DNA of 64,000 bases. Origin: Saururus chinensis (lineage: Eukaryota; Streptophyta; Magnoliopsida; Piperales; Saururaceae). The notes below the pieces were generated by a model. That model was not told the origin of the DNA, did not search any database, and was given only the letters and a program-made list of their open reading frames with translations. Both the position numbers and the translations under genes were made by a program. Positions 1 through 64,000 of the stretch are shown one piece after another; positions within the stretch are counted from its first letter, which is position 1; the number at the start of each line of letters is the position of its first letter. Where the stretch lies: positions 13,519,893 through 13,583,892 of the forward strand of contig CP141149.1 in assembly GCA_035235625.1 (NCBI GenBank), read 5' to 3'.

Positions 1-21
1 TTGATGCTCTATTCAGAGCGT

Positions 22-205
22 TGTATGATTCTGCCCAGGAGTGGCACTGTATGTTTCTGCCCAAGTGGCACTGTATGATTTCTTCCCAAGAGTGGCATTG
101 GCACTATAAGACCCATTATGGTGGGCAATTCTCTGGCACTATAAGACCCATTATAGTGGGCAACTGTATGACCCCTTATGTGTGGGTGTTTATGTTTGCG
201 CGCTC
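22..205. repeat. Degenerate tandem repeat in LTR A
   Basis: Units of about 25-35 bp repeat the pattern GTATGA-TTCTGCCCA-AGTGGCACT, then shift to ATAAGACCCATTAT-GTGGGCAA. At least six imperfect copies are visible. The 64-aa open frame across it is a by-product of the repeat. Confidence 0.65.
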
Positions 206-394
206 AGGTAAGTAGTATCATGGATCTACTCTTACCTGTTTGATCCAGTGCCCCATGAGCATTGGTGTGTCTTACTTTCGGAAAAGTCTATGGCGTCTAG
301 TCACTCCCCGGAGGTTAAGGTGTTGCCCCAGTTGCATTCTTTTCCTTTCCGACACTGGAGCTTATTAGTTGTAATGAGCTTCAGTGGTCGTTGA

Positions 395-725
395 TATGTG
401 TACGATTATGAGTATGAGTACGACTGTAAGAGTATGAGTATGAGCACGACTGTAAGATTATGAGTATGAGCACGACTATAAGCGTATGCGTATGAGTACA
501 ACTGTAAGAGTATGTGTATGAGCACGACTGTAAGAGTATGTGTATGAGCACAATTGTAAGAGTATGTGTATGAGTACGATTGTGAGAGTATGATTTTGTG
601 TAAGCTGTACGAGTAAGGTCGTACAAGTATGTGTAAGCTATATGAGTAAGCATATGATTGTACGAGTAAGGTCGTACAAGTATGCATATGTTGTATGAGT
701 AAGCGTACGGTCGTACGAGTAAGTT
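395..725. repeat. Minisatellite, GTATGAGYACGACTGTAAGA-type units
   Basis: About a dozen degenerate units of roughly 20-30 bp built from 'GTATGAGTACGACTGTAAGA', drifting into GTACGAGTAAGGTCGTACAA units toward the right. Four overlapping frames stay open here only because the repeat lacks stops on the minus strand. It lies inside LTR A. Confidence 0.8.
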
Positions 726-769
726 TGTAAGACCCTGGATAAGGGTGTTTGTGTAAGTTTGATTTGATA

Positions 770-866
770 GTATGCTTTTGGCACAATGGTGCCTTTGGTA
801 TGATTTTGGCACGATGGTGCATTTGGTATGTCTTTGGCACGATGGTGCATTTGGTATGTTTGTATG
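770..866. repeat. Minisatellite, about 30-bp units
   Basis: Three near-identical units of the form TTTTGGCACGATGGTGCATT followed by TGGTATG. Each unit contains a small inverted repeat (GGCAC..GGTGC). Inside LTR A. Confidence 0.8.
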
Positions 867-1511
867 CATATGAGCATGATATTGATATGTCTATTGTTTC
901 ATGTTTGAGTTGCATGAACGCATGTATTATGAACTTAGTGAGTTCTCTTTGTTGGATTTCCCCTACTGGGTTTTTCTACTGAGTATGAAAATACTCATTA
1001 CCCTACTTTTTAGCCCCGTTGTATGGGAGGTTTTGCAGGTTGGGTGGGGAGCTCCTGGAGATGGATGCTCATTTCAGCGGTGGATTGATTCCCGTTGACT
1101 CAGGTTTATGCTTCACTCACTGCGAGTTTATTTGTGCCACGATCTAATGTATTGGGCGAGATGAGAAAACAAGATGTTTATCTTTCTGGACTTTCATTTG
1201 GATTAGTTTGTGGACTGTTATGGGACTTGCACTCAGGGATGCCTGGGAGGGATTTGTATTTAAAGTCTATGATCATAGCAATTTATTCGTACGCGTGTTT
1301 CGAGTAGCCCCTAATGATATTTGCTTTGGCCGTACGATGTTTGACCGTATGATGAAAATATTTAGATGGAAAATTGATGTTTACTGTTTTAAATTATAAA
1401 CTGTTTTATCAGGTTTTGGTTTCATCATTTTTCCTCCAATTTACAGACGTTATATTGCAAAAAATTTTCGTGAATTTTAAGGAAAACGTGTGAAAAATCT
1501 TGGGCGTTACA

Positions 1512-3290
1512 GTTTTGCTCTTGACTCTTGCCCTACCAAGCTACAAAGGCACGTAAATTTATAAGGGGATTAAACAATGGTCAACAAAGTAGAGTAGTAG
1601 CCTTCCAACCTTCCACTTTTGCCTAAGCAGTAGAGTTGGCATCTAGTTTGGAACAAGACCATAAGGAATTTTTAGCAAAACGAGGGAACTGAGGCCAGAG
1701 TAATGACACCATGTTTGATGAGGGTAAATAGTAGTCTCTGTTCAACAACAGTAATGGTAACGTAAATGGGCTTTTCAGCTATCGGATGCATGCCATGTGG
1801 CACACATCCGATGGTTCCGATTTCTTATAAAAGGGGATGTAGGGGGGAGTTTATTTCGCATTTTTTACTCAACTCTTCTCTACCCGCTTTAAAGCTTTAA
1901 ATACCCTTTTCTAAGCCATTTCTCATTCGATTTCTTCTATTCAAAAACCATTTCTATCAAATTCGAGGTGCTCTACATTGTAGAGGGGTCTCTTTTTGAG
2001 TTAGCTACTCTTAAGGGCGAAACGACCTGAGGCAAGGGGAGACTTTGGCTACCAGTTTTGGGTCAGGAGGACAAAAACATCTTAGTTCAACAGGAAACTC
2101 TGTTCGCCCTTTCCGATTCGGAAGAAGAATTTGTCCTTGTGCAAAAGAAGGCTCTGTCTGCTGCTTTGAAGCCAGAAGGAGGAATCACACTGATGCAAGG
2201 GGAGGTTCCGCCCACCGCTTTTGAGCCCAGGAAAGAGACAAGGCTTTGATCATTGGTTGTTACTTTGGTCAATTTCAAGAATGAAGAGTAGGCGGTTTTA
2301 AACTCTAATTTTGTGCTATGCCTATGATGTACAATTTCATATCTATTTCATAAAATAATTAAAAAAATGATTTTTATTAGGGGTCGGGTGAATGATAAAA
2401 TAATAGTGTATCGTATACCTCTAAGATAGATTTTATCGTAATACAAACTTTAAAATATTAGTATTATTTAAATAATATTATAATTGATATTGACCGAATT
2501 TGAAAGGTATTTATTTGGTATAAAGCCCAAAACCTATCATCGGTTTTGAAGAGTCATTATTTGGTATAAATCCCAAAAGCTATTGGAGTTATGACTCCTT
2601 GGTACTGCCTATTATGGCTTATGGCGCGCCAATGAAGTTGGATATCGTGGGAAGATCATCTTCATTCTAATCCCGTTGCCCACGAGCATGAGTGTATGTT
2701 GCTTCGGTACTAGCAACATTCATTGAATGATGATTTATCCTATTTTAAATTGTTTATTGGATTTTGCTTACGAATGATTTATTTGAGTTTATTAGCTTCT
2801 GTGAAGAACTATTTTATCTGACTTTTTATATAAGAAATACGTTTGATTATGTTAGTCGATAATATTATTTTGAGCCGACTTTTGAATATGAACTATTAGA
2901 AGAATATTTTATGCATCTTTGCTTATGCTTTATGTTTTAGCATACTAATAGAATTTAACTCTATCTACTGAGTATAATTATAGTCACCCACCCCTAGATG
3001 CTACAAGTCCGAACGAAGAAGTTGATGTTAATGAAGATTACATGTAGAACTTCGAAGGATCTACTCTTTGAATTTATTTCGTTAAGTACTTTTGTTATAG
3101 ATTAATTATGTACATTTCATGACTTTGATTTTGCTAAGGCATGATAAGCCTTGTTTTGTAAAGTTTTTATAATAACGTAAATTAATAAATAGTTACTCTT
3201 CTATACAGGGTTGATCTTGGCCTATATTTTATCATTATGAATTGGTGGCACTCAGACCTTTAAAGTTATATAAAAAGTAGGGGCGCTACA
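1512..3290 (+). mobile_element. Large LTR (B), 3' portion
   Basis: The segment has an LTR-like promoter (TATA at 1824-1833 followed by a pyrimidine-rich leader). It has the family palindrome TGAGTATAATTATAGTCA (2969-2986) followed by CACCCACCCC, and it ends in GGGGCGCTACA at 3290. The same order (TATA, leader, palindrome, terminus) is found in the TSD-bounded LTR at 8067-9753. No left TG terminus or TSD partner for the right flank (TGTCT) was found between 1512 and 1824. LTR A may have inserted into this LTR and separated its two halves. Confidence 0.6.
1824..1833 (+). promoter_or_regulatory. TATA box of LTR B
   Basis: CTTATAAAAG is followed within 40 bp by a T/C-rich untranslated-like leader (TTTACTCAACTCTTCTCTAC). 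This is the usual U3/R arrangement of a plant LTR promoter. Confidence 0.5.
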
Positions 3291-4590
3291 TGTCTTATTG
3301 CTATGAATCTAATGGGGGTAAACAAGCCAATACATAGATGGATTTGCTGCTAATGAATAATAGTTCTCCACTTATTGCATTCAAAAAAAGATCGGTGGTG
3401 AAAAAATAGATATCACATATGTTCAAAGACCAAAATGATTATCCAAATAACCCCCTTAAATATTCTAAATAGTCCTAAGAGAAATCATAAAATTTGTTTG
3501 ACTGATGTAATGCATCACTAATTGGCTAAATTAGAAAAGTATAGTTTTGGTATGTAATTAAAATAGGTATGAAATTATGCACGAAGTACTGATTAGGACA
3601 TCAATAAGCAGTAATACTTAATTAGGAATCTAGTTTGAGGTGGGTGCTTTTAAAATTAGTTTATTACTTATCTGCTTTGTAATGAAATAATGTAGATGGA
3701 TTTATAGGAAATTTTCCTCATAACTTGAACGAACCAGGATATAGAAGTTAGTTTTAGTTTTTTCCCTTTTTGTCTTTGCAATAAGAAGACATTTATGTCC
3801 TACCCCAATTCCCTTTGCCCCTGAATTCTCATGTTGAGCAGGTGGTTTGGGGTGAATAATGTACTATTGGGCTTTAGTTGGTCATACGTGTGTGTGGGGT
3901 GTTTGATAATAGGGATGGCATGGGTGTGAGATAGTTGTGGCGTTTGGTCGGGGATTTGTCTTGGTAGCAATGTGTGGTTTCTTCTACAGTTTTGTTAGGA
4001 AGAAGAAATGTATGGGCCAAATAGTTTTAGGCCATTAATTTTTCTAGGTTTGGATGAATGAAGGGACAATATGTGTTTCCATTCGGGAGTATATGTTTAT
4101 GATGAAATCAAAGTTTTCTAGGTTTCCATTCACATGCTAACAGTCATAAATTGTTTGGCATGAAGGGATTTCCATTTAGGGTTCTCTGATATCATGAAAT
4201 GAAGTTTTGTATGTTTTCATTCACATGCTTGGAGGTCTTGAATAGTTTGATGAAATGAAAATTTGGTTTATTTGAAAAAAGGTCTTGAATGTTTAGGGTG
4301 GTCACAATAAGGGTTATTTGGTGCATTTAGGCGAGGTATGTGAGGTGATTTTTGTTACAGTGTGTTGCATGTGTAGGTGATTTCAAGCATGTACTGTGGT
4401 TTGTGTATATGTGGAGGTGTTTCAGTGCATTATAAGTGTTGCATCAAAGAGGTTGGACGTTTCGTGTAGAGTTTTCGGATATAGTTTCAATTATGTTTAG
4501 ATGCAGTTTTGATATTGTATTTTGGATACAATTTTGATTAATCATTTCAAATGCAGTTTTTATCCTGTTTTGGATTCCTTTTCGATTTAT
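3291..4590. other. No gene seen; AT-rich non-coding stretch
   Basis: AT-rich sequence with frequent stops in all frames. Short phrases recur (for example TTTCCATTCACATGCT and TTTTCATTCACATGCT near 4080-4230; ATGCAGTTTTGATAT and AATGCAGTTTTTATC near 4500-4560). It may be the 5' intron or leader of the degenerate DUF1985/Ulp1 gene to its right. No transposon terminus was identified. Confidence 0.4.
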
Positions 4591-4737
4591 TATTTTGGAT
4601 GTAGAATCCGTTATATACTTGTGCCATTTACTAGGACCATGTTTTGAATTATGTTTTTTCTTGTACATGCAGGATATCTTGAATTGTCAGTGCTCCTCAC
4701 ATAAACTTGGCTTGATGATAGTAGCATTGTCGGAGGA

Positions 4738-5369
4738 TGTGCTAGACATGGCCAAGGGAACCTCATTTGGGCCTTTCTTTAGTATACCGAAGACCATCCT
4801 CTGCCACCAGCCGGTGGGGGCTATGATGATGTGCTATTGCGGTGGCATGACGTCCAGATTGGGTGTCTAAGAGGTCACCCTTTGACCTCTAGATATGACC
4901 ATCATCCCGGGTCTATGGTTGGGAGGCGTTGTCGTGTCCACATCTTCGAAAGCTGAGAGTGAGCACTCTGCTTTGATGGAGAGAATAGTCAATGAGTCTG
5001 ACATGAGGGTGGTAGATGCCATGATTTTGGCAAAGCTGAGCGACAAAACCGTGGAGGGCAAGGATAAACTGAAGTTGACCCTCCTCTATGTGTTAGGGGC
5101 ATTTCTCCTCCCCAACTCATCTCGGACCATAAACTTAAAATATTGGGTCGTGGTAGATGATCTCAACATCTTTTTCCTTGCAGCCATGGGGGAATATCAT
5201 CTACCAGTCGATGAGGGCATGTGTGAGGGTGGCCTTTGCAATAACGACGACCCAGCCCAACATGTACGGATGTACAACATTGTTGCAAGTAATGTTCACC
5301 TCATTCTTTACTCAAAGTTGTGGTCAATATCAAGATGAATTTTGTAGTGATTTTAGGGAATTCTTGTAA
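4738..5369 (+). pseudogene. DUF1985 domain of a degenerate Ulp1-type transposon gene
   Basis: Translating in shifting frames gives the pattern of DUF1985, the domain N-terminal to C48/Ulp1 proteases in plant transposon-type genes. The features are a 'T-FGPFFSIP' start (about 4770), a 'PLDMTIIPGL' segment after two in-frame stops (about 4885-4915), then 'KLKLTLLYVLGAFLLP' with 'VVVDDLNIF' (5070-5170). The expected 'PWG' tract (PWGNIIYQSMRACV) is in the +1 frame at about 5184-5225, so a frameshift lies near 5175. Stops at 4868 and 4885 and this frameshift make it a pseudogene. It is followed by a disordered linker and, after an LTR insertion, by the protease domain. The family call rests on motif recall, not a search. 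Confidence 0.6.
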
Positions 5370-5706
5370 TCAGTTTCTAATACATATGGCTTTCATTTTC
5401 AGCGGCAATTGTCTACTATATTTCAGGTTTAATTGAATGTTTTAGGATGAATTTGTCTAAGCATTTCACTTCATTTTTGGAATAAATATCGTGACTTCTT
5501 CAAATGAATGAGGATAAAATATGGATATGAATTTATAGATGAATTTTAGCGGTATTTCGATGAATATTTTAGATGCATTTTGGATCTATTTTTGGTGCTA
5601 CATTTTGGTGGCAATATGACTTTCAACTATTTTGTGCATTTAGGTGACTTGTTTCAAGCCTAATTTTGATGCCCTTGTTTTTTAACCTCACTTAATATGT
5701 TTTTGC

Positions 5707-6329
5707 AGTTCTCGTTCTTGGAAATGACCATGGGTCTAAGGCAGATGGCGTGAGTGCCCAGGGAATAGCCCTGCATCAAGCAGTGGTGAATTCGGGATGC
5801 GTCTGAGAGGGACAGGGTGCTCTGGTTGGTGAAATCCATTGTTATAAGCTTGTTGCAACTTTCAAACGATGAGACTGGCATAGAAGAGGTTACTCAAGAC
5901 ATTCCTCTATCCGCTTCAATAGAAGTGACAACCGTAGAGAAGGACAACGAGGTGGCTAGTATGAATGAGGATGTAGTGGCAATGGAGGACGATAGGGAGG
6001 TAGGGCCTAGTGCAGTACTGGGCAAGGCCATGCCTCCTGCAGATGAGGAAGGTGAGCACACAAGCCCACCTAAGCAACCATCATCTCCACCAAGTGCTGC
6101 ACATGTGGCCAGTCCTAAACCTCTGCACCCTCGTAGGGAGGGTCTCCATCGTAAAAGGCCCACTTTGACAGACAAAGAGGCATCACAGGCTTCCCACCCT
6201 CTGTCACAACCATGTGCCACTAACAGACCACAAATCTCATCAGGGACAGAGAGGGAGTCTTCACCATCACTGCCTCTATTTGACAACATGCCGATGCTGG
6301 AGCTGTCCTTGCAATCGCTTGAGGATTGA
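5707..6329 (+). pseudogene. Acidic/Pro-Ser-rich linker of the DUF1985-Ulp1 gene
   Basis: An open frame from 5817 to 6329 encodes a low-complexity, Glu/Asp- then Pro/Ser-rich segment (EEVTQDIP..., SPPKQPSSPPSAAH...). This is typical of the disordered linker between DUF1985 and Ulp1 domains. The upstream part (5707-5816), after a likely 3' splice site TTTTTGCAG at 5700-5708, reads as related coding sequence with several stops. It is on the same strand as the flanking domains and in the expected order. No catalytic role is expected. The stop at 6327 is probably premature, because similar composition continues to about 6990. Confidence 0.5.
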
Positions 6330-7189
6330 CTCACATTTATGTTCAAAATGTGGTGCCGCATGTAGTTCCGTTGTGAAAAGTTAGCCATTAGATAACAAGA
6401 AGCTGTTGCAGGACAACTAGTTAGCCATTAGATAACAAGAAGCTGTTGCAGGACAACTAGAGGCTGTTGGAGGATGCAATAATTTGAGCAAGCAGATGAA
6501 GAAAGCACACAACACCATGATGAGAGGCATTGTGCATACCCGGCTGCTAGTATAAAGGGTGGCATGATGGGTAGGGGAACCTACTGGGGACTCAATGGGA
6601 AGTTCGAGATAGACAAGCCACCAGGAAGAGATGGAGACAGAGACGGTATCGGAGATCCTGAGTAGCCTTCAGTACAGGCTGGGCTAAGGTGATGGCTACA
6701 AACAATGGCTGCAGGTTGCGGCTAGATTTTGACGAGGACAAGGCCCTAATATGTTCTCCCATAGACCTAGCCATAGATGCAATGGAGGGAAAACATGGGA
6801 TTCTGTGTCGAAGAATAATGTTGACTCTTCTCCCAGCCCACTGCCACATCTAGCCACTGGTCCATCAAAGGCACTATCGGACATGCCTACAAGCAACACC
6901 GACAAATAAGCCGTTGAGGAAGGATGGGCGGATATGGCTAATGTGACTGCCTCCGTCCATTCTTGCATTCAAGTGTTGACCACTGTAGAATGTGAGTGCC
7001 GTGTTTCTGATGCAATTATAGATTTAATAGAATTTATGATACAAGTATTTTTAATTGTTAATTGCATAACTTGAATGAAACTGATTTTATTTTTTATTGT
7101 GGGTGCAGAATTGCAAGGAGTGGCCCATGAAGGGTAAGCCAAGATGGTTCCCTTATGCCCACCAAACGAACCTTGCGAGGTAATGTAGG
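6330..7189 (+). pseudogene. Degenerate continuation of the linker, with a remnant intron
   Basis: Coding-like but stop-ridden sequence. A plausible intron runs from GTGAGT (about 6991) to GTGGGTGCAG (about 7109). The following exon (AATTGCAAGGAGTGGCCCAT...) is cut at 7189 by the solo LTR 7190-11380 and resumes at 11386. The reverse-strand open frames here (6592-6968) show no recognisable domain. Confidence 0.35.
6381..6460. repeat. Perfect 40-bp tandem duplication
   Basis: 6381-6420 and 6421-6460 are identical, each beginning TTAGCCATTAGATAACAAGA and ending GGACAACTAG. A partial third start (AGGCTGTTGGAGGA) follows. A 40-bp unit shifts the frame, so this alone would break the linker frame. 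Confidence 0.95.
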
Positions 7190-7674
7190 TGTTGTACCCC
7201 GAGATTTTTAAAAGAAATAAAATTTTCTTTTCATAAAAATATCGGAGTTTACCTAGGCCCGCGACAGGAGCCGCTCGCCTTATGCAATAATATAATAATA
7301 ATTTTCCTCATGAACTACGGTCTATGTACAAATACATAAGAGAAAAATAATGAGAGTTCTTACTCGTTTCGGTGCAGTTAAAATCTTTGAAATCACATCG
7401 ATAAAACTCAGATTAGGCCCTTCTACTCGCACACTAAGCTTCGTCGAGTCTTGCAAAGTCTGGGGGGTGGTAAGTATTTTAAAATACTCAATAGGGGAGT
7501 TTATACGATCAGACATGAATAAGCACATGACAGTTTTACAGCATATATCATATATAATATGTTTCATAAAAACATGGTGTGCCTCTCACCCTAAACCACT
7601 CCTAGAGCTTCTTCCTACATATCGAATATGCTACTAGGGTTTGCAAGCTCTCACAGCTTACTATAAATGTCCCT

Positions 7675-7678
<4 letters not shown>

Positions 7679-7754
<76 letters not shown>
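7679..7754. repeat. (TA)n microsatellite
   Basis: About 38 uninterrupted TA units within LTR C. Confidence 0.97.
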
Positions 7755-7759
<5 letters not shown>

Positions 7760-8066
7760 GAATTTGCTACTGGTACAAAGCAGCAACCTCTTACTTCTCC
7801 ACAGATCAACTCAAAATATTTTGTGCTTGTGGATAGAAGAGCCACCTGTGCTCATGGGGGGCCGGGATCTAGAGAGTAGAGAGTCTTCCCATGATATTCT
7901 CTACCCTAGCGTGCGTAGCCTTGATAGTTGCCCTTCGTTAGGGGCGAATCAGGGGTCTTGCTCTTTGTTAGGGGCTCACTAGGCTAAAATAGGTACCGTT
8001 CATCCAATTCCGAACCAGATTAATTGTGTCCTCATCTAGTCAACAGAGCTCTATCGGGGCGCCCAA

Positions 8067-9753
8067 TGTAACGACCCTGAATTTCTAGTATGCTTTCTAA
8101 TACGTTAATTTTGGAGTTTGTAGCATTCTTTTAATTAGTTATAGTGTGTTACATATTTAATCTTATAAGATTATGGTAAAGTGTGAAAAAATGAGTGTAA
8201 CGGCTTTCGAAGCGCTTGATTCGGACACCGGGGCCAAAATTACGGCCTCAGGAAATGTGCCACATGGGCAGGCCCATCTTGAAAATGTGGGATAACCTAC
8301 CCATATGGGGTCTAGTTTTGTAAGGCTCATCGATACGAGCCCAACGGTGTCAAGAACGCATGAATCAGAGTCCGGGTGACAAAGATACGCGCATTTAAAG
8401 AATTTATTTTTTAAAAAATATATTATAAAAATGTTGGCTGACGCAAGCTGACACACGTGGCCGGCATCAGCCACATCAGCCGGCGCCGTGGTGACGGCGC
8501 CGCATGGACACAGGCCCGCCGTACCGCGGGCCGGGAGCGCGACTCGCCGCGGACCTGCGTGGCGGGTCCGAGTCATGCGGGGCCGGACCTGCTACAATGC
8601 GCGCTGCGATCGAGACGCACGTCACGACCGCAAGAAGCACGCGCGATGTGGCGCGCATGGGCCCCACGTGCATGTGCCTCTAAATAATGCATCCGGCCCA
8701 TTTTTTTTCTCTGCTTTCCAGTTTTCCACTTCTAAACCCGTTTTCCTCCGTTCTTAACCATTTTAAATTCGAATCAAGTGATTCAAAAGGCGTTTCCTAC
8801 TGAATTCAACATTTTGGACATTGTGGTGGGGTCGGTTTCTTTATTCGGGGGCTTCTATGGTTACGAAATTGTAACAAATGGTTAAGGTAGGGGACTTTAA
8901 ACTCTAAATGTGTGCTTAGTATAACTTCTTTATGCAGGATTTAACATGATTAAGCTTATGTGATTGATTTATGTGAGACATGTTATGTGATGAACTATTT
9001 TAGCATGAATATTGCTATGTTTTGAACAATGTGATGTTTAATTCCTGGGCTTAAGAACCCGGAATAATCATAGAGTGATGATGCCCGCCGAGAAAAATAA
9101 ATCGGCAAGTGGCGCGCACAGGGTAGAGCATCGTGGGAAAGCTTTGTCCCTAAGTGGCCCTCGTTTGCCCCATGAGCGCCGAGGGTAGGCCGTAGGGTGT
9201 CGCGGCTTGTGGTTTTGTTGTGATTTAGAACCGGTTGTTTTATGCATAATTTATCGTGGTAGAGTTTTTTAAAGAAAATGTGTAGGGTTTTCAAAGGGAT
9301 TTATACTTAGCACCTCTATTAGATTTTAAATCAACCTGCTGAGTATTTTAAAATACTCACCCACCCCCAGATTCTGCAAGTAATGCAGCGAGGGCGAAGG
9401 TGAAGGAAGTGTAGTGTTCCAGATATTTTATCTGCTCTCTGATTTTGAAAAATATGTAATATTTATATATGACTACAGATTAAGGGCACGATATGCCCGA
9501 AGACTTGTAAGGCTTGTAAAACTTCAACTCTACGAACGTAAGTCCATGGTTTGTGTGGAATATGTTATTAAGCACATGAATAATATTTTGTTGTGCTATG
9601 ACTCCGTAATATGCTCATTTTTAATATAAAGCATATCTGACTGTGATCTGCATTGATGGCTGTCGTGTTCGGATGCACGTGTGTTGGCAAAGCATGTTGA
9701 ACATTGTGACTATATATTAATAATAATTATTATAAAAAAAAATGGCCGTCACA
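8067..9753 (+). mobile_element. Solo LTR (D), TSD CCCAA, nested in LTR C
   Basis: Begins TGTAACGACCCTG and ends GGCCGTCACA. CCCAA flanks both ends (8062-8066 and 9754-9758). Its 1687 bp contain a conserved block (about 8265-8370) shared with LTRs C and E, a CpG-rich stretch (8450-8680), a TATA-like CTCTAAATAATGC (about 8677-8690) followed by a T/C-rich leader, and a perfect 20-bp palindrome near the 3' end. No protein domain is present. The open frames around 8460-8760 are products of high GC content. Confidence 0.93.
9340..9359. promoter_or_regulatory. Perfect 20-bp palindrome conserved among the LTRs
   Basis: TGAGTATTTTAAAATACTCA is a perfect inverted repeat followed by CCCACCCCC. Equivalent palindromes occur at 980-997, 2969-2986, 7472-7490 (inverted) and 46817-46832 (inverted), always toward the 3' side of the LTR. 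A role in 3'-end formation or protein binding is inference. Confidence 0.7.
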
Positions 9754-10884
9754 CCCAACAATAGCTCTGGACAACCAAAACACTCATGAGTCCCAGACTC
9801 ATAGTCTTGAGTCCCAGACTTATAATCTTGAGTCCCAAACTCAATTGAAATATCCTAGAGTTCCCAAACTCCAAAAAGTTGTTGTTTTCTTTTAAAACAT
9901 TCTACAAGTCATGGGAGCGTCACTATCAACGACTACAAAGGCAAGGTTGGTCGCTCATTCAAATGAGACAGTTACCCCTTCTTTGTCTCGCCTTTGTGAC
10001 TCAATCACCATGCTTATACATCTTTTCAAAATAATCTTGAGTATCCTCCTTTCAACAAGGACGATTCCTCTAAAACCGTCTTTCAAATATAATATATTCA
10101 TTCGCAATGAAAACAGTGGCGAAGCTAGTTTGTCGCTATCTGACATGCTCCACCGTGTATAATTTATATCAAAATCCACAGATAAACATTCGATCAAACT
10201 ATTCTCTATGAGGCAATCATAATGCATGTAGTATAAAACATATCTGCTTCCAGCGGCAAATCATTAGACAAATCATATACATAATAACAATATATAAATC
10301 ATATTCTATCTCAACGATTAACCATTCTACAGGTCAAATATATATATGCAGAAATAAAAAATCATAACTTGAAAGTAATCTCTAACGCATAGCATGCGAG
10401 AGTCATATAAATAATAAGTTAAAAGCATAACCAAATATTATAATCATGTCATAAGAAAGAATAAAAACCCCTACCTCACTTTTCGTGCGAGTTTAAAACC
10501 GATAAATCGGACACCAAGAAATTGGATATCCACTTCTGGGGTTCTAGAGGTCTCCAACCAAGAAAATAACCCTGCCACGATGTCCGGCATGCTCGATTTA
10601 GGTAAGAACGTCTCTTCAACGGAAGAAAACAGACTCCGAACTACTCCAGAAAGTTTTTCCGTGCCCGTAGGCTACGAACAGAATCTCCCCTTGCCCGGTG
10701 TGTTTCCCCCATATAGGGTCGCTATCTCGAGGAATGGATGTCCATTGCGTAGAACACCCTTGATTTAGCTAAAAACGCTTTTTGAACGGAAAGAAACAGA
10801 TTTAAAATGAGTGAGAAACGAAGAAAAGAAGTTTCGGAATAAATTTCAAAATGGGAAAGAACGGGTTTAGATAGGGAGGGGAGA

Positions 10885-11010
10885 GTGACGCGTGTCAGAC
10901 ACGCGTCATGCATAAGACGTGCGTCTGACGCGCAACTGGCGCGTGTCAGTCTTCTGATGCACTGTGCCTGACACGCGCTTCTGACGCGCATCAGATTTCT
11001 GACGCGTCAT
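10885..11010. repeat. CpG-rich degenerate tandem repeat (TCTGACGCGC-type)
   Basis: Many imperfect 10-20 bp units built on CTGACGCGC or GACACGCGTC lie in a 125-bp stretch inside LTR C. CpG is far denser than in surrounding DNA. Confidence 0.7.
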
Positions 11011-11385
11011 TATTTTTTTTATTTTTAGAAATTGAAAAAATAATATCTTTTTACCTCAAAGTAGGAATTGCGCGTTCTTAGTACCGATAGACTCGTATTG
11101 ACGAGCCCTTCGAAACTAGACTCACATAGTCACATAGGTAGGTTATCTCCCACTTTTAAAGTGGGTCTTGCCCATGTGGTACATTTCCCGAGGTCATAAC
11201 TTTTGCTCCCAACCTCCGTTTCGTACGTTCTTAGGTTCGTTACTCTCGTCTCACCGAGCTCTATTAACCCATATAAAAACTCTCTAAATATTTTTCTCTA
11301 AATAATTTAAAATAATTAAAAACTTATAAAATAATTTTATTAGAGGCAAGAAATCATACCAAAAATTCGCAGTCGTTACAGTAGG

Positions 11386-11720
11386 TCCCCGTTTCAGTCA
11401 TATTACTTTCTAAGGAGAAACAAACTAAATGAGTTCACATTGGATTGGAATGCAATGGCACTGGTGGATTGTACTTGGAAGATCCACCATGACTTAAAGA
11501 CGTACAACCTTGGTATGGCTGAGTACATGCCCACAATAGTAGACAACATTCAAACATAGAGGCCTTGGGGTACGGTGAGCAGAGAAATGTTTGATGTTGG
11601 GTGGCTGTCGAATTTCCTAGTGCATGGTTTTATTGTGCTTCGCCAAGTTCATGTCTTGAACCACTGCAAGGATGAGGCAAGCCAGCCTTATGTATACTTC
11701 TTTGACACCCATTTCACGGT
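11386..11720 (+). pseudogene. N-terminal part of the Ulp1-like protease domain
   Basis: After the LTR C insertion, coding sequence resumes on the plus strand with a frame reading WLSNFLVHGFIVLRQ and, further on, YVYFFDTHFT directly before a GTGAGT donor (about 11719-11724). One in-frame stop (near 11557) is visible. The segment fits the region before the catalytic His of C48 peptidases, and an intron of about 0.67 kb separates it from the next exon. It belongs to the same broken gene as 4738-7189. Confidence 0.5.
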
Positions 11721-12383
11721 GAGTTATCATGCTTTTATGTTATAAATAGATGTAGTATTCATATTTGTGGGCATTTTTTGGATAATATGTGCATATTACA
11801 TATAATTTCGGTGTGTTACAAATGTTAGGGGCAAATTGTGAGTGATTCGTCGCATTATCAGTAATGGGTTTTGGATTCTTTGCTAGGGGTGCCATTTTAT
11901 TTGGGGGAGGGGGAGTGGTTATATGTATGACTTATTGTATAGGTTGAAATATTGTGTGTATTCCGGCCTCCAAGCATAAAGTCTTGTAAGCATGATAGGT
12001 TATGCATTGTTTCCACTTTTGGTGTTTTTTTGTGCTTGTGTCATGAAAAAACTTTAGTATTTCGACACCCAAAGTCCAAGTATTTTCTAGTGACTAGGTT
12101 TGCTTGATCATTTTTTGAGTGGAAATTTTATGTGATAGTTGGCTTTAAACAGTAAAATTGTTCCATTTTATTTGCATGGTTTATGTTCTAAGTGAATAGC
12201 CCAATTTCGGGGATATATTTTGGCGGGTTTTAGCAATGATTTCGGTGTTCAACCATGTTTTCGGTATATCTTCTGCGGTGGGATGTTTCCAGATACAGTG
12301 TGGTGGTTTGTATGTTATTGCTCTTAAATGTTTCATGTTTAACCCTTCCTCGTTAAGTGATGTGTGATGATTTTTAACCTGAC

Positions 12384-12760
12384 TTTGCATTGAATAATGC
12401 GAGGGACCTACTTGCTGAAAGGTTTACCGGATGGAATCCATCAATCCTCAAGCAATGTGCAAGGGACGGAAACACCTACGATTTCATAGATTGTGAGTGT
12501 ATGGTCGTGCCATTCTTCATCGACAGACATTGGACAATAATGGTGTTCCACTCCCACTCCCACTCCTATTCCCAAATTATTTGCTATTACGACTCTTTTC
12601 ATAAGACTCGGCAATACAGTGATTGGGTTTACAACTGCCTGAGGGCATGGCACAGTGTCCTCATTACTGGTCATGATATTAGGAGTGTAAACGGCATTTG
12701 TCCGTGTCAGTCCGTTGAAATGGACAATATTGTTCTCAAATACGGATGGACATGTTATTT
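12384..12760 (+). pseudogene. Ulp1/C48 cysteine protease-like domain, catalytic Cys region lost
   Basis: The frame encodes 'FFIDRHWTIMVF', in which HW is the catalytic His context of C48 peptidases. 'IICYYDSF' with the catalytic Asp follows about 25 residues later. The final box (normally Q-x-x-[GN]-x-DCG) reads 'CPCQSVEMDN', so the nucleophilic Cys is replaced. The sequence then runs into a (TTA)n-like tract and stops. Such domains occur with DUF1985 in plant transposon genes (Ulp1-carrying Mutator-like elements), and the order here matches. The predicted product could not be an active protease. Ordinary SUMO/NEDD8 protease genes lack the upstream DUF1985. Confidence 0.65.
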
Positions 12761-12799
12761 TATTATTATTATTATTTTTATTTTATATGGCCCAACATG

Positions 12800-14940
12800 A
12801 GCCCACTTAGGGCTAGGTTAAGACCAAACTATTGATAGCCCGTATGCTAAGGCCAGACCAAGATGGATAAATAAATGAGGGGGTGAGGGCTAGGGCCTAC
12901 ATCCTAACCTTATCAAAATAAATAAATCAAATAATGGCCATATAAAAAAAATCGATGTGTAAAAGATACATAGAAAATTTTCGCTCATATTTCTCTCATT
13001 TATGTAAAAAGAGCAGGAAGTTGGATTTCGCTGCTACAAGACCCAGTTTCGGGCTTTCAGCCAGAGTTTGGTCTGGTTGCCAACCTTCATTTATTGAGTT
13101 TTTATTCTTGATTATGACTTTAATTTGGAGTCTTCAATCTCCTATTAAACTTAGTTAACTCTCTCTTCAGGTTTTTGTGTGTGAAGAACTCTCTTTTAGT
13201 TGTGTGTACCATCAAACAATCATCATTCAAAACTAAACTCTTAAGCACAATGATGATCTCTTGGGAAAACAATGGGAAAATGACTTCTCCTCTTTTCTCT
13301 CTCAAATTCTAGGTTTCCATCTCTTTAATTTTGTAATTTCTTAGCCTTTATATATTCCATTAAGTCAGTTTAGGTGTTAGACTTCAATTCGGAATGAACT
13401 TTCTTTTGGAAGGCTTAAGATGGGTAAGTTCAACAGGCAATAATTGACCGGTTCAAGCAACGATAGATCGATCACTATTCTAATTAAGATAAAACTCTTC
13501 TAAAGATTGATCTCTCAATTGTGGCGATCAATTGATAAACTCTTAGCCAAAATTTACACTATCTAATTCAAGGGCCGATCAACCGATTGATCAAATGTAT
13601 TTTGCAGTGATCGATCAATGCACATTAATTTTTCAAAATTTACCTTAATTTTTCCTTAAACTTTTAGGATTATTTAAATTATTTATTCTTAAGTAAAACT
13701 AAGTGATTTATGTAGGTGAGTGTGTAAAATAAATATTTTACCTTTGACACTCAGCTTAGTCTTCAACCTTGATCATTAAGAACATGTTTGCTCTTATTTT
13801 TCACATCATTCACTTCCAAATCTAACTTGACTATAACCACATCTAGTTAGACTCCTAAGACTAAGACATATATTAAGTTTAGACATTATTTTGACAATCA
13901 AAATTAGCCTATTATAATACATGTATCTTATATGTTCGTTTAGTGGCTAACAGAAGGCAGCAATAGCAACATTGATCGCTGCCCAAATCCCAAACAAAAG
14001 GGGGGTGAAATAGGCAAACGGGATGGAGGAGGGGCTAGAGGTGGTGACCCTCGCCGTTGCTATGCTGAGGCTAGCTAGAGGGGGATGACTTGTGGTAGCA
14101 AAAAGAAGAGAAGGGAGAAGGGGGGGGGTGTAGCTTGACTGGGGACTTGTGTTGCAACCTGATTTATTTATTCTTCCCTTTTCCTTTTTATTTCTCTTTA
14201 TTTTTTTTCCTTTTCTTTCCTATTTGCATTGACAATTTTTTTGGTGTGACGAAGTGCACTGCACACAACCCTATGAGAACAAATATTGAGGTAAATCAAA
14301 AAAATTTAACATGACAAAAAGTCAAATTTTCCAGTTGAAAAGCAAGCAAAAAAACCAAGATTATTACACACTACACTACTATGCATACTTTTGCTAAAGG
14401 CTTATCACCCACACCATCCACACTACGAAGCTTAGGCCTATTGAGTCAGCCTTCAATCTTAAGTCTCCTACATGTGGCTAAAAGGACTTACTTTGGGGTC
14501 AACCAGACACTAGGCCTATACGTCTTTAAGTGTCAAACATGTGGGTCTATAGATATTTACTAATAAAAAGGATCAAAAATAGGGTTTACTTACCCCACTA
14601 TCATACATGTAATTCTATTATGTATTATTTATAGATTCATCATGCAAGTAAATTATGTTATTATATACCTCATGAATAGCATAAACAATATTAGAAACCA
14701 TACTTGAAAATCATTAACCATTGGCATTGGTGTTGATGACCATGTTGAATCTCTATTACTCAAAACATTCCCTTTTGTGATAACATAATAACCACACCAT
14801 CTAAACTATAAAACTTCAAGTTTAAATAATGATTACTACTATTCAATCCACATAATTCATGATTACCATTATTACTCCAAAGCATGATAAAAATATCAAA
14901 GATTATTCATAATATAAGAACATGGTGACATCACTAAACA
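12800..14940. other. No gene seen; possible old LTR remnants
   Basis: AT-rich with no supported coding sequence. 13440-13625 is rich in GATCGATC/GATCAATTGAT words, which also recur at 40470-40660 and 54870-55100 around the plus-strand copia element; this suggests an old relative of that LTR. A pyrimidine tract lies at 14160-14225. No termini or TSD were found. Confidence 0.35.
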
Positions 14941-14945
14941 TGCTT

Positions 14946-15101
14946 TCTAACTATAAATAATCATTTTAATAAGCATATGATTACAAGGTTAGTAATATGT
15001 CCTTCAATCTTGTGCTTCTTCTCTCTAACTATAAATAATCATTCTAATAAGCATATGATTACAAGGTTAGTAATATGTCCTTCAATCTTGTACTTCTTCT
15101 T
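14946..15101. repeat. 78-bp tandem duplication
   Basis: The block beginning CTATAAATAATCATT at 14951 recurs at 15029 with two or three substitutions. Two open frames across it merely reflect the repeat. Confidence 0.85.
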
Positions 15102-16900
15102 TCACATTGTCTCATGCACTCCTAGCCAAAAGCCTTTTGATATTCCTTGGACTCATTTTGATCTCTGAGTCATCCAAAATCTTGTGATTTTTATCCTTTA
15201 TAAAGGGTGTAACTGCCTCTCAGGGTCATAACTGCATCGCCACCCAAGTTTTCATCATAGCTGCATCCTACAGTTCCATCGGCGCACTTAGACACGTCAA
15301 TTGCTTGTCAATGGTTAAAATAAAATTTATATTTTTCTTAAAAAATATGAAATGTCACATCTATTTAGACTACCAAAAGCCCCTAAGTACCCCATTTCTT
15401 ATTTACCCCAAATAAAATATTTAAAACCAATCATCTATATCACAAAATACCATGATATTTTTGTCCTTGACTTTAATTCCTTCCTCGCTCCTTTAGCACC
15501 GGTGGGTGGTAGCCCTTGTGCGTAGTGGCCACACCTAAAGGTTAGGCCAAATGCCTTGACATTGGCCATTGTAGCTAGGCCAAGTCTAGCCGTAGCTAGT
15601 GCCACATTTGGCCTGACCAAATGCCCTGGCATTGGCTGTGGCTAGGCCAGTGCTTATCTCATCCTAGCCTTTGCTCCATTTAACAATAGCTCCTCTGTGT
15701 CACCGGCTTCTAAGGAGAAAGAAGAAAAAGAAAAAGAGGAGGTAGGGATGTCAGAGCTATTACCATGTCACTAGAGTTATCAAGGAGATGCTAATTTTAG
15801 TTGGGGTAGCAGGTAAGAGAAATGGTAGGGTCCTTGTGGCCATAAGAGCAAGGAAAAAATATTAAATATTTATGTAAAACAGGGTACTATGGGTTTTTTG
15901 GGGTGCATACAGACATGTTCTAAGAAATTATTTTTGTTCCATTTCATATTTATTGTTATTGACATTTATTATATATATATATATATATTAGAGGAAGAGG
16001 TGTAATATAGTATTTCCTCAAAATTTGAGGTGTCCACGAAGCCATAACTCCGAAGTGAAGAAGCCATGCTGACAAAAGCTCATCACAAATAAAGAAAACA
16101 GCCATTTCAATGTTAAATCATGCATCCCTGATTCTAAGCAGCATGGAGCCCATGACAGATCCTTTCAAGATAATTGACATTCTTCTCTACTCAGTTATAT
16201 GTCTTTACTGCTCAAAAATAAAAAGCCCAATGATCGAGTCACTTTCCAGTGGACATTGAATAAGATCAACTCGTATAAAGTGAACATAAATTGATCCCCT
16301 ATGCCATGATCAAAATAGTTTCATGTATTCTATTTCGTCTCTGTGCGTGTTATCTAAATGGTGATTTCATGCATTCTAATTTGTCTGTGTTATCAAAACG
16401 GTGATTTCATGTATTCTATGTCATCTCTGTGTTATCAAGTATCGATATATAAATAAATTAACTTATTAATTAATCACTTTCTTGCAAACATTCATCGCTT
16501 TCAGCATGTGGGCATGTGCTGATGTGCCTCTTTCAGCATCTTCCCTCTATATGCTGTAGTCTTGCAACAAGTAATTGTAATCATACATTCATACCTATAA
16601 TTCTGTACTCATATGGGTAGTTGTAGGGTCCATGGAACCGCAGCACGCTGAACAGATCCATGTCTTGTTCCAAATCATAAATGCACATGGACATATGGGC
16701 CCACATGGGCAGCTCCTTCCAAACATTTCCATCAAATGACGAACCCTACAAGAGGCCATGGGGAGGCCACCTTGGTCCTAGCAGGGGAATACATCAGATA
16801 GTAATGATCATCAAGTGGCCACCTTCCCTTGCAATTAATTTTTCCTACTTCAAAGGCACTAACACATGGCTTGCTCCTTTTTAATTGCCTGGCCCCTCTG
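15102..16900. other. No gene seen; intergenic upstream of the dynein gene
   Basis: AT-rich with a short (TA)n at about 15970-15988. A roughly 35-bp phrase is repeated around 15540 and 15613 (CCAAATGCC-TG-CATTGGC). At 16320-16430 the phrase GTGATTTCATG-ATTCTA occurs three times. A weak TATA-like TTATATTAAT at about 16911 is about 128 bp before the dynein start codon. Confidence 0.4.
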
Positions 16901-17038
16901 TCCATCACCATTATATTAATTCTCTTCTAATAATGGCTTCAATTGCAGAGCCTTTCCATGGTCACTCTATTTCTCTATGTACATATATGTACAACAAACC
17001 ATGGGATGGAAGATAAACAGAAAGGATAGGGAATTAAG

Positions 17039-18842
17039 ATGGAGAAGGATGGGAGGAAAGACTCCACCAGGGTGGACGGCAAATGGGTGCCGGCGGGTGT
17101 GCAGAAGCTGGCGAAAGTGGTGGCAGCAGCGCAGAGCTTCGGGCCTAGGCGAGCAAAGATCAGTCACCCACACAATGGGGTGAGGGAGGAGAAGGCTAAT
17201 GTGGCAGTTGTAGTGGAGGCCGGAAGGAGGTCAGTGTCGCAAATAGAATCGAATGCACTGTCAGTGGCGGCGTTTCTTCAGGTAAGGGTGGTGGCCTCAG
17301 ACATGCCGGAGTTCATGCAGGTGCATGCCTTCCGGTGTGCCCGCCGGACATATGTTAGCCTGGAGAAGCTTAGCCATAAGCATATGGCTTACAACATTAA
17401 GAAGGTATACAGTACTTAGTTCACACCATGCTTATAACAGGAAGTATAAAGCAATTCTTCACTTAATTTTGGTTATGTCATCAATTTTACAAGCAAAATG
17501 AGTGTGTTCTTATAACAAATGAGCACTAGTTTTGGCGAATTTTGCATTAGCTAGCGCCAGATTATCTTGACTCTGGTCCTAGTACGTAAGCCATGCCACA
17601 CGTGCCACATGATTGAGAAGATCCTTTTGTCTCTTGTATAGTGTCCTTCAAAAGTGAAGGGAAGTTTCTCGAAGATTTTTTTTTTGTTAGGTGTTCAAGA
17701 AGACTATTTAGATCAATAATTAAGACAGACTAACATGGCATGCTTCTCTGGCTCACCTATAAAGAGCTGGGACCTTGTTTGTATCACTATTGCTTTAGTA
17801 CATGGATAAGTCCTAACATACCATCCCAAATTAATTAGTTTATATTTTTATGCATGCTTCATTCATGAATGTTACTTTTTTATAAAAAAAAATTCATTCA
17901 TTTATGTTGCTTGAAAAGAGCTCTAATCAATTAAATACTCAATATTAGCATATTGTGTTGTGACACTTTATGGTCCTCTTATCTTTTGAAAATCACATGA
18001 CAATTTTCTTGTGGCTAACAAAGAACTATCATTGTTTCAATCTGTGTTTTTACTTTCCTTTCACATCACACTTATTGTACTAGTAGCCAAATTGTATTAA
18101 AAGATTAGTAGTAGCAGAAAGATGTGGACACTTTGTAGGCACTAGTGATTGATTAGTACTGTGGATTAAAACTATGCTGCTTCCTCTAGGGTTCACCATG
18201 AACTGTCTCAATTAGACCTTCCCACCATGTGTTAATCCTTTCACCTAAGTATTTACAATTTAAATTTTGTGGTCCACAACACAAGTATAACTGCCTCCCC
18301 TCTAGGCTTCTCATATATAAAATCCCATACGAAGCCACCAACTTCAAGCAACAGTTTCATTGATATACCCAATAAGGAGAAGGCCTTAATTAGTCTGTTT
18401 GTCACACAACAGAAACCAATTTGCCCAAGTGGGTTAAAAGAGTAAAAGATAATTTATCCAGTGAAGATATTATACCTAATTCAGGAATAATGTTATGTAT
18501 GCTTTCGCCAATGAACACTCGCCGCACGCATGCCATAGTGTCTACGCTCCATGCATAGGTCCAATGCCCACATATGACCCCTATGCTTTAATCTTGGCTT
18601 GCAGAGGGCGAGCATTTCTGAGCTCGAGCATACGTTGCATTTTTGTTAATTCAGTTAACTCATAAACTAAGAAGTTCCTCGCACAAATTGCTTTGCAGGA
18701 GTTTGATCGTGTCTATGGACGTGCATGGCATTGTATAGCAGGGCCAAACTTTGGATCATTTGTCACTCACGCAACAGGCTGTTTTCTCTATTTCTCCATG
18801 GAGAAGATTTACATTTTGGTGTACAAAACCAAAGTTGGATGA
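17039..18842 (+). CDS. LC8-type dynein light chain-like protein, two exons
   Basis: Exon 1 is 17039-17404 (122 codons, AAGAAG|GTATAC donor) and exon 2 is 18699-18842 (TTTGCAG|GAG acceptor, 47 codons plus TGA). The intron is 1294 bp and phase 0. The 169-aa product has a basic N-terminal extension of about 80 residues and then a full LC8 (DYNLL) domain at about 82-169. Family motifs are 'DMPEFMQ', then 'KKEFDRVYGRAWHCI' spanning the splice junction, then 'FGSFVTHATGCFLYF' and 'IYILVYKTKVG' at the C terminus. LC8 proteins form dimeric hubs that bind short linear motifs; flowering plants lack dynein heavy chains, so this is a dimerisation hub rather than a motor subunit. N-terminally extended LC8-like proteins are usual in plants. 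The start is the only ATG in frame with the domain. The frame is intact, the splice sites are canonical, and no transposon interrupts it. Confidence 0.9.
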
Positions 18843-19957
18843 TACATATCTTGGTTTTTTAATATACCGGAACAGTTATGTATTGTCGTTTATGTAGTTG
18901 AAATTGTGATTAGCATCACGTACTTTGTTTATAATCTACAAAATGCATTAGTTTTGATCAGGTACTTTTTTTATCTTTTAGCTCCAGAAGTGCTATTCAC
19001 TTATTCAATTAGTGAAGATCGGAATATTGCCAATCATGTATCAAGTGGAAGAACATTACATATAATTAATTATATTCATAACTGTCAAAGAGTTTTACTC
19101 CATATCACCCGGCCAAAGAAGTCAATATTTCACATTCCCTGGTTTTTAAGTGAAAATGTCACAGAACCTGAACTTACACGATATTATAAAAAAAATCAGA
19201 CCAAAATAACCATATCGTAGGGTTTAAGGTTATATCATATAAACCCGTCAAACCATTACATTTACCCAGAAATGACCTATCCAACTGGTAGTTTACAAAG
19301 TCCAACCAATGAGAAGCAAATACGCAGTGGGAAGTTTGATTTCTTGACCATCCGACTGGAGATTTCTAAAAACCAACTAGTAAGAAGTGAAAATGTCGTA
19401 GGAGGTCTGATTTTTGAATTATACAATGAGAAATTTCCAAAGTTTTCGCTGTGAAGCGAGCTCCGGCCGTGAAGTGAGGTTCAGCCCGATTGCATACTCA
19501 TGCGCCCCTCATAAAGAAGTAATTTTTGGCGAAGATCAGCGACCCATCGAGGGGTTAATTTGGTGAGTCTCATTAGCATCAACGAGTCATTTACTTCTGT
19601 AGTAATGGTCTATTATTTAAATTCTAGTTAGAAATAGTGTGTTCGTATGCACGATTGTTCATATATTGTGTTATGAAGCACACGATAGATAGTACTTGCA
19701 TATACACATATATTACCATATTGACTTTATAGTGTTATCGATAATACAATACACAACTTTGAGAAGTCATCTTATTGTGTATTGGTGGCATACATATCGT
19801 GTTATCATAACAATATTCATTTCTTGTGCTATCATATATGAGAAGGCATCCTATCGTGTAAATGATAACATGATATATAAACTTATAGTGTATTTGAACG
19901 TTAGTCACATAATGTGAATCAATGTTACTATTTGATATTTGTTATGACCCATTGTCG

Positions 19958-20001
<44 letters not shown>

Positions 20002-20700
20002 GAAGGCTACAAGAATACAGTCAAATGGCAGAATTAGTGAAGGCCTCAAAAGAGAAGAAGATGAAGAAGAAAATTTACAGGAGGAAACCGGGTCTAAGAA
20101 CTAATAGTTTCCTTGCTGAACTTTGACTATCAAAAGACCTCGTTGAATTGAGGCCAGGATGTAAGGCAATTTTTAAGGAGACTGAGTTCTACCCAGTATA
20201 CGATTGGTGGCAAATCATTATCACTAGGCTACTCCTGGACATTCTAATATGTAAGTGTTGGGATGACTCACAAAAGGTGTTTAACATTTGGGGTAAAATT
20301 CTACCCAAATTGAGGAAGAAGTCCAGTCTTATCAATAACATGATAGTGTAATTAGCATGGTTTAGAGAACACATTAATTTGATTTTCATGTTACACGCAA
20401 TGTTAGGATGGCGTGTTTTCAATAAGACGATAATAATTATATCGTGCATCTTCAATTACAGCAAAGTTGGTTCTCACACCAATAATTATAATTACTTATA
20501 AGATTGTAGAAGTAAGAAACTAGATCCCACTAGTGCAATGTTAGCCTCAAACGCCCACCAACATCCTGATCTCACAACATCCCCACCTAAAGAACTTGCA
20601 AGCAAACAAGACCAAACAACAATCAAATATCTCCTCCCATTGGAGGAGTGTATCAAAAGAATAAAAGTATAAATTAATATTTTTTGGATCGGATCAACAT
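18843..20700. other. No gene seen; intergenic
   Basis: AT-rich sequence after the dynein gene, with short open frames lacking recognisable domains. 19620-19920 has many short words such as TCGTGTTATCATA and ACGATAGATAG. A compound microsatellite lies at 19957-20002. Confidence 0.35.
19957..20002. repeat. Compound (TA)n(GA)n microsatellite
   Basis: A run of TA units passes directly into GA units and then GGAAGG. Confidence 0.95.
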
Positions 20701-22200
20701 CACCAGATGTTAGTTGCCTACGTACTCATCAGACAACAGCTGTGGCAGGCCACCACGGCCGGCGAGGGGCCGGCTCGACCGGGATTACCTTCGTCTGGCG
20801 ATTTTGAGAACCCCAATCTTGCATCTAGCCAGCTACTGCACAGCGCTCGTCCTGTGGCCAGTCTATTTTTTTTAAACACACGCTTAGGTGTCCGCCGTTG
20901 TTGCCACGACCAGCGCCCCCTCTCCCCCCCCCCCCCCCCCCCCCGCCTTCAATAGGTCTGATGACCAGGCTATCAGCCAATGTTTGGCCGGTGGCTGCCA
21001 TCAATTGACCTACAAGCTTTTAATAAAACTTACTAATTGTTCAATAAGATTACAATGATTGCAGAAATCACTGTTCATATAAATTACGAATACAATTTAC
21101 ATTCTAATTTACTTAATGAGATCTTTGCTGATCTCGACTCAAATTCCTACCTCAATGGATCAGATCCAAACGTAGTTCTGCCTAAAAACTACACTATTCT
21201 AATAAGCATAGCGTCACACATACAATGCTTAAGTATTTTCAAGCAACTTATAATTTATGCAAGTCCTTTAGTCGTTCCACTTGTTCTAATTAAATAAGCA
21301 ATATCAAACATTGCCATTAATTATCTTTTGAACCATTGTTCGATAATTAATATCCCCGTCTAATCCCAATGATAAATAGACTCATCAAATGTCAACCTAA
21401 GTCACAAATGATAAACTCACCATAGACCACCCTCAAAGGTAAATTTATGACGAAACACCTTGGAATCTCTAGGCCCCTGGAATCCACTAGGAAGTACCAT
21501 TACCCCTTCTAGCCCACAAAGGAACTTGACCGGAGTGGAAGGGCATGGCCTACAACTGTACCTGAACAGAAGTGGCTGGAAAAGCCAACTAAGCAGGATG
21601 TCAGCTAATCCAAATATATGTACACTAAATGATCCTCAATAGATTGAAAGTGAGCCCGACTCACGCAGAGCTCCCTCCAATGGGGAGGTGCAACTACAAG
21701 GTCAAATCAGCGGCTCCTCAGTAGAGTTAAAACTCAGGAAACCATTTTGAATCCTATATTGCTCATTAATAAGCCAAAATTCCGAATAACTATCCCAAAC
21801 CCTATTAGTCCCTTCTAGACTAGGTCAAAACTCAGAACTGTCATCGGTTCATTAACCAAGGCAAATCGTCAGGTCAAAGACTTTATTCACTCTATGAACT
21901 AGTCTCATACCTCTCTAAGGTATTTTAGTCTTTATCTTTATTAGGTTTTTTGCCCAATCCAAAGCTATTTAACCCCAATGATTAATTTTTTAATAATCTT
22001 AAGCTAGTGATAAATTATCATCACAACATCATTAGCAAATATCGAAACAATAAATAACATAAACAATCAAAACCACACAGGTTCAAGCAGATCATAATAT
22101 CAATAATCAAATTCAATAATGATATTAAAATTATTCGAGCTCACGCGCCCTAACCCTCCTTGGGTTAACTTATTAAATCTTTATGAAAATTGATCATAAT
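20701..22200. other. Unassigned; possibly distal part of LTR G
   Basis: No supported coding sequence. AGATG at 20705-20709 equals the 5 bp following the LTR terminus at 23928, which would make 20710-23928 one insertion, but the sequence there begins TTAG rather than TG. The boundary is therefore unproven. Confidence 0.3.
20924..20944. repeat. Poly(C) run of 21 bases
   Basis: An uninterrupted C21 tract at the end of a C-rich stretch. Its exact length may be affected by sequencing error. Confidence 0.9.
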
Positions 22201-23928
22201 GCACTAAAAGCATTAAAGTAATTATTTTACTCAGGAGAAGACTCTCTTTGTTCTCATGAAAGTCTTTATTTACTCAAGAGGTTTCTATATCATATTGGCT
22301 CGTTAATTTCATTCACGTAAATGCGGGCTGGGTCGCTCATAAGGGTATTTTTCTCTTTTTGTTTAGAGCCTCCCTGAACAATAAAAGGTCCAAACTAATA
22401 GCCGGGGTACACCTTAATATTAAAAAATGGAGGTAATTTTTTTACTATTTAGCGGGGTCATAAACCCCTTGAACCGACCCCGGTTCAATTAACCATCTTA
22501 TCTTAACCCTAGGGATAAAACAACCGATTGTCTAATTATTAGGATTTTTCCCTTGCTTATGGATTGGCCCAAATTTAGGATACATATTAACATCTCATTG
22601 AAATTTTTTTCAAATTTTGAATTAGCGCATAGGCACCTGAACCGGAGCCCCTAAGTCTGGTCATTAGTATCGTTCTATGATTCAACTCAAAAGGGTAAAT
22701 TAGTTATTTTATAGACTTTAGGATTTTTTCCTGTCTAAAACTTTTATGACTACTCTAACATACTGAAGCGGACCCAGTTCAGAGAGTGTGAGAGAGGTTT
22801 ATTTTTTAACTGAACCGGACTGAAAATTTTCCGAACCGGTCGTCTTCAGCCTTTTCTCAAGTCCAATACAAAACACCTACTACTCTGTTCTTGATTTCAG
22901 AAGGTGCGACGAAGGGTGAGACCTCCGGCCATCGTGGGCCTTAAAATTAGCACTAAATCGTCATCTTAGACTTGTCAGACCTCAAATCCAATGACAAGGG
23001 TGAAATTCATGTCCCCATCCTATCTTGCTCAAGGCACTGAAATTTAACTTCCGAAGAAGCTACAGAGCCATTCTAAACCAAAAATCTAATCCTTCATGCA
23101 CTACCCAACATGTAATATCGCTAGTAATGCATCTATCTACAAAAGGTTAAAATCAATGAGCATAATCAGTAACAATTTTGTCTGGAAGCCAACGGAGCTA
23201 ACACCATAAATTCAACTTAGGAAATTTATATATAACATGATGCGATGAAGGCAAAGGAGATGACGCCCAGTAGATAGCACAAGGACCAGAAGTAAGTAGC
23301 ACTCACTTTTCACAAAAAATAAGCGTGTGTGAAAGGCATTCTACCGGGAATAAGATGCACCGCTCTCCTTACTACAAGCATTTGATGTAACCCCGAAGCT
23401 TGCTCAGCTTGACAACACTATTAACCATGACTCATCAAGTTCCGATCTTTGTGCTCGATCCTCTCTAACTTTGTCGTCGGCCGCTCCTTCTTCTCCCTCC
23501 TCCCCTCATGTACAAAAAACTCCTATTAATTATGCCCTAAGAAGCCTTTTATGGTTCCTAATCCCCCTAGAAGTTAGGTCAATCCCTCTTAATTTTGCCA
23601 CCTAATTATGCCACTAAAAATTAATTTTAGAATTCTAATTAATCAAGACCGCAAAATAACTTAAACGGCCGAAATACACGTTTAAATCAGGTAAATAGGC
23701 CTTATACGATATGTTCAACTTCGAACAGCTGTATCTTCATCATCCGAACTCCAATTCGCGCGTTCTTAGTGGCATTTCAAATATATTTCTGTCTACTTTC
23801 TAACCGTATAGGTTTCAGCCAAAAATTCTATCTAGGGAGAGAGTTATTCAACTAATAGATCTAACAGTCAAACAACCTAATTTTTATGTATTTAATTTTT
23901 AAAACCTAGGAAATTTTGGGATATTACA
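22200..23928 (-). mobile_element. Large LTR (G), reverse-oriented, left end unresolved
   Basis: Ends GGGATATTACA at 23928; its reverse complement TGTAATATCCC matches the TGTAAGATCCC start of LTR F. On the minus strand it has the AAGAACGCGCGAATTGGAGT segment (about 23750-23770), equivalent to AAGAACGCATGAATCAGAGT of LTR D. A TACTCAGG-like element near 22230 may be its version of the family palindrome. No gag or pol domain was seen. The left boundary and TSD are not established. Confidence 0.55.
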
Positions 23929-24096
23929 AGATGTATCTCTCTCGGGTCGACTCATTCCTAAATATAAGGCCTTTAACTTTTTTTATAGAGAAATTGACCA
24001 AAGTAGTACTCTAGGTATTGTGATATATCCACTCTCTAACATGGTTTAATTTCCTCTAGTACATTCATAACTGCAGGGTATAAGTCAAGCTACATA

Positions 24097-24197
24097 CTCC
24101 TTTTATCACATATTAATAGTTCTATTTAGTATTCCAAAATAAACTAAAATTATTTTAAAAAAAATTAAAGAAAATTTATTGATATCGACGGAGGGAG
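24097..24197. mobile_element. Stowaway-like MITE, TA target site
   Basis: Starts CTCCTTTTATC and ends GACGGAGGGAG, with TA immediately outside both ends (24095-24096 and 24198-24199). The 101-bp length, AT-rich core and CTCC(CTCCGTC) ends fit Stowaway (Tc1/mariner-derived) elements common in monocots. The left TIR has diverged from the right. Confidence 0.7.
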
Positions 24198-24770
24198 TAT
24201 TAGTCCCGTTAGTACCTTTTATAGCTTTATTAAACGCTAAGGTTGTCAACTAAAAATAAATATATATTATGCTTCAGTACTATGTAGTGTAATTATTAAA
24301 GGAGAAAATTGGTCATATGCGACAGAAAGGAGGAAACTTTGCACAGTTTATTAGGCTGTTTAGGTAGGTGGACAAGTTTTTTCAACCATATGTTTTTTTC
24401 CTTTCACCCAGCAACCTTCAAGTTTAGAATACTGAGGGCATTGTCAGCCTCTAGTAAGAGGAAAGTCTTCCGGAAACCAGTTGGCTGCATTCAATTAATT
24501 GCATTTGCTTTGCAATATAGAATACTGATCGATCTAAGTTTGTACGCCACGTTTGATTTCAGATACAATAATTGATAAGAATGAAAGTGCATACTCCAAG
24601 CTATCAACTCTCTCATGCATATTTGTGTCAATTTCTAAATTGATTTCATTCTTGGAATTACAAGCATTTTTAAGCATGCCATATGATGTTTTTCTGTTGA
24701 TCAAATTTTGAGCGGACTATTTACAAATTGAAATGATGTTATTTCTATAAATCAACAAATCACTATAACA
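24198..24770. other. No gene seen
   Basis: AT-rich spacer between the MITE and the CACTA fragment. The 88-aa open frame at 24309-24575 has no recognisable motif. Confidence 0.4.
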
Positions 24771-25549
24771 AAATATACTATTATCGATGTTTTTATTAGC
24801 AACACAAATATAAACATCGCTAAAAACTGTTACTTGTGACACAATAAAAGCATCGTAAAAAAGTTAACTATTAGCGACACTTTTAATTAATTGTCGCTAA
24901 TAGTCATATATTAGCGACACATAATACAATGTGTCGCTAATATTAAATATATTAACTACACTTTATAATAAAAGTCGCTAATAATTATGATATTAGCGGC
25001 ACTTTAAACAAGCGTCACTAAAATATCTATATTTTAAATAAAAAAGAAAATTTATATAACTGTTGTGACATTTTTTTCTTAAGCATCGCTACAAGTTTCA
25101 ACAATAGCAACGCTTATTAATAAATGTCACTAATAGTTACTCTTTTAGCGACGTTTAATAAAAGTGCCACTAATGGTTATAAATTTAAAATAAAAAATAA
25201 AAAATTTAGAACTATTAACAACGCTTAATTATAAGCATCGCAAATGTTAGTAATAATAGCGACGCTTTTCTAAAAGCGTCGCTAATATTTATATTAGTAG
25301 TGACACATGTAATCAAGCATCGCTAATAACTTTATTAATTAATATTATTTTATAAATAAATATTTAAATTTTAAAAAAAAACTTCTTAAATATAATATAT
25401 TTTATTCAATATTTACTATTTATATATATTATAAATAAATATTAAATTTTCAATAAAAGGTAGTGTCAATAATAGATTAAACTTTCACTATTTATATATA
25501 ACATATTTTATTTCTTAAATTTTTTTATTAATTTTAAAATATAATTTAC

Positions 25550-25870
25550 AATAAAAGAGAGAGAGAGTGAAGAGAGCAAGAGAGAGGAGAGGAGAGGAGA
25601 GAAAGAAGAGACAAAGAGAAATAGGGAAGAGAGAGGGGGTGAGGGGAGAGGGGTGAGGGGAGAGGGAGTGAGGAGAGAGAGAGGGTGAGGGGAGAGAGAG
25701 TAAGGAGAGAGAGAGGGTAGAGAGAGAAGAGAGAGGGAGTGAGGAGAGAGAGAGGGTGAGGGGAGAAAGAGAAGAGAGCGAGGAAGAGAAAGAAAGAGGG
25801 GAGAGAAAGGAGAGAGAGGGTGAGGGGAGAGGGGAGAGGGAGAGGGACAGGGAGAGGGAGAGGGGAGAGC
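25550..25870. repeat. GA-rich (purine) minisatellite array 1
   Basis: Almost pure purine on the plus strand, with units such as GAGAGAGGGTGAGGGGAGAG. Inside the CACTA fragment. The apparent Ser/Leu/Pro-rich minus-strand protein is an artefact. Confidence 0.9.
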
Positions 25871-26109
25871 AAAAAATTTAAATTATAAATTATTTTCAAA
25901 ATTTTAAAAAAACTATATTAGTGACACATATTAGTATGTGTCGCTACTACCCTACTACCCCAGGGTAGTAGCAACGCATAGGGTTATGCGTCATTGCTAC
26001 CCTAAGGTAGTAGCCACACGTACATGTATATGTCGCTACTACCTATTGTAGTAACGACACATACAGTTATGTGTTGCTCCTAGTTTTTCTTTTAAAATAA
26101 ATTAAAATA

Positions 26110-27050
26110 AAAGAGATAGGGGAGAGAGAGAAAGAGGTTGAAGGGGAACAAAGAGGGAGAGGGAAGGAGAGAGAGTGAGAAGAGAGAGTGAGAAGAGAGA
26201 GAGAGTGTGTGTGTGTGTGCAGAGAGAGTGAGGGGAGAGAGATAATGGAGAGAGAGAGAGAAGAGAGAGGGTGAGGAGAGAGAGTATGAGAGAAGAGAGA
26301 AGAGAGAGAGGGTGAGGGGAGAGAGAGGGTGAGGGGAGAGAAAGAGTGAGGAGAGAGGGTGAGGGGAGAAAGATGAGAGAGAGGAAGAGAGAGAGGGTGA
26401 GGGAGAGGGAAAAAATTTAATTATAAATTATTTTAAAAAAATTCTAAAATTTAAAAAAACTATATTAGCAACACATATAGTTATGCATCGCTACTAGTTT
26501 TTTCTTTTAAAATAAATTAAAATAAAAGAGATAAGGGGGAGAGAGAGAAAGAGGTTGAAGGGGAAGAGAGATGGAGAGGGGAGGAGAGAGAGAGTTAGGA
26601 GAGAGATAGTGAGGAGAGGGAGAGAGAAGGGAGGGAGTGAGGAGAGAGAGTGAGAAGAGAGAGAGTGAGGGGAGAGAGATAGTGGAGAGAGAGAGAAGAG
26701 AGAGGGTAGAGAGACAGAAGAGAGAGAGTGAGGAGAGAGAGGGTGAGGGGAGAGGGAGACAAAGAGAGAGGAAGTAAGACAAAGAGGAGAGATAGAAGAG
26801 AGAGGGTAGAGTGAGAAGAGAGAGTGAGGAGATAGAGGGTAGGGAGAGAGAGGGTGAGGGGAGAGACAGAGGAAGAGAGAGAGAAAGAGGAGAGAGAGTG
26901 AGGAGAGAGAGGGGCGAGAGAGAAAGAGGAGAGAGAGTGAGAGAGAAAATGTGAGAGAGTAGAGAGAGAGGGAGCAGAAGGAGAGAAGAGAAAGGGTGAA
27001 GAGAGAGAGGGTAGAGAGAGAGAGAGAGGGTGAAGAGGGAGAGAGAAATT
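26110..27050. repeat. GA-rich arrays 2 and 3 with an internal duplicate
   Basis: Two purine arrays (26110-26410 and 26525-27050) are each introduced by the same AAAATAAAAGAGAT leader and preceded by the same GCAACACATA/GTTATGCATCGCT-type words. The module has therefore duplicated within the element. Confidence 0.85.
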
Positions 27051-27461
27051 TCAACTAGTAGCGACTCTCTAATGAGAGTGTCACTATCATGTAGAGTAGT
27101 AGCAATGCTAATTTGTTAGCATTGCTATTACTGACTCTATTAAAGAGCGTCACTAAAGGATTCTAATATTAAAAAAAATCAGCTATTAGCGATGTTTTTC
27201 TGAGAGCATCGCTATTAGTTATACTTGCGACACTAATTTTTTTAGCATCGCTACTAGTTACTCTATTAGCGACGCTCATTACTCATCATCGCTAAATGAC
27301 TGTTATATTTTAAAAAAATGTCAACTAGGAGCAACGCTTGTTATAGAACGTCACTAATAGGCTCAATTGTAAAAAAAATATCTCTCTACATTCTCTCTCT
27401 CTCATCCTCTTTACCCTCTCTCTCATCTTCTCCTCTCTCTACATTGTAAAATACACAGAAG

Positions 27462-28390
27462 AGGCTTGACTCTAGAGTCCAGCCACCAAGTCTTCTCCTT
27501 GACATCAACTATCATAGCCTCATAAACAACACAGATTCCCTCTCTATTCTTGCCTCTGTTGTTTTTGTTAGTCTGGTCACCCTTATGGGAACAATTAGCC
27601 TAGAAGTTGCCCACCTGGCCACACTTGAAACAAGCTCCCTGAGGTTTATTTTTCCCCTTGCTATTGCCTTTCTTCTATGGCTTCTTTCCCCTTTTTTTGA
27701 AAGAATTCTTCTTTGAAGGTCCAATCCTCTGTCCACCTTTGTTTTCACCTCCAGTGTTCTATGCTAGGTTGGTAGTAGCAGTCCCTAAAGCATTAACATA
27801 GTTCCTCCTTTCTTGCTCAAGCCTAAGCTTGGTAGTCAAAGCCTCTATTGTCAGCTTCTGGTCACTCATATTGAAGTAAACCACCACACTCTCCCATGAC
27901 TAAGGGAGGTTGTTCAACACTGTTGACACCTGAACTCCCTCAAAGATGGCATCAGCCAAGGTCTCCAGGTCATCAGCTATGATGAACATGACACTCAGGA
28001 GCTCATTCGCATTATCTCCCTCTCTCATCTTTGAGTTCTGATACTTAGTGTAACATCCTCTTATAAGCCTTTGTCCACAAAGACTGCCTCAAATATCTCT
28101 TTTGTCATCTTAAACTTCTGAAAGAGCCTTTTCATCTTTAGCTTTATGAAAATCAGAATGGTGGACCTAACCTTGTTATCATCATCCTTTAGCTTCTCAT
28201 AAGCTTTCTTTTGAGCAGAAGTACAAATCTCTGGGCAGGGCTCAATGACTTGCTCCATGACATGAGCTAATTCAGAGAGAGTAAGGATATAGTATATCCT
28301 CTTCTTTTACACCAGATAATTATCAGCATTCAATTTCTCAATTTTTTCCAACTAAGAAGTGACCATCGTTGATGCCATAGTACACAAAAA
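27462..28390 (-). pseudogene. Ty1/copia gag, degenerate and truncated
   Basis: The minus-strand translation gives a copia Gag start (about 28380, MASTMVTSQLEKIEKLNADNY), the UBN2-type Gag body (28258-28061, ...KKAYEKLKDDDNKVRSTI) and a zinc knuckle at about 27645-27585. The knuckle reads CFKCGQVGNF then, after a stop, ANC: the CCHC histidine is Asn and a stop sits inside it. A protease-proximal 'WWLDSRV' occurs at about 27485. The pol genes are absent because the sequence ends against the CACTA fragment. Several stops and frameshifts make it non-functional. Confidence 0.75.
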
Positions 28391-29297
28391 TTTAACTACA
28401 ACATAAGGCAAAAACACAAAGGAATAAATATCATGAGATGGCCAACAACTACTTTATTATTTATGTATTTGACTCAATTATTCTAAATCACAGCAAGGGA
28501 CAAGTGTTTTTATGCTGAAAAAATCAATTTAATTGCATATAATTTAAACTTAAATTACATGTGAATGAGTAGTCCAAACTACCTTTATCCCTAAGGTAAG
28601 TTTAACCTAATATGCAATTACTTATGTCAATGTCCCCTTAGGCACATATAACAGCATGAAAAAACATATTCATGTTGCTGGAAAATTATTTTTTTCTGTC
28701 CAGACAAAAGATGGTGTGAAATTACCAAATTAGCCCTAGGGCTAGTTCGGTCTTTTCACCCTTATAATCACACCAAACCCAAACACTTAATAACCAATCA
28801 ATCAACAACTAAAAATGCATGAAAGACTATTATTTATGTTCTTGACAGCAAAAAAACATGCACAAGAAACTACCCTTGTGAATTGACCAAAATGGCCTTA
28901 TGGCTAGTTTGGTCAATATCCACCAATTTATAATCCAAATAATTAATTAATCATGCACGATATAATTAATTATACAATATGGACAAAGAAACAATTATGT
29001 GCATAAAGAGTGAATAGAAATTTTATTTTGGCACAAAAAACCACAAGGGATGAATTTACCGAATTGCCCCTAGGGAGTGCCAATGCCAAAATTGAATATC
29101 AAATCACAAATTTCCAATAAGGTACAATACGAATTAGTACATTAAATAATGAATTTCACTATAATCATAAAAGCCCTATCATGGATTCAAGCATAGAGAA
29201 GTAATTTAGGGGTTTCCCCAATTTTGCACACACAAATCCTAAAATGGGTAAAGCTATTAACTTTTTATCAAATCAGTGACCAAAACCCCTTAACCAA
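28391..29297 (-). mobile_element. Untranslated leader of the truncated copia element
   Basis: About 0.9 kb of AT-rich, non-coding sequence lies between the gag start and the primer-binding site. It contains a repeating phrase on the plus strand ('AATTACCAAATTAGCCCTAGGGCTAG', 'AATTGACCAAAATGGCC', 'AATTTACCGAATTGCCCCTAGGG' types), each about 150-200 bp apart. Confidence 0.5.
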
Positions 29298-29309
29298 GCT
29301 CCGATACTA
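29298..29309 (-). other. Primer-binding site (initiator tRNA-Met type)
   Basis: The minus strand reads TAGTATCGGAGC, 10 of 12 matches to the TGGTATCAGAGC site complementary to plant initiator tRNA-Met that copia elements use. It abuts the LTR end. Confidence 0.7.
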
Positions 29310-30274
29310 CTAAAGAGTAGCAGCATGTGGTGGGCGAGTCCTAAGGGTGGCGCCTTGCATAAAAATCACAACTTTAAACTGATTTCTCTGCATAATCACA
29401 TGAACAATAACATACATAAGCAATAAGCATATGTTAGAGACTAATAATCGATTAGAATGAAGTTTGGGAGAGATACGAACTAACCTTTGGGGCTGATCAG
29501 CCCCCAGATGCTTCATCCCTTCACCCCAACGCCCAAACAATAATTGAATATCGATTCAATCAAAATAAAGAGGAGAATACTTTTATGTTTGTGTAGAGCC
29601 CACTAAATCCCTACTTGGATTGTGGAATCAACTTCCCCTAACCCTTGCCTTGAAGCCACACAACTCCAAGAACCTTGATCCTCCTTTGTGTACCACGCTA
29701 AAGGGAGAAAAGAGGGAGAGAGAGCAGCGGCTAGCCCCTTTTTCCCCGTGGATTTGGAGCAACGCTCCACCAAGGGAAAGGGGGGCATGATTGGGAGAGA
29801 GAGGAGAGGAGAGGGGACTGCTTTTGTGATTAGGGCTTTCTTTCCTTTCTTGAAGTCTTTTTATACTCCCTCTTAATTATCCTACATGGGCTTTTTGGGG
29901 GGCCTCAATCTGAATTCCACTAAACTATCCTAGAGGTTTGATACAACTTGAGTGGACTCTATTTCTCATAGCCTATGGAGGCCTAGACCCCTGCACAAGG
30001 CAAAGACTGCAACAAGGTCGACCCCTAACCACAGGTCCGACCAATGACACTCATTTATGAGTCGGGCCCCATAATATAAATATGTGGACCCTAGTCACAT
30101 GTTTAGTGTGCATGTGAGACAGATGTGTGTCCTAATTGAATTCATGTCACGATGATTCATGTGGGGTCAATGCAACCTCCCTAACTATCTTTGGACCATG
30201 TGGCCTGTACCGGCTCACCTGAACCGCAAACAGTGGTGGACTATATGGGCCTGAGCCCATGCCATGGTCCAACA
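29310..30274 (-). mobile_element. 5' LTR of the truncated copia element
   Basis: On the minus strand it begins TGTTGGACCATGGC (30274 downward) and runs to the PBS. A TATA box (GTATAAAAAG, about 29857-29866) is followed by a leader. No partner LTR exists in the window because the 3' half of the element is gone. The GA-rich reading frames near 29690-29790 are leader sequence. Confidence 0.65.
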
Positions 30275-30832
30275 CAAGTGGGTATTTTGATCTTAATTTT
30301 CTAAACATATTTCCCCATAAAAGTCATGTTTTCTCTAAAAATTGTCTTTGCTAAATTCCACTGTCTTGACTTTCTGAATTCATTCTAGGTTCTTTTCTTC
30401 ACTATTTTAAAGTAGGAAAATTTCTTGAGCTACTTTGACGTCTTTATTTGTGCTCCTTACTTTTAGGGAGTTTTCTAGATTAATCTCGATTTATTAGAAT
30501 TTCTAAAATCTAAGTAGGTCAAAACTCATATGTGATTATGGATCATAATGCCGGTTGGAATCCTTTGCTCTCAAATTTGTTAGTGAAATTTATGAATTTT
30601 CTTGCGTAAAAAACCCTGCTTAATTTGGATTATTTATCATCATGATGTTTAGTTTTTGACTGCTCATGATATTTTATTTTGCATAATAATTTCTAAATTT
30701 TAAAAATAAATACATTTTGAAGTAAGACCAATATGATAGAATGATATTTATGTAATAATTTTCGTAATAAGAAGATCAATATGATAGAATGATATTTATG
30801 CAATAATTTACATAATAAGTGTGTGTCACCTA
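30275..30832. other. Short spacer with a 48-bp tandem duplication
   Basis: 30725-30772 and 30773-30820 are near-identical (AGACCAATATGATAGAATGA versus AGATCAATATGATAGAATGA). No gene is visible. ACCTA at 30828-30832 is the left TSD of the next element. Confidence 0.8.
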
Positions 30833-31603
30833 TATTGGTAAGCGGCAAGGGGCAAGATTCAGATCTGCAAAAGTTGTCTTTAGAGGATAATGGCTGATCT
30901 TCACAACGGACGGCGGTTGGAAATGAATTATGCTGATCTTCACAATGGATGGCAGTTGGAGATAATTATGGTGATTTTATCAATGGACGACGGTTGGAGA
31001 TGGATTTAAGAACCCACCATTGAAAAGCGGATGAACACAAAGATTTCAGGCTTTGAGGCATGTACAAGTACAGTTTTCTTTAAGGAATTATTTGTCCCCC
31101 TTGGATAGATCCAAGTTGCTGATTAGCTACACGAAAAACTTCCTCCCAGGAAACAACAAAGCCTTTGAGAAATTGCAACCAGCAATGTTGAATAATTCTC
31201 CCTAAACTCTCCTTGAAACTGTATAAGAATGTGGCTGAAATTTGTGTTTGAATACACAAAGAAAACACAAGAGAAAAGAAGAACACAAGAGAGGAAAAAT
31301 TGTAGTGTGTGTTTTCTTCTGTCTGTATGCTCATACTATTGCCCAGGCCTAGGTCTCTATTTATAGACTCATAAAGGGTGCGGAGTGAAGAGGTATGCCC
31401 CTTTATGAAGAGGTGTCTCATCACAACCGAAGGGATGAAACTATTCCTAAAGGTTGCACCCCATCAAAAAATTTAAGAGAGGACACCTTTCACTAAGGGG
31501 TGCAATATAAATGGAGGTCACAAAAAAACTAAGGGATGCAACCTTTCACCAAAAGGTACAACCCTTCATTGAAATTCATTTATTGTTTTTAAAAATATCA
31601 ACA
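30833..31603 (-). repeat. 3' LTR of copia element 1
   Basis: 771 bp with plus-strand ends TATTGGTAAGC (ancestral TG mutated to TA) and AATATCAACA. Its first 430 bp align with 37429-37853 of the right LTR, and its last 60 bp align with 38313-38375. Confidence 0.88.
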
Positions 31604-31620
31604 ATCCCCCACTTTTTAAA
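31604..31620 (-). other. Polypurine tract
   Basis: The minus strand reads AAAAAGTGGGGGAT directly before the LTR start TGTTGATATT, the standard copia PPT arrangement. Confidence 0.8.
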
Positions 31621-32282
31621 AACAATAAATGACAAATTTTAGCTAACATCCTTATTGACATTATTTTGCCTACAAGAAGGTGTCTTAAGTTTTAACCTTC
31701 AATTAGTACAAGGGCTACAAAGTTAAGTAAAATTCATTGGTGTGCTATGCATTAAACCAAGTAATCTAGATACAAAGTCGGTAAACCCGTACACAAAACA
31801 ACATCCAGTCTCGTTGAGTAGTTTAACATACTCGCTCAGCACTATTATGGTCATGTGCTTGCTTGGTTTAGGAGAACAATCCCGGAAGTAAACCCTTACC
31901 TTCCGTAAGAAGCGACACCACTTCTATGTTTCCATAGTTGAAGTTTCTCTGTCTCCATTACTAGACATGTTCACTTGAACTTCATTAAGAGTTAAACTCA
32001 ACCTCTAATCTGTAACAGTCAACATTAGTGATTTCACATGGGGCCCAATGTTCTAGTGCTAATCATCCAATGCAATGACTTGTTCTTACCCATTAAACCA
32101 TAAGACTAGTGGTAATCTAGCGTTAGGTTGGGTTACCATCATTGTAGACTTTTTAAGGGTTTTAGCCTCATCTCCAAAGATGTCATTTTTACTAACTCCC
32201 TGGAAAGCCCTTTAGTAAGAGGATCTGCCAAGTTCTTACTTGACTTCACATATATTATAGCTATGATACCTTCTCGTATCAA

Positions 32283-33001
32283 TTATCTAACATACTCATA
32301 TCTTAGACTTATATGTCTAGACTTGCCATTATAAGTGTTACTATAAACTCTCACCAAAGTAGCCTCATTATCACAATTTATTGAAATAGGTAGCATTCGA
32401 TTAGGCCATAACTTGATGTCAACCAACAAGTTCTTAATCCATTCAGCCCCTTTCCCTGCTACAGCCAGGGCGATAAACTTAAATTCCATTGTTGAGTGTG
32501 AGATACATGTTTGTTTCTCGGAACCCTAAGAAATAGCACCCCACCTAGGGTAAAAACCCAACCCGAGGTCGAAATGTTATCTCCAACTCGTGTCACCCAA
32601 TTTGCATTGGAGTACCCCTCAAGTACTACCGGATATTCATTATAATATAGTTTCTAGTCTATGGTATGTTTTAAATAACCAAAGACTATGCCAATTACTT
32701 TCCAGTGTTCAACACTAGGATTACTAGTGTACTTGCTCAATTTACAAACTCCAAATGCAATATCTAGTCTAGTACAATGCAAAGCATACATTAAACTACC
32801 AATTGCACTTGTACATTCAATTTGTGCTACTACTCTTCTAGTATTTTCACATAAGGTGCCACTAGAATCAAAAGGGGTTTTGAATTCATTAAATCCAAGG
32901 TGATTGAATTTAGATAAAATTTTCTCAATGTAATGTGACTGATTTAAAGCATAACCCCCACTATGCTTTGTCACTTTTATCCCTAAGATGGTATCAACTT
33001 C
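32283..33001 (-). pseudogene. Copia RT C-terminus and RNase H
   Basis: The minus strand gives the late RT segment (32974-32654: HYIEKILSKFNHLGF, then CTSAIGSLMYALHCTRLDIAF) and RNase H pieces (32489-32283: MEFKFIALAVAGKGAEWIKN, then INCDNEATL, then SRHISLRYEYVR). Between them the RNase H segment with its first catalytic Asp is broken by stops. The reading frame stops at the insertion at 33001 and resumes at 34911 with the preceding RT residues. Confidence 0.8.
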
Positions 33002-34905
33002 TGTAACGACCTGTTTTCCGGTTATGCTTAACCCGGGGGTTAAGGGTAATTTGGTAATTTAAGATTAATGTTAGGGGGTTTCATTAGGTGAAATCCCCGT
33101 ATTCGGGTAGAGCTCGGAGTAACAAGTATAACAAATCAAAGAACGCGCAAAACGGGGGTTGGGAACGAAAGCTACAGCCCCATGAAGCATGCCATATGGG
33201 CGGGACCTACATAAAAGTGCGGGATAACCTACCTATGTGTGGTCTTATTTCGAAGGGCTCATCGACATGAGTCCATCGGTATCAAGAGCGTGTGATTACA
33301 ACGTCAAGGTTGGAAGTTATTGCGTTTTGAGGTCACGATATTATTTGAATAAAATAATATCATTCTAGATAGGATTGACGACGTAGTAAATAAGACTGAC
33401 GACAAAGCGGATAGGATTGCCGACAAAGCAGATAGGATTGATGATGAAAGCAGATAAGTTTGACATGTGTCAGCCTCACATCTATCCATTTTTTATATAA
33501 ATAGCATCAACGACATCCAAAAGGAGGAGGAGAATCCTCTCCCAAGTTTTTCGATCTCTCTCCCACGTTTAGAAACTTCTGTTCTTCGTTTCTCACTCAT
33601 TTTAAGTCCGATTCGAGTGGTTCTTGAGGCATTCCTAGCTAATTTGAGGGTGATATACGCGATTGAATAGTCCATCCCTCAAGTTGGCATCCCTAGAAGG
33701 GGGAACGGCTGGGGCAAGAGGAGGCTCTATCCGCCACCCTCTTGCCCCGAAGAGAGAGCAGTGGCCCGGAGAGAAAGGGGGACTCTGTCCTCTGTCACAA
33801 GCTGCATCGTGGGTCATTGCCCGAAGTAGGGAAGGGTATGCCCTTTTTCAAAGGGCCATGCAGGGTGGGGAACGTCCCGGGGAAAAGGGACATTCTGTCC
33901 GTCGCTTACGGACGCAGAAAAGAAAGGGGACAGTTGGTCAGTCATCTTTTGGCGCAAGGCAAGGAACGTGCGGAGGTTAGAGGAGGCTCCGTTCGCTGTC
34001 TCTAGATCCAAAGGGGAGGATGCTCAGAAACGAGTACCCCGAATACCGCTACCTCGCGAGACATTAGGGGAGTAAGCATTTCTAACCTCCTATTTTAATT
34101 ATAGAATGCATGTGCTAGATAGGGTATACGCTATGCCATGATATGTTATGCTGATATGCCATGATGTGTGCCATCTCGCTCTGGGTTAGAGAGAGACGTG
34201 TTGTGCATGTGTTTATATTATGAAATGCTATCTCTATATGCCATGAAGTGTGTCGTCTCGCTCTTGGTTAGAGAGAGACGTGTTGTGTGTGTGTTCGGTC
34301 TCGGCTCAGTGATAGAGCGAGACCTATGATTGTGTTCCGTCTCACTCTACGATAGAGCAAGACATGTGATTCGTGCAGTCTTGGCTAAGTGATATAGCGA
34401 GATGTGTGATGCATGTGGTCTCGGCTAAGTGATGGAGCAAAACATGTGAATGTGATGGATTTGCTCTGCGATAGAGTGAGGCATGTTATGGTGGTCGTGT
34501 GGTGCTCGTCTCTATGATAGAGTGAGATATGTGTTGCCGGTGTTTCACGGGTTTTTGTATAACCCCGATTAAATATTCGGGTATACGTATGTATTTTCAA
34601 ATAGTTTGATGTATATAGTAGCCAATAGGCAGAACTACGTACGGATCCGATCATATCAGAGTAACATCGTGGATGTTATCTGTTAGGTACGTAGGTAACC
34701 AATGGTAAGGCAACGTTGGCCCGATCCGAATTAGTTATATAATTAGGTTTGTTCTGGCCTACGCGTAACAGAGCACTAAAGTTCTGAAGCACGTAGAGGA
34801 ACAAGGAGACTCTCGCACTCAGAGTGCGCTGCTCCCGGTTCTGGGTTTGGTTTTTATCGTGTTCGGACCCCCGGCCAGGGTCGGTTTTCGGGTCAGGGCG
34901 TTACA
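33002..34905 (+). mobile_element. Solo LTR (E), TSD ACTTC, inside copia RT
   Basis: Begins TGTAACGACCTG and ends CAGGGCGTTACA, with ACTTC at 32997-33001 and 34906-34910. Removing the insert and one ACTTC restores the copia frame across the junction on the minus strand. Its 1904 bp carry the conserved LTR block (33197-33297), a TATA-like TTATATAAATAG (about 33494-33505) with leader, a GC-rich segment (33680-34030) and a hairpin-unit minisatellite (34165-34540). No retroelement protein is encoded. Confidence 0.93.
34165..34540. repeat. Minisatellite of hairpin-forming units
   Basis: About eight to nine degenerate units of 40-50 bp, each with arms such as GTCTCGCTCT and TAGAGAGAGAC or AGAGCGAGAC around a short loop, separated by TGTGAT/TGTGTT spacers. 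Inside LTR E. Confidence 0.8.
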
Positions 34906-34910
34906 ACTTC

Positions 34911-35785
34911 ACCCAAGTTCTTCATTTTAAAATTAGAAGTAAGATACCTCTTGGTCTCAGTCACACCAAATATGTTAGTACTCAAAACCAACATGTCATC
35001 AACATATAAGCACACAATCACAAAATAATGGACTTAGTATAAATGTATTTATCAGCACTATTATGCCTAAATCCACTAGATAAAATGACGGTATCAAATT
35101 TTTCATGCTATTGTTTGGGTGCTTGTTTAAGTACATACAAAGACTTCACCAATTTGCACATTTTGCTTTCATTACCTGGAAGGACAAATCCTTTTGGTTG
35201 TTCCATGTACACTTCTTCAACGTCACCATTTAGAAATGCAATTTTAATGTCCATTTGATAAATGTGCAATTTAAATATGGATGCTAATGCAAACAATATT
35301 CTAATAGAAGTAATTCTAGTGAATTGAGCATAAGTGTCAAAATAATCAATCCCTTCTTTTTGTCTATAACCTTTTGCTACTAATCTAGTTTTAAAGGTGC
35401 ACGATGAACCATCAGGATTGTATTTCCTTCTAAATACCCATTTGCAACTAATAGGCTTTGAACCCGAAGGTAAGTCTACTAAGACCCAAGTGTTGTTGGA
35501 CATTATAGAGTCCATCTCATCGTTAATGGCTTCTTTCCAAAACGCGGAATCTCTAGAGACCATAGCTTCACTATAAGTCTTAGGATTTTCTTCTAAATTA
35601 AGAGTCATGGGCATTAGGTTAACAATATGCTCTCTATATCCTTTTATTATAAAAATAATGTGCTTCGGGGATATGAAGTTTAGATCAAGTGATTTTTCTT
35701 TTCTAGGTCTTAGACTTCTTCTAAGTTCACTTGGAGGGTTAGAAAACTTCTCAATTTGAGTAGACTTATCTACTTCCAACCATTG
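34911..35785 (-). pseudogene. Copia reverse transcriptase, N-terminal and catalytic part
   Basis: The minus-strand frame 35779-35108 (223 aa) contains the RVT_2 hallmarks: 'AFWKEAINDEMDSI', 'NNTWVLVDLP', 'CKWVFRRKYNPDGS', 'YFDTYAQFTRITSIR', 'QMDIKIAFLNG' and 'EVYMEQPKGF'. A stop after 'LKQAPKQ' interrupts it. The catalytic YVDDM occurs downstream at about 35010-34976. The upstream 35785-36212 is the decayed integrase C-terminal and linker region. Confidence 0.88.
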
Positions 35786-36218
35786 AGTGTCTTGACTTAG
35801 AATCTGAAATAAAAGTCATTTCTAAAAACTCTATATCTCTAGATTCAACAATCACATTAGATTCTAAGTCTAATAATCTATAGGACTTGCTATGCTAAGC
35901 ATATCCTATGAATACACGTCTCAAGGCTCTTGCACCCAACTTGGTCCTTTTAGGATCAGGGACCTTATAATATGCCAAACACCACCACATTTAGAGATAT
36001 GATAAATTAGGTTTTCTTCCCCTCCATAATTCATATAGACTTTTATGAGTCTTGCAAGAAGGAATCCGATTATGCACTTGATAAATAGTCATCAAAGCTT
36101 CTCCCCAAAGATTAGATGATAACTTTGCACGTAAAAACATGGAATTCACCATTTCTACAAGTGTACAGTTTTTCCTTTCAGCTAAACCACTTTGTTGTGG
36201 TGTATATGGTGCAATTAA

Positions 36219-36722
36219 CTAATGAATGATGCCAAATTCTTCACAAAAGTTTGAAAATTTATTTGACAAATATTCTCCACCTTGATCGCTACAAAGAACT
36301 TTGATTTTCTTTCCTATTTGAATTTCAACCTCTAGTTTGAAAATTTTGAACATGGAAAAAGCCTCATCTTTTATTTTCAGAAGATAAACATAAGTATATC
36401 TTGAGAAATCATTGATAAAAGTGATGAAAAACTTTCGGCCACTACAAGTTAAAACACCGTTCAATTCACAAATATCAGAATGAATCAAATCCAAAATTTC
36501 AGAATTTCTATCAACCTTTGGAAAAGGTTTCTTTGACATTTTGGATTTAATGCATGTTTTACACTTATGACTATGATTATGATCATAAGAAATTATCCCT
36601 AATTTTCTCATGTCATTCATAGATTGAAAATTCAAATGTCCTAATCTACCATGCCATAGATCAAAAGAGTTCACAAGATAAGCAACATCAACTTTATTTT
36701 CGCTCAAACTAAATTTAAACAT
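36219..36722 (-). pseudogene. Copia GAG-pre-integrase and integrase core
   Basis: The minus-strand 167-aa frame starts with [14 protein letters not shown] (GAG-pre-integrase), a zinc-binding H/C pattern ([16 protein letters not shown]), then '[10 protein letters not shown]' (first catalytic Asp) and '[11 protein letters not shown]' (second catalytic Asp). A stop follows 'EEFGIIH', with decayed integrase further left to about 35990 (readable 'VYQVHNRIPSC'-type sequence). Confidence 0.88.
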
Positions 36723-36879
36723 CCCCTTACAAGAGTAGCTCTTTTCCTACAAAAGTTCCATTCTTTGACAAAATAACTTTGTCAGATTCAAACACAATTT
36801 TAAATCCTTTTTGTAGAGTATGTTAGCAGACACAAGGTTCTTTCTCATGTCAGAAACATGGAATACATTGTTAAGAATC

Positions 36880-37384
36880 AATTTTCTTCCGGATGTAAAG
36901 GTGAATTCGATAGCTCCCTTTCCCATGACTTTAACTCAGTTTTGGTTCCCCATTTGAACCTCTTGGCAACGGTTTCTTCGATGTAGTCCTTAAAAAAGAA
37001 CTTATCTTTACAAACATGGACCGTAGCCCTCGAGTCAAGCCACCATCCCGAGTTGGAGTGTGCCATGTTGATTTCAATAATCATGGCCACAAACTCATTT
37101 GATTTTTCAACGACAAAACTTTAGGCATAATGCCTCTTTTCTCCACATTCAAAGCAAGAAAAATTTATGTTTTTTTAACTTTCGTTGAACTTACTCTTGA
37201 AATGAGAATCAAATAAATTATGCATACCTTGTTTGTTCACGTCAGAATGTACTCCAAGTCTGCTACATATCTCCTTTGTTGTAAGAAGAAAAACTATCTT
37301 CTCAGCACGTCGAGTGTAGTTGAAGGAACCATCAAATTTGTCAAGTTTGACAAAATCATAGTTCTTGATTTTGACGGACATCAT
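36880..37384 (-). pseudogene. Copia gag (internally deleted) and protease remnant
   Basis: Gag start 37384-37175 (NYDFVKLDKFDGSFNY..., 69 aa) runs with little intervening sequence into a truncated zinc knuckle (CFECGEKRHYA, then stop, about 37155-37120). The protease site follows as 'WWLDSRATVHVC' at about 37050, where the active-site DSGA is DSRA. Normal copia Gag is several hundred residues, so most of Gag is deleted. Confidence 0.75.
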
Positions 37385-37428
37385 ATTTTATTCTAAATCC
37401 ATGATGATGACAAATTATTCTTTAAAAT

Positions 37429-38375
37429 TGTTGGTAAGCAGTAAGGGGCAGGATTTAGATCTGCAAAAGTTGTCTTTAGAAGATGATGGATGATCTTCAC
37501 AATAGACGGCGGTTGGATATGAATTATGTTGATCTTCACAACAGACGGTGGTTGGAGATGAATTATGCTGATCTTCACAACGGACGGTGGTTGGAGATGG
37601 ATTCAAGAACTCATCATTGAAAGGTAGATGAACACAAAGCTTTTAGGCTCTGAGGCACGTACAAGTATAGTTTTCTTTAAGGAATTATTTGTCCCCCTTG
37701 GATAGATCCAATTTGCTAACGGGCTACACTATAAACTTCTTCTCAGGATACAACAGAGCCTTTGAGAAATTGCAACCAACAATGTTGAAGAATTATCCCT
37801 GAACTCTCCTTGAAACTGTATAAAAATGTGGTTGAAATTTGTGTTTGAAACATGTGTGTTTCTATTTGATGACATGTTTTTTCTATGTGTTTCAAACACA
37901 AATTTCAGCCACATTCTTATACAATTTTGAGAAGAGTTCACGAAGAATTCTTCAGCATTGCTGGTTACAGTTTCTCAAAGGCTCTGTTGTATCCTAAGAG
38001 GAAGTTTATAGTGTACCCCGTCAGCAACTTGGGTCTATCTAAAGGGGACAAATAATTCTTTAAAAAAAATTATACTTATATGTACCTCAGAGCTTGAAAG
38101 CTTTGTGTTCATCCGCCTTTCAATGGCGAGTTCTTAAATCTATCTCCAAATGCCATCTGTTGTAAAGATAAACATAATTCATCTCCAACCGCCGTCCATT
38201 GTGGAGATCAGCAAAATTTATTTTCAACCGCTGTCCATTGTGAAGATCAGTCATTATCCTCTAAAGACAACTTTTACATATCTGAATCCTACCCCTTGCA
38301 GCTTACCAACAACCCTTCACCAAAAGGTACAACCTTTCATTAAAATTCTTTTATTATTTTTTAAGAATATCAACA
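37429..38375 (-). repeat. Rearranged 5' LTR with a 425-bp inverted repeat
   Basis: 37429-37853 aligns with the start of the left LTR. A 31-bp loop follows (37854-37884), then an inverted copy of the same segment (37885-38311, ending GCTTACCAACA), then the normal LTR end (38312-38375, AATATCAACA). The inverted copy replaces roughly 300 bp of normal LTR. The TSD outside shows that the rearranged LTR is within the original insertion. Confidence 0.85.
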
Positions 38376-38904
38376 ACCTATATAGGTTCTGTTCCTGCTC
38401 CGGAATCTATAAACCAGAGAGAGTATAGAACACACTCACACAAGATACAAAAGAAAGGTTTGGATCGGTTGTGAGGTACTCCCCCAACTCCTTTCAAAAA
38501 TATTGTAAAAACAGTTATTTTCACACTTTTTTATTGGAGACGGGGGCTGATTAACAACTCACATCAAATCAGGTGTGAATGGCTCACAACCAACCTGCAC
38601 TTTCCTGACCAAATTAAATGATCGGTAGATATGTAGAGGGGTGAAACATGGAAATGTTGCCCCCGTGCCCGTGATTTATATTCGAATCATAATCGACGTG
38701 TGATTAGAGATCACGTACACCATCATCACTGAAAGTCTGAAATCCCCATTTACCAAGTTACTTTGTGAAGCTCAAACTACTAAATCTCGTGAAAGCATGG
38801 CCTAAAATACCCCACGCTTGTCAAAATCTCTTTCAGGACATTCAGTGAGCAAGATTCATTCGCACATTCACTTCCTTTTCTGGAATCGCTCGTTCGTGCC
38901 TCTC

Positions 38905-39243
38905 ATGGAGGGTCTCGCCGGTGCAAACACAAGCCTGGCTTCCAGCCCCACTCTTCTCCCTTCCACCATGGGGGGTCGTCTGGCCGGTGCGAACCAGAAC
39001 AGCCACACCGTGGAGGGTGAAGAGGAGGAGGGTGACAAGAAGTTGGATGCGAGCACGGAGAACATATTTGGGTCGGAGGAGGAGGAGGATGTGGTGGCCG
39101 CGTTGGAGGAGGAGGGACCGAGGAGGAAGCTGGAGCTGCTCGCCACCATGGTGGGCATGGGCACCGGGAGCCACCCGGCTGACGTGCTGCGCGAGGTCGT
39201 CCGGATCGTCAAGGAGTTGGAGCAAAAGCAGGGCTTGCCATGA
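38905..39243 (+). CDS. Small acidic hypothetical protein
   Basis: The ATG-initiated open frame encodes 112 aa. The base composition changes abruptly from AT-rich flanks to GC-rich with GC-ending codons, which favours a real or recently real gene. An imperfect internal duplication (EGLAGAN near the start, GRLAGAN about 25 residues on) is followed by acidic runs (GEEEEGDKK and SEEEEDVVAALEEE) and a C-terminal amphipathic helix (HPADVLREVVRIVKELEQ). No family is recognised. The open frame extends 29 codons upstream without an ATG. It starts about 530 bp beyond copia element 1. It may be a complete single-exon gene or a captured fragment. Confidence 0.5.
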   Translation: MEGLAGANTSLASSPTLLPSTMGGRLAGANQNSHTVEGEEEEGDKKLDASTENIFGSEEEEDVVAALEEEGPRRKLELLATMVGMGTGSHPADVLREVVRIVKELEQKQGLP

Positions 39244-40200
39244 CGTTGAGGGAGTGATTTGGCGTGGAGAATGCTGTTTGCTTGTTTAAGTGGTAGATTA
39301 TTATGTGCTTTCTATGATTTTTTACTTTATATTCAAAGGGGTTCATGATTTTGGCTGCAAAATCTCAAATTTTATCCCTGAATTGGGTTATTGGTTATAT
39401 TATAAGAGACCCATTAGCATGTGAACCTAGCATAGTAGGTTGTTACATTTCAATCCAATAGCTCACATTAAATAGCTCACATCATTGGATCTTAATTGGA
39501 TGATTCGTACTGCCTAGGCTTATAATCAGCACACATATCCACGTTACTGTAAATTGTCCATCGAAGTTATAGACATATTTTTGTGGTCATCTTGAAGGGA
39601 GAAAGCTCACTGGAGACCCCACATGATATTCATGTATGATGGGCACAGCAGAAGTGGTGGGCCAGATGAGAGTCAAAGCCCACGTGGTGTGGAGTGCCTG
39701 TAGTGGTATTAATTGAGTTTTTCCTCACGAGCATGCACAAAACAATTTCGAATTAGCAATAAATTATTTCTAAACCATGCAGGTATAATCAATGTAACAG
39801 AAAAATATTTACTAACCTTTAGGGTCGAAACCCCTGGACACAAACCTGATAATAACTTTACCAAGTGCCCCTTTTATCAAAATATACACAATTTTAAGGT
39901 TAGGGTTACCTCTTTGATGTGATTCGCGAAATTGGTGAAGTATCCCTTCTTTTAAGACCAAAGAGAAACCCTTAGCCAATTTACTAAGGAAACTGGTTTG
40001 AGAGGACTTGAAGGAAGCACAAGACAGAGAGATTAAAGAGTCTAGTCTTGAATCCCTGTGTGTAATAGCTTGAATAAGAACCTCTAGTTCGTCCACTGGG
40101 TCATCACACACCAAAGTTGAAATTTCTATCTCTTTCAAATTAGAACATGTCAGAGAGAGGAGTTGAGAGCGTCAATTCTCTAGAACATATGAGTTATATG
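39244..40200. other. No gene seen
   Basis: AT-rich. A 108-aa minus-strand frame (40138-39812) looks like ordinary coding composition but shows no recognisable domain and ends in an LTR-leader-like stretch. A direct phrase, AATAGCTCACAT, is repeated at about 39460-39480. Confidence 0.35.
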
Positions 40201-40245
40201 TCTAATTTGTTAACTTATTTCTTTGTTAAAATTATGTAAAGAAAT

Positions 40246-40276
<31 letters not shown>

Positions 40277-41400
40277 AGTCTTAAAATTTAATTTGAGGTT
40301 GTTGTGGTCGAGTTAGATTTAGAATTGACAAACTTAAAAAATAAAAGGAAACATATTCTTATTAAACAATGGAGAAGACTGGAGAATGTGAAGGGTTTTG
40401 AAAAACATGGTTTTGGAGGTTTCATAAGGATTTAGGGTACAAAGGGGGCAAAAAGGTTAAAAATTAGCAGAACGATCAATCATTGCAAATAATAAAGAGA
40501 AGAATGATCAATCACCTCTTAATTCAGCCCTGTGTAAAATGAAGCCGGGAGTTATTGATCAATCGTTCTCGTAATCGATCATTCTCTTAAAGTATTGTGC
40601 ACATTAAAAATAGTGACTAATCAATCATTATTTAAAACGATCAATCATTTCAACAATTTATTCGAATCAAGACCTTCCGATTTTAATTTTATTTCTTATT
40701 CAAGTACAAGTCTTAATCCAACTTAATGAGCTATATAAAGGTTATGAAATCATAAAATTTTATAGAGGAAATCCTAGAGGAGAAAATAGAAAGAGGATTT
40801 ACACCTTTGTTTATTATTTTCTCAAGGAGAATTCACTTAAGCTTTGTATTAAAGATTTATAATGAATTGAAAAAGATAATTCACAACTAAAGGAGATTAA
40901 ACAAAGAGTATTCAAATAGAAGTTGCAACATGTCTTTAATGAAAGATTGAAGGTTTTCACAATGCCAAAATTAAGACAACAAGAGGTATATATTGAAGAC
41001 TAGAAGAAGACAAACACAGAGCAAGGAGGAGAAAGTTTCAAGTGCTTAGAGAAGATTTAAATGCCAACAATAACGATCTAAATAAAATGAGCTTATGTTA
41101 TAGTCTAAATAAGGTTGGTGGTTTTCTTATAGTCATGTAAACGTCTTAGTTTCTAATGCCTTGATTTGGTTCCTTTGGAATTATCGTAGTTTTTTACCTT
41201 AGTTGGGGTTTTCCATGTAAATGTCATTTTCATGTGTGGATTGATTTATAGTTGATTGATTAATATTTCAAGAGTGAAATTTGAGTGATCAATAGGTTTT
41301 ATTTGTTTCCGCTTAATAAAAAAATTTGTATATAGAGGCTAGAACTCTCAATTCTTACTTATCGAAGTACTAGTTTTAAGAATAATCTAGTGATCTATTA
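40200..41400 (+). mobile_element. Putative 5' LTR/leader of copia element 2
   Basis: Contains a TATA box (CTATATAAAG, 40731-40740) followed by an A-rich leader. GATCAATCATT/AATCGATCATT words at 40470-40660 recur around the 3' end of the same element (54870-55100). No exact LTR pair, primer-binding site or TSD could be placed. Gag is missing, so the 5' end is deleted or rearranged. Confidence 0.35.
40249..40274. repeat. (AT)n microsatellite
   Basis: About 13 AT units. Confidence 0.95.
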
Positions 41401-41831
41401 AGTCAATTAGACATATATTAAACTCTTAGTGAGGAATATTGACTAAGTTTGGGTTTAAGATTGTGTTTGAAGTTGATAAGTTTTTGTCTAAGGGCGAAGC
41501 CTTTGTTGGAAAAGGCTATTTGTAAGAAAAGATATTTAAGTTTAATATGAATAACACTACAACAAAATGAAGTATTAACGTTGCATTTATTAGTGACACA
41601 AAGCTAAGCGTTACTAAAAATAATTATTTGTGACAAATAAAAAAAATGTCACTAAAAAATGAATTATTAGCGAGGCATTTTTGTATGTCTCGCTAATAGT
41701 CATTTACTAGCTATGCTTAGTTTAAAGCGTCGCTAATACTAATCATATTAGCGACACTTTATTATAAATGTCGCTAATGGTTCCTCTATTTATGACGTTT
41801 TAAACAATCGTCGCTAAAAGATATATATTTT

Positions 41832-41836
<5 letters not shown>

Positions 41837-41887
<51 letters not shown>
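41837..41887. repeat. (TA)n microsatellite in CACTA
   Basis: About 25 TA units. Confidence 0.95.
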
Positions 41888-41892
<5 letters not shown>

Positions 41893-42299
41893 CTATTAGG
41901 AATGCTTTTCTTAAGCATCTCTAATAGCTATCTCAATAGCAACGCTTATTCAAAAGCATCGCTAATAGTAGCCGCTTACAAAAGCATCACTAATAGTTAT
42001 AAATTTAAAAAAATTAAATTATTAGCGACGCTTTTGAATAAGTGTCGCAAATACCATTTCTAATACAAGCATCACTGATAGCTTTATTAATTAATTTTAT
42101 TTAATAAATAAATATTAAAAAATTTAAAAAACTTCTTAAATATAATATATTTTATTCAATATTTATTATTTGTATAACAATAAATAAATATTAAATTTTT
42201 AATAAAAAGTAATCTTAATAATAGATTAAACTTTCACTATTTATATATAATATATTTTATTTCTTAAATTTTATTATTATTTTTAAAATATAATTTATA

Positions 42300-42918
42300 A
42301 TAAAAGAAAGAGTGAAGAGAGTGGATGGAGAGAGAGTGAAGAGAGGAAAGAGAGAAGCTAAGGAGAGAGAGACAAAGAGAAAGAGAGAGAGGTGAGGAGA
42401 GAGAGAGGAGAGGGAGAGGAGAGAGAGAGAGGAGAGAGGGTAGAGAGAGGAGAGAGAGGGAGGAGAGAAAGAGGGAGAGAGAGAAGAGGGTGGAAAGAGG
42501 GAGGAGAGAGAGGAGAGAGAGAGGGAGAGGGGGAATTTCTTTTATTTTATTTGTTTTATATTTTTATTTAAAAATTAATTAAAAATAAAAAAATAAAAAT
42601 GTATTAGTGACATATATGCCTATTCATCGCTAATATGCGACGTATTAGCATATATGTCGCTAATACTCTTAGTATTAGTGACGTACATCCCCATGCGTCA
42701 CTAATATTTTTTTTTATTTTTCATTTTAATTAATTTTTAAATAAAAATATAAAATAGAGAGAGAGGAGGGAAGGAGAGAGAGAGATGAGAGTGGAGGGAG
42801 GGAGGAGAGAGGAGAGAGAGGGTGGAGAGAGGGTAGGAGAGAGGCTGTGGAGAGAGAGAGGGTAGAGAGAAGAGAGGGAGAGGAGAGAGAGGAGAGAGAG
42901 AGGGTGGAGAGAGGGGAG

Positions 42919-42951
<33 letters not shown>

Positions 42952-43660
42952 GGGAGAGAGGGAAAGAGAGATGGGAGAGAGGGTAGACAGAGAGAGAGGA
43001 GGGAGGGAGGGAGGAGAGAGGAGAGAGATGGTGGAGAGAGAGGAGGGAGGGAGGGAGGAGAGAGGAGAGAGTGGGTGGAGAGAGAGGAGGGAGAGAGAGG
43101 AGAGAGGAGAGAGAGAAAGAGAGAAGAGGGAAGAGAGGGAGGAGAGAGAGAGGAGAGAGGGAGGAGAGAGAGAGGAGAGAGGGAGAGAGAGGAAAGAGAG
43201 AGGGAGGAGAGAGAGGAGGGTGGAGAGAGGGAAAATTTTATTTTATTTGTTTTATATTTTTTATTTAAAAATTAATTAAAAAATATAAAATAGAGAGAGG
43301 GAGAGAGAGGAGAGAGAGAGGGAGGAGAGAGAGAGAGAGAGAGAGGGAGAGGAAGAGGGAGGAGGGAGAGAGGAAAGAGGGAGAGAGAGAGAGAGGAGAG
43401 AGAGAGGAGAGGAGAGAGAGAAGAGAGAGGGAGTGAGGGAGAGAGAAGGGAGAGAGGGTAGAGGAGTGAGGGAGAGAGAGGGAGGGATAGAAAAGAGGAG
43501 AGAGAGGGAGGAGAGAGGAGAGAGAGAGAAAGGGAGAGAGGGTAGAGAGAGAAGGGAGAGAGAGGAGAGAAGGTAGAGAGAGGAGGGGGAGAGAGAAGAG
43601 AGGGTAGAGAGGGAGAAGGGAGGGAGAGGGGATAGAGGGTAGAGAGAGAGGTAGAGGAGA
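42300..43660. repeat. GA-rich arrays of the CACTA element
   Basis: Purine arrays at 42300-42535, 42755-43230 and 43290-43660 are separated by a repeated AT-rich joint (TTTATTTGTTTTATATTTTT with ATTTAAAAATTAATTAAAAA). Frames of up to 147 aa (Arg/Glu-rich on plus, Ser/Leu-rich on minus) are repeat artefacts. Confidence 0.93.
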
Positions 43661-43849
43661 GATAAATATTTTAATTTAAAAAAAATAAAATTGGTGACGC
43701 TTAGTACTGAGCATCGCAAATACTATATTATTTGCAACGCTTACTGCTAAATGGCATTAATAATATATACGATTGTAACATTTATTATTAAATGTTGTAA
43801 ATAGATTTTATTTTAGTGACGCTTCATTCAAAACGTGGCTAAAGGTTAT

Positions 43850-44760
43850 CTGTGTGCGGGAAAATTTTCTATCTGCGTGCGGAATATTTTGTTTGCCTGT
43901 GCGGCGAAGTGAGAAACTGCACAGCCTCCACCCCGCATGCGGGCGAAGTGAGATTTATTCCCCCCTGCTCCACCCTGCACCTCCGCTGCGCCTCCACCCC
44001 GCCTCCTCCGCGTCAGCCTCGCCCCCCCTCCCCCTCGCCCCTTCCTCCCTGGTCCCCCTTCCCTTCCCCTCCCCACCCTCCTCCCTTCCCGTTGCTCTAC
44101 CCCCACTGCCGCAGGCCGGGCTCAGCCACCCCCATGCTGGCTCAGCCTCCGCCCTCCTCCCTTCCCCTCCCCCTAAACCCGTCCTCCTCCCTTCCCCTTC
44201 CCCTTCCCCTTCCCCTTCCCCTCCCCCTCCGTCCGTCCTCCTCCCTTCCCCTTCCCCTCCCCTCCCCTCCGCCCTCCTCCCTTCCCCTTCCCCTTCCCCT
44301 ACCACCACCGTGCTGGCCTCCCTCCCCCCTTCTCACCCCGGGGCCTTCTCCCTTCCCCTTCTTTGTTTCAGAGGAGGGGGGCGGTTCCGGTGGAGATGGG
44401 GCAGCAGGAGGGAGGTCGGGACTATGGGGGGCCGAATTCCGACGGGGACCTGGAATCCAGCTCTCTCTCTCTCTCTCTCTCCAGCCTCCCTCTTGCTTTC
44501 CCCTCTCTCCCTCGGGTCTGCTCACCTCCTTCCCCTCCTCGGGGGCAGGCTAGGGGAGCGAGAGTGGTGGCCCGCCACCCCCCTCCCTCCTACTCACCCT
44601 CCCTTGCCCTCAACAGAGGAGAGGGCGGGAGGGAGAAGGGGGGGATTGGATTCTGGCTTCCCACCGGAATCCAGCTACCCACCCCACCTCCTCCCTCCCC
44701 CCAACCTCCCACCGGTGCCAGATTCAGCACTTCTGTTGGATTCTGGTGCTGCCTTTTTTT
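43850..44760. other. GC- and pyrimidine-rich block inside CACTA
   Basis: It begins with repeated TGTGCGGGAAAATTTT, TGCGTGCGGAATATTTT and TGTGCGGCGAAGTGAGAAACT phrases. Then come (CCCCTT)n/(CCTCCC)n runs on the plus strand, then a mixed GC-rich part (44370-44740) with a CT microsatellite (44461-44482). Frames up to 314 aa are Pro/Ser-rich low complexity. A captured host 5' exon or UTR is possible but unproven. Confidence 0.6.
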
Positions 44761-47139
44761 TAAAAAAAATTCTACAGTTTTTAGCAACGCTTTTATAAGT
44801 GTCGCTAAAGGACTTTTTAAAAAAAATACGAATTATTAGCAATACTTCATAAAGTGTCGCTAATACACAAAAATCTTGTATTTTAAAATATGTTTTTTAT
44901 TAACAATGTTTTAAAAATTACTTTTTAAAATTTTTTTCTTTTTGTTGTAGTGTAAGAAGGATGTTTGTGCTTATATGTGTAACTCTCTTTCTTTGTGGCA
45001 TGGTCGTTAAGGACATGTGGATACTAGGAAAATGAATAAAATGGTCAAATTGAATTTAACTCCTAAGTATGAGTATAATATGCATGATAAGTATAAAATT
45101 TGCATGCAATCAAAGATCACTAGAAAACATATTCCAAATGTTTAAAGGACATCCTCTTTACTTGAATTAATACATAGTAATGTATGTGACATGCATGTTT
45201 ATCCTACTAGATGTGGAAAGAAATATTTTGTCAATTTTATTGATAATTGCTCTAGACATTATTATGTTCACTTGTTGAATAGTAAAGATAATGCTTTGGA
45301 TAAATTCAAGTCATTTAAAGCTGAGGTATTATAAAGTAAAATGTCTTCGTTCAAATAGAGGAGGTAAATATCACTTTCCAAATTATTGTGAATTGGTTGG
45401 TATAATCGATGAGACCACAACAAAATGGAGTGGCTAAAAGAAAGAATATGACATTGACTGAAATAGTAAATTTCATTTATCATATTTAGGTTTGAGTAAA
45501 GGTGTTTGGGGAGAAGCATTGTTGAGAGCTTGTCAATACTAAATAACTTGAAGGCTACTCCCTATGAACTATGGAAGAGAATAATGTCTAATCTTAATTA
45601 CTTGAAGGTTTAGGGTGTAGAGCTATTATTTGCATACCTGAACCCAAGAGGAAAAAAATTAGGCAATAAAGGCATTAAATGCATTTTCTTGGGCTATGCA
45701 CAAAGAAAAGCATATAGATTTTTGTTATTGAACCAAATGAGTCTATTGAAATAAATAATATTCTTGAATCAAGAAATGTTATTTTTTATGAAAAGAGACT
45801 CACTACAATTCGAAGAATTGTGGACTCAAGTTTTAAAGGTGAATCATCGAAGGCAATTTCAATAGATGATGAACCTACATACACTAGAGAATAAGAGGAG
45901 ATAAATAATCAAGTATTACATAGAAGAAGTAAAAGAATAAGGGCGCAAAAGACTTTTGGTCAAAATTTTGTGATCTAATTGATTGAAGGAATAAGAGAAG
46001 ATACTTCTCAAGAAACAAAATGTATCTTATCAATTAACTTGGATCTTCTTACTTTTGAAGAAGCTATGAAATCTCAAGATATAGGTTTTTGGAAAGAGGC
46101 TATAAATGAAGAGATGGATTCCAAATGGGTAATAAGACATGGAAACTTGTTGATTTACCCCTTCCTCAAAAGTAATTAAATGCAAAAGGATCTTCAAAAA
46201 GAAAAGGAAGATTGATGGAACCATTGATAAATTTAAGGTTAGATTGGTGAAAAAGGGTTTACCCAAAAGGAAGGTATTAATTACTTTGATATATATGCCC
46301 GAGTAGCTAAAATATCCACCTTAAGGATATTAATTGTCACACCCTGGCATAGCCCGACTCGAACCGAAACCGGTCCAAGGCCAGTCCAGTGCATGGGAGT
46401 GACGGAGTTAAAAACAGTTAAAGAAATAGCGGAAGACTTATGCCTCAACCATGGATGATCTAATTTACGAAGTTTACGCACTACTTTGAGCAAAAGTAAA
46501 TAGGTATAACCAAAAGAGTTACTTAACTCTAATCAAAACACAAATCTCAAACCCACATACTAACAATCCATAGCCACACACTTGGCTTAAGACAAGGTCT
46601 CAAACAAATTTAAAGATATAATATATCACAAGTCTGAAAAATAAGAACCACACCACAAGGTTCTAACATCAAAATGAAATAAACAAGAGACATGCAGAAA
46701 ACTAGAAGCCTCCACGACTACTCCCAAGCTCTCTCTCCGACCTTTCCTCATATAGAGGATCCTGTCAGTCTGCGTATCACGCCACACAGCCCCAAAACAA
46801 AACAAGGAAAGTGGGGTGAGTATAAAAACTCAGTAATGGTTTGATTACAACTATAATAATCAAAAAACACGATGACATGGTAATGTAGTTATTCAGATCC
46901 AAACTTAGCATGTTATACCACTTTTTGATCTTTTACTAGCTAAGACCCCTATGTGACCGTAAACATAAGAATTAGCTTGCATAAAACATACATATTAAGT
47001 CAAGTTATAAATATTCAAGTTATTACCTAACATGCATCCCTCATAGGTATATGTTCATATCTACTCAAATCAAGCATGATAATCCCATAAATCACATAAG
47101 AAGTGTCTTTCACACCCTTTTCTGATCATTCCACCATAT

Positions 47140-47420
47140 CACCTAAACCCGCATAATAGTGTCACATTTACACACTTTCTGATCATGCATTCATATCACA
47201 TAAACCTGCATAATAGTGTCTCATTCACACACTTTCTAATCATGCATTCATGTCACATAAATCTGCATAATAGTGTCTCATTCACACATTTTCTGATCAT
47301 GCATTCATATTACATAAACTGCATGAGATGTATCTCTAACATATATTTTAGATCATGCATCAACATCATATAAACCTACATGAGATGTATCTCTAACATA
47401 TATTTCAGATCATGCATTAA
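47140..47420. repeat. About 65-bp tandem repeat in LTR F
   Basis: Units of the form CATAATAGTGTCTCATTCAC, ACACTTTCTAATCATGCATT and CATGTCACATAAATCTG recur three times, then diverge to GATGTATCTCTAACATATAT units (two copies). Confidence 0.85.
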
Positions 47421-47499
47421 CATTCTCATTTATCATGCATGTATAAGTGTCTCACACACACTAATCTAACATGCAAGTCCACACACAGAAAGTATAAAC

Positions 47500-47640
47500 C
47501 TGCTCCTCAAGGCCAACGCCTTCGAGCAACCCCTGCTCCTCAAGGTCAATGCCTTCAAGCAACTCCTACTCCTCAAGGCCAAAGCCTTTGAGCAACTCCT
47601 ACCCATCAAGCCTAAACACTCGGGCAACCTTGCTTGTCAA
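47500..47640. repeat. 36-bp tandem repeat in LTR F
   Basis: Three to four units based on CTGCTCCTCAAGGCCAACGC followed by CTTCGAGCAACC. Each unit contains a small inverted repeat (CTCAAGGCC..GCCTTCGAG). Confidence 0.85.
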
Positions 47641-50600
47641 GACCGAAGTCCCAAGCAACAATGCCTGGTAAGCCGGTGCACTCGAATAAACTAGATGGAT
47701 TCTCAGGGTCCAGATAATCTCAACAACTAATCTCATCTGCAAGACAAGTACGCAACTCATCCCCACATAACTCAATTTAACTAGACTCAACCCAGGGAGT
47801 ATCCATGTTCCACACAAGACTTAAATCGAAAACATGTCCTTTTAGACCAACCAAGTTCCAATTAATTCACCGAGCAATTAATTCGGCACGCAATCTCAAC
47901 CATTGCATACAATCGATTAATTTCGGTTAAACATCGGTAAAACTTCATCCATGAATACCAATCCATGATGCATGATAACATGATACATCCGTGAGCAAGA
48001 CCTACGTGGGTTCCAACACATGAAACGTGCTCCCAATCAGTCCCTTCATGCATCATAATCAAGACATAATTAACTACAATTTCATAGTGGATTCCCCATA
48101 TGTGTGTGTATTCATGCATATCTAAGCACATGCCCAATGCTTGGCATAAACTCATAAGACAATTTACACATGCTTGAACACATTCAAAGCAATGATTCCT
48201 AACTAAAATTAAAACAAAATCCACCATAAAGCCTAAATTCATCCATGTGAAATCAAACATTCACTCCCACAACATGATTCTTCCATTCATTAAGCCACAA
48301 CATGATCACATCCATTACCCATAAACCATCTTCATTATAAGATAAACATATCTCACCATTTTCCACATCATATCCCTGCTGAAAACATATTCTAATCATA
48401 AGAATTCCAACATTCAAAAGTTCAAGGTACGTCAATATAAATATACATAATTATCAACATAATATAATGCCACATGACCACACTTAAACACATTCCATAA
48501 ACTTTCATCATCAATTATACACCTACAGTAGCTTAATTTCATTATAACACACCTCCTATAACCATTAGAATCATCAAATGGAGTAAAACATTGTAATGAG
48601 AATAAGTTTCAAAAATAGCAAAAACTGTCGTGTAGCTGTTCGATCGCCCTGCAAGGCTGTTTGAACTGTAAACTGAAATTTTGCCAGAAATGTAGTGTTG
48701 CTGATCAATTGCCCTGGTAGGCCGTTCAATTGCCAATAAAGCAGTTTTGACCTTCTTCTTCATTTTGAAAATCAAAACTGAAACACCATGAAAACACCTT
48801 CAAATCTTCATCCATGGTACCAAACATTATCAAAAACTCATCAAACCTTCTATAACACTAATCTAAATCATTATAAAACAAAGCCCTAAGAAATCGAAGT
48901 GAAAGATTAGCATTTACTAAACCCACTATTAGAGCCTAAATTAAGTAAAACCCACTTCAAATAACATCATAAAAACCGAGATTTTTGCTACCCAAAGTTG
49001 AGATTGAAGAACCCATTACCTTTCCTTGTTGATTTGAGCCGAAATGAACCTTCAATCTCCTCCAACACCTTCCAAAAACACGATTTTAAGTTAACATACA
49101 ACTAATCTCGATTTAGCTGTGAAAAACCAAAAGTAAACATTAGATCTAGGGTTTTAGAAGCTTAAAAACAAGATTTTGAAGATTAAGGCTTGGAGAAGAG
49201 AAGTAAATCAGTAGTTTTATGTTTTCAAAATGGATTAAAACCATGATTAAAGTTAAGATTAAGGGTCCGTTTGTTTCGGCTGAATCTGAATATGAAAAGT
49301 TATCTTAATTAGCTGAAAAGTTAATTATTTGATTTAGCTGAATCTGAAATTGAATTAGCTAATCTGAAACTGAATCTGGAGCTGAATTAGCTGAATTTAA
49401 ATCAGAATTGAGAGACGTTTATAAACTGGTTAGGTCCATTTGTTTCAACACGCTTTGAACGTATGATTCCGGAAAAGGCTTAACATGCATTTACGTCTCT
49501 TTTTGTTGATCTTTGTGCCAAGGATATAAGATGCTTCACCTATAGGTTTCATTTCAAAGTGGGTATTGAATCACTCCTTATTCCTTAACAGGGGGTTAGC
49601 CATTGTGAATTTTAGAATGATAGATTTAGAATATAGAATTTTAGAATCTAATCCAAATTCATGGATTTAATCTGCTAGATTTCAAATTATTTAGATGCCC
49701 AAATCTTGGATTGCTAGAATCCTCGGATTTGAGCTCTTGGATTTCAAAATAATTAACTCATGCAAATATTTTATTTATAATTTTCAAATTTAATTAATCC
49801 ATAGTTTATCATTTAATAACATCAAACACATTATTAACATAAAATAAAAATATTCCATTGAAAGAATAAAGGCAAACAATCAAGAAAATTGCATGTAATT
49901 AATCAGATTTAGATATTTCTTTTTTATTTTGTAGAATTGTAGTGGTCTACAAGCAAATTAAACTGTAGTGCAGTTTGAAATGAGTTAGGTGGGGTTGGGC
50001 CTGAGAGGGCTCAAGCTGAAGATGCAACACTATGGTTGTTGGATCTCCTGCACTACAACCAATATGACTGTAGGACAGAACATATTCCTTATTCCCTATA
50101 TAGATTTGAATCTCAATTAAGTTAGTTCCAAACTTTAAAAATTCACATTATAATTAAACCACAAAGTGTCAAATGTTGAAACACTATTTAGGCTCCCAGT
50201 CATGCTGGAAACAGGCTTTGAAAATAAGGAAAAGGCAGAAAAGAGGGCATCACTTTGCCATCTAGCACTGCTGACACAAACAACTTTCAGTCTTTGCTGT
50301 GGAGAAGGCTAGAGACAAACAAAAAAAGCTTTCCTTGTATTATTTCCAATCTCTAATAGGCCAGAAATTCTGGGAAATATAGAGCCTGATCTGTCTTTTC
50401 TGCCGTTGTACCCAGTCTGCACCCAGAGGCCCCAGATTCGAACAAGAGAAGACAGACAAATTTGGAACCACCACTTACAGATCCACCATTTTTCTTCAAA
50501 GAAACCCCACTAAGGAGGGGAAAGAATAAAATAAGGAGCATCAAAATTTTGAAATGGGTATAACATCTAAACAAGAATGTGCCCGCAGGAGACAACCTCC

Positions 50601-51681
50601 TGATTAAGGTAATTATGCAAAGAAAAGCAGAATTTTGAAGCAGTCTGCCCTGGGAACATGAATGCACCAGAGGCCACATATTCCTGATTGATCCAAGGAA
50701 TCACCTCTCTTTAACTCCTCCTTTGCAATGTAGCATCTGTCTTATAAACACTACTTCCAGTTACTACACTCTCACCAAACACTGTAAAGGGCAAGGGATT
50801 TTTTTTTGGCATGTGTACATAAAAATTGATATTTTCAAATTCTAATCCAAAATTTAACCTTGAGGTTTGAAGTTTATTAGAAAACCATGTAAACGTACAG
50901 AAGATAAATAATGTTGATCCGTCAATTTCATGGATAATGCTTCATAAGCTAATGTTGCCTTCCTGTAAATCTGACCATGTAAGAAAATGAATCCAATGAC
51001 TATTCAGAGACCATCACATCGCTGCAGAACTAACAGATATCTTCGAAAAAGATTTTTCATAAGGTTACATAGCCTAAACATCCCAAAGAATCCACTAAAG
51101 AAACATACCAATGAAACAAAAGCTCCAGTTTTAAACAAATCTCAGTCATAGCTCTTCTCCATAAGTATCTAAAAAAAATTGAAATGTGGAAACCTTAGGT
51201 TACTCGCTAAAATGTCATTACATGTAACCAAAATATTAGTAATCCAAATTTATTGTATTTCAAACAATAATCAAGAATAAAATTGATCAGCACTAAGAAC
51301 TAACAAATTATTGCAAAATTGAAGTCTTTTTGTTTCAGAGCTTTAAGTTATTTTCACTAACCAATAAGCCTTCACACATGGGAAAGGGGCACTAATTGAG
51401 CCTGTAGAAAGGGAACAACTTATATACCATAGGTGTCAATCTTACTCCTAGAGTTCTCCTAAATCCAAACACCTTTGATGCAATACTATAAAACTCTCAG
51501 TTTTTTTCATTATACTTTTATAAATGACAAAGAAAACCAATTATTTCGAGAAAGATTTTTCAATGAGCAATAACAACAAAGAATAGAGGAAAACCAACAA
51601 CATGATTATATTTAATTTCACAAGTAGAACCTGAAAACCATAGATAGAGAAGGAATTAAATTCATGCAGACAAATGAAAAC

Positions 51682-52022
51682 CTCAGTTTCTCTTTCTTCA
51701 GCATTGATGCTTGTAATCCCAAGTACTTTCTTGACAGCTTGAGTTTGCTTCCAATGAAGAACTTTTGCAATCAGCCAGGGAAGGTCAGAAAAATATATCT
51801 CTTTGGCCACACTTCCATCAGAATCCACCCATAATTCATACATAGCCGCGTCAGCAAGCCAGGAACTGATTACCGCCTTGGTGGAAATCCAATCTGGGAA
51901 AGAGTGGGTTGCAATTTTTGAATCTAAATCAATGACGCCATCTTCTTTCAGACTTTCTATAACTCCACCCTTCTCATTGTTAAATACTACACAATCCCCA
52001 TACTCAACATATGGAATTTTAT
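51682..52022 (-). pseudogene. Captured exon of an unidentified host gene
   Basis: On the minus strand a 341-bp segment is bounded by a 3' splice site (TACCTTTTTCAG|AT, 52023) and a 5' splice site (ACTGAG|GTTTTC, 51681). It is open for 113 codons with ordinary amino-acid composition (for example PYVEYGDCVVFNNEKGGVIE and ELWVDSDGSVAKEIYFSDLP). The family is not recognised. It lies within a TIR-bounded element without transposase, so capture of a host gene fragment is the simplest reading. The intact frame suggests recent capture or constraint. Confidence 0.55.
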
Positions 52023-52049
52023 CTGAAAAAGGTAAGGATCCTTCAATGA

Positions 52050-52280
52050 ATCATAGAACTAACAAAAGCAGAACTTCATGGATAATAACACTAAAATAAC
52101 CCATAGTGGAGGAGTCCTACTCCAAATGCAGCACCCGGAGACCCACATTCCACCATTAACAGAAAAACCCACATCACGCATGAGCTGGGGAGCAGAAATA
52201 ACACCAGAGAGGGACGAAAACCGTAGCGAGAGATATCGTACAGAGGAGGAGAGAGAGAGAGAGAAGGACATGTTGTTCAA
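52050..52280 (-). pseudogene. Likely first exon of the captured gene
   Basis: Upstream of the captured exon on the minus strand, an ATG at about 52271 opens a Ser/Leu/Arg-rich N-terminus (MSFSLSLSSSVRYLSLRFSS) resembling an organelle transit peptide. It follows a GA/CT-rich stretch like a 5' UTR. The donor site was not located with confidence, so the join to the next exon is inferred. Confidence 0.35.
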
Positions 52281-53141
52281 CTATGGAGGTAGAAATGGGA
52301 GAGGGCTTCAGCCATGGAATATGGTAGGCGAAGGATAGAAGAGGGGAAGGAGGCGGGGGACGGAAATCGCGATGGATTTTCAGTAAATTAGCTGGCAAAA
52401 CTCATCTTATTTCGTGGACAAAATAAATAACGTGAGCTTACTTTTTAACTTAATCAGCTCAGATATAAGTTCAAAACAAACAGTCTTATAAGTAGGCTTT
52501 TACCTTACTTAAAAGATACTTAATCAGTTAAGATCTGATTAAGGTAAACAAACAGACCCTAAGAATGGATTAAGAGAAAACCTAGGGTTTAGGCTTGATT
52601 AAAGAAGAACATACCTTAATCTCTTTCTAATTCGGGCCTAATTAGGGAATTAGGCCTTAATCGCCCTCTTCCAGCCTATTCCCAAATAGGAAATAGCTCA
52701 GCCCTTTCTATTTATAGTAAAATTTGGGGTATACCTAATGAACTAATAGGGTGTAAATAGAATTTTTGGCTAAAAATGGGTATTTTGATAATTTGAGCAC
52801 TAATTAAATTTGAGAAAATTCTAAAACAAATTTAATAATCTCAAGTTCATGTATGGGTCATTTTGGTCCACAAATCCCAATTTCGTCGGTGGGGCCCATA
52901 GGAGGGGGTCCCGCAAACCCCTAATTTTTGGAAAATTAGTAAAAAATTTAGAAAAAATCCAAAAATTTAGAATTAACTAAAAACTACTTAAAATCATAAA
53001 TATAAAATTTATTTTGATTAAAACCTTTATAAAATACTTAAGTTTATAAAATTATCCCGAAGTGATTAGAATTAATATTAAACCACAAAAAAGCATTTCA
53101 ACAAAATAAATTCAAACCTGTTTACGATAAGGGATCTTACA

Positions 53142-54240
53142 TTAATAGCCTTAACCTCTATTCATAATTTTGATATTCATCAAATGGATGTGTAAACAAC
53201 TTTTCTTAATGGTGAGTTGGATGAGAAAATATACATGGAGCAACTAGAAGGTTTTGCAAAAAATTGGCAATAACACAAAGTTTGTAAACTTATAAAGTCC
53301 CTATATGGTCTCAAGTAAGATCCAAAACAATAGAAAGTGTTATAATTTGCTTGTATGTTGATGACATGTTAATTCTCAGGACTAATATTAATATCATAAA
53401 TGATATTAAATTTTTTTTATCAAACTTTAAAATGAAATATATTGGTGTTGTTGATGTTATCTTGGAAATAAGGATCATTAAACAAGATAATGGTCTAGTG
53501 CTTTCTCAAAGTCATTACTTAGAGAAAATACTAAAGAAGTTTTATCACTTTAATCGTGCACCCGTAAGTGCACCTTTTGATTCAAATATAAGGTTTTTAC
53601 CTAATACAGGTAAATGTATTTCTCAATTGCAATATATAAGAGTATTTGGTAGTTTGATGTATGTTATGACATTTATAAGGTCGGATATTACTTTTGCAGT
53701 TGGAAAGCTAAGTATATATACTAGTAATCCTAGTTATCTACATTGGCAAGTTGTGAATAGAGTATTGAAATACTTAAGAAGAGCAATGGACTATGAAATT
53801 TTCATATTATAAGGATTCCCGGATGCTAGTTAGATTAATGACCATGATAATTATTCATCAACAAGTGGATGGGTATTCACACTTGGTGGAAGAGCTAATT
53901 CTTGGGGATCTAAGAAACAAACAATTATAACAGATTTTATTATGTCATTTGTGTTTGTAGCATTACATGCTAACAGCAAAGAAGCTGAATGTTTGAGGAA
54001 TTTGTTGTTAAAAGTTCATGTTTGGCCTAAGTCAATGGCGCCCATTTCTATACATTGTGATAGTGGGTCCACAATAGCATGGGTGTGTAGTAAGGTGTAT
54101 ACTAAAAAGTCTAGGAATATTAAACTAAGACATAGTTATGTCAAAGAGTTACTCTCCAATGGAGTGATAACGGTAGACTATGTAAGATCAAGTCAAAACT
54201 TGGCAAATCCTTTTAATAAAGGGACTTGCAAGGAATATGG
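53142..54240 (+). pseudogene. Copia element 2: RT remainder and RNase H
   Basis: After LTR F the RT frame continues (QMDV, stop, TTFLNGELDEKIYMEQLEGF). The catalytic box is YVDDMLIL at 53351. It proceeds through 'SQSHYLEKILKKF', 'GSLMYVMTFIRSDITFAVGK' to 53812, then, after a stop, RNase H: 'SSTSGWVFTLGG' (53855-53890), 'ISIHCDSGSTIA' and 'KSRNIKLRHSYVKELL'. The late RNase H part is a 175-aa open frame (53942-54469). Several stops and a small deletion before YVDDM make it inactive. Confidence 0.85.
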
Positions 54241-54844
54241 TGTTGCAAACATCATGTGGGATGGGATTGAAGCCCATTTAAATATTGCCACTCTTGATAG
54301 AAACTCAACTTGTCCCTTGAAGATATTCAAGTTCTCAAGTTCAAAGAGTAGAGTACATCGGCGAGCACTTAAAGAAATATTAAGCCATTCCAAGGTAAAG
54401 TTCTTGGTACCTATAATGTATAAAGAGGAGGTTAAAATTTGTGCTCTTAGTATACTTATAACCATGTAGTTGGGGTATTAAAGTTGTAGGGACACCTCCA
54501 ATAAGTCTACCTTTATAAATGTGGAAGTGAGATCGCTTCCTATGAAACTAGGGCTTGTCTCTAGAGCGCTTATGAAATCAAGATATAGACACAAGGCCAA
54601 AGTAGTGTCGGCTACATTTTACATCCTAAAGGAACTAAAGACTTAGTGTGTGATACAAGCCCAGTTGATAAACATGGATAAGTTCAAGGACATTGCTCTA
54701 TATGCTCTTTGGTTAACTTTGGTAAGTATTCACTAAGTAGAGGTCAAGTGGTCAAACACCTTCATTTATACATTAGTCTTGACCATGTTTTTTACATTTT
54801 CGAAATGGTGGGGGCATTGTTAATATTTGAAAATGATGGGGGAT
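54241..54844 (+). mobile_element. 3' untranslated part of copia 2 with two polypurine tracts
   Basis: Non-coding sequence after RNase H ends in two PPT-like motifs in tandem: GGTGGGGGCAT before TGTTAATATT (54818) and GATGGGGGAT before TGTTAAAAAA (54845). Either could mark the 3' LTR start; the second matches the usual copia pattern better. Confidence 0.6.
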
Positions 54845-55250
54845 TGTTAAAAAATTTTAAAATTTAACACAGTGATCGATTTGCCTGAGAGGCAATTGAT
54901 CGCCAACCGAAAAAATATTTTGAGAGTCATTTCATCGATCAATCAATCCAGAAACCTATCGACCAAGACATGAAATTCACTTAGCAATCCTTTTATCAAT
55001 CAATCAATCTAGGAAACGATCGATCGATCAATTGAAAATGGATTACAATAGCTTCACTGTTGTTTGAATGATTGATCGCTCTTCAAAGCAATTGATCGGT
55101 ATGACAGTTTTCAAATTGATTTCTCTTTTATTTCTAGATTTGAACAGAAGGATGTGCCACTTTGAAAGGGGATTCATCCCAAAGCTATATAGACATGCAT
55201 TTTCACTAAGAAAATACCTAGTTTTGATTTACTTCTCAAGTTTTTATTAA
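54845..55250 (+). mobile_element. Putative 3' LTR of copia 2, right end not found
   Basis: Starts TGTTAAAAAATTTT after the polypurine tract. It is rich in GATCGATCGATCAATT, CAATTGATCG and similar words, and has a TATA-like GCTATATAGACA at about 55182. No terminal CA with a matching TSD was identified, so the end is arbitrary. Confidence 0.4.
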
Positions 55251-57600
55251 AATATCTTATTTTTCTCTTTCCTGCATAAGAGAAGACAAAATTTGGCCTA
55301 TTGTTCCAAAGGAGAAAGTAAATTAATCTTCAAAAGTGTGATTTGCAAACAAATAAGGAAGTCTTTATTATATCTTGAGTACATATTTGTGGAGCTCCCG
55401 ATTACACATCAAAACTAAGAATTTGGTGGGGGCAAATATTATTTTTAGGAAAGTGATTTATGTCATGAAGCACATCTCATTGTAGTGTATCTCATACAAC
55501 AAATTCTACATTTTGAAGTGGTTATTTCAACAAAGTATTCATCATCCATGTCAGCCACCATACATGAGGTTCATTTACGGTGGTTCATTAAATTGAATAA
55601 TTAAAGCTTTCTACCATCAATCAAGTCACATGGTCGAAGGAATTTTCAACCAACAAAAATAAGGTTTGGGTCCATGTCTATGAAGGCAACTTTCAAATTC
55701 TAGAAAATCTTGTTTCATATGGGGAAAGCCTGTGAGGATTTGTAAAATCAATGGATTTGTGGAGCTCTTATATTCAAAACACGGTGGTGATGAATTTAAA
55801 ATACATAAGGTAGAGTATCCCCATATGAAACATCTTGTAAGTTAAGCATTTTTACACTCCACAATTTGTTTCATATTAATAGCTCCATTTTATTCAATTT
55901 AAATACTTAAAAATAGTATCATAAGTTTATTTTTTATTCAATAAAAATTACTATTTTTCTAAATATAGCTATAAAATAGAGTAAAGGGAATATTTTTCTT
56001 CAAATTATACCTCTCTATCCCATGCATCTTAAGTGCTTTTTTATAAAACGTATAAATTTTATGTAAGATCCAAAGTAACTTGGACCACAAAAAAAAGTTA
56101 ACTCCACCTTTTCAAGACATAAAAAAAAATTATCACTTTTCTGACTTTAATTTCTTTGTTCCTCATACTTGTGTGAAGAAGTATACTAAAAAATTTCTAC
56201 TTAGTGGGAGTTAATTATGATATGGGAGTTAATTTTGATATTTAATTTATTTTAAATTAGACATTTTATATGGGAGTTTTTTAAATCGTCTCATATGCCA
56301 CGTTAAGGTGGTGGCGGTCCATGTTTTAAGCGATTAATTGATATGCCTTGGGGGCTGTGGCTTGTGTTAAAACCAAATTGGTTGACAAACTTATCCAGTT
56401 GGCCCCATACATGTGAAGAAGATACAAGTTTAAAAGAGAGATCGGATATTTGCAATCAGAATCTTAGATTTGAGATCTTCACTTCTTTCAAACAATCAGG
56501 ATACAAATACTTCGGAATCACATATTAACTACTACTCGTAGAAGCCGGCTTCGGCCTTCACATAGTAGAGTCCGCCTAGTTGCTGGGGTGGCCTTTCCCT
56601 GTGGGAAGAGTTTTTAATATTTTTTATTTTATTTTTTACAATGAGCTAGCCTTAGCCTGGGCTAAGCAAGGAAGCCGTTTATTCATGAGATCTCAACGGC
56701 GCATGTACTATTATATATTAACATTAATATTAATTATGTTAACATGTATTAGTATGTACATCGTCAATCTTATATATTAATAATTCTCATACATAATTTA
56801 CAATAGGCTAGTTATCAAAGATGAATATTAAAAACTTTTTTGCCCCTTGGTATGCCTGAAATACCCTTTACGTGAGCCCAGCATCACAAGTTGTTAATGT
56901 ACATTAATAGAAGGGTCAGGCAAGTGATTAAAACATGTATCTGTCTTCCTAAGTAATGTACATTGTTGAACAGAATTGCAAGCTTTTAGCAAGAAATAAA
57001 TGAAAAAGGGAACAGGAAAAGAACGTGGTTATATTATTTCTCTCACTTGTTAGCCGAATTAGATTAACCCTACGTCTCTTTCTTCAGCTGCGGCATTAAC
57101 AGGGGCCCTACCTCCTCGCCATCCTCTTTCGTTCTCGTCTTCTTCTTCTTCTTCTCCTTATCCTCCTCTCTTTCTTCTTCTTCTCTCCTCTCTCATCTCA
57201 GGCCACCACCCCTTTGTGGCCAAGAGGCGCGCGGTGCGGGGGCTGAGAACGAGGACGAAGAAGAAGAAGAAGGTGCGACCCTAAAGCTAAAGCTGAGCCG
57301 ACAGTGCCATGATGTGAATGGAGATGAAGAACTGCAGTTCCCAGCACCAGAGAATGAGGGAGGAAGGGCCAGATTGGGGTAGAGTCCACGAGGAAAAACT
57401 TCATGTATATATGAGAGATTTTAAAAGACTTAAAATAAAAAATGAGTCTGAGGATGTATTTGGGTTGCATTCAGACGCGTTCAAAGATAGGGGAATTTCA
57501 AGAGTAGGGGACTTCAAATGACCAATTGGATTATATTAATGGAAGTTCTATGTCTGCACGTAACTGCGCCTCATTGAAGTACGAGGTGATAATCATTGTA
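55251..57600. other. No gene seen; intergenic
   Basis: AT-rich with no supported gene. A CTT/TCC-rich tract (57137-57190) precedes GC-richer sequence (57195-57310) that resembles a gene margin. The minus-strand 90-aa frame there has no recognised motif. Confidence 0.35.
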
Positions 57601-57802
57601 CGAAACCTTATAAGTCGAAACTAAAATTGTTGCGTGCAAAACTACAATTGTAGCGTTTCTTTTGCTGGACTCGTTGAATTGTATCAAGAGTCTTCACAGT
57701 TCTGGGCCAAAAAATCTTCCAAAAGCTTCCCAGATTATCACAGTCAAGAATGTTATGTATACTAAACAAAATATATAAAAACGTAAATGACATCAACATT
57801 CG

Positions 57803-57808
57803 TTTATT
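57803..57808 (-). terminator. Polyadenylation signal AATAAA for the MASS-like gene
   Basis: TTTATT on the plus strand gives AATAAA on the minus strand, 107 bp past the stop codon of the gene at 57915-58244. Plant signals are loose, so this is only suggestive. Confidence 0.35.
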
Positions 57809-57914
57809 TCTTTCTATTATACGTTTAACAGAATTAAAGAACAAGTGATTCAGAAAAGAAAAGGCATATACGTTTGGAGTGCTGCATGTATCCAAACTAG
57901 CTGGCTCCAGGGAT

Positions 57915-58244
57915 TTAGTGTTTTCGAGAACTGGGACGCTGCGTGTGTGCAGATTTCCGTGAAACGCCGCAGAAGCCACAGCAAGAGACGTCAGGCGATG
58001 GTGGGTCGACGGAAGGCGGCACCTTCCCTGCACGCCAAGCTCTCCCTTCTCCACACGACCGGCTCCGTTCCATCACTCTGGTCGATCCCACCACGCCCTG
58101 TCCCGGCCACAGTTCTCTGAGTTCCATGTCTTCCTCCCTCTTCTTCATCTGGCTCAAGTCGCCGGAGAAAAGCCTGTCCTCCCACACTAACCCGGATGAT
58201 CCCTGCCTCCTGAATGACACTGAGGACCTCTGCAGAGCTGCCAT
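57915..58244 (-). CDS. MAPK-substrate (MASS)-like protein
   Basis: A single-exon 109-aa protein starts at the ATG at 58244; an upstream in-frame GTG at 58250 is not a start. The N-terminal box MAALQRSSVSFRRQGSSGLV with WEDR (1-24) and the later boxes MERSRS (58-63) and 'GKVPPSVDPPSPDVSCCGFC' (73-92) are the conserved blocks of the plant family containing Arabidopsis At1g80180/At1g15400 (MASS, substrates of MPK3/MPK6 implicated in stomatal patterning). The PPSP site at 81-84 is a proline-directed phosphorylation candidate. The central region (35-57) is short and variable, and the basic C-terminus ends RKH. A CT-rich stretch at 58257-58292 (GA-rich on the sense strand) lies just upstream and may be its 5' UTR. 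The frame is intact and it lies 560 bp from the MULE. Confidence 0.85.
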   Translation of the reverse strand: MAALQRSSVSFRRQGSSGLVWEDRLFSGDLSQMKKREEDMELRELWPGQGVVGSTRVMERSRSCGEGRAWRAGKVPPSVDPPSPDVSCCGFCGVSRKSAHTQRPSSRKH

Positions 58245-58249
58245 GGCCA

Positions 58250-58665
58250 CCTACCCACCTTCTCTCTCTCTCTCACTCCCTTTCTCTCTCGAGAATAATT
58301 GACGGTTGAACTTCGGATGGTTGGTTACCTGGACTAATGAAAAAAGCTACGTACGCTCGCAGACAGAACTCACGCAGCTTGCTCGCAGTTCTACGCGGGC
58401 CCCACGAATGACCAAGCCATTGGCCCACGACTGACTGTGAAACAGTGCAAAGCGTGCTGCATGCTTCATAACTGCAAGCGTATTTACACTCTTGGGCTAA
58501 AGATCATATGCATGTTTATCTCAAATGATAAGGATAATGCTGATAACTTGGTTTGAGTCGAGAATACTGCTCGATCTAAGGTCATTTATGTAAGGCTTCT
58601 GAGTGATTTGCTACCGCTGGTCAGTCGTCAAGGATCTTTAGATGCAATAATTAATGTGATAAGAA
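58250..58665. other. Upstream region of the MASS-like gene
   Basis: The CT microsatellite at 58262-58276 is probably in the 5' UTR. No other feature is clear; a precise TATA box was not identified. Confidence 0.35.
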
Positions 58666-58797
58666 ATAAATTTGAAGAGATCAGTTAGGGGCTCACGCTG
58701 ACAGCGCTTGCTAGCCATCGGATCTAGAGTCAACAACGCACATTATAGAACAGGACAGCCAAGTTTAAATCACTCATTTTATCCCCTTTATTAATAT
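58666..58797. repeat. Direct repeat copy flanking the MULE on the left
   Basis: AAATAAATTTGAAGAGATCA, GGGGCTCACGC, CATCGGATCTAGAGTCAACAAC and AAGTTTAAATCACTCA correspond in order and orientation to 63363-63510. It looks like a member of the same MITE family as 61995-62170. Confidence 0.65.
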
Positions 58798-59186
58798 GAT
58801 AAAGAATAAAGAAAAAATTATATAAATAATATTAAAAAAAATTATTTACTATTTTAAATTATTTTAGAAAATAATTTTTAAAATAGTATTTATTTTTGCC
58901 ACGTAAGCGCCAACCAGGCAATTGGTGCCTGTGTGATTTTTTTTTAATTTTTTTTAGCGATTTCATTCTTTAAAAGGACGAAATCAGGTTTAAGCTGATT
59001 TTGTCCTTCTAAAGGACGAAACCGGGTCAAGTTTTAAAAACCCTTGACCCGATTTCGTCCTTTAGAAGGACGAAATCAACTTAAACCTGATTTCAGGTAA
59101 TTTTAGTTATGTGTTAAACTATTTTTGTAGTGTTTATAAAATATATAGTTGTTCTTTAAGTTAAATTATCTTTATATATTGTATAG

Positions 59187-59976
59187 GTTATTTGGCAGCC
59201 GTACTCACTGGAAGTATTGGCTACCTTACCTCTTCTATGTATTGACGGTCGAGACGTGTGGCTATCTCGAACTCCATTAATATGTTACGAGATAGTAGAG
59301 ATGTATGTGCCAGATCGGGTAATGCTCCAGTTTAACCTGGAGCAGGGGGTCTCACTGTCTCCTGTTAAGTATATCCACTGCATCACTCGACAGGGCCGCC
59401 ATAATACCGACTGGACATTACATCATGCGTCATATATCGCTTGATGGGAGGATAGGAGAGTCACTATTATCGGAGGGGAGATGGCTACGACATCGCGAGA
59501 TGTTCATAGCGCATATATACAATGGTATTTACCGATTACACGACAATATGTTTTGCCCCGCGACGATATAGAGGAGATGACATATCACCCTAGGGGAGCG
59601 TCTGAGGCAGCTTTGGTAAGTAGAACTTTGTTAATTAAAGCACATTATTTTTTTATATCTTATTAATTATTTATCTAACTTTTAAATTTTTTTGATAGCT
59701 TCGTCTAGCTCGACATACTTATACGCATTTGACTGACGCAATTAACACCTATACTTCGAGCGATGACTTATTAGCAGCATGTCAGTCGGTGATTAGGGAG
59801 CATAATTATGTCATTCGTAGCTTGCTACCACTTCAGTCGGTGATTACGGATGTCTCTAGAGATTATCCTATCCACGAGGCCGCTCAGACACCGCCGATGC
59901 ACTCTTCATTCCATGATATTCCATCGTCTTCAAGAGCGCATAGCTCTCCTCCTTGTTCATCATTTGGAGTCACTGC
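59187..59976 (+). pseudogene. Plant mobile domain (PMD, aminotransferase-like) gene, 5' exons
   Basis: Exon 59187-59615 follows a TATTGTATAG acceptor and reads 'VIWQPYSLEVLATLPLLCID', then the PMD hallmarks 'PLICYEIVEMYVPDRVMLQF' and 'DWTLHHASYIA'. A TGA at 59442 falls where a sense codon is expected before 'WEDRR'. A canonical intron (GTAAGT...TTGATAG, 59616-59698) leads to a second exon (59699 on, ARHTYTHLTDAINTYTSSDD) that ends in a Ser/Pro-rich tail split by the hAT-like element. The same domain occurs in MAIN/MAIL proteins and in transposon-linked 'protein phosphatase 7 long form homolog' genes. The N-terminal part of the domain is missing. Confidence 0.7.
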
Positions 59977-60169
59977 ATATAGGGCTGCCAATGGTACCCA
60001 TTTTACCGTTCTACCGTCTGTACCGTACCGTTAAGAAGTTAAATGGTATGGTTAAATTTATTCGATGGGTAAATAAGAGGATAATTTTATCCAACCGTTA
60101 TCTTAATGGAAGGTAATGGAAAAAGTTCTTCCATACCCGTTTATCCGTTACCCGTTTGTCATATTTAAA

Positions 60170-60174
<5 letters not shown>

Positions 60175-60264
<90 letters not shown>
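60175..60264. repeat. (TA)n microsatellite
   Basis: About 45 TA units in the hAT-like element. Frames through it are artefacts. Confidence 0.97.
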
Positions 60265-60267
<3 letters not shown>

Positions 60268-61181
60268 TCGTTAGTCTTAAGTGGTTTAATCTCAAAAGAG
60301 ATTGACTTATGATCTTTTAAAATAATCTTCATATCATAATTCACCACGGGGATTTACTCAATGAAAGATATCATTCAAATCCAAATATTTATTGTATTTA
60401 TTTAACTACTTTCAACAATTTACTATAATTGTTACAAGCTACTACTTGGAATATAATTTCCTCTTTCTAGCATTTCATATCTAACTCTATTTTTTAATAA
60501 AAAAATATTCATTTATAATTTATATTCTCTTAAACTAACTTCGCTTTGATGTTTCCCATTTGGTTGATTTGTCTAATTTTTATGGTCTCATTAGGTCACA
60601 ATTTATCTTTAATCATATGTGATAAAATTTTAACTAGCTATATAGACACTTTGTACAAAATATGTTTACAATTCTCAGGTTAATTTAGATTCAATTTTGA
60701 TAACTCAAACACATGAGTCTTTTTTATGTTTTTAATAAGTAAACTTGTGGAATGTTTGTTTGTGTAAGGAAATAATTGGTGGGTTTGGAGTAGGATTGTT
60801 AAGTGAGCTTTATTTTACTCTAGGTTAGACTCAAGTTAGCTCAAATCAAAGTTTGAACTTGGGCTAATAGAATGAAACTCTTGTTTGGCCCATCTCGATT
60901 AGCTTGGTTTGAGTGTTGGTTGGCTTAACTTTGAATGAGTGGTATAAGTGGTTTATTTTGAGATTTGGTATATGGTTGGAATAATGATTATATTACAAAT
61001 CATGTTTATATATGTGATTGCAAAATTTGGAATGATTTAGTTATTGAAATAGGTTGGAATCAATAAGTTTTGAATAACCAAATAAGTTTAAGTGAAACTT
61101 TATCTAAAATATGGGGAACTATTTTAAATTTTATAGGTGATGATGTCATCATCTAATCAACCTGGGTTGTCTTAACCCAGC

Positions 61182-61725
61182 CCAATGTTTTAAAAACCGG
61201 CCCGGCCATTGACCCAGATTCGTCGTCGGGCTGGGTTGATTGAGTTCAACCACCAGTCAGCCTGGGTTGACCCAATGTTCTCATATATTAGAATAAATAG
61301 AAAGTTAGGTACAATATTCACACAAAATCATTGTAACTCAGTTGGTAAGAGTGTAAATGTTATTTTTATCACGACATGGGTTCGAATCCCACCGTGGAGA
61401 TTTTTTTTTGAGCAATGTAAAATAGATAAATATTAAATAAAATAAAAATGTGTATAAACAAACTTGTTGTAGCCTGGTGGGTTAGGCTTGTTGATGGGCT
61501 CTCACAGAATGTGAGTTGGAAACCTGTCTCTAACATAAATTTTTTTCATGAGAGTATTAAACCGGTCTAGCCCGGGCAGCAGGTCGGTGGTTCAATCGGC
61601 CGGGTCGTATTGACCTGGTCGGGTTAACTTAACTAGTTAAAGTAGATGAACCTATCAAATTTATCAACTGGGTCCAATTGAGCCCAGTCGGACTTGCCGG
61701 GTCGACCTAGTTTTTAAAACATTGG
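61182..61725. mobile_element. 544-bp repeat with 16-bp perfect inverted ends and tRNA-like modules
   Basis: Perfect inverted ends CCAATGTTTTAAAAAC (61182-61197) and GTTTTTAAAACATTGG (61710-61725) are followed inward by related GGCCCGGCC/GACCCGGC words. No clear TSD was found. A third copy of the end, GGTTTTAAAACATTG, lies at about 61766. The interior holds tRNA-like promoter boxes. A MITE or SINE-MITE composite is possible. Confidence 0.5.
61331..61398 (+). ncRNA. tRNA-like (SINE head) sequence with pol III A and B boxes
   Basis: The A-box-like GTAACTCAGTTGGTAAGAG (61333-61351) and B-box GGGTTCGAATCCC (61378-61390) are at tRNA spacing, followed by a T run at 61400-61409. The acceptor arms (TCATTGT and CGTGGAG) do not pair, so it is not a functional tRNA. 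It fits the 5' head of a tRNA-derived SINE. Confidence 0.5.
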
Positions 61726-61994
61726 CCCGACTACTAATCTGGGTCAGGCTCCTTGGTTGGGTTTTAAAACATTGCTTAAAAAAGACACTAATGGATAATG
61801 AGCATCACTACATGTGGTCTCATTTTTGCTTTTAATGCACATTTAAATATAGATGGCTGTGAGAAGACAATTATTATTCTCACATTGGGATTCTTCTCAA
61901 ACAAGCACTAGATGGATGTCTTGAAGCTGGACTCATATAATAGGAAATAATTATTAAAAAATAAGTAGTTTATATATATATAGTCCCATTTATA

Positions 61995-62170
61995 TGAGCT
62001 CGGGCTCACGCGCTTCGGCGTGCTCCCGGGCTCATTCGGCCGTCGGATTTACATCCGACGGCCCATCAAACTCACGGGGCATTTAAACCAGTGAGTTTGA
62101 TGGGCCGTCAGATATAAATCCGACGGCTCAATGAGCCCGGGTGCACGCCAACGCACGCGAGCCTAGGCTC
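61995..62170. mobile_element. Foldback MITE of about 176 bp
   Basis: The ends GAGCTCGGGCTCACGCG and CGCGAGCCTAGGCTC are inverted. Inner arms GGCCGTCGGATTTACATCCG with CATCAAACTCAC, and GTGAGTTTGATGGG with ATAAATCCGACGGC, give a near-complete hairpin around 62076-62090. Confidence 0.75.
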
Positions 62171-62528
62171 ATATTAACTTTTTTCATATATATATATGCC
62201 TAATATATGTATCCATTTATGTTTCATGTTTAATCTTTACAATTTATTTGCAATAACTATAAATAAGAGTAGTAATGATATTAGTTTTTTACCTTAGTAA
62301 TATTTAATTAAGTGAATAAAAAAGAATTATTTTAGCTTTTTTAGCACATTTTAAAAAATGTAATGGATAATGGTTATCCGATTAACCGGCCGTTTATTAG
62401 TGGAAGGTACGGTTATGGAAGTACCTATACCGTTTACTTAACGGAACGGTTATGGATAAAGGTTTCTGAAATGGTTATGGTAATGGAATAGGTTATACCG
62501 TAACCGTATCATTCCGTTGGCAGCCCTA

Positions 62529-62790
62529 ACTGCATATGTAGCTCAGGCAGAGCCGATTTTATATTATAGACGACCTCGGGCAGCTCGTGTTGAACCATCT
62601 ATTACTTATGCGGAGCCGGAGCCAGAACTAGAGCTAGAGCCACATCCCGAGCCAGAGCCAGAGGTAGAGCCACATCCTGAGCCGGAGCCACAGCCAGAGC
62701 CAGAATTGACAGATCATGAGAAGGAGATCGTACAGCACTGTTGAGGCCGAGGTCGAAGACGAGGACGAGGTCAAGGCCGTAAGAGATTGT
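62529..62790 (+). pseudogene. PMD gene, 3' exon with Glu-Pro repeats
   Basis: The frame continues from 59976 after removal of the hAT-like element (TAY, VAQAEPILYYRRP). It encodes a (P/H)EPEPE-type repeat tract and LTDHEKEIVQHC, then a TGA at 62742. A further Arg/Gly-rich stretch (GRGRRRGRGQGRK) runs to a TGA at about 62789, so 62742 may be a premature stop. Arg/Gly-rich C-termini are common in PMD-type transposon proteins. Confidence 0.6.
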
Positions 62791-63359
62791 GATATTTGCG
62801 TTGTTTTATGTTCTCCCCTTGTGTGTAATATATTTGATAAATATTTATAATAATATTTGTTTTTATTTAATGATGTTAATATGCATTGAATGTGTGAAAT
62901 GAAATGGAACTTAGAATGGAATGTGTGGAATAAACAGGGATAGGGGTTAAATTTAAATTAAAATAGTTATTTTAAAAAAATTAACTTAATTTCATCCTTT
63001 AAAAGAACGAAATCAGTGTAAAACTGATTTTGTCCTTTAAACGGACGAAATCAGTGTTTTTCCGGCCAAAAGCGCGAAATCGGCTAAGTACGGTGATTTC
63101 ATCGATTAGAAGGATGAAATCGACTTAAGTTAATTTCGTCCTCCTAAAGGACGAAATCGGGTTAAGGGTTTCTAAAACTTGACCCGGTTTCATCCTTTAG
63201 AAGGACGAAATCGCTAAAAAAATTAAAAAAAAACCACGCTGGCACTAGCAACCTGGCTAGTGCCTGCGTGGTAGAAACGAACACCATTTTGGGAATTATT
63301 TCCCAAAATAGTTTAAAATGGTAAATAATTTTTTTTAATATTATTTATATAATTTTCCC

Positions 63360-63590
63360 AAGAATAAATTTAAAGAGCCACTTATAATGAGCTCGGGCTC
63401 ACACGGATCAGCATGATCCCGACATTGCTAACCATTGGATTTAGATTTAACAACATAATATCCTTCAACAAGGCAGGTAAGTTTAAATCACTCACTTGCC
63501 CCCTCTATTACTGCACATCATCGGACCTCAATCCGACAATTTACTATGTCATGCCCAAGGTGGTGCGCATGAACGTTGGCTTATATTTTT
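63360..63590. repeat. Direct repeat / MITE copy flanking the MULE on the right
   Basis: GAGCTCGGGCTCACACGG at about 63389 matches the end of the foldback MITE at 61995. The segment 63363-63510 is colinear with 58666-58797. The right part (63520-63590, ATCGGACCTCAATCCGACAA, ...GGCTTAT) is the inverted second half. Confidence 0.6.
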
Positions 63591-64000
63591 TCCAAAACTA
63601 AAACATGGAGGTTTATCTTTTTTCTTTATCAACGTTGTCTTCTTCAAATAGGAATGAAGTAAACTAAAAAAGTAAATCACTACAAGAGTCCTACCTTCAA
63701 TTGAAACCATACTAATAGGAGGTAGACAGCTGATTTTTAGAATGGGCCCAATCTTTAGTGGGCCGGTCCAATTTGGGCCGTAACAGCTTCGTAACTGGCA
63801 GGTGTTTCCGTGGGCTTTGCTCATGAGCCGGGTGAGCACGCTTAGGTTAAAAAGATTGAAAAAGCTCGCCAGAGCTGCTCCTAGGCCGTTGAGACCAAAA
63901 TCTGACGGCTTAGAAGCAAGAGCTACAGCTAACCCTTCTCTAAAAAGATTGGTAGAGGCAATACGAAATTAAAGTTGAGTTGCACAGTCCCTAGAATACA
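63591..64000. other. No gene seen at the right edge
   Basis: Mixed sequence with CTCATGAGCCGGGTGAGCACGC (about 63820-63842), reminiscent of the MITE ends above. No coding sequence is supported. Confidence 0.35.

Follow-up and report, generated by a model that had tools for sequence, protein, structure and literature searches.

What does this locus hold? The window, a stretch of 64,000 nucleotides from Saururus chinensis, contains at 58811-63359 (+) a Mutator-like element (MULE) that includes a nested hAT-like element and the remains of a plant mobile domain (PMD) gene. Its features are as follows (those given without a strand have none assigned):

58802-58810: left 9-bp target site duplication (TSD), AAGAATAAA
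58811-59094: left terminal/subterminal inverted repeat, with internal hairpin-forming repeats
59090-59096: internal-deletion junction, where the left subterminal repeat runs into the last bases of PMD exon 4
59097-59186 (+): PMD intron 4, retained, placed by sequence comparison with relatives
59187-59615 (+): PMD exon 5, with an in-frame TGA at 59442-59444
59616-59698 (+): PMD intron 5
59699-59979 (+): PMD exon 6, first part, ending in a copy of the hAT TSD, ACTGCATA, at 59972-59979
59980-62528: nested hAT-like element of 2,549 bp, ends TAGGGCTGCCAA...TTGGCAGCCCTA, inserted in PMD exon 6
62529-62792 (+): PMD exon 6, remainder, with the second hAT TSD copy at 62529-62536 and Pro/Glu repeats
62742-62744 (+): premature TGA in exon 6; the family stop codon lies at 62790-62792
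63125-63359: right terminal/subterminal inverted repeat
63360-63368: right 9-bp TSD, AAGAATAAA, a perfect pair with the left

MULEs duplicate 8-11 bp of target, and the perfect 9-bp pair at this element is accompanied by long terminal inverted repeats (TIRs), whose alignment holds well beyond about 40 bp: the outer arms (58814-58954 and 63216-63356) are 82% complementary over 141 nt, the inner arms (58997-59084 and 63125-63212) 93% over 88 nt. The first-pass annotation had proposed a MULE on these grounds, and the arms bear it out. The MURA transposase of the class is lacking in the window copy and present in longer relatives.

Short TIRs of the TAGGG type are typical of hAT elements. The nested element combines such ends (TAGGGCTGCCAA/TTGGCAGCCCTA) with an 8-bp TSD (ACTGCATA), placing it, together with a long copy (L089), in the hAT superfamily. 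A copy elsewhere in the genome is 96.5% identical over 2546 bp, and no open frame longer than 75 aa lies wholly within 59980-62528 (frames from 60 aa listed). That this insertion splits the last PMD exon, with the reading frame exact across its excision, had been read from the window; the frame is indeed exact at the insertion site, and 13 of the 14 relatives with both flanks are uninterrupted there, providing empty sites (continuity here means that the two BLAST pieces overlap by 9-10 bases, the TSD and one or two bases more). In the 14th, L020, a short stretch is absent at the insertion point.

The same annotation had described the MULE's only gene as a PMD gene with an intron. Its PMD identity stands: with TGA read as W, the remnant scores 68.6 bits against Pfam PMD (PF10536; cut-off 34.9) at profile positions 240-346 of 347. 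Its status as a gene does not, for what remains is a 5′-truncated stretch of exons 5-6 of six, with introns 4 and 5, no start codon and two premature in-frame TGA codons. PMD similarity begins at window positions 59090-59095 in 13 of the 15 relatives having that part of the gene, and MURA and PMD exons 1-4 are missing at this junction. PMD is the only gene of the window copy because an internal deletion removed the others; it is not the only gene of the family, whose longer members carry both MURA and PMD. The locus is thus a dead, non-autonomous deletion derivative of a high-copy MULE family.

How constant is the association of PMD with these ends? Matches to the left end are numerous, with 2790 first-look candidates pointing to a large family; 40 TIR matches were scored and 14 of these left out of the census. 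Among 17 TIR-paired elements, the window included, 14 carry all or part of PMD and 11 carry MURA, all 11 of which also have PMD. Copies without PMD, which the first-pass annotation had named as counter-evidence, do exist: three have neither gene, all of them short (1.2-2.2 kb), and one of the three, L022, retains the N-terminal exon that lies upstream of MURA in the family. Perfect 9-bp TSDs flank 12 of the 17, again counting the window, and three have no TSD. Four further regions lack a TIR pair (L014, L015, L016 and L026); L014 and L015 may mark the two ends of a single 20-kb stretch, and one TIR end is present in each of L016 and L026.

Full-length relatives measure 6.4-7.9 kb and encode MURA followed, after about 100 bp and in the same orientation, by all six PMD exons. 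In L009, for example, MURA is recognised by PF10551 (E 7e-19), PF03108 (E 6e-12) and SWIM (E 3e-5), and PMD by PF10536 (164.6 bits, profile positions 1-179, cut-off 34.9). Of 14 loci scanned, 10 have the MURA stop within the same few codons and a PMD ATG at a fixed offset; the search pattern was unmatched in the remaining four. We reject a MURA-PMD fusion protein, as the genomic sequence reads, because a stop precedes the PMD ATG in 10 of these 10 recognised copies, unusual splicing being possible. Genome-wide, 52 of 150 scored PMD bait matches have a scored MURA upstream and none has one on the opposite strand; the spacing is 1,475-1,540 bp in 51 of the 52 (chance, 0.14). Matches to the PMD domain itself (PF10536) behave likewise, with 22 of 117 having a scored MURA upstream and none on the opposite strand. 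Where matches without a listed partner were sampled, PMD adjoined MURA in 9 of 10 (two partial) and MURA adjoined PMD in 7 of 10 (one a short match).

Pack-MULEs consist of TIRs and a gene fragment without a transposase, and the window copy, holding only TIRs and part of a gene, resembles them. A non-autonomous MULE could have transduplicated a host PMD fragment independently of any longer PMD-coding element; however, 13 further TIR-paired elements have PMD at the matching place in the family plan, and 11 of these carry at least part of MURA. Because the MURA-bearing relatives carry the same PMD, we rule out such a capture for the window copy and consider the scenario highly improbable: unlike the cargo of a Pack-MULE, the fragment belongs to the family's own gene set and is not a separate host capture.

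Searches for host MAIN/MAIL genes with PF10536, with a second PMD lineage and with a MAIN-like bait identified none. The list obtained with this bait looked saturated with MULE-type copies, of which only 52 of 150 were tied to a scored MURA. PF10536 matched 117 places; 20 were examined, 19 proving MULE-type and one belonging to the other PMD lineage. A search with this second lineage yielded 18 further places, three of MULE type and 15 closer to the other lineage. A PDB sequence search with one PMD exon gave chance matches only (E 0.38 or more) and no PMD relative. A plastid trnL stretch has a tentatively monocot-like look, on which we base no lineage.

Is the carried gene under selection? Between the family's two old types of PMD (types 1 and 2), dN/dS is 0.14 (0.09-0.22) for the core exon and 0.29 for the whole PMD, alongside 0.26 (0.19-0.34) for MURA; constraint is weak in exons 6 and 1 (0.54, and 0.51 with a wide interval, respectively). 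Close type-1 copies have PMD values of 0.4-1.0. In the window copy, at 1.04 (0.69-1.65), constraint is not detectable, and it is not statistically distinct from exons 5-6 of the long type-1 copy L020 (0.68; 0.44-1.13), since the intervals overlap. A shared-versus-singleton N/S test was not significant for PMD (p 0.43; 0.36 without CpG) and significant for MURA (p 0.001), and at least one premature stop is present in each of the 17 PMD copies in the first set, the window copy among them. Purifying selection, which the first-pass annotation had proposed to look for in intact copies, is thus detected between the old types and is not significant among close copies. One might argue that PMD simply rides along, retained solely because of its position between MURA and the TIR: constraint is weak or absent among close copies, and short PMD-less elements such as L013 and L022 transpose, having perfect TSDs. 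The core-exon value of 0.14 over the older divergence speaks against this, and we regard it as decidedly unlikely. The carried gene, rather, shows signs of retention by selection, and at the family level PMD is very probably a standard gene, selected over the older divergence.

Exon 2 of the type-1 and type-2 PMDs differs by a dS of 0.62, whereas MURA dS in the same elements is 0.18, and the tree of MURA is at odds with that of PMD (AU p 5e-58 and 4e-71), from which we conclude that modules were exchanged. Both observations would also fit repeated acquisition, wherein the two types derive from two host PMD genes, the low dN/dS reflects host selection and the tree conflict reflects replacement by capture. 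Yet both types share their exon plan where it is seen, a similar spacing to MURA and a like first-exon start; three intermediates (L029, L037 and L044) lie at dS 0.18-0.24 from type 1 and 0.42-0.51 from type 2; and 16 MULE-type PMDs separate from eight of the other lineage with support 100 in a midpoint-rooted tree. Repeated acquisition hence appears unlikely to us.

Together, we are confident that the window element is a dead deletion copy of a MULE family equipped with MURA and a selected, probably accessory, six-exon PMD gene. The longer members have both genes in tandem; here an internal deletion brought the left subterminal repeat up against the end of PMD exon 4, and only the TIRs and exons 5-6 remained. 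The shortened copy could still have moved in trans, by the MURA of relatives acting on its TIRs. It then decayed, and a member of a recently spread hAT family inserted into exon 6. The earlier interpretation, a PMD carried by a MULE and broken by a hAT, was thus sound as far as it went and incomplete regarding the family plan of MURA plus PMD. The most likely role of PMD is that of an accessory factor, which may help the element to function under host chromatin silencing or to evade it. A more specific version, tentative and rather doubtful at present, would have PMD countering the host MAIN/MAIL silencing pathway, e.g. by acting as a dominant decoy for the host complex, and serving as an exchangeable cassette whose old alleles were swapped between MURA lineages, as expected under an arms race with host silencing.

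In VANDAL21, the accessory gene adjoins the transposase gene, an arrangement resembling that of the present family. This MULE-class element encodes a silencing suppressor, VANC21 (PMC8616336), a different protein whose anti-silencing activity has been shown, whereas that of PMD is putative. PMD-carrying MULEs are already known, and the family described here adds to them: according to Ikeda et al. (2017; PMC5418596), MULE-encoded PMD-C occurs in grasses and Amborella, and Babu et al. (2006), whom they cite, reportedly described a PMD in a MULE of rice, a like association in a different genome. Common to PMD-C and our elements is a PMD (PF10536) and a transposase on one MULE; there, however, the two are described as fused, whereas here the PMD ATG lies about 100 bp beyond the MURA stop, and the window copy is truncated. 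The same text holds that related elements captured a silencing factor, and an anti-silencing role of MULE PMDs is put forward as speculation. MAIN and MAIL1, which share the domain, are host genes acting in silencing (PMC5418596, PMC7156037), whereas the window PMD is a transposon gene.

PMD proteins are host silencing factors, and why transposons carry them is a question raised in print. Taken alone, the window copy is ordinary transposon debris. Its family combines thousands of first-look candidates in a single genome with two old types of PMD, exchanged MURA/PMD modules and naturally PMD-less derivatives, and so makes the anti-silencing idea testable through differences in expression, methylation and transposition from copy to copy.

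How well defined is the Mutator-like element (MULE) at 58811-63359? The target site duplication (TSD) AAGAATAAA flanks it on both sides, and its arms are complementary over 141 nt at 82%, plus 88 nt more at 93%. The features of this copy are:

58802-58810, left 9-bp TSD, AAGAATAAA
59097-59186, plant mobile domain (PMD) intron 4, kept in the window copy
59187-59615, PMD exon 5, kept in the window copy
59442-59444 and 62742-62744, in-frame TGA codons of the window PMD
59980-62528, nested hAT-like element, 2,549 bp, ends TAGGGCTGCCAA/TTGGCAGCCCTA, TSD ACTGCATA
63360-63368, right 9-bp TSD, AAGAATAAA

A 290-base left-end probe against the host genome assembly (516 Mb, 11 contigs) gave 2790 first-look candidates, pointing to a large family; among the best 40 scored, the 39 matches besides the window copy were 78-87% identical. 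Our terminal inverted repeat (TIR) census drew on 20 regions, in which 25 of the 39 matches lie; family copy counts are lower bounds. Both TIRs were found in 16 of the 20 regions, making 17 paired elements with the window copy. TSDs were scored by the fit that was best when each element end could shift by up to 4 bases. A perfect 9-bp TSD was present in 12 of the 17, in 11 of these with no shift from the predicted ends; the remaining five showed a perfect 10-bp repeat (n = 1), a perfect 8-bp repeat (n = 1) or no TSD (n = 3). The long TIRs and 9-bp TSD described in the first-pass annotation are thereby borne out, and a chance origin of these ends is excluded.

Whether copies with this TIR always contain PMD, and ever the transposase gene MURA, had been left as a question. 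PMD, whole or in part, occurs in 14 of the 17 paired elements (L009-L012, L017-L020, L023-L025, L027, L028 and the window copy) and MURA, whole or in part, in 11, each of which also has PMD; in L017 and L027 only the N-terminal part of MURA is left. PMD is found without a MURA match in L018, L010 and the window copy, and neither gene was found in three short copies, L013 (1.2 kb), L021 (1.75 kb) and L022 (2.2 kb), although the N-terminal exon is still present in L022. The nine paired elements with both genes largely complete span 6.4-7.9 kb, and L010 (9.4 kb) includes a nested retrotransposon. On a single strand, the longer elements carry an N-terminal exon without Pfam match, then MURA (PF10551, PF03108, SWIM) and PMD (PF10536).

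Genome-wide, the two genes are linked. A PF10536 search gave at least 117 scored N-terminal places among the matches listed (2740 candidates), and a MURA-core search was scored for the best 124 of 3944 candidates; at least 22 of the 117 listed places are preceded by a scored MURA in the same orientation, at a distance of 1565-1614 bp, and none by one in the opposite orientation. With a MAIN-like bait, at least 52 of the best 150 places scored (1404 candidates) lie downstream of a scored MURA; the distance is 1475-1540 bp for 51 of them and 4848 bp for the other, again with none on the opposite strand; 0.14 such pairs are expected by chance. Because the scored lists are incomplete, places without a listed partner were drawn at random: 10 MURA (from a pool of 48 of 72) and 10 PMD (from a pool of 20). 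PMD stood at the expected spot beside nine of the ten MURA places (partial at L072 and L074), and MURA beside seven of the ten PMD places (a 31-residue match only at L087). Pairing in both lists and draws therefore makes PMD a standard gene of this MULE family.

Published MULE-PMD cases are called fusions (PMC5418596). In contrast, in the present family a MURA stop is followed by a separate PMD ATG. The MURA 3′ end was recognised in 10 of 14 scanned loci, the other four falling outside the search pattern; in all ten, MURA stops at a common position or a few codons off, and the PMD ATG sits at a constant offset, ~100 bp past the usual stop. In these ten loci the stop speaks against a fusion in the sequence as read, and no in-frame joining by simple splicing was obtained in our reading; MURA and PMD appear to be two genes.

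The PMD of relatives has six exons of 99, 645, 83, 88, 429 and 543 nt (reference copies L020 and L009), joining in frame into a 628-residue protein, a reading that includes in-frame stops of the copies used; Pro/Glu repeats and a tail rich in RG make up the C-terminal end of the protein. The window PMD, annotated earlier as a MULE-borne gene with an intron, does lie on the MULE and has introns, but is a remnant. Besides intron 4 and exon 5, intron 5 and exon 6 are kept; a deletion has removed exon 4 save its final bases, the left subterminal repeat replacing the upstream part. Fifteen relatives have this part of PMD, and for 13 of them similarity begins at 59090-59095. In the aligned frame, the first of its two TGA codons is common to L023 only, the second to L019 only. 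Other relatives (e.g. L011, L020) read arginine at the first, so that a CpG change is plausible.

As first annotated, a hAT-like element splits the last PMD exon: exon 6 is broken between copies of the 8-bp TSD, and the insertion point is uninterrupted in 13 of 14 relatives with both flanks aligned, L020 lacking a short stretch there. The putative hAT assignment follows from TSD length and TIR type. Among the best 40 of 563 candidates scored, the right end has 39 other places at 94-99% identity, and one copy elsewhere is 96.5% identical across 2546 bp. Four of four further right ends stop at the identical base with unrelated sequence beyond, the terminal motif being exact in three and carrying one substitution in L091. 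Within the element, a palindrome (61989-62177; 90-nt arms, 84% complementary, 9 nt apart) may belong to the hAT family or to an older nested element, since the hAT copy L089 has a corresponding self-inverted stretch. A tRNA-like stretch (61325-61400), with A-box-like and B-box-like motifs (GTTCGAATCC) and no tRNA called by ARAGORN, is possibly a SINE remnant.

Elsewhere in the window, a fragment at 12390-12797 (+) matches Ulp1 protease (PF02902; 21.1 bits, barely above the 20.7 cut-off); open frames of the Ulp1 type are often carried by other MULEs. Elsewhere in the nuclear assembly, L094 (C2:29062692) is a plastid-derived stretch, presumably trnL(UAA).

Has PMD been under selection? Two old PMD types exist in the family, and ten type-1 copies were compared with the near-open type-2 copy L049 (Nei-Gojobori, codon bootstrap). 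Exon 2 gave dN 0.086 and dS 0.618, a ratio of 0.14 (0.09-0.22), or 0.13 (0.08-0.20) with the second type-2 copy L024 instead. Ratios were 0.22 (0.08-0.57) for exons 3+4, 0.31 (0.19-0.53) for exon 5, 0.54 (0.37-0.85) for exon 6, 0.51 (0.19-1.51) for exon 1 and 0.29 (0.22-0.36) for the entire PMD; MURA gave 0.26 (0.19-0.34) in six of the ten copies. The longest PMD frames of L049 are open as read, and its MURA has one stop; two exon 6 stops in the projected alignment are absent from direct reading, hence the exon 6 alignment is poorer. Purifying selection, proposed for testing at the outset, is thus evident between types but not among close copies, where dN/dS is 0.4-1.0. In the first set, none of the 17 PMD copies is free of premature stops, and a shared/singleton test was significant for MURA (p 0.001) but not for PMD (p 0.43). 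Over exons 5-6, the window copy gave 1.04 (0.69-1.65) against eight type-1 copies and L020 0.68 (0.44-1.13) against seven, with overlapping intervals. Selection on PMD is therefore seen over the older divergence, and not in recent copies.

The two genes do not share one history. Across 11 elements, the PMD tree joins L024 with L049 (support 100), whereas the MURA tree joins it with L023 (97) and next L028 (100); either alignment rejects the other gene's tree (AU test, p 5e-58 and 4e-71). This conflict probably arose when elements recombined or underwent gene conversion with one another; in the rival account, a second PMD was captured separately. Five loci (L029, L037, L044, L047, L048) have intermediate or divergent MULE-type PMD exons (dS 0.18-0.87 to both reference types), suggesting that PMD lineages in the family spread over older time. 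This genome also contains another PMD lineage that has multiplied separately (L030, L056-L067, L068) and shares ~40% identity with the MULE PMD. Its scored places above 85% identity number more than 30, include fragments and are spread over many chromosomes; the L068 copy (C5:4434000-4440000) has a DC1 (C1_2) open frame nearby, with no MURA match within the 6 kb examined.

Our literature search on PMD with Mutator/MULE, which took in few subscription papers, returned no report of selection on a MULE-borne PMD or of MURA/PMD exchange, though such reports may exist. In the sources consulted, MULEs with PMD-C, the clade holding MAIN/MAIL, occur in grasses and Amborella, with two captures from host genes inferred and anti-silencing speculated (Ikeda et al., PMC5418596); eudicot PMD-C is mainly genic (Nicolau 2020, PMC7156037), MAIL1 is linked with Gypsy elements (PMC6419827), and their own PMD proteins may serve transposons against silencing (review, PMC8616336). 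The window copy, itself devoid of MURA, could be mobilised in trans by the MURA of its relatives, and PMD may have a part in how the element interacts with host silencing.
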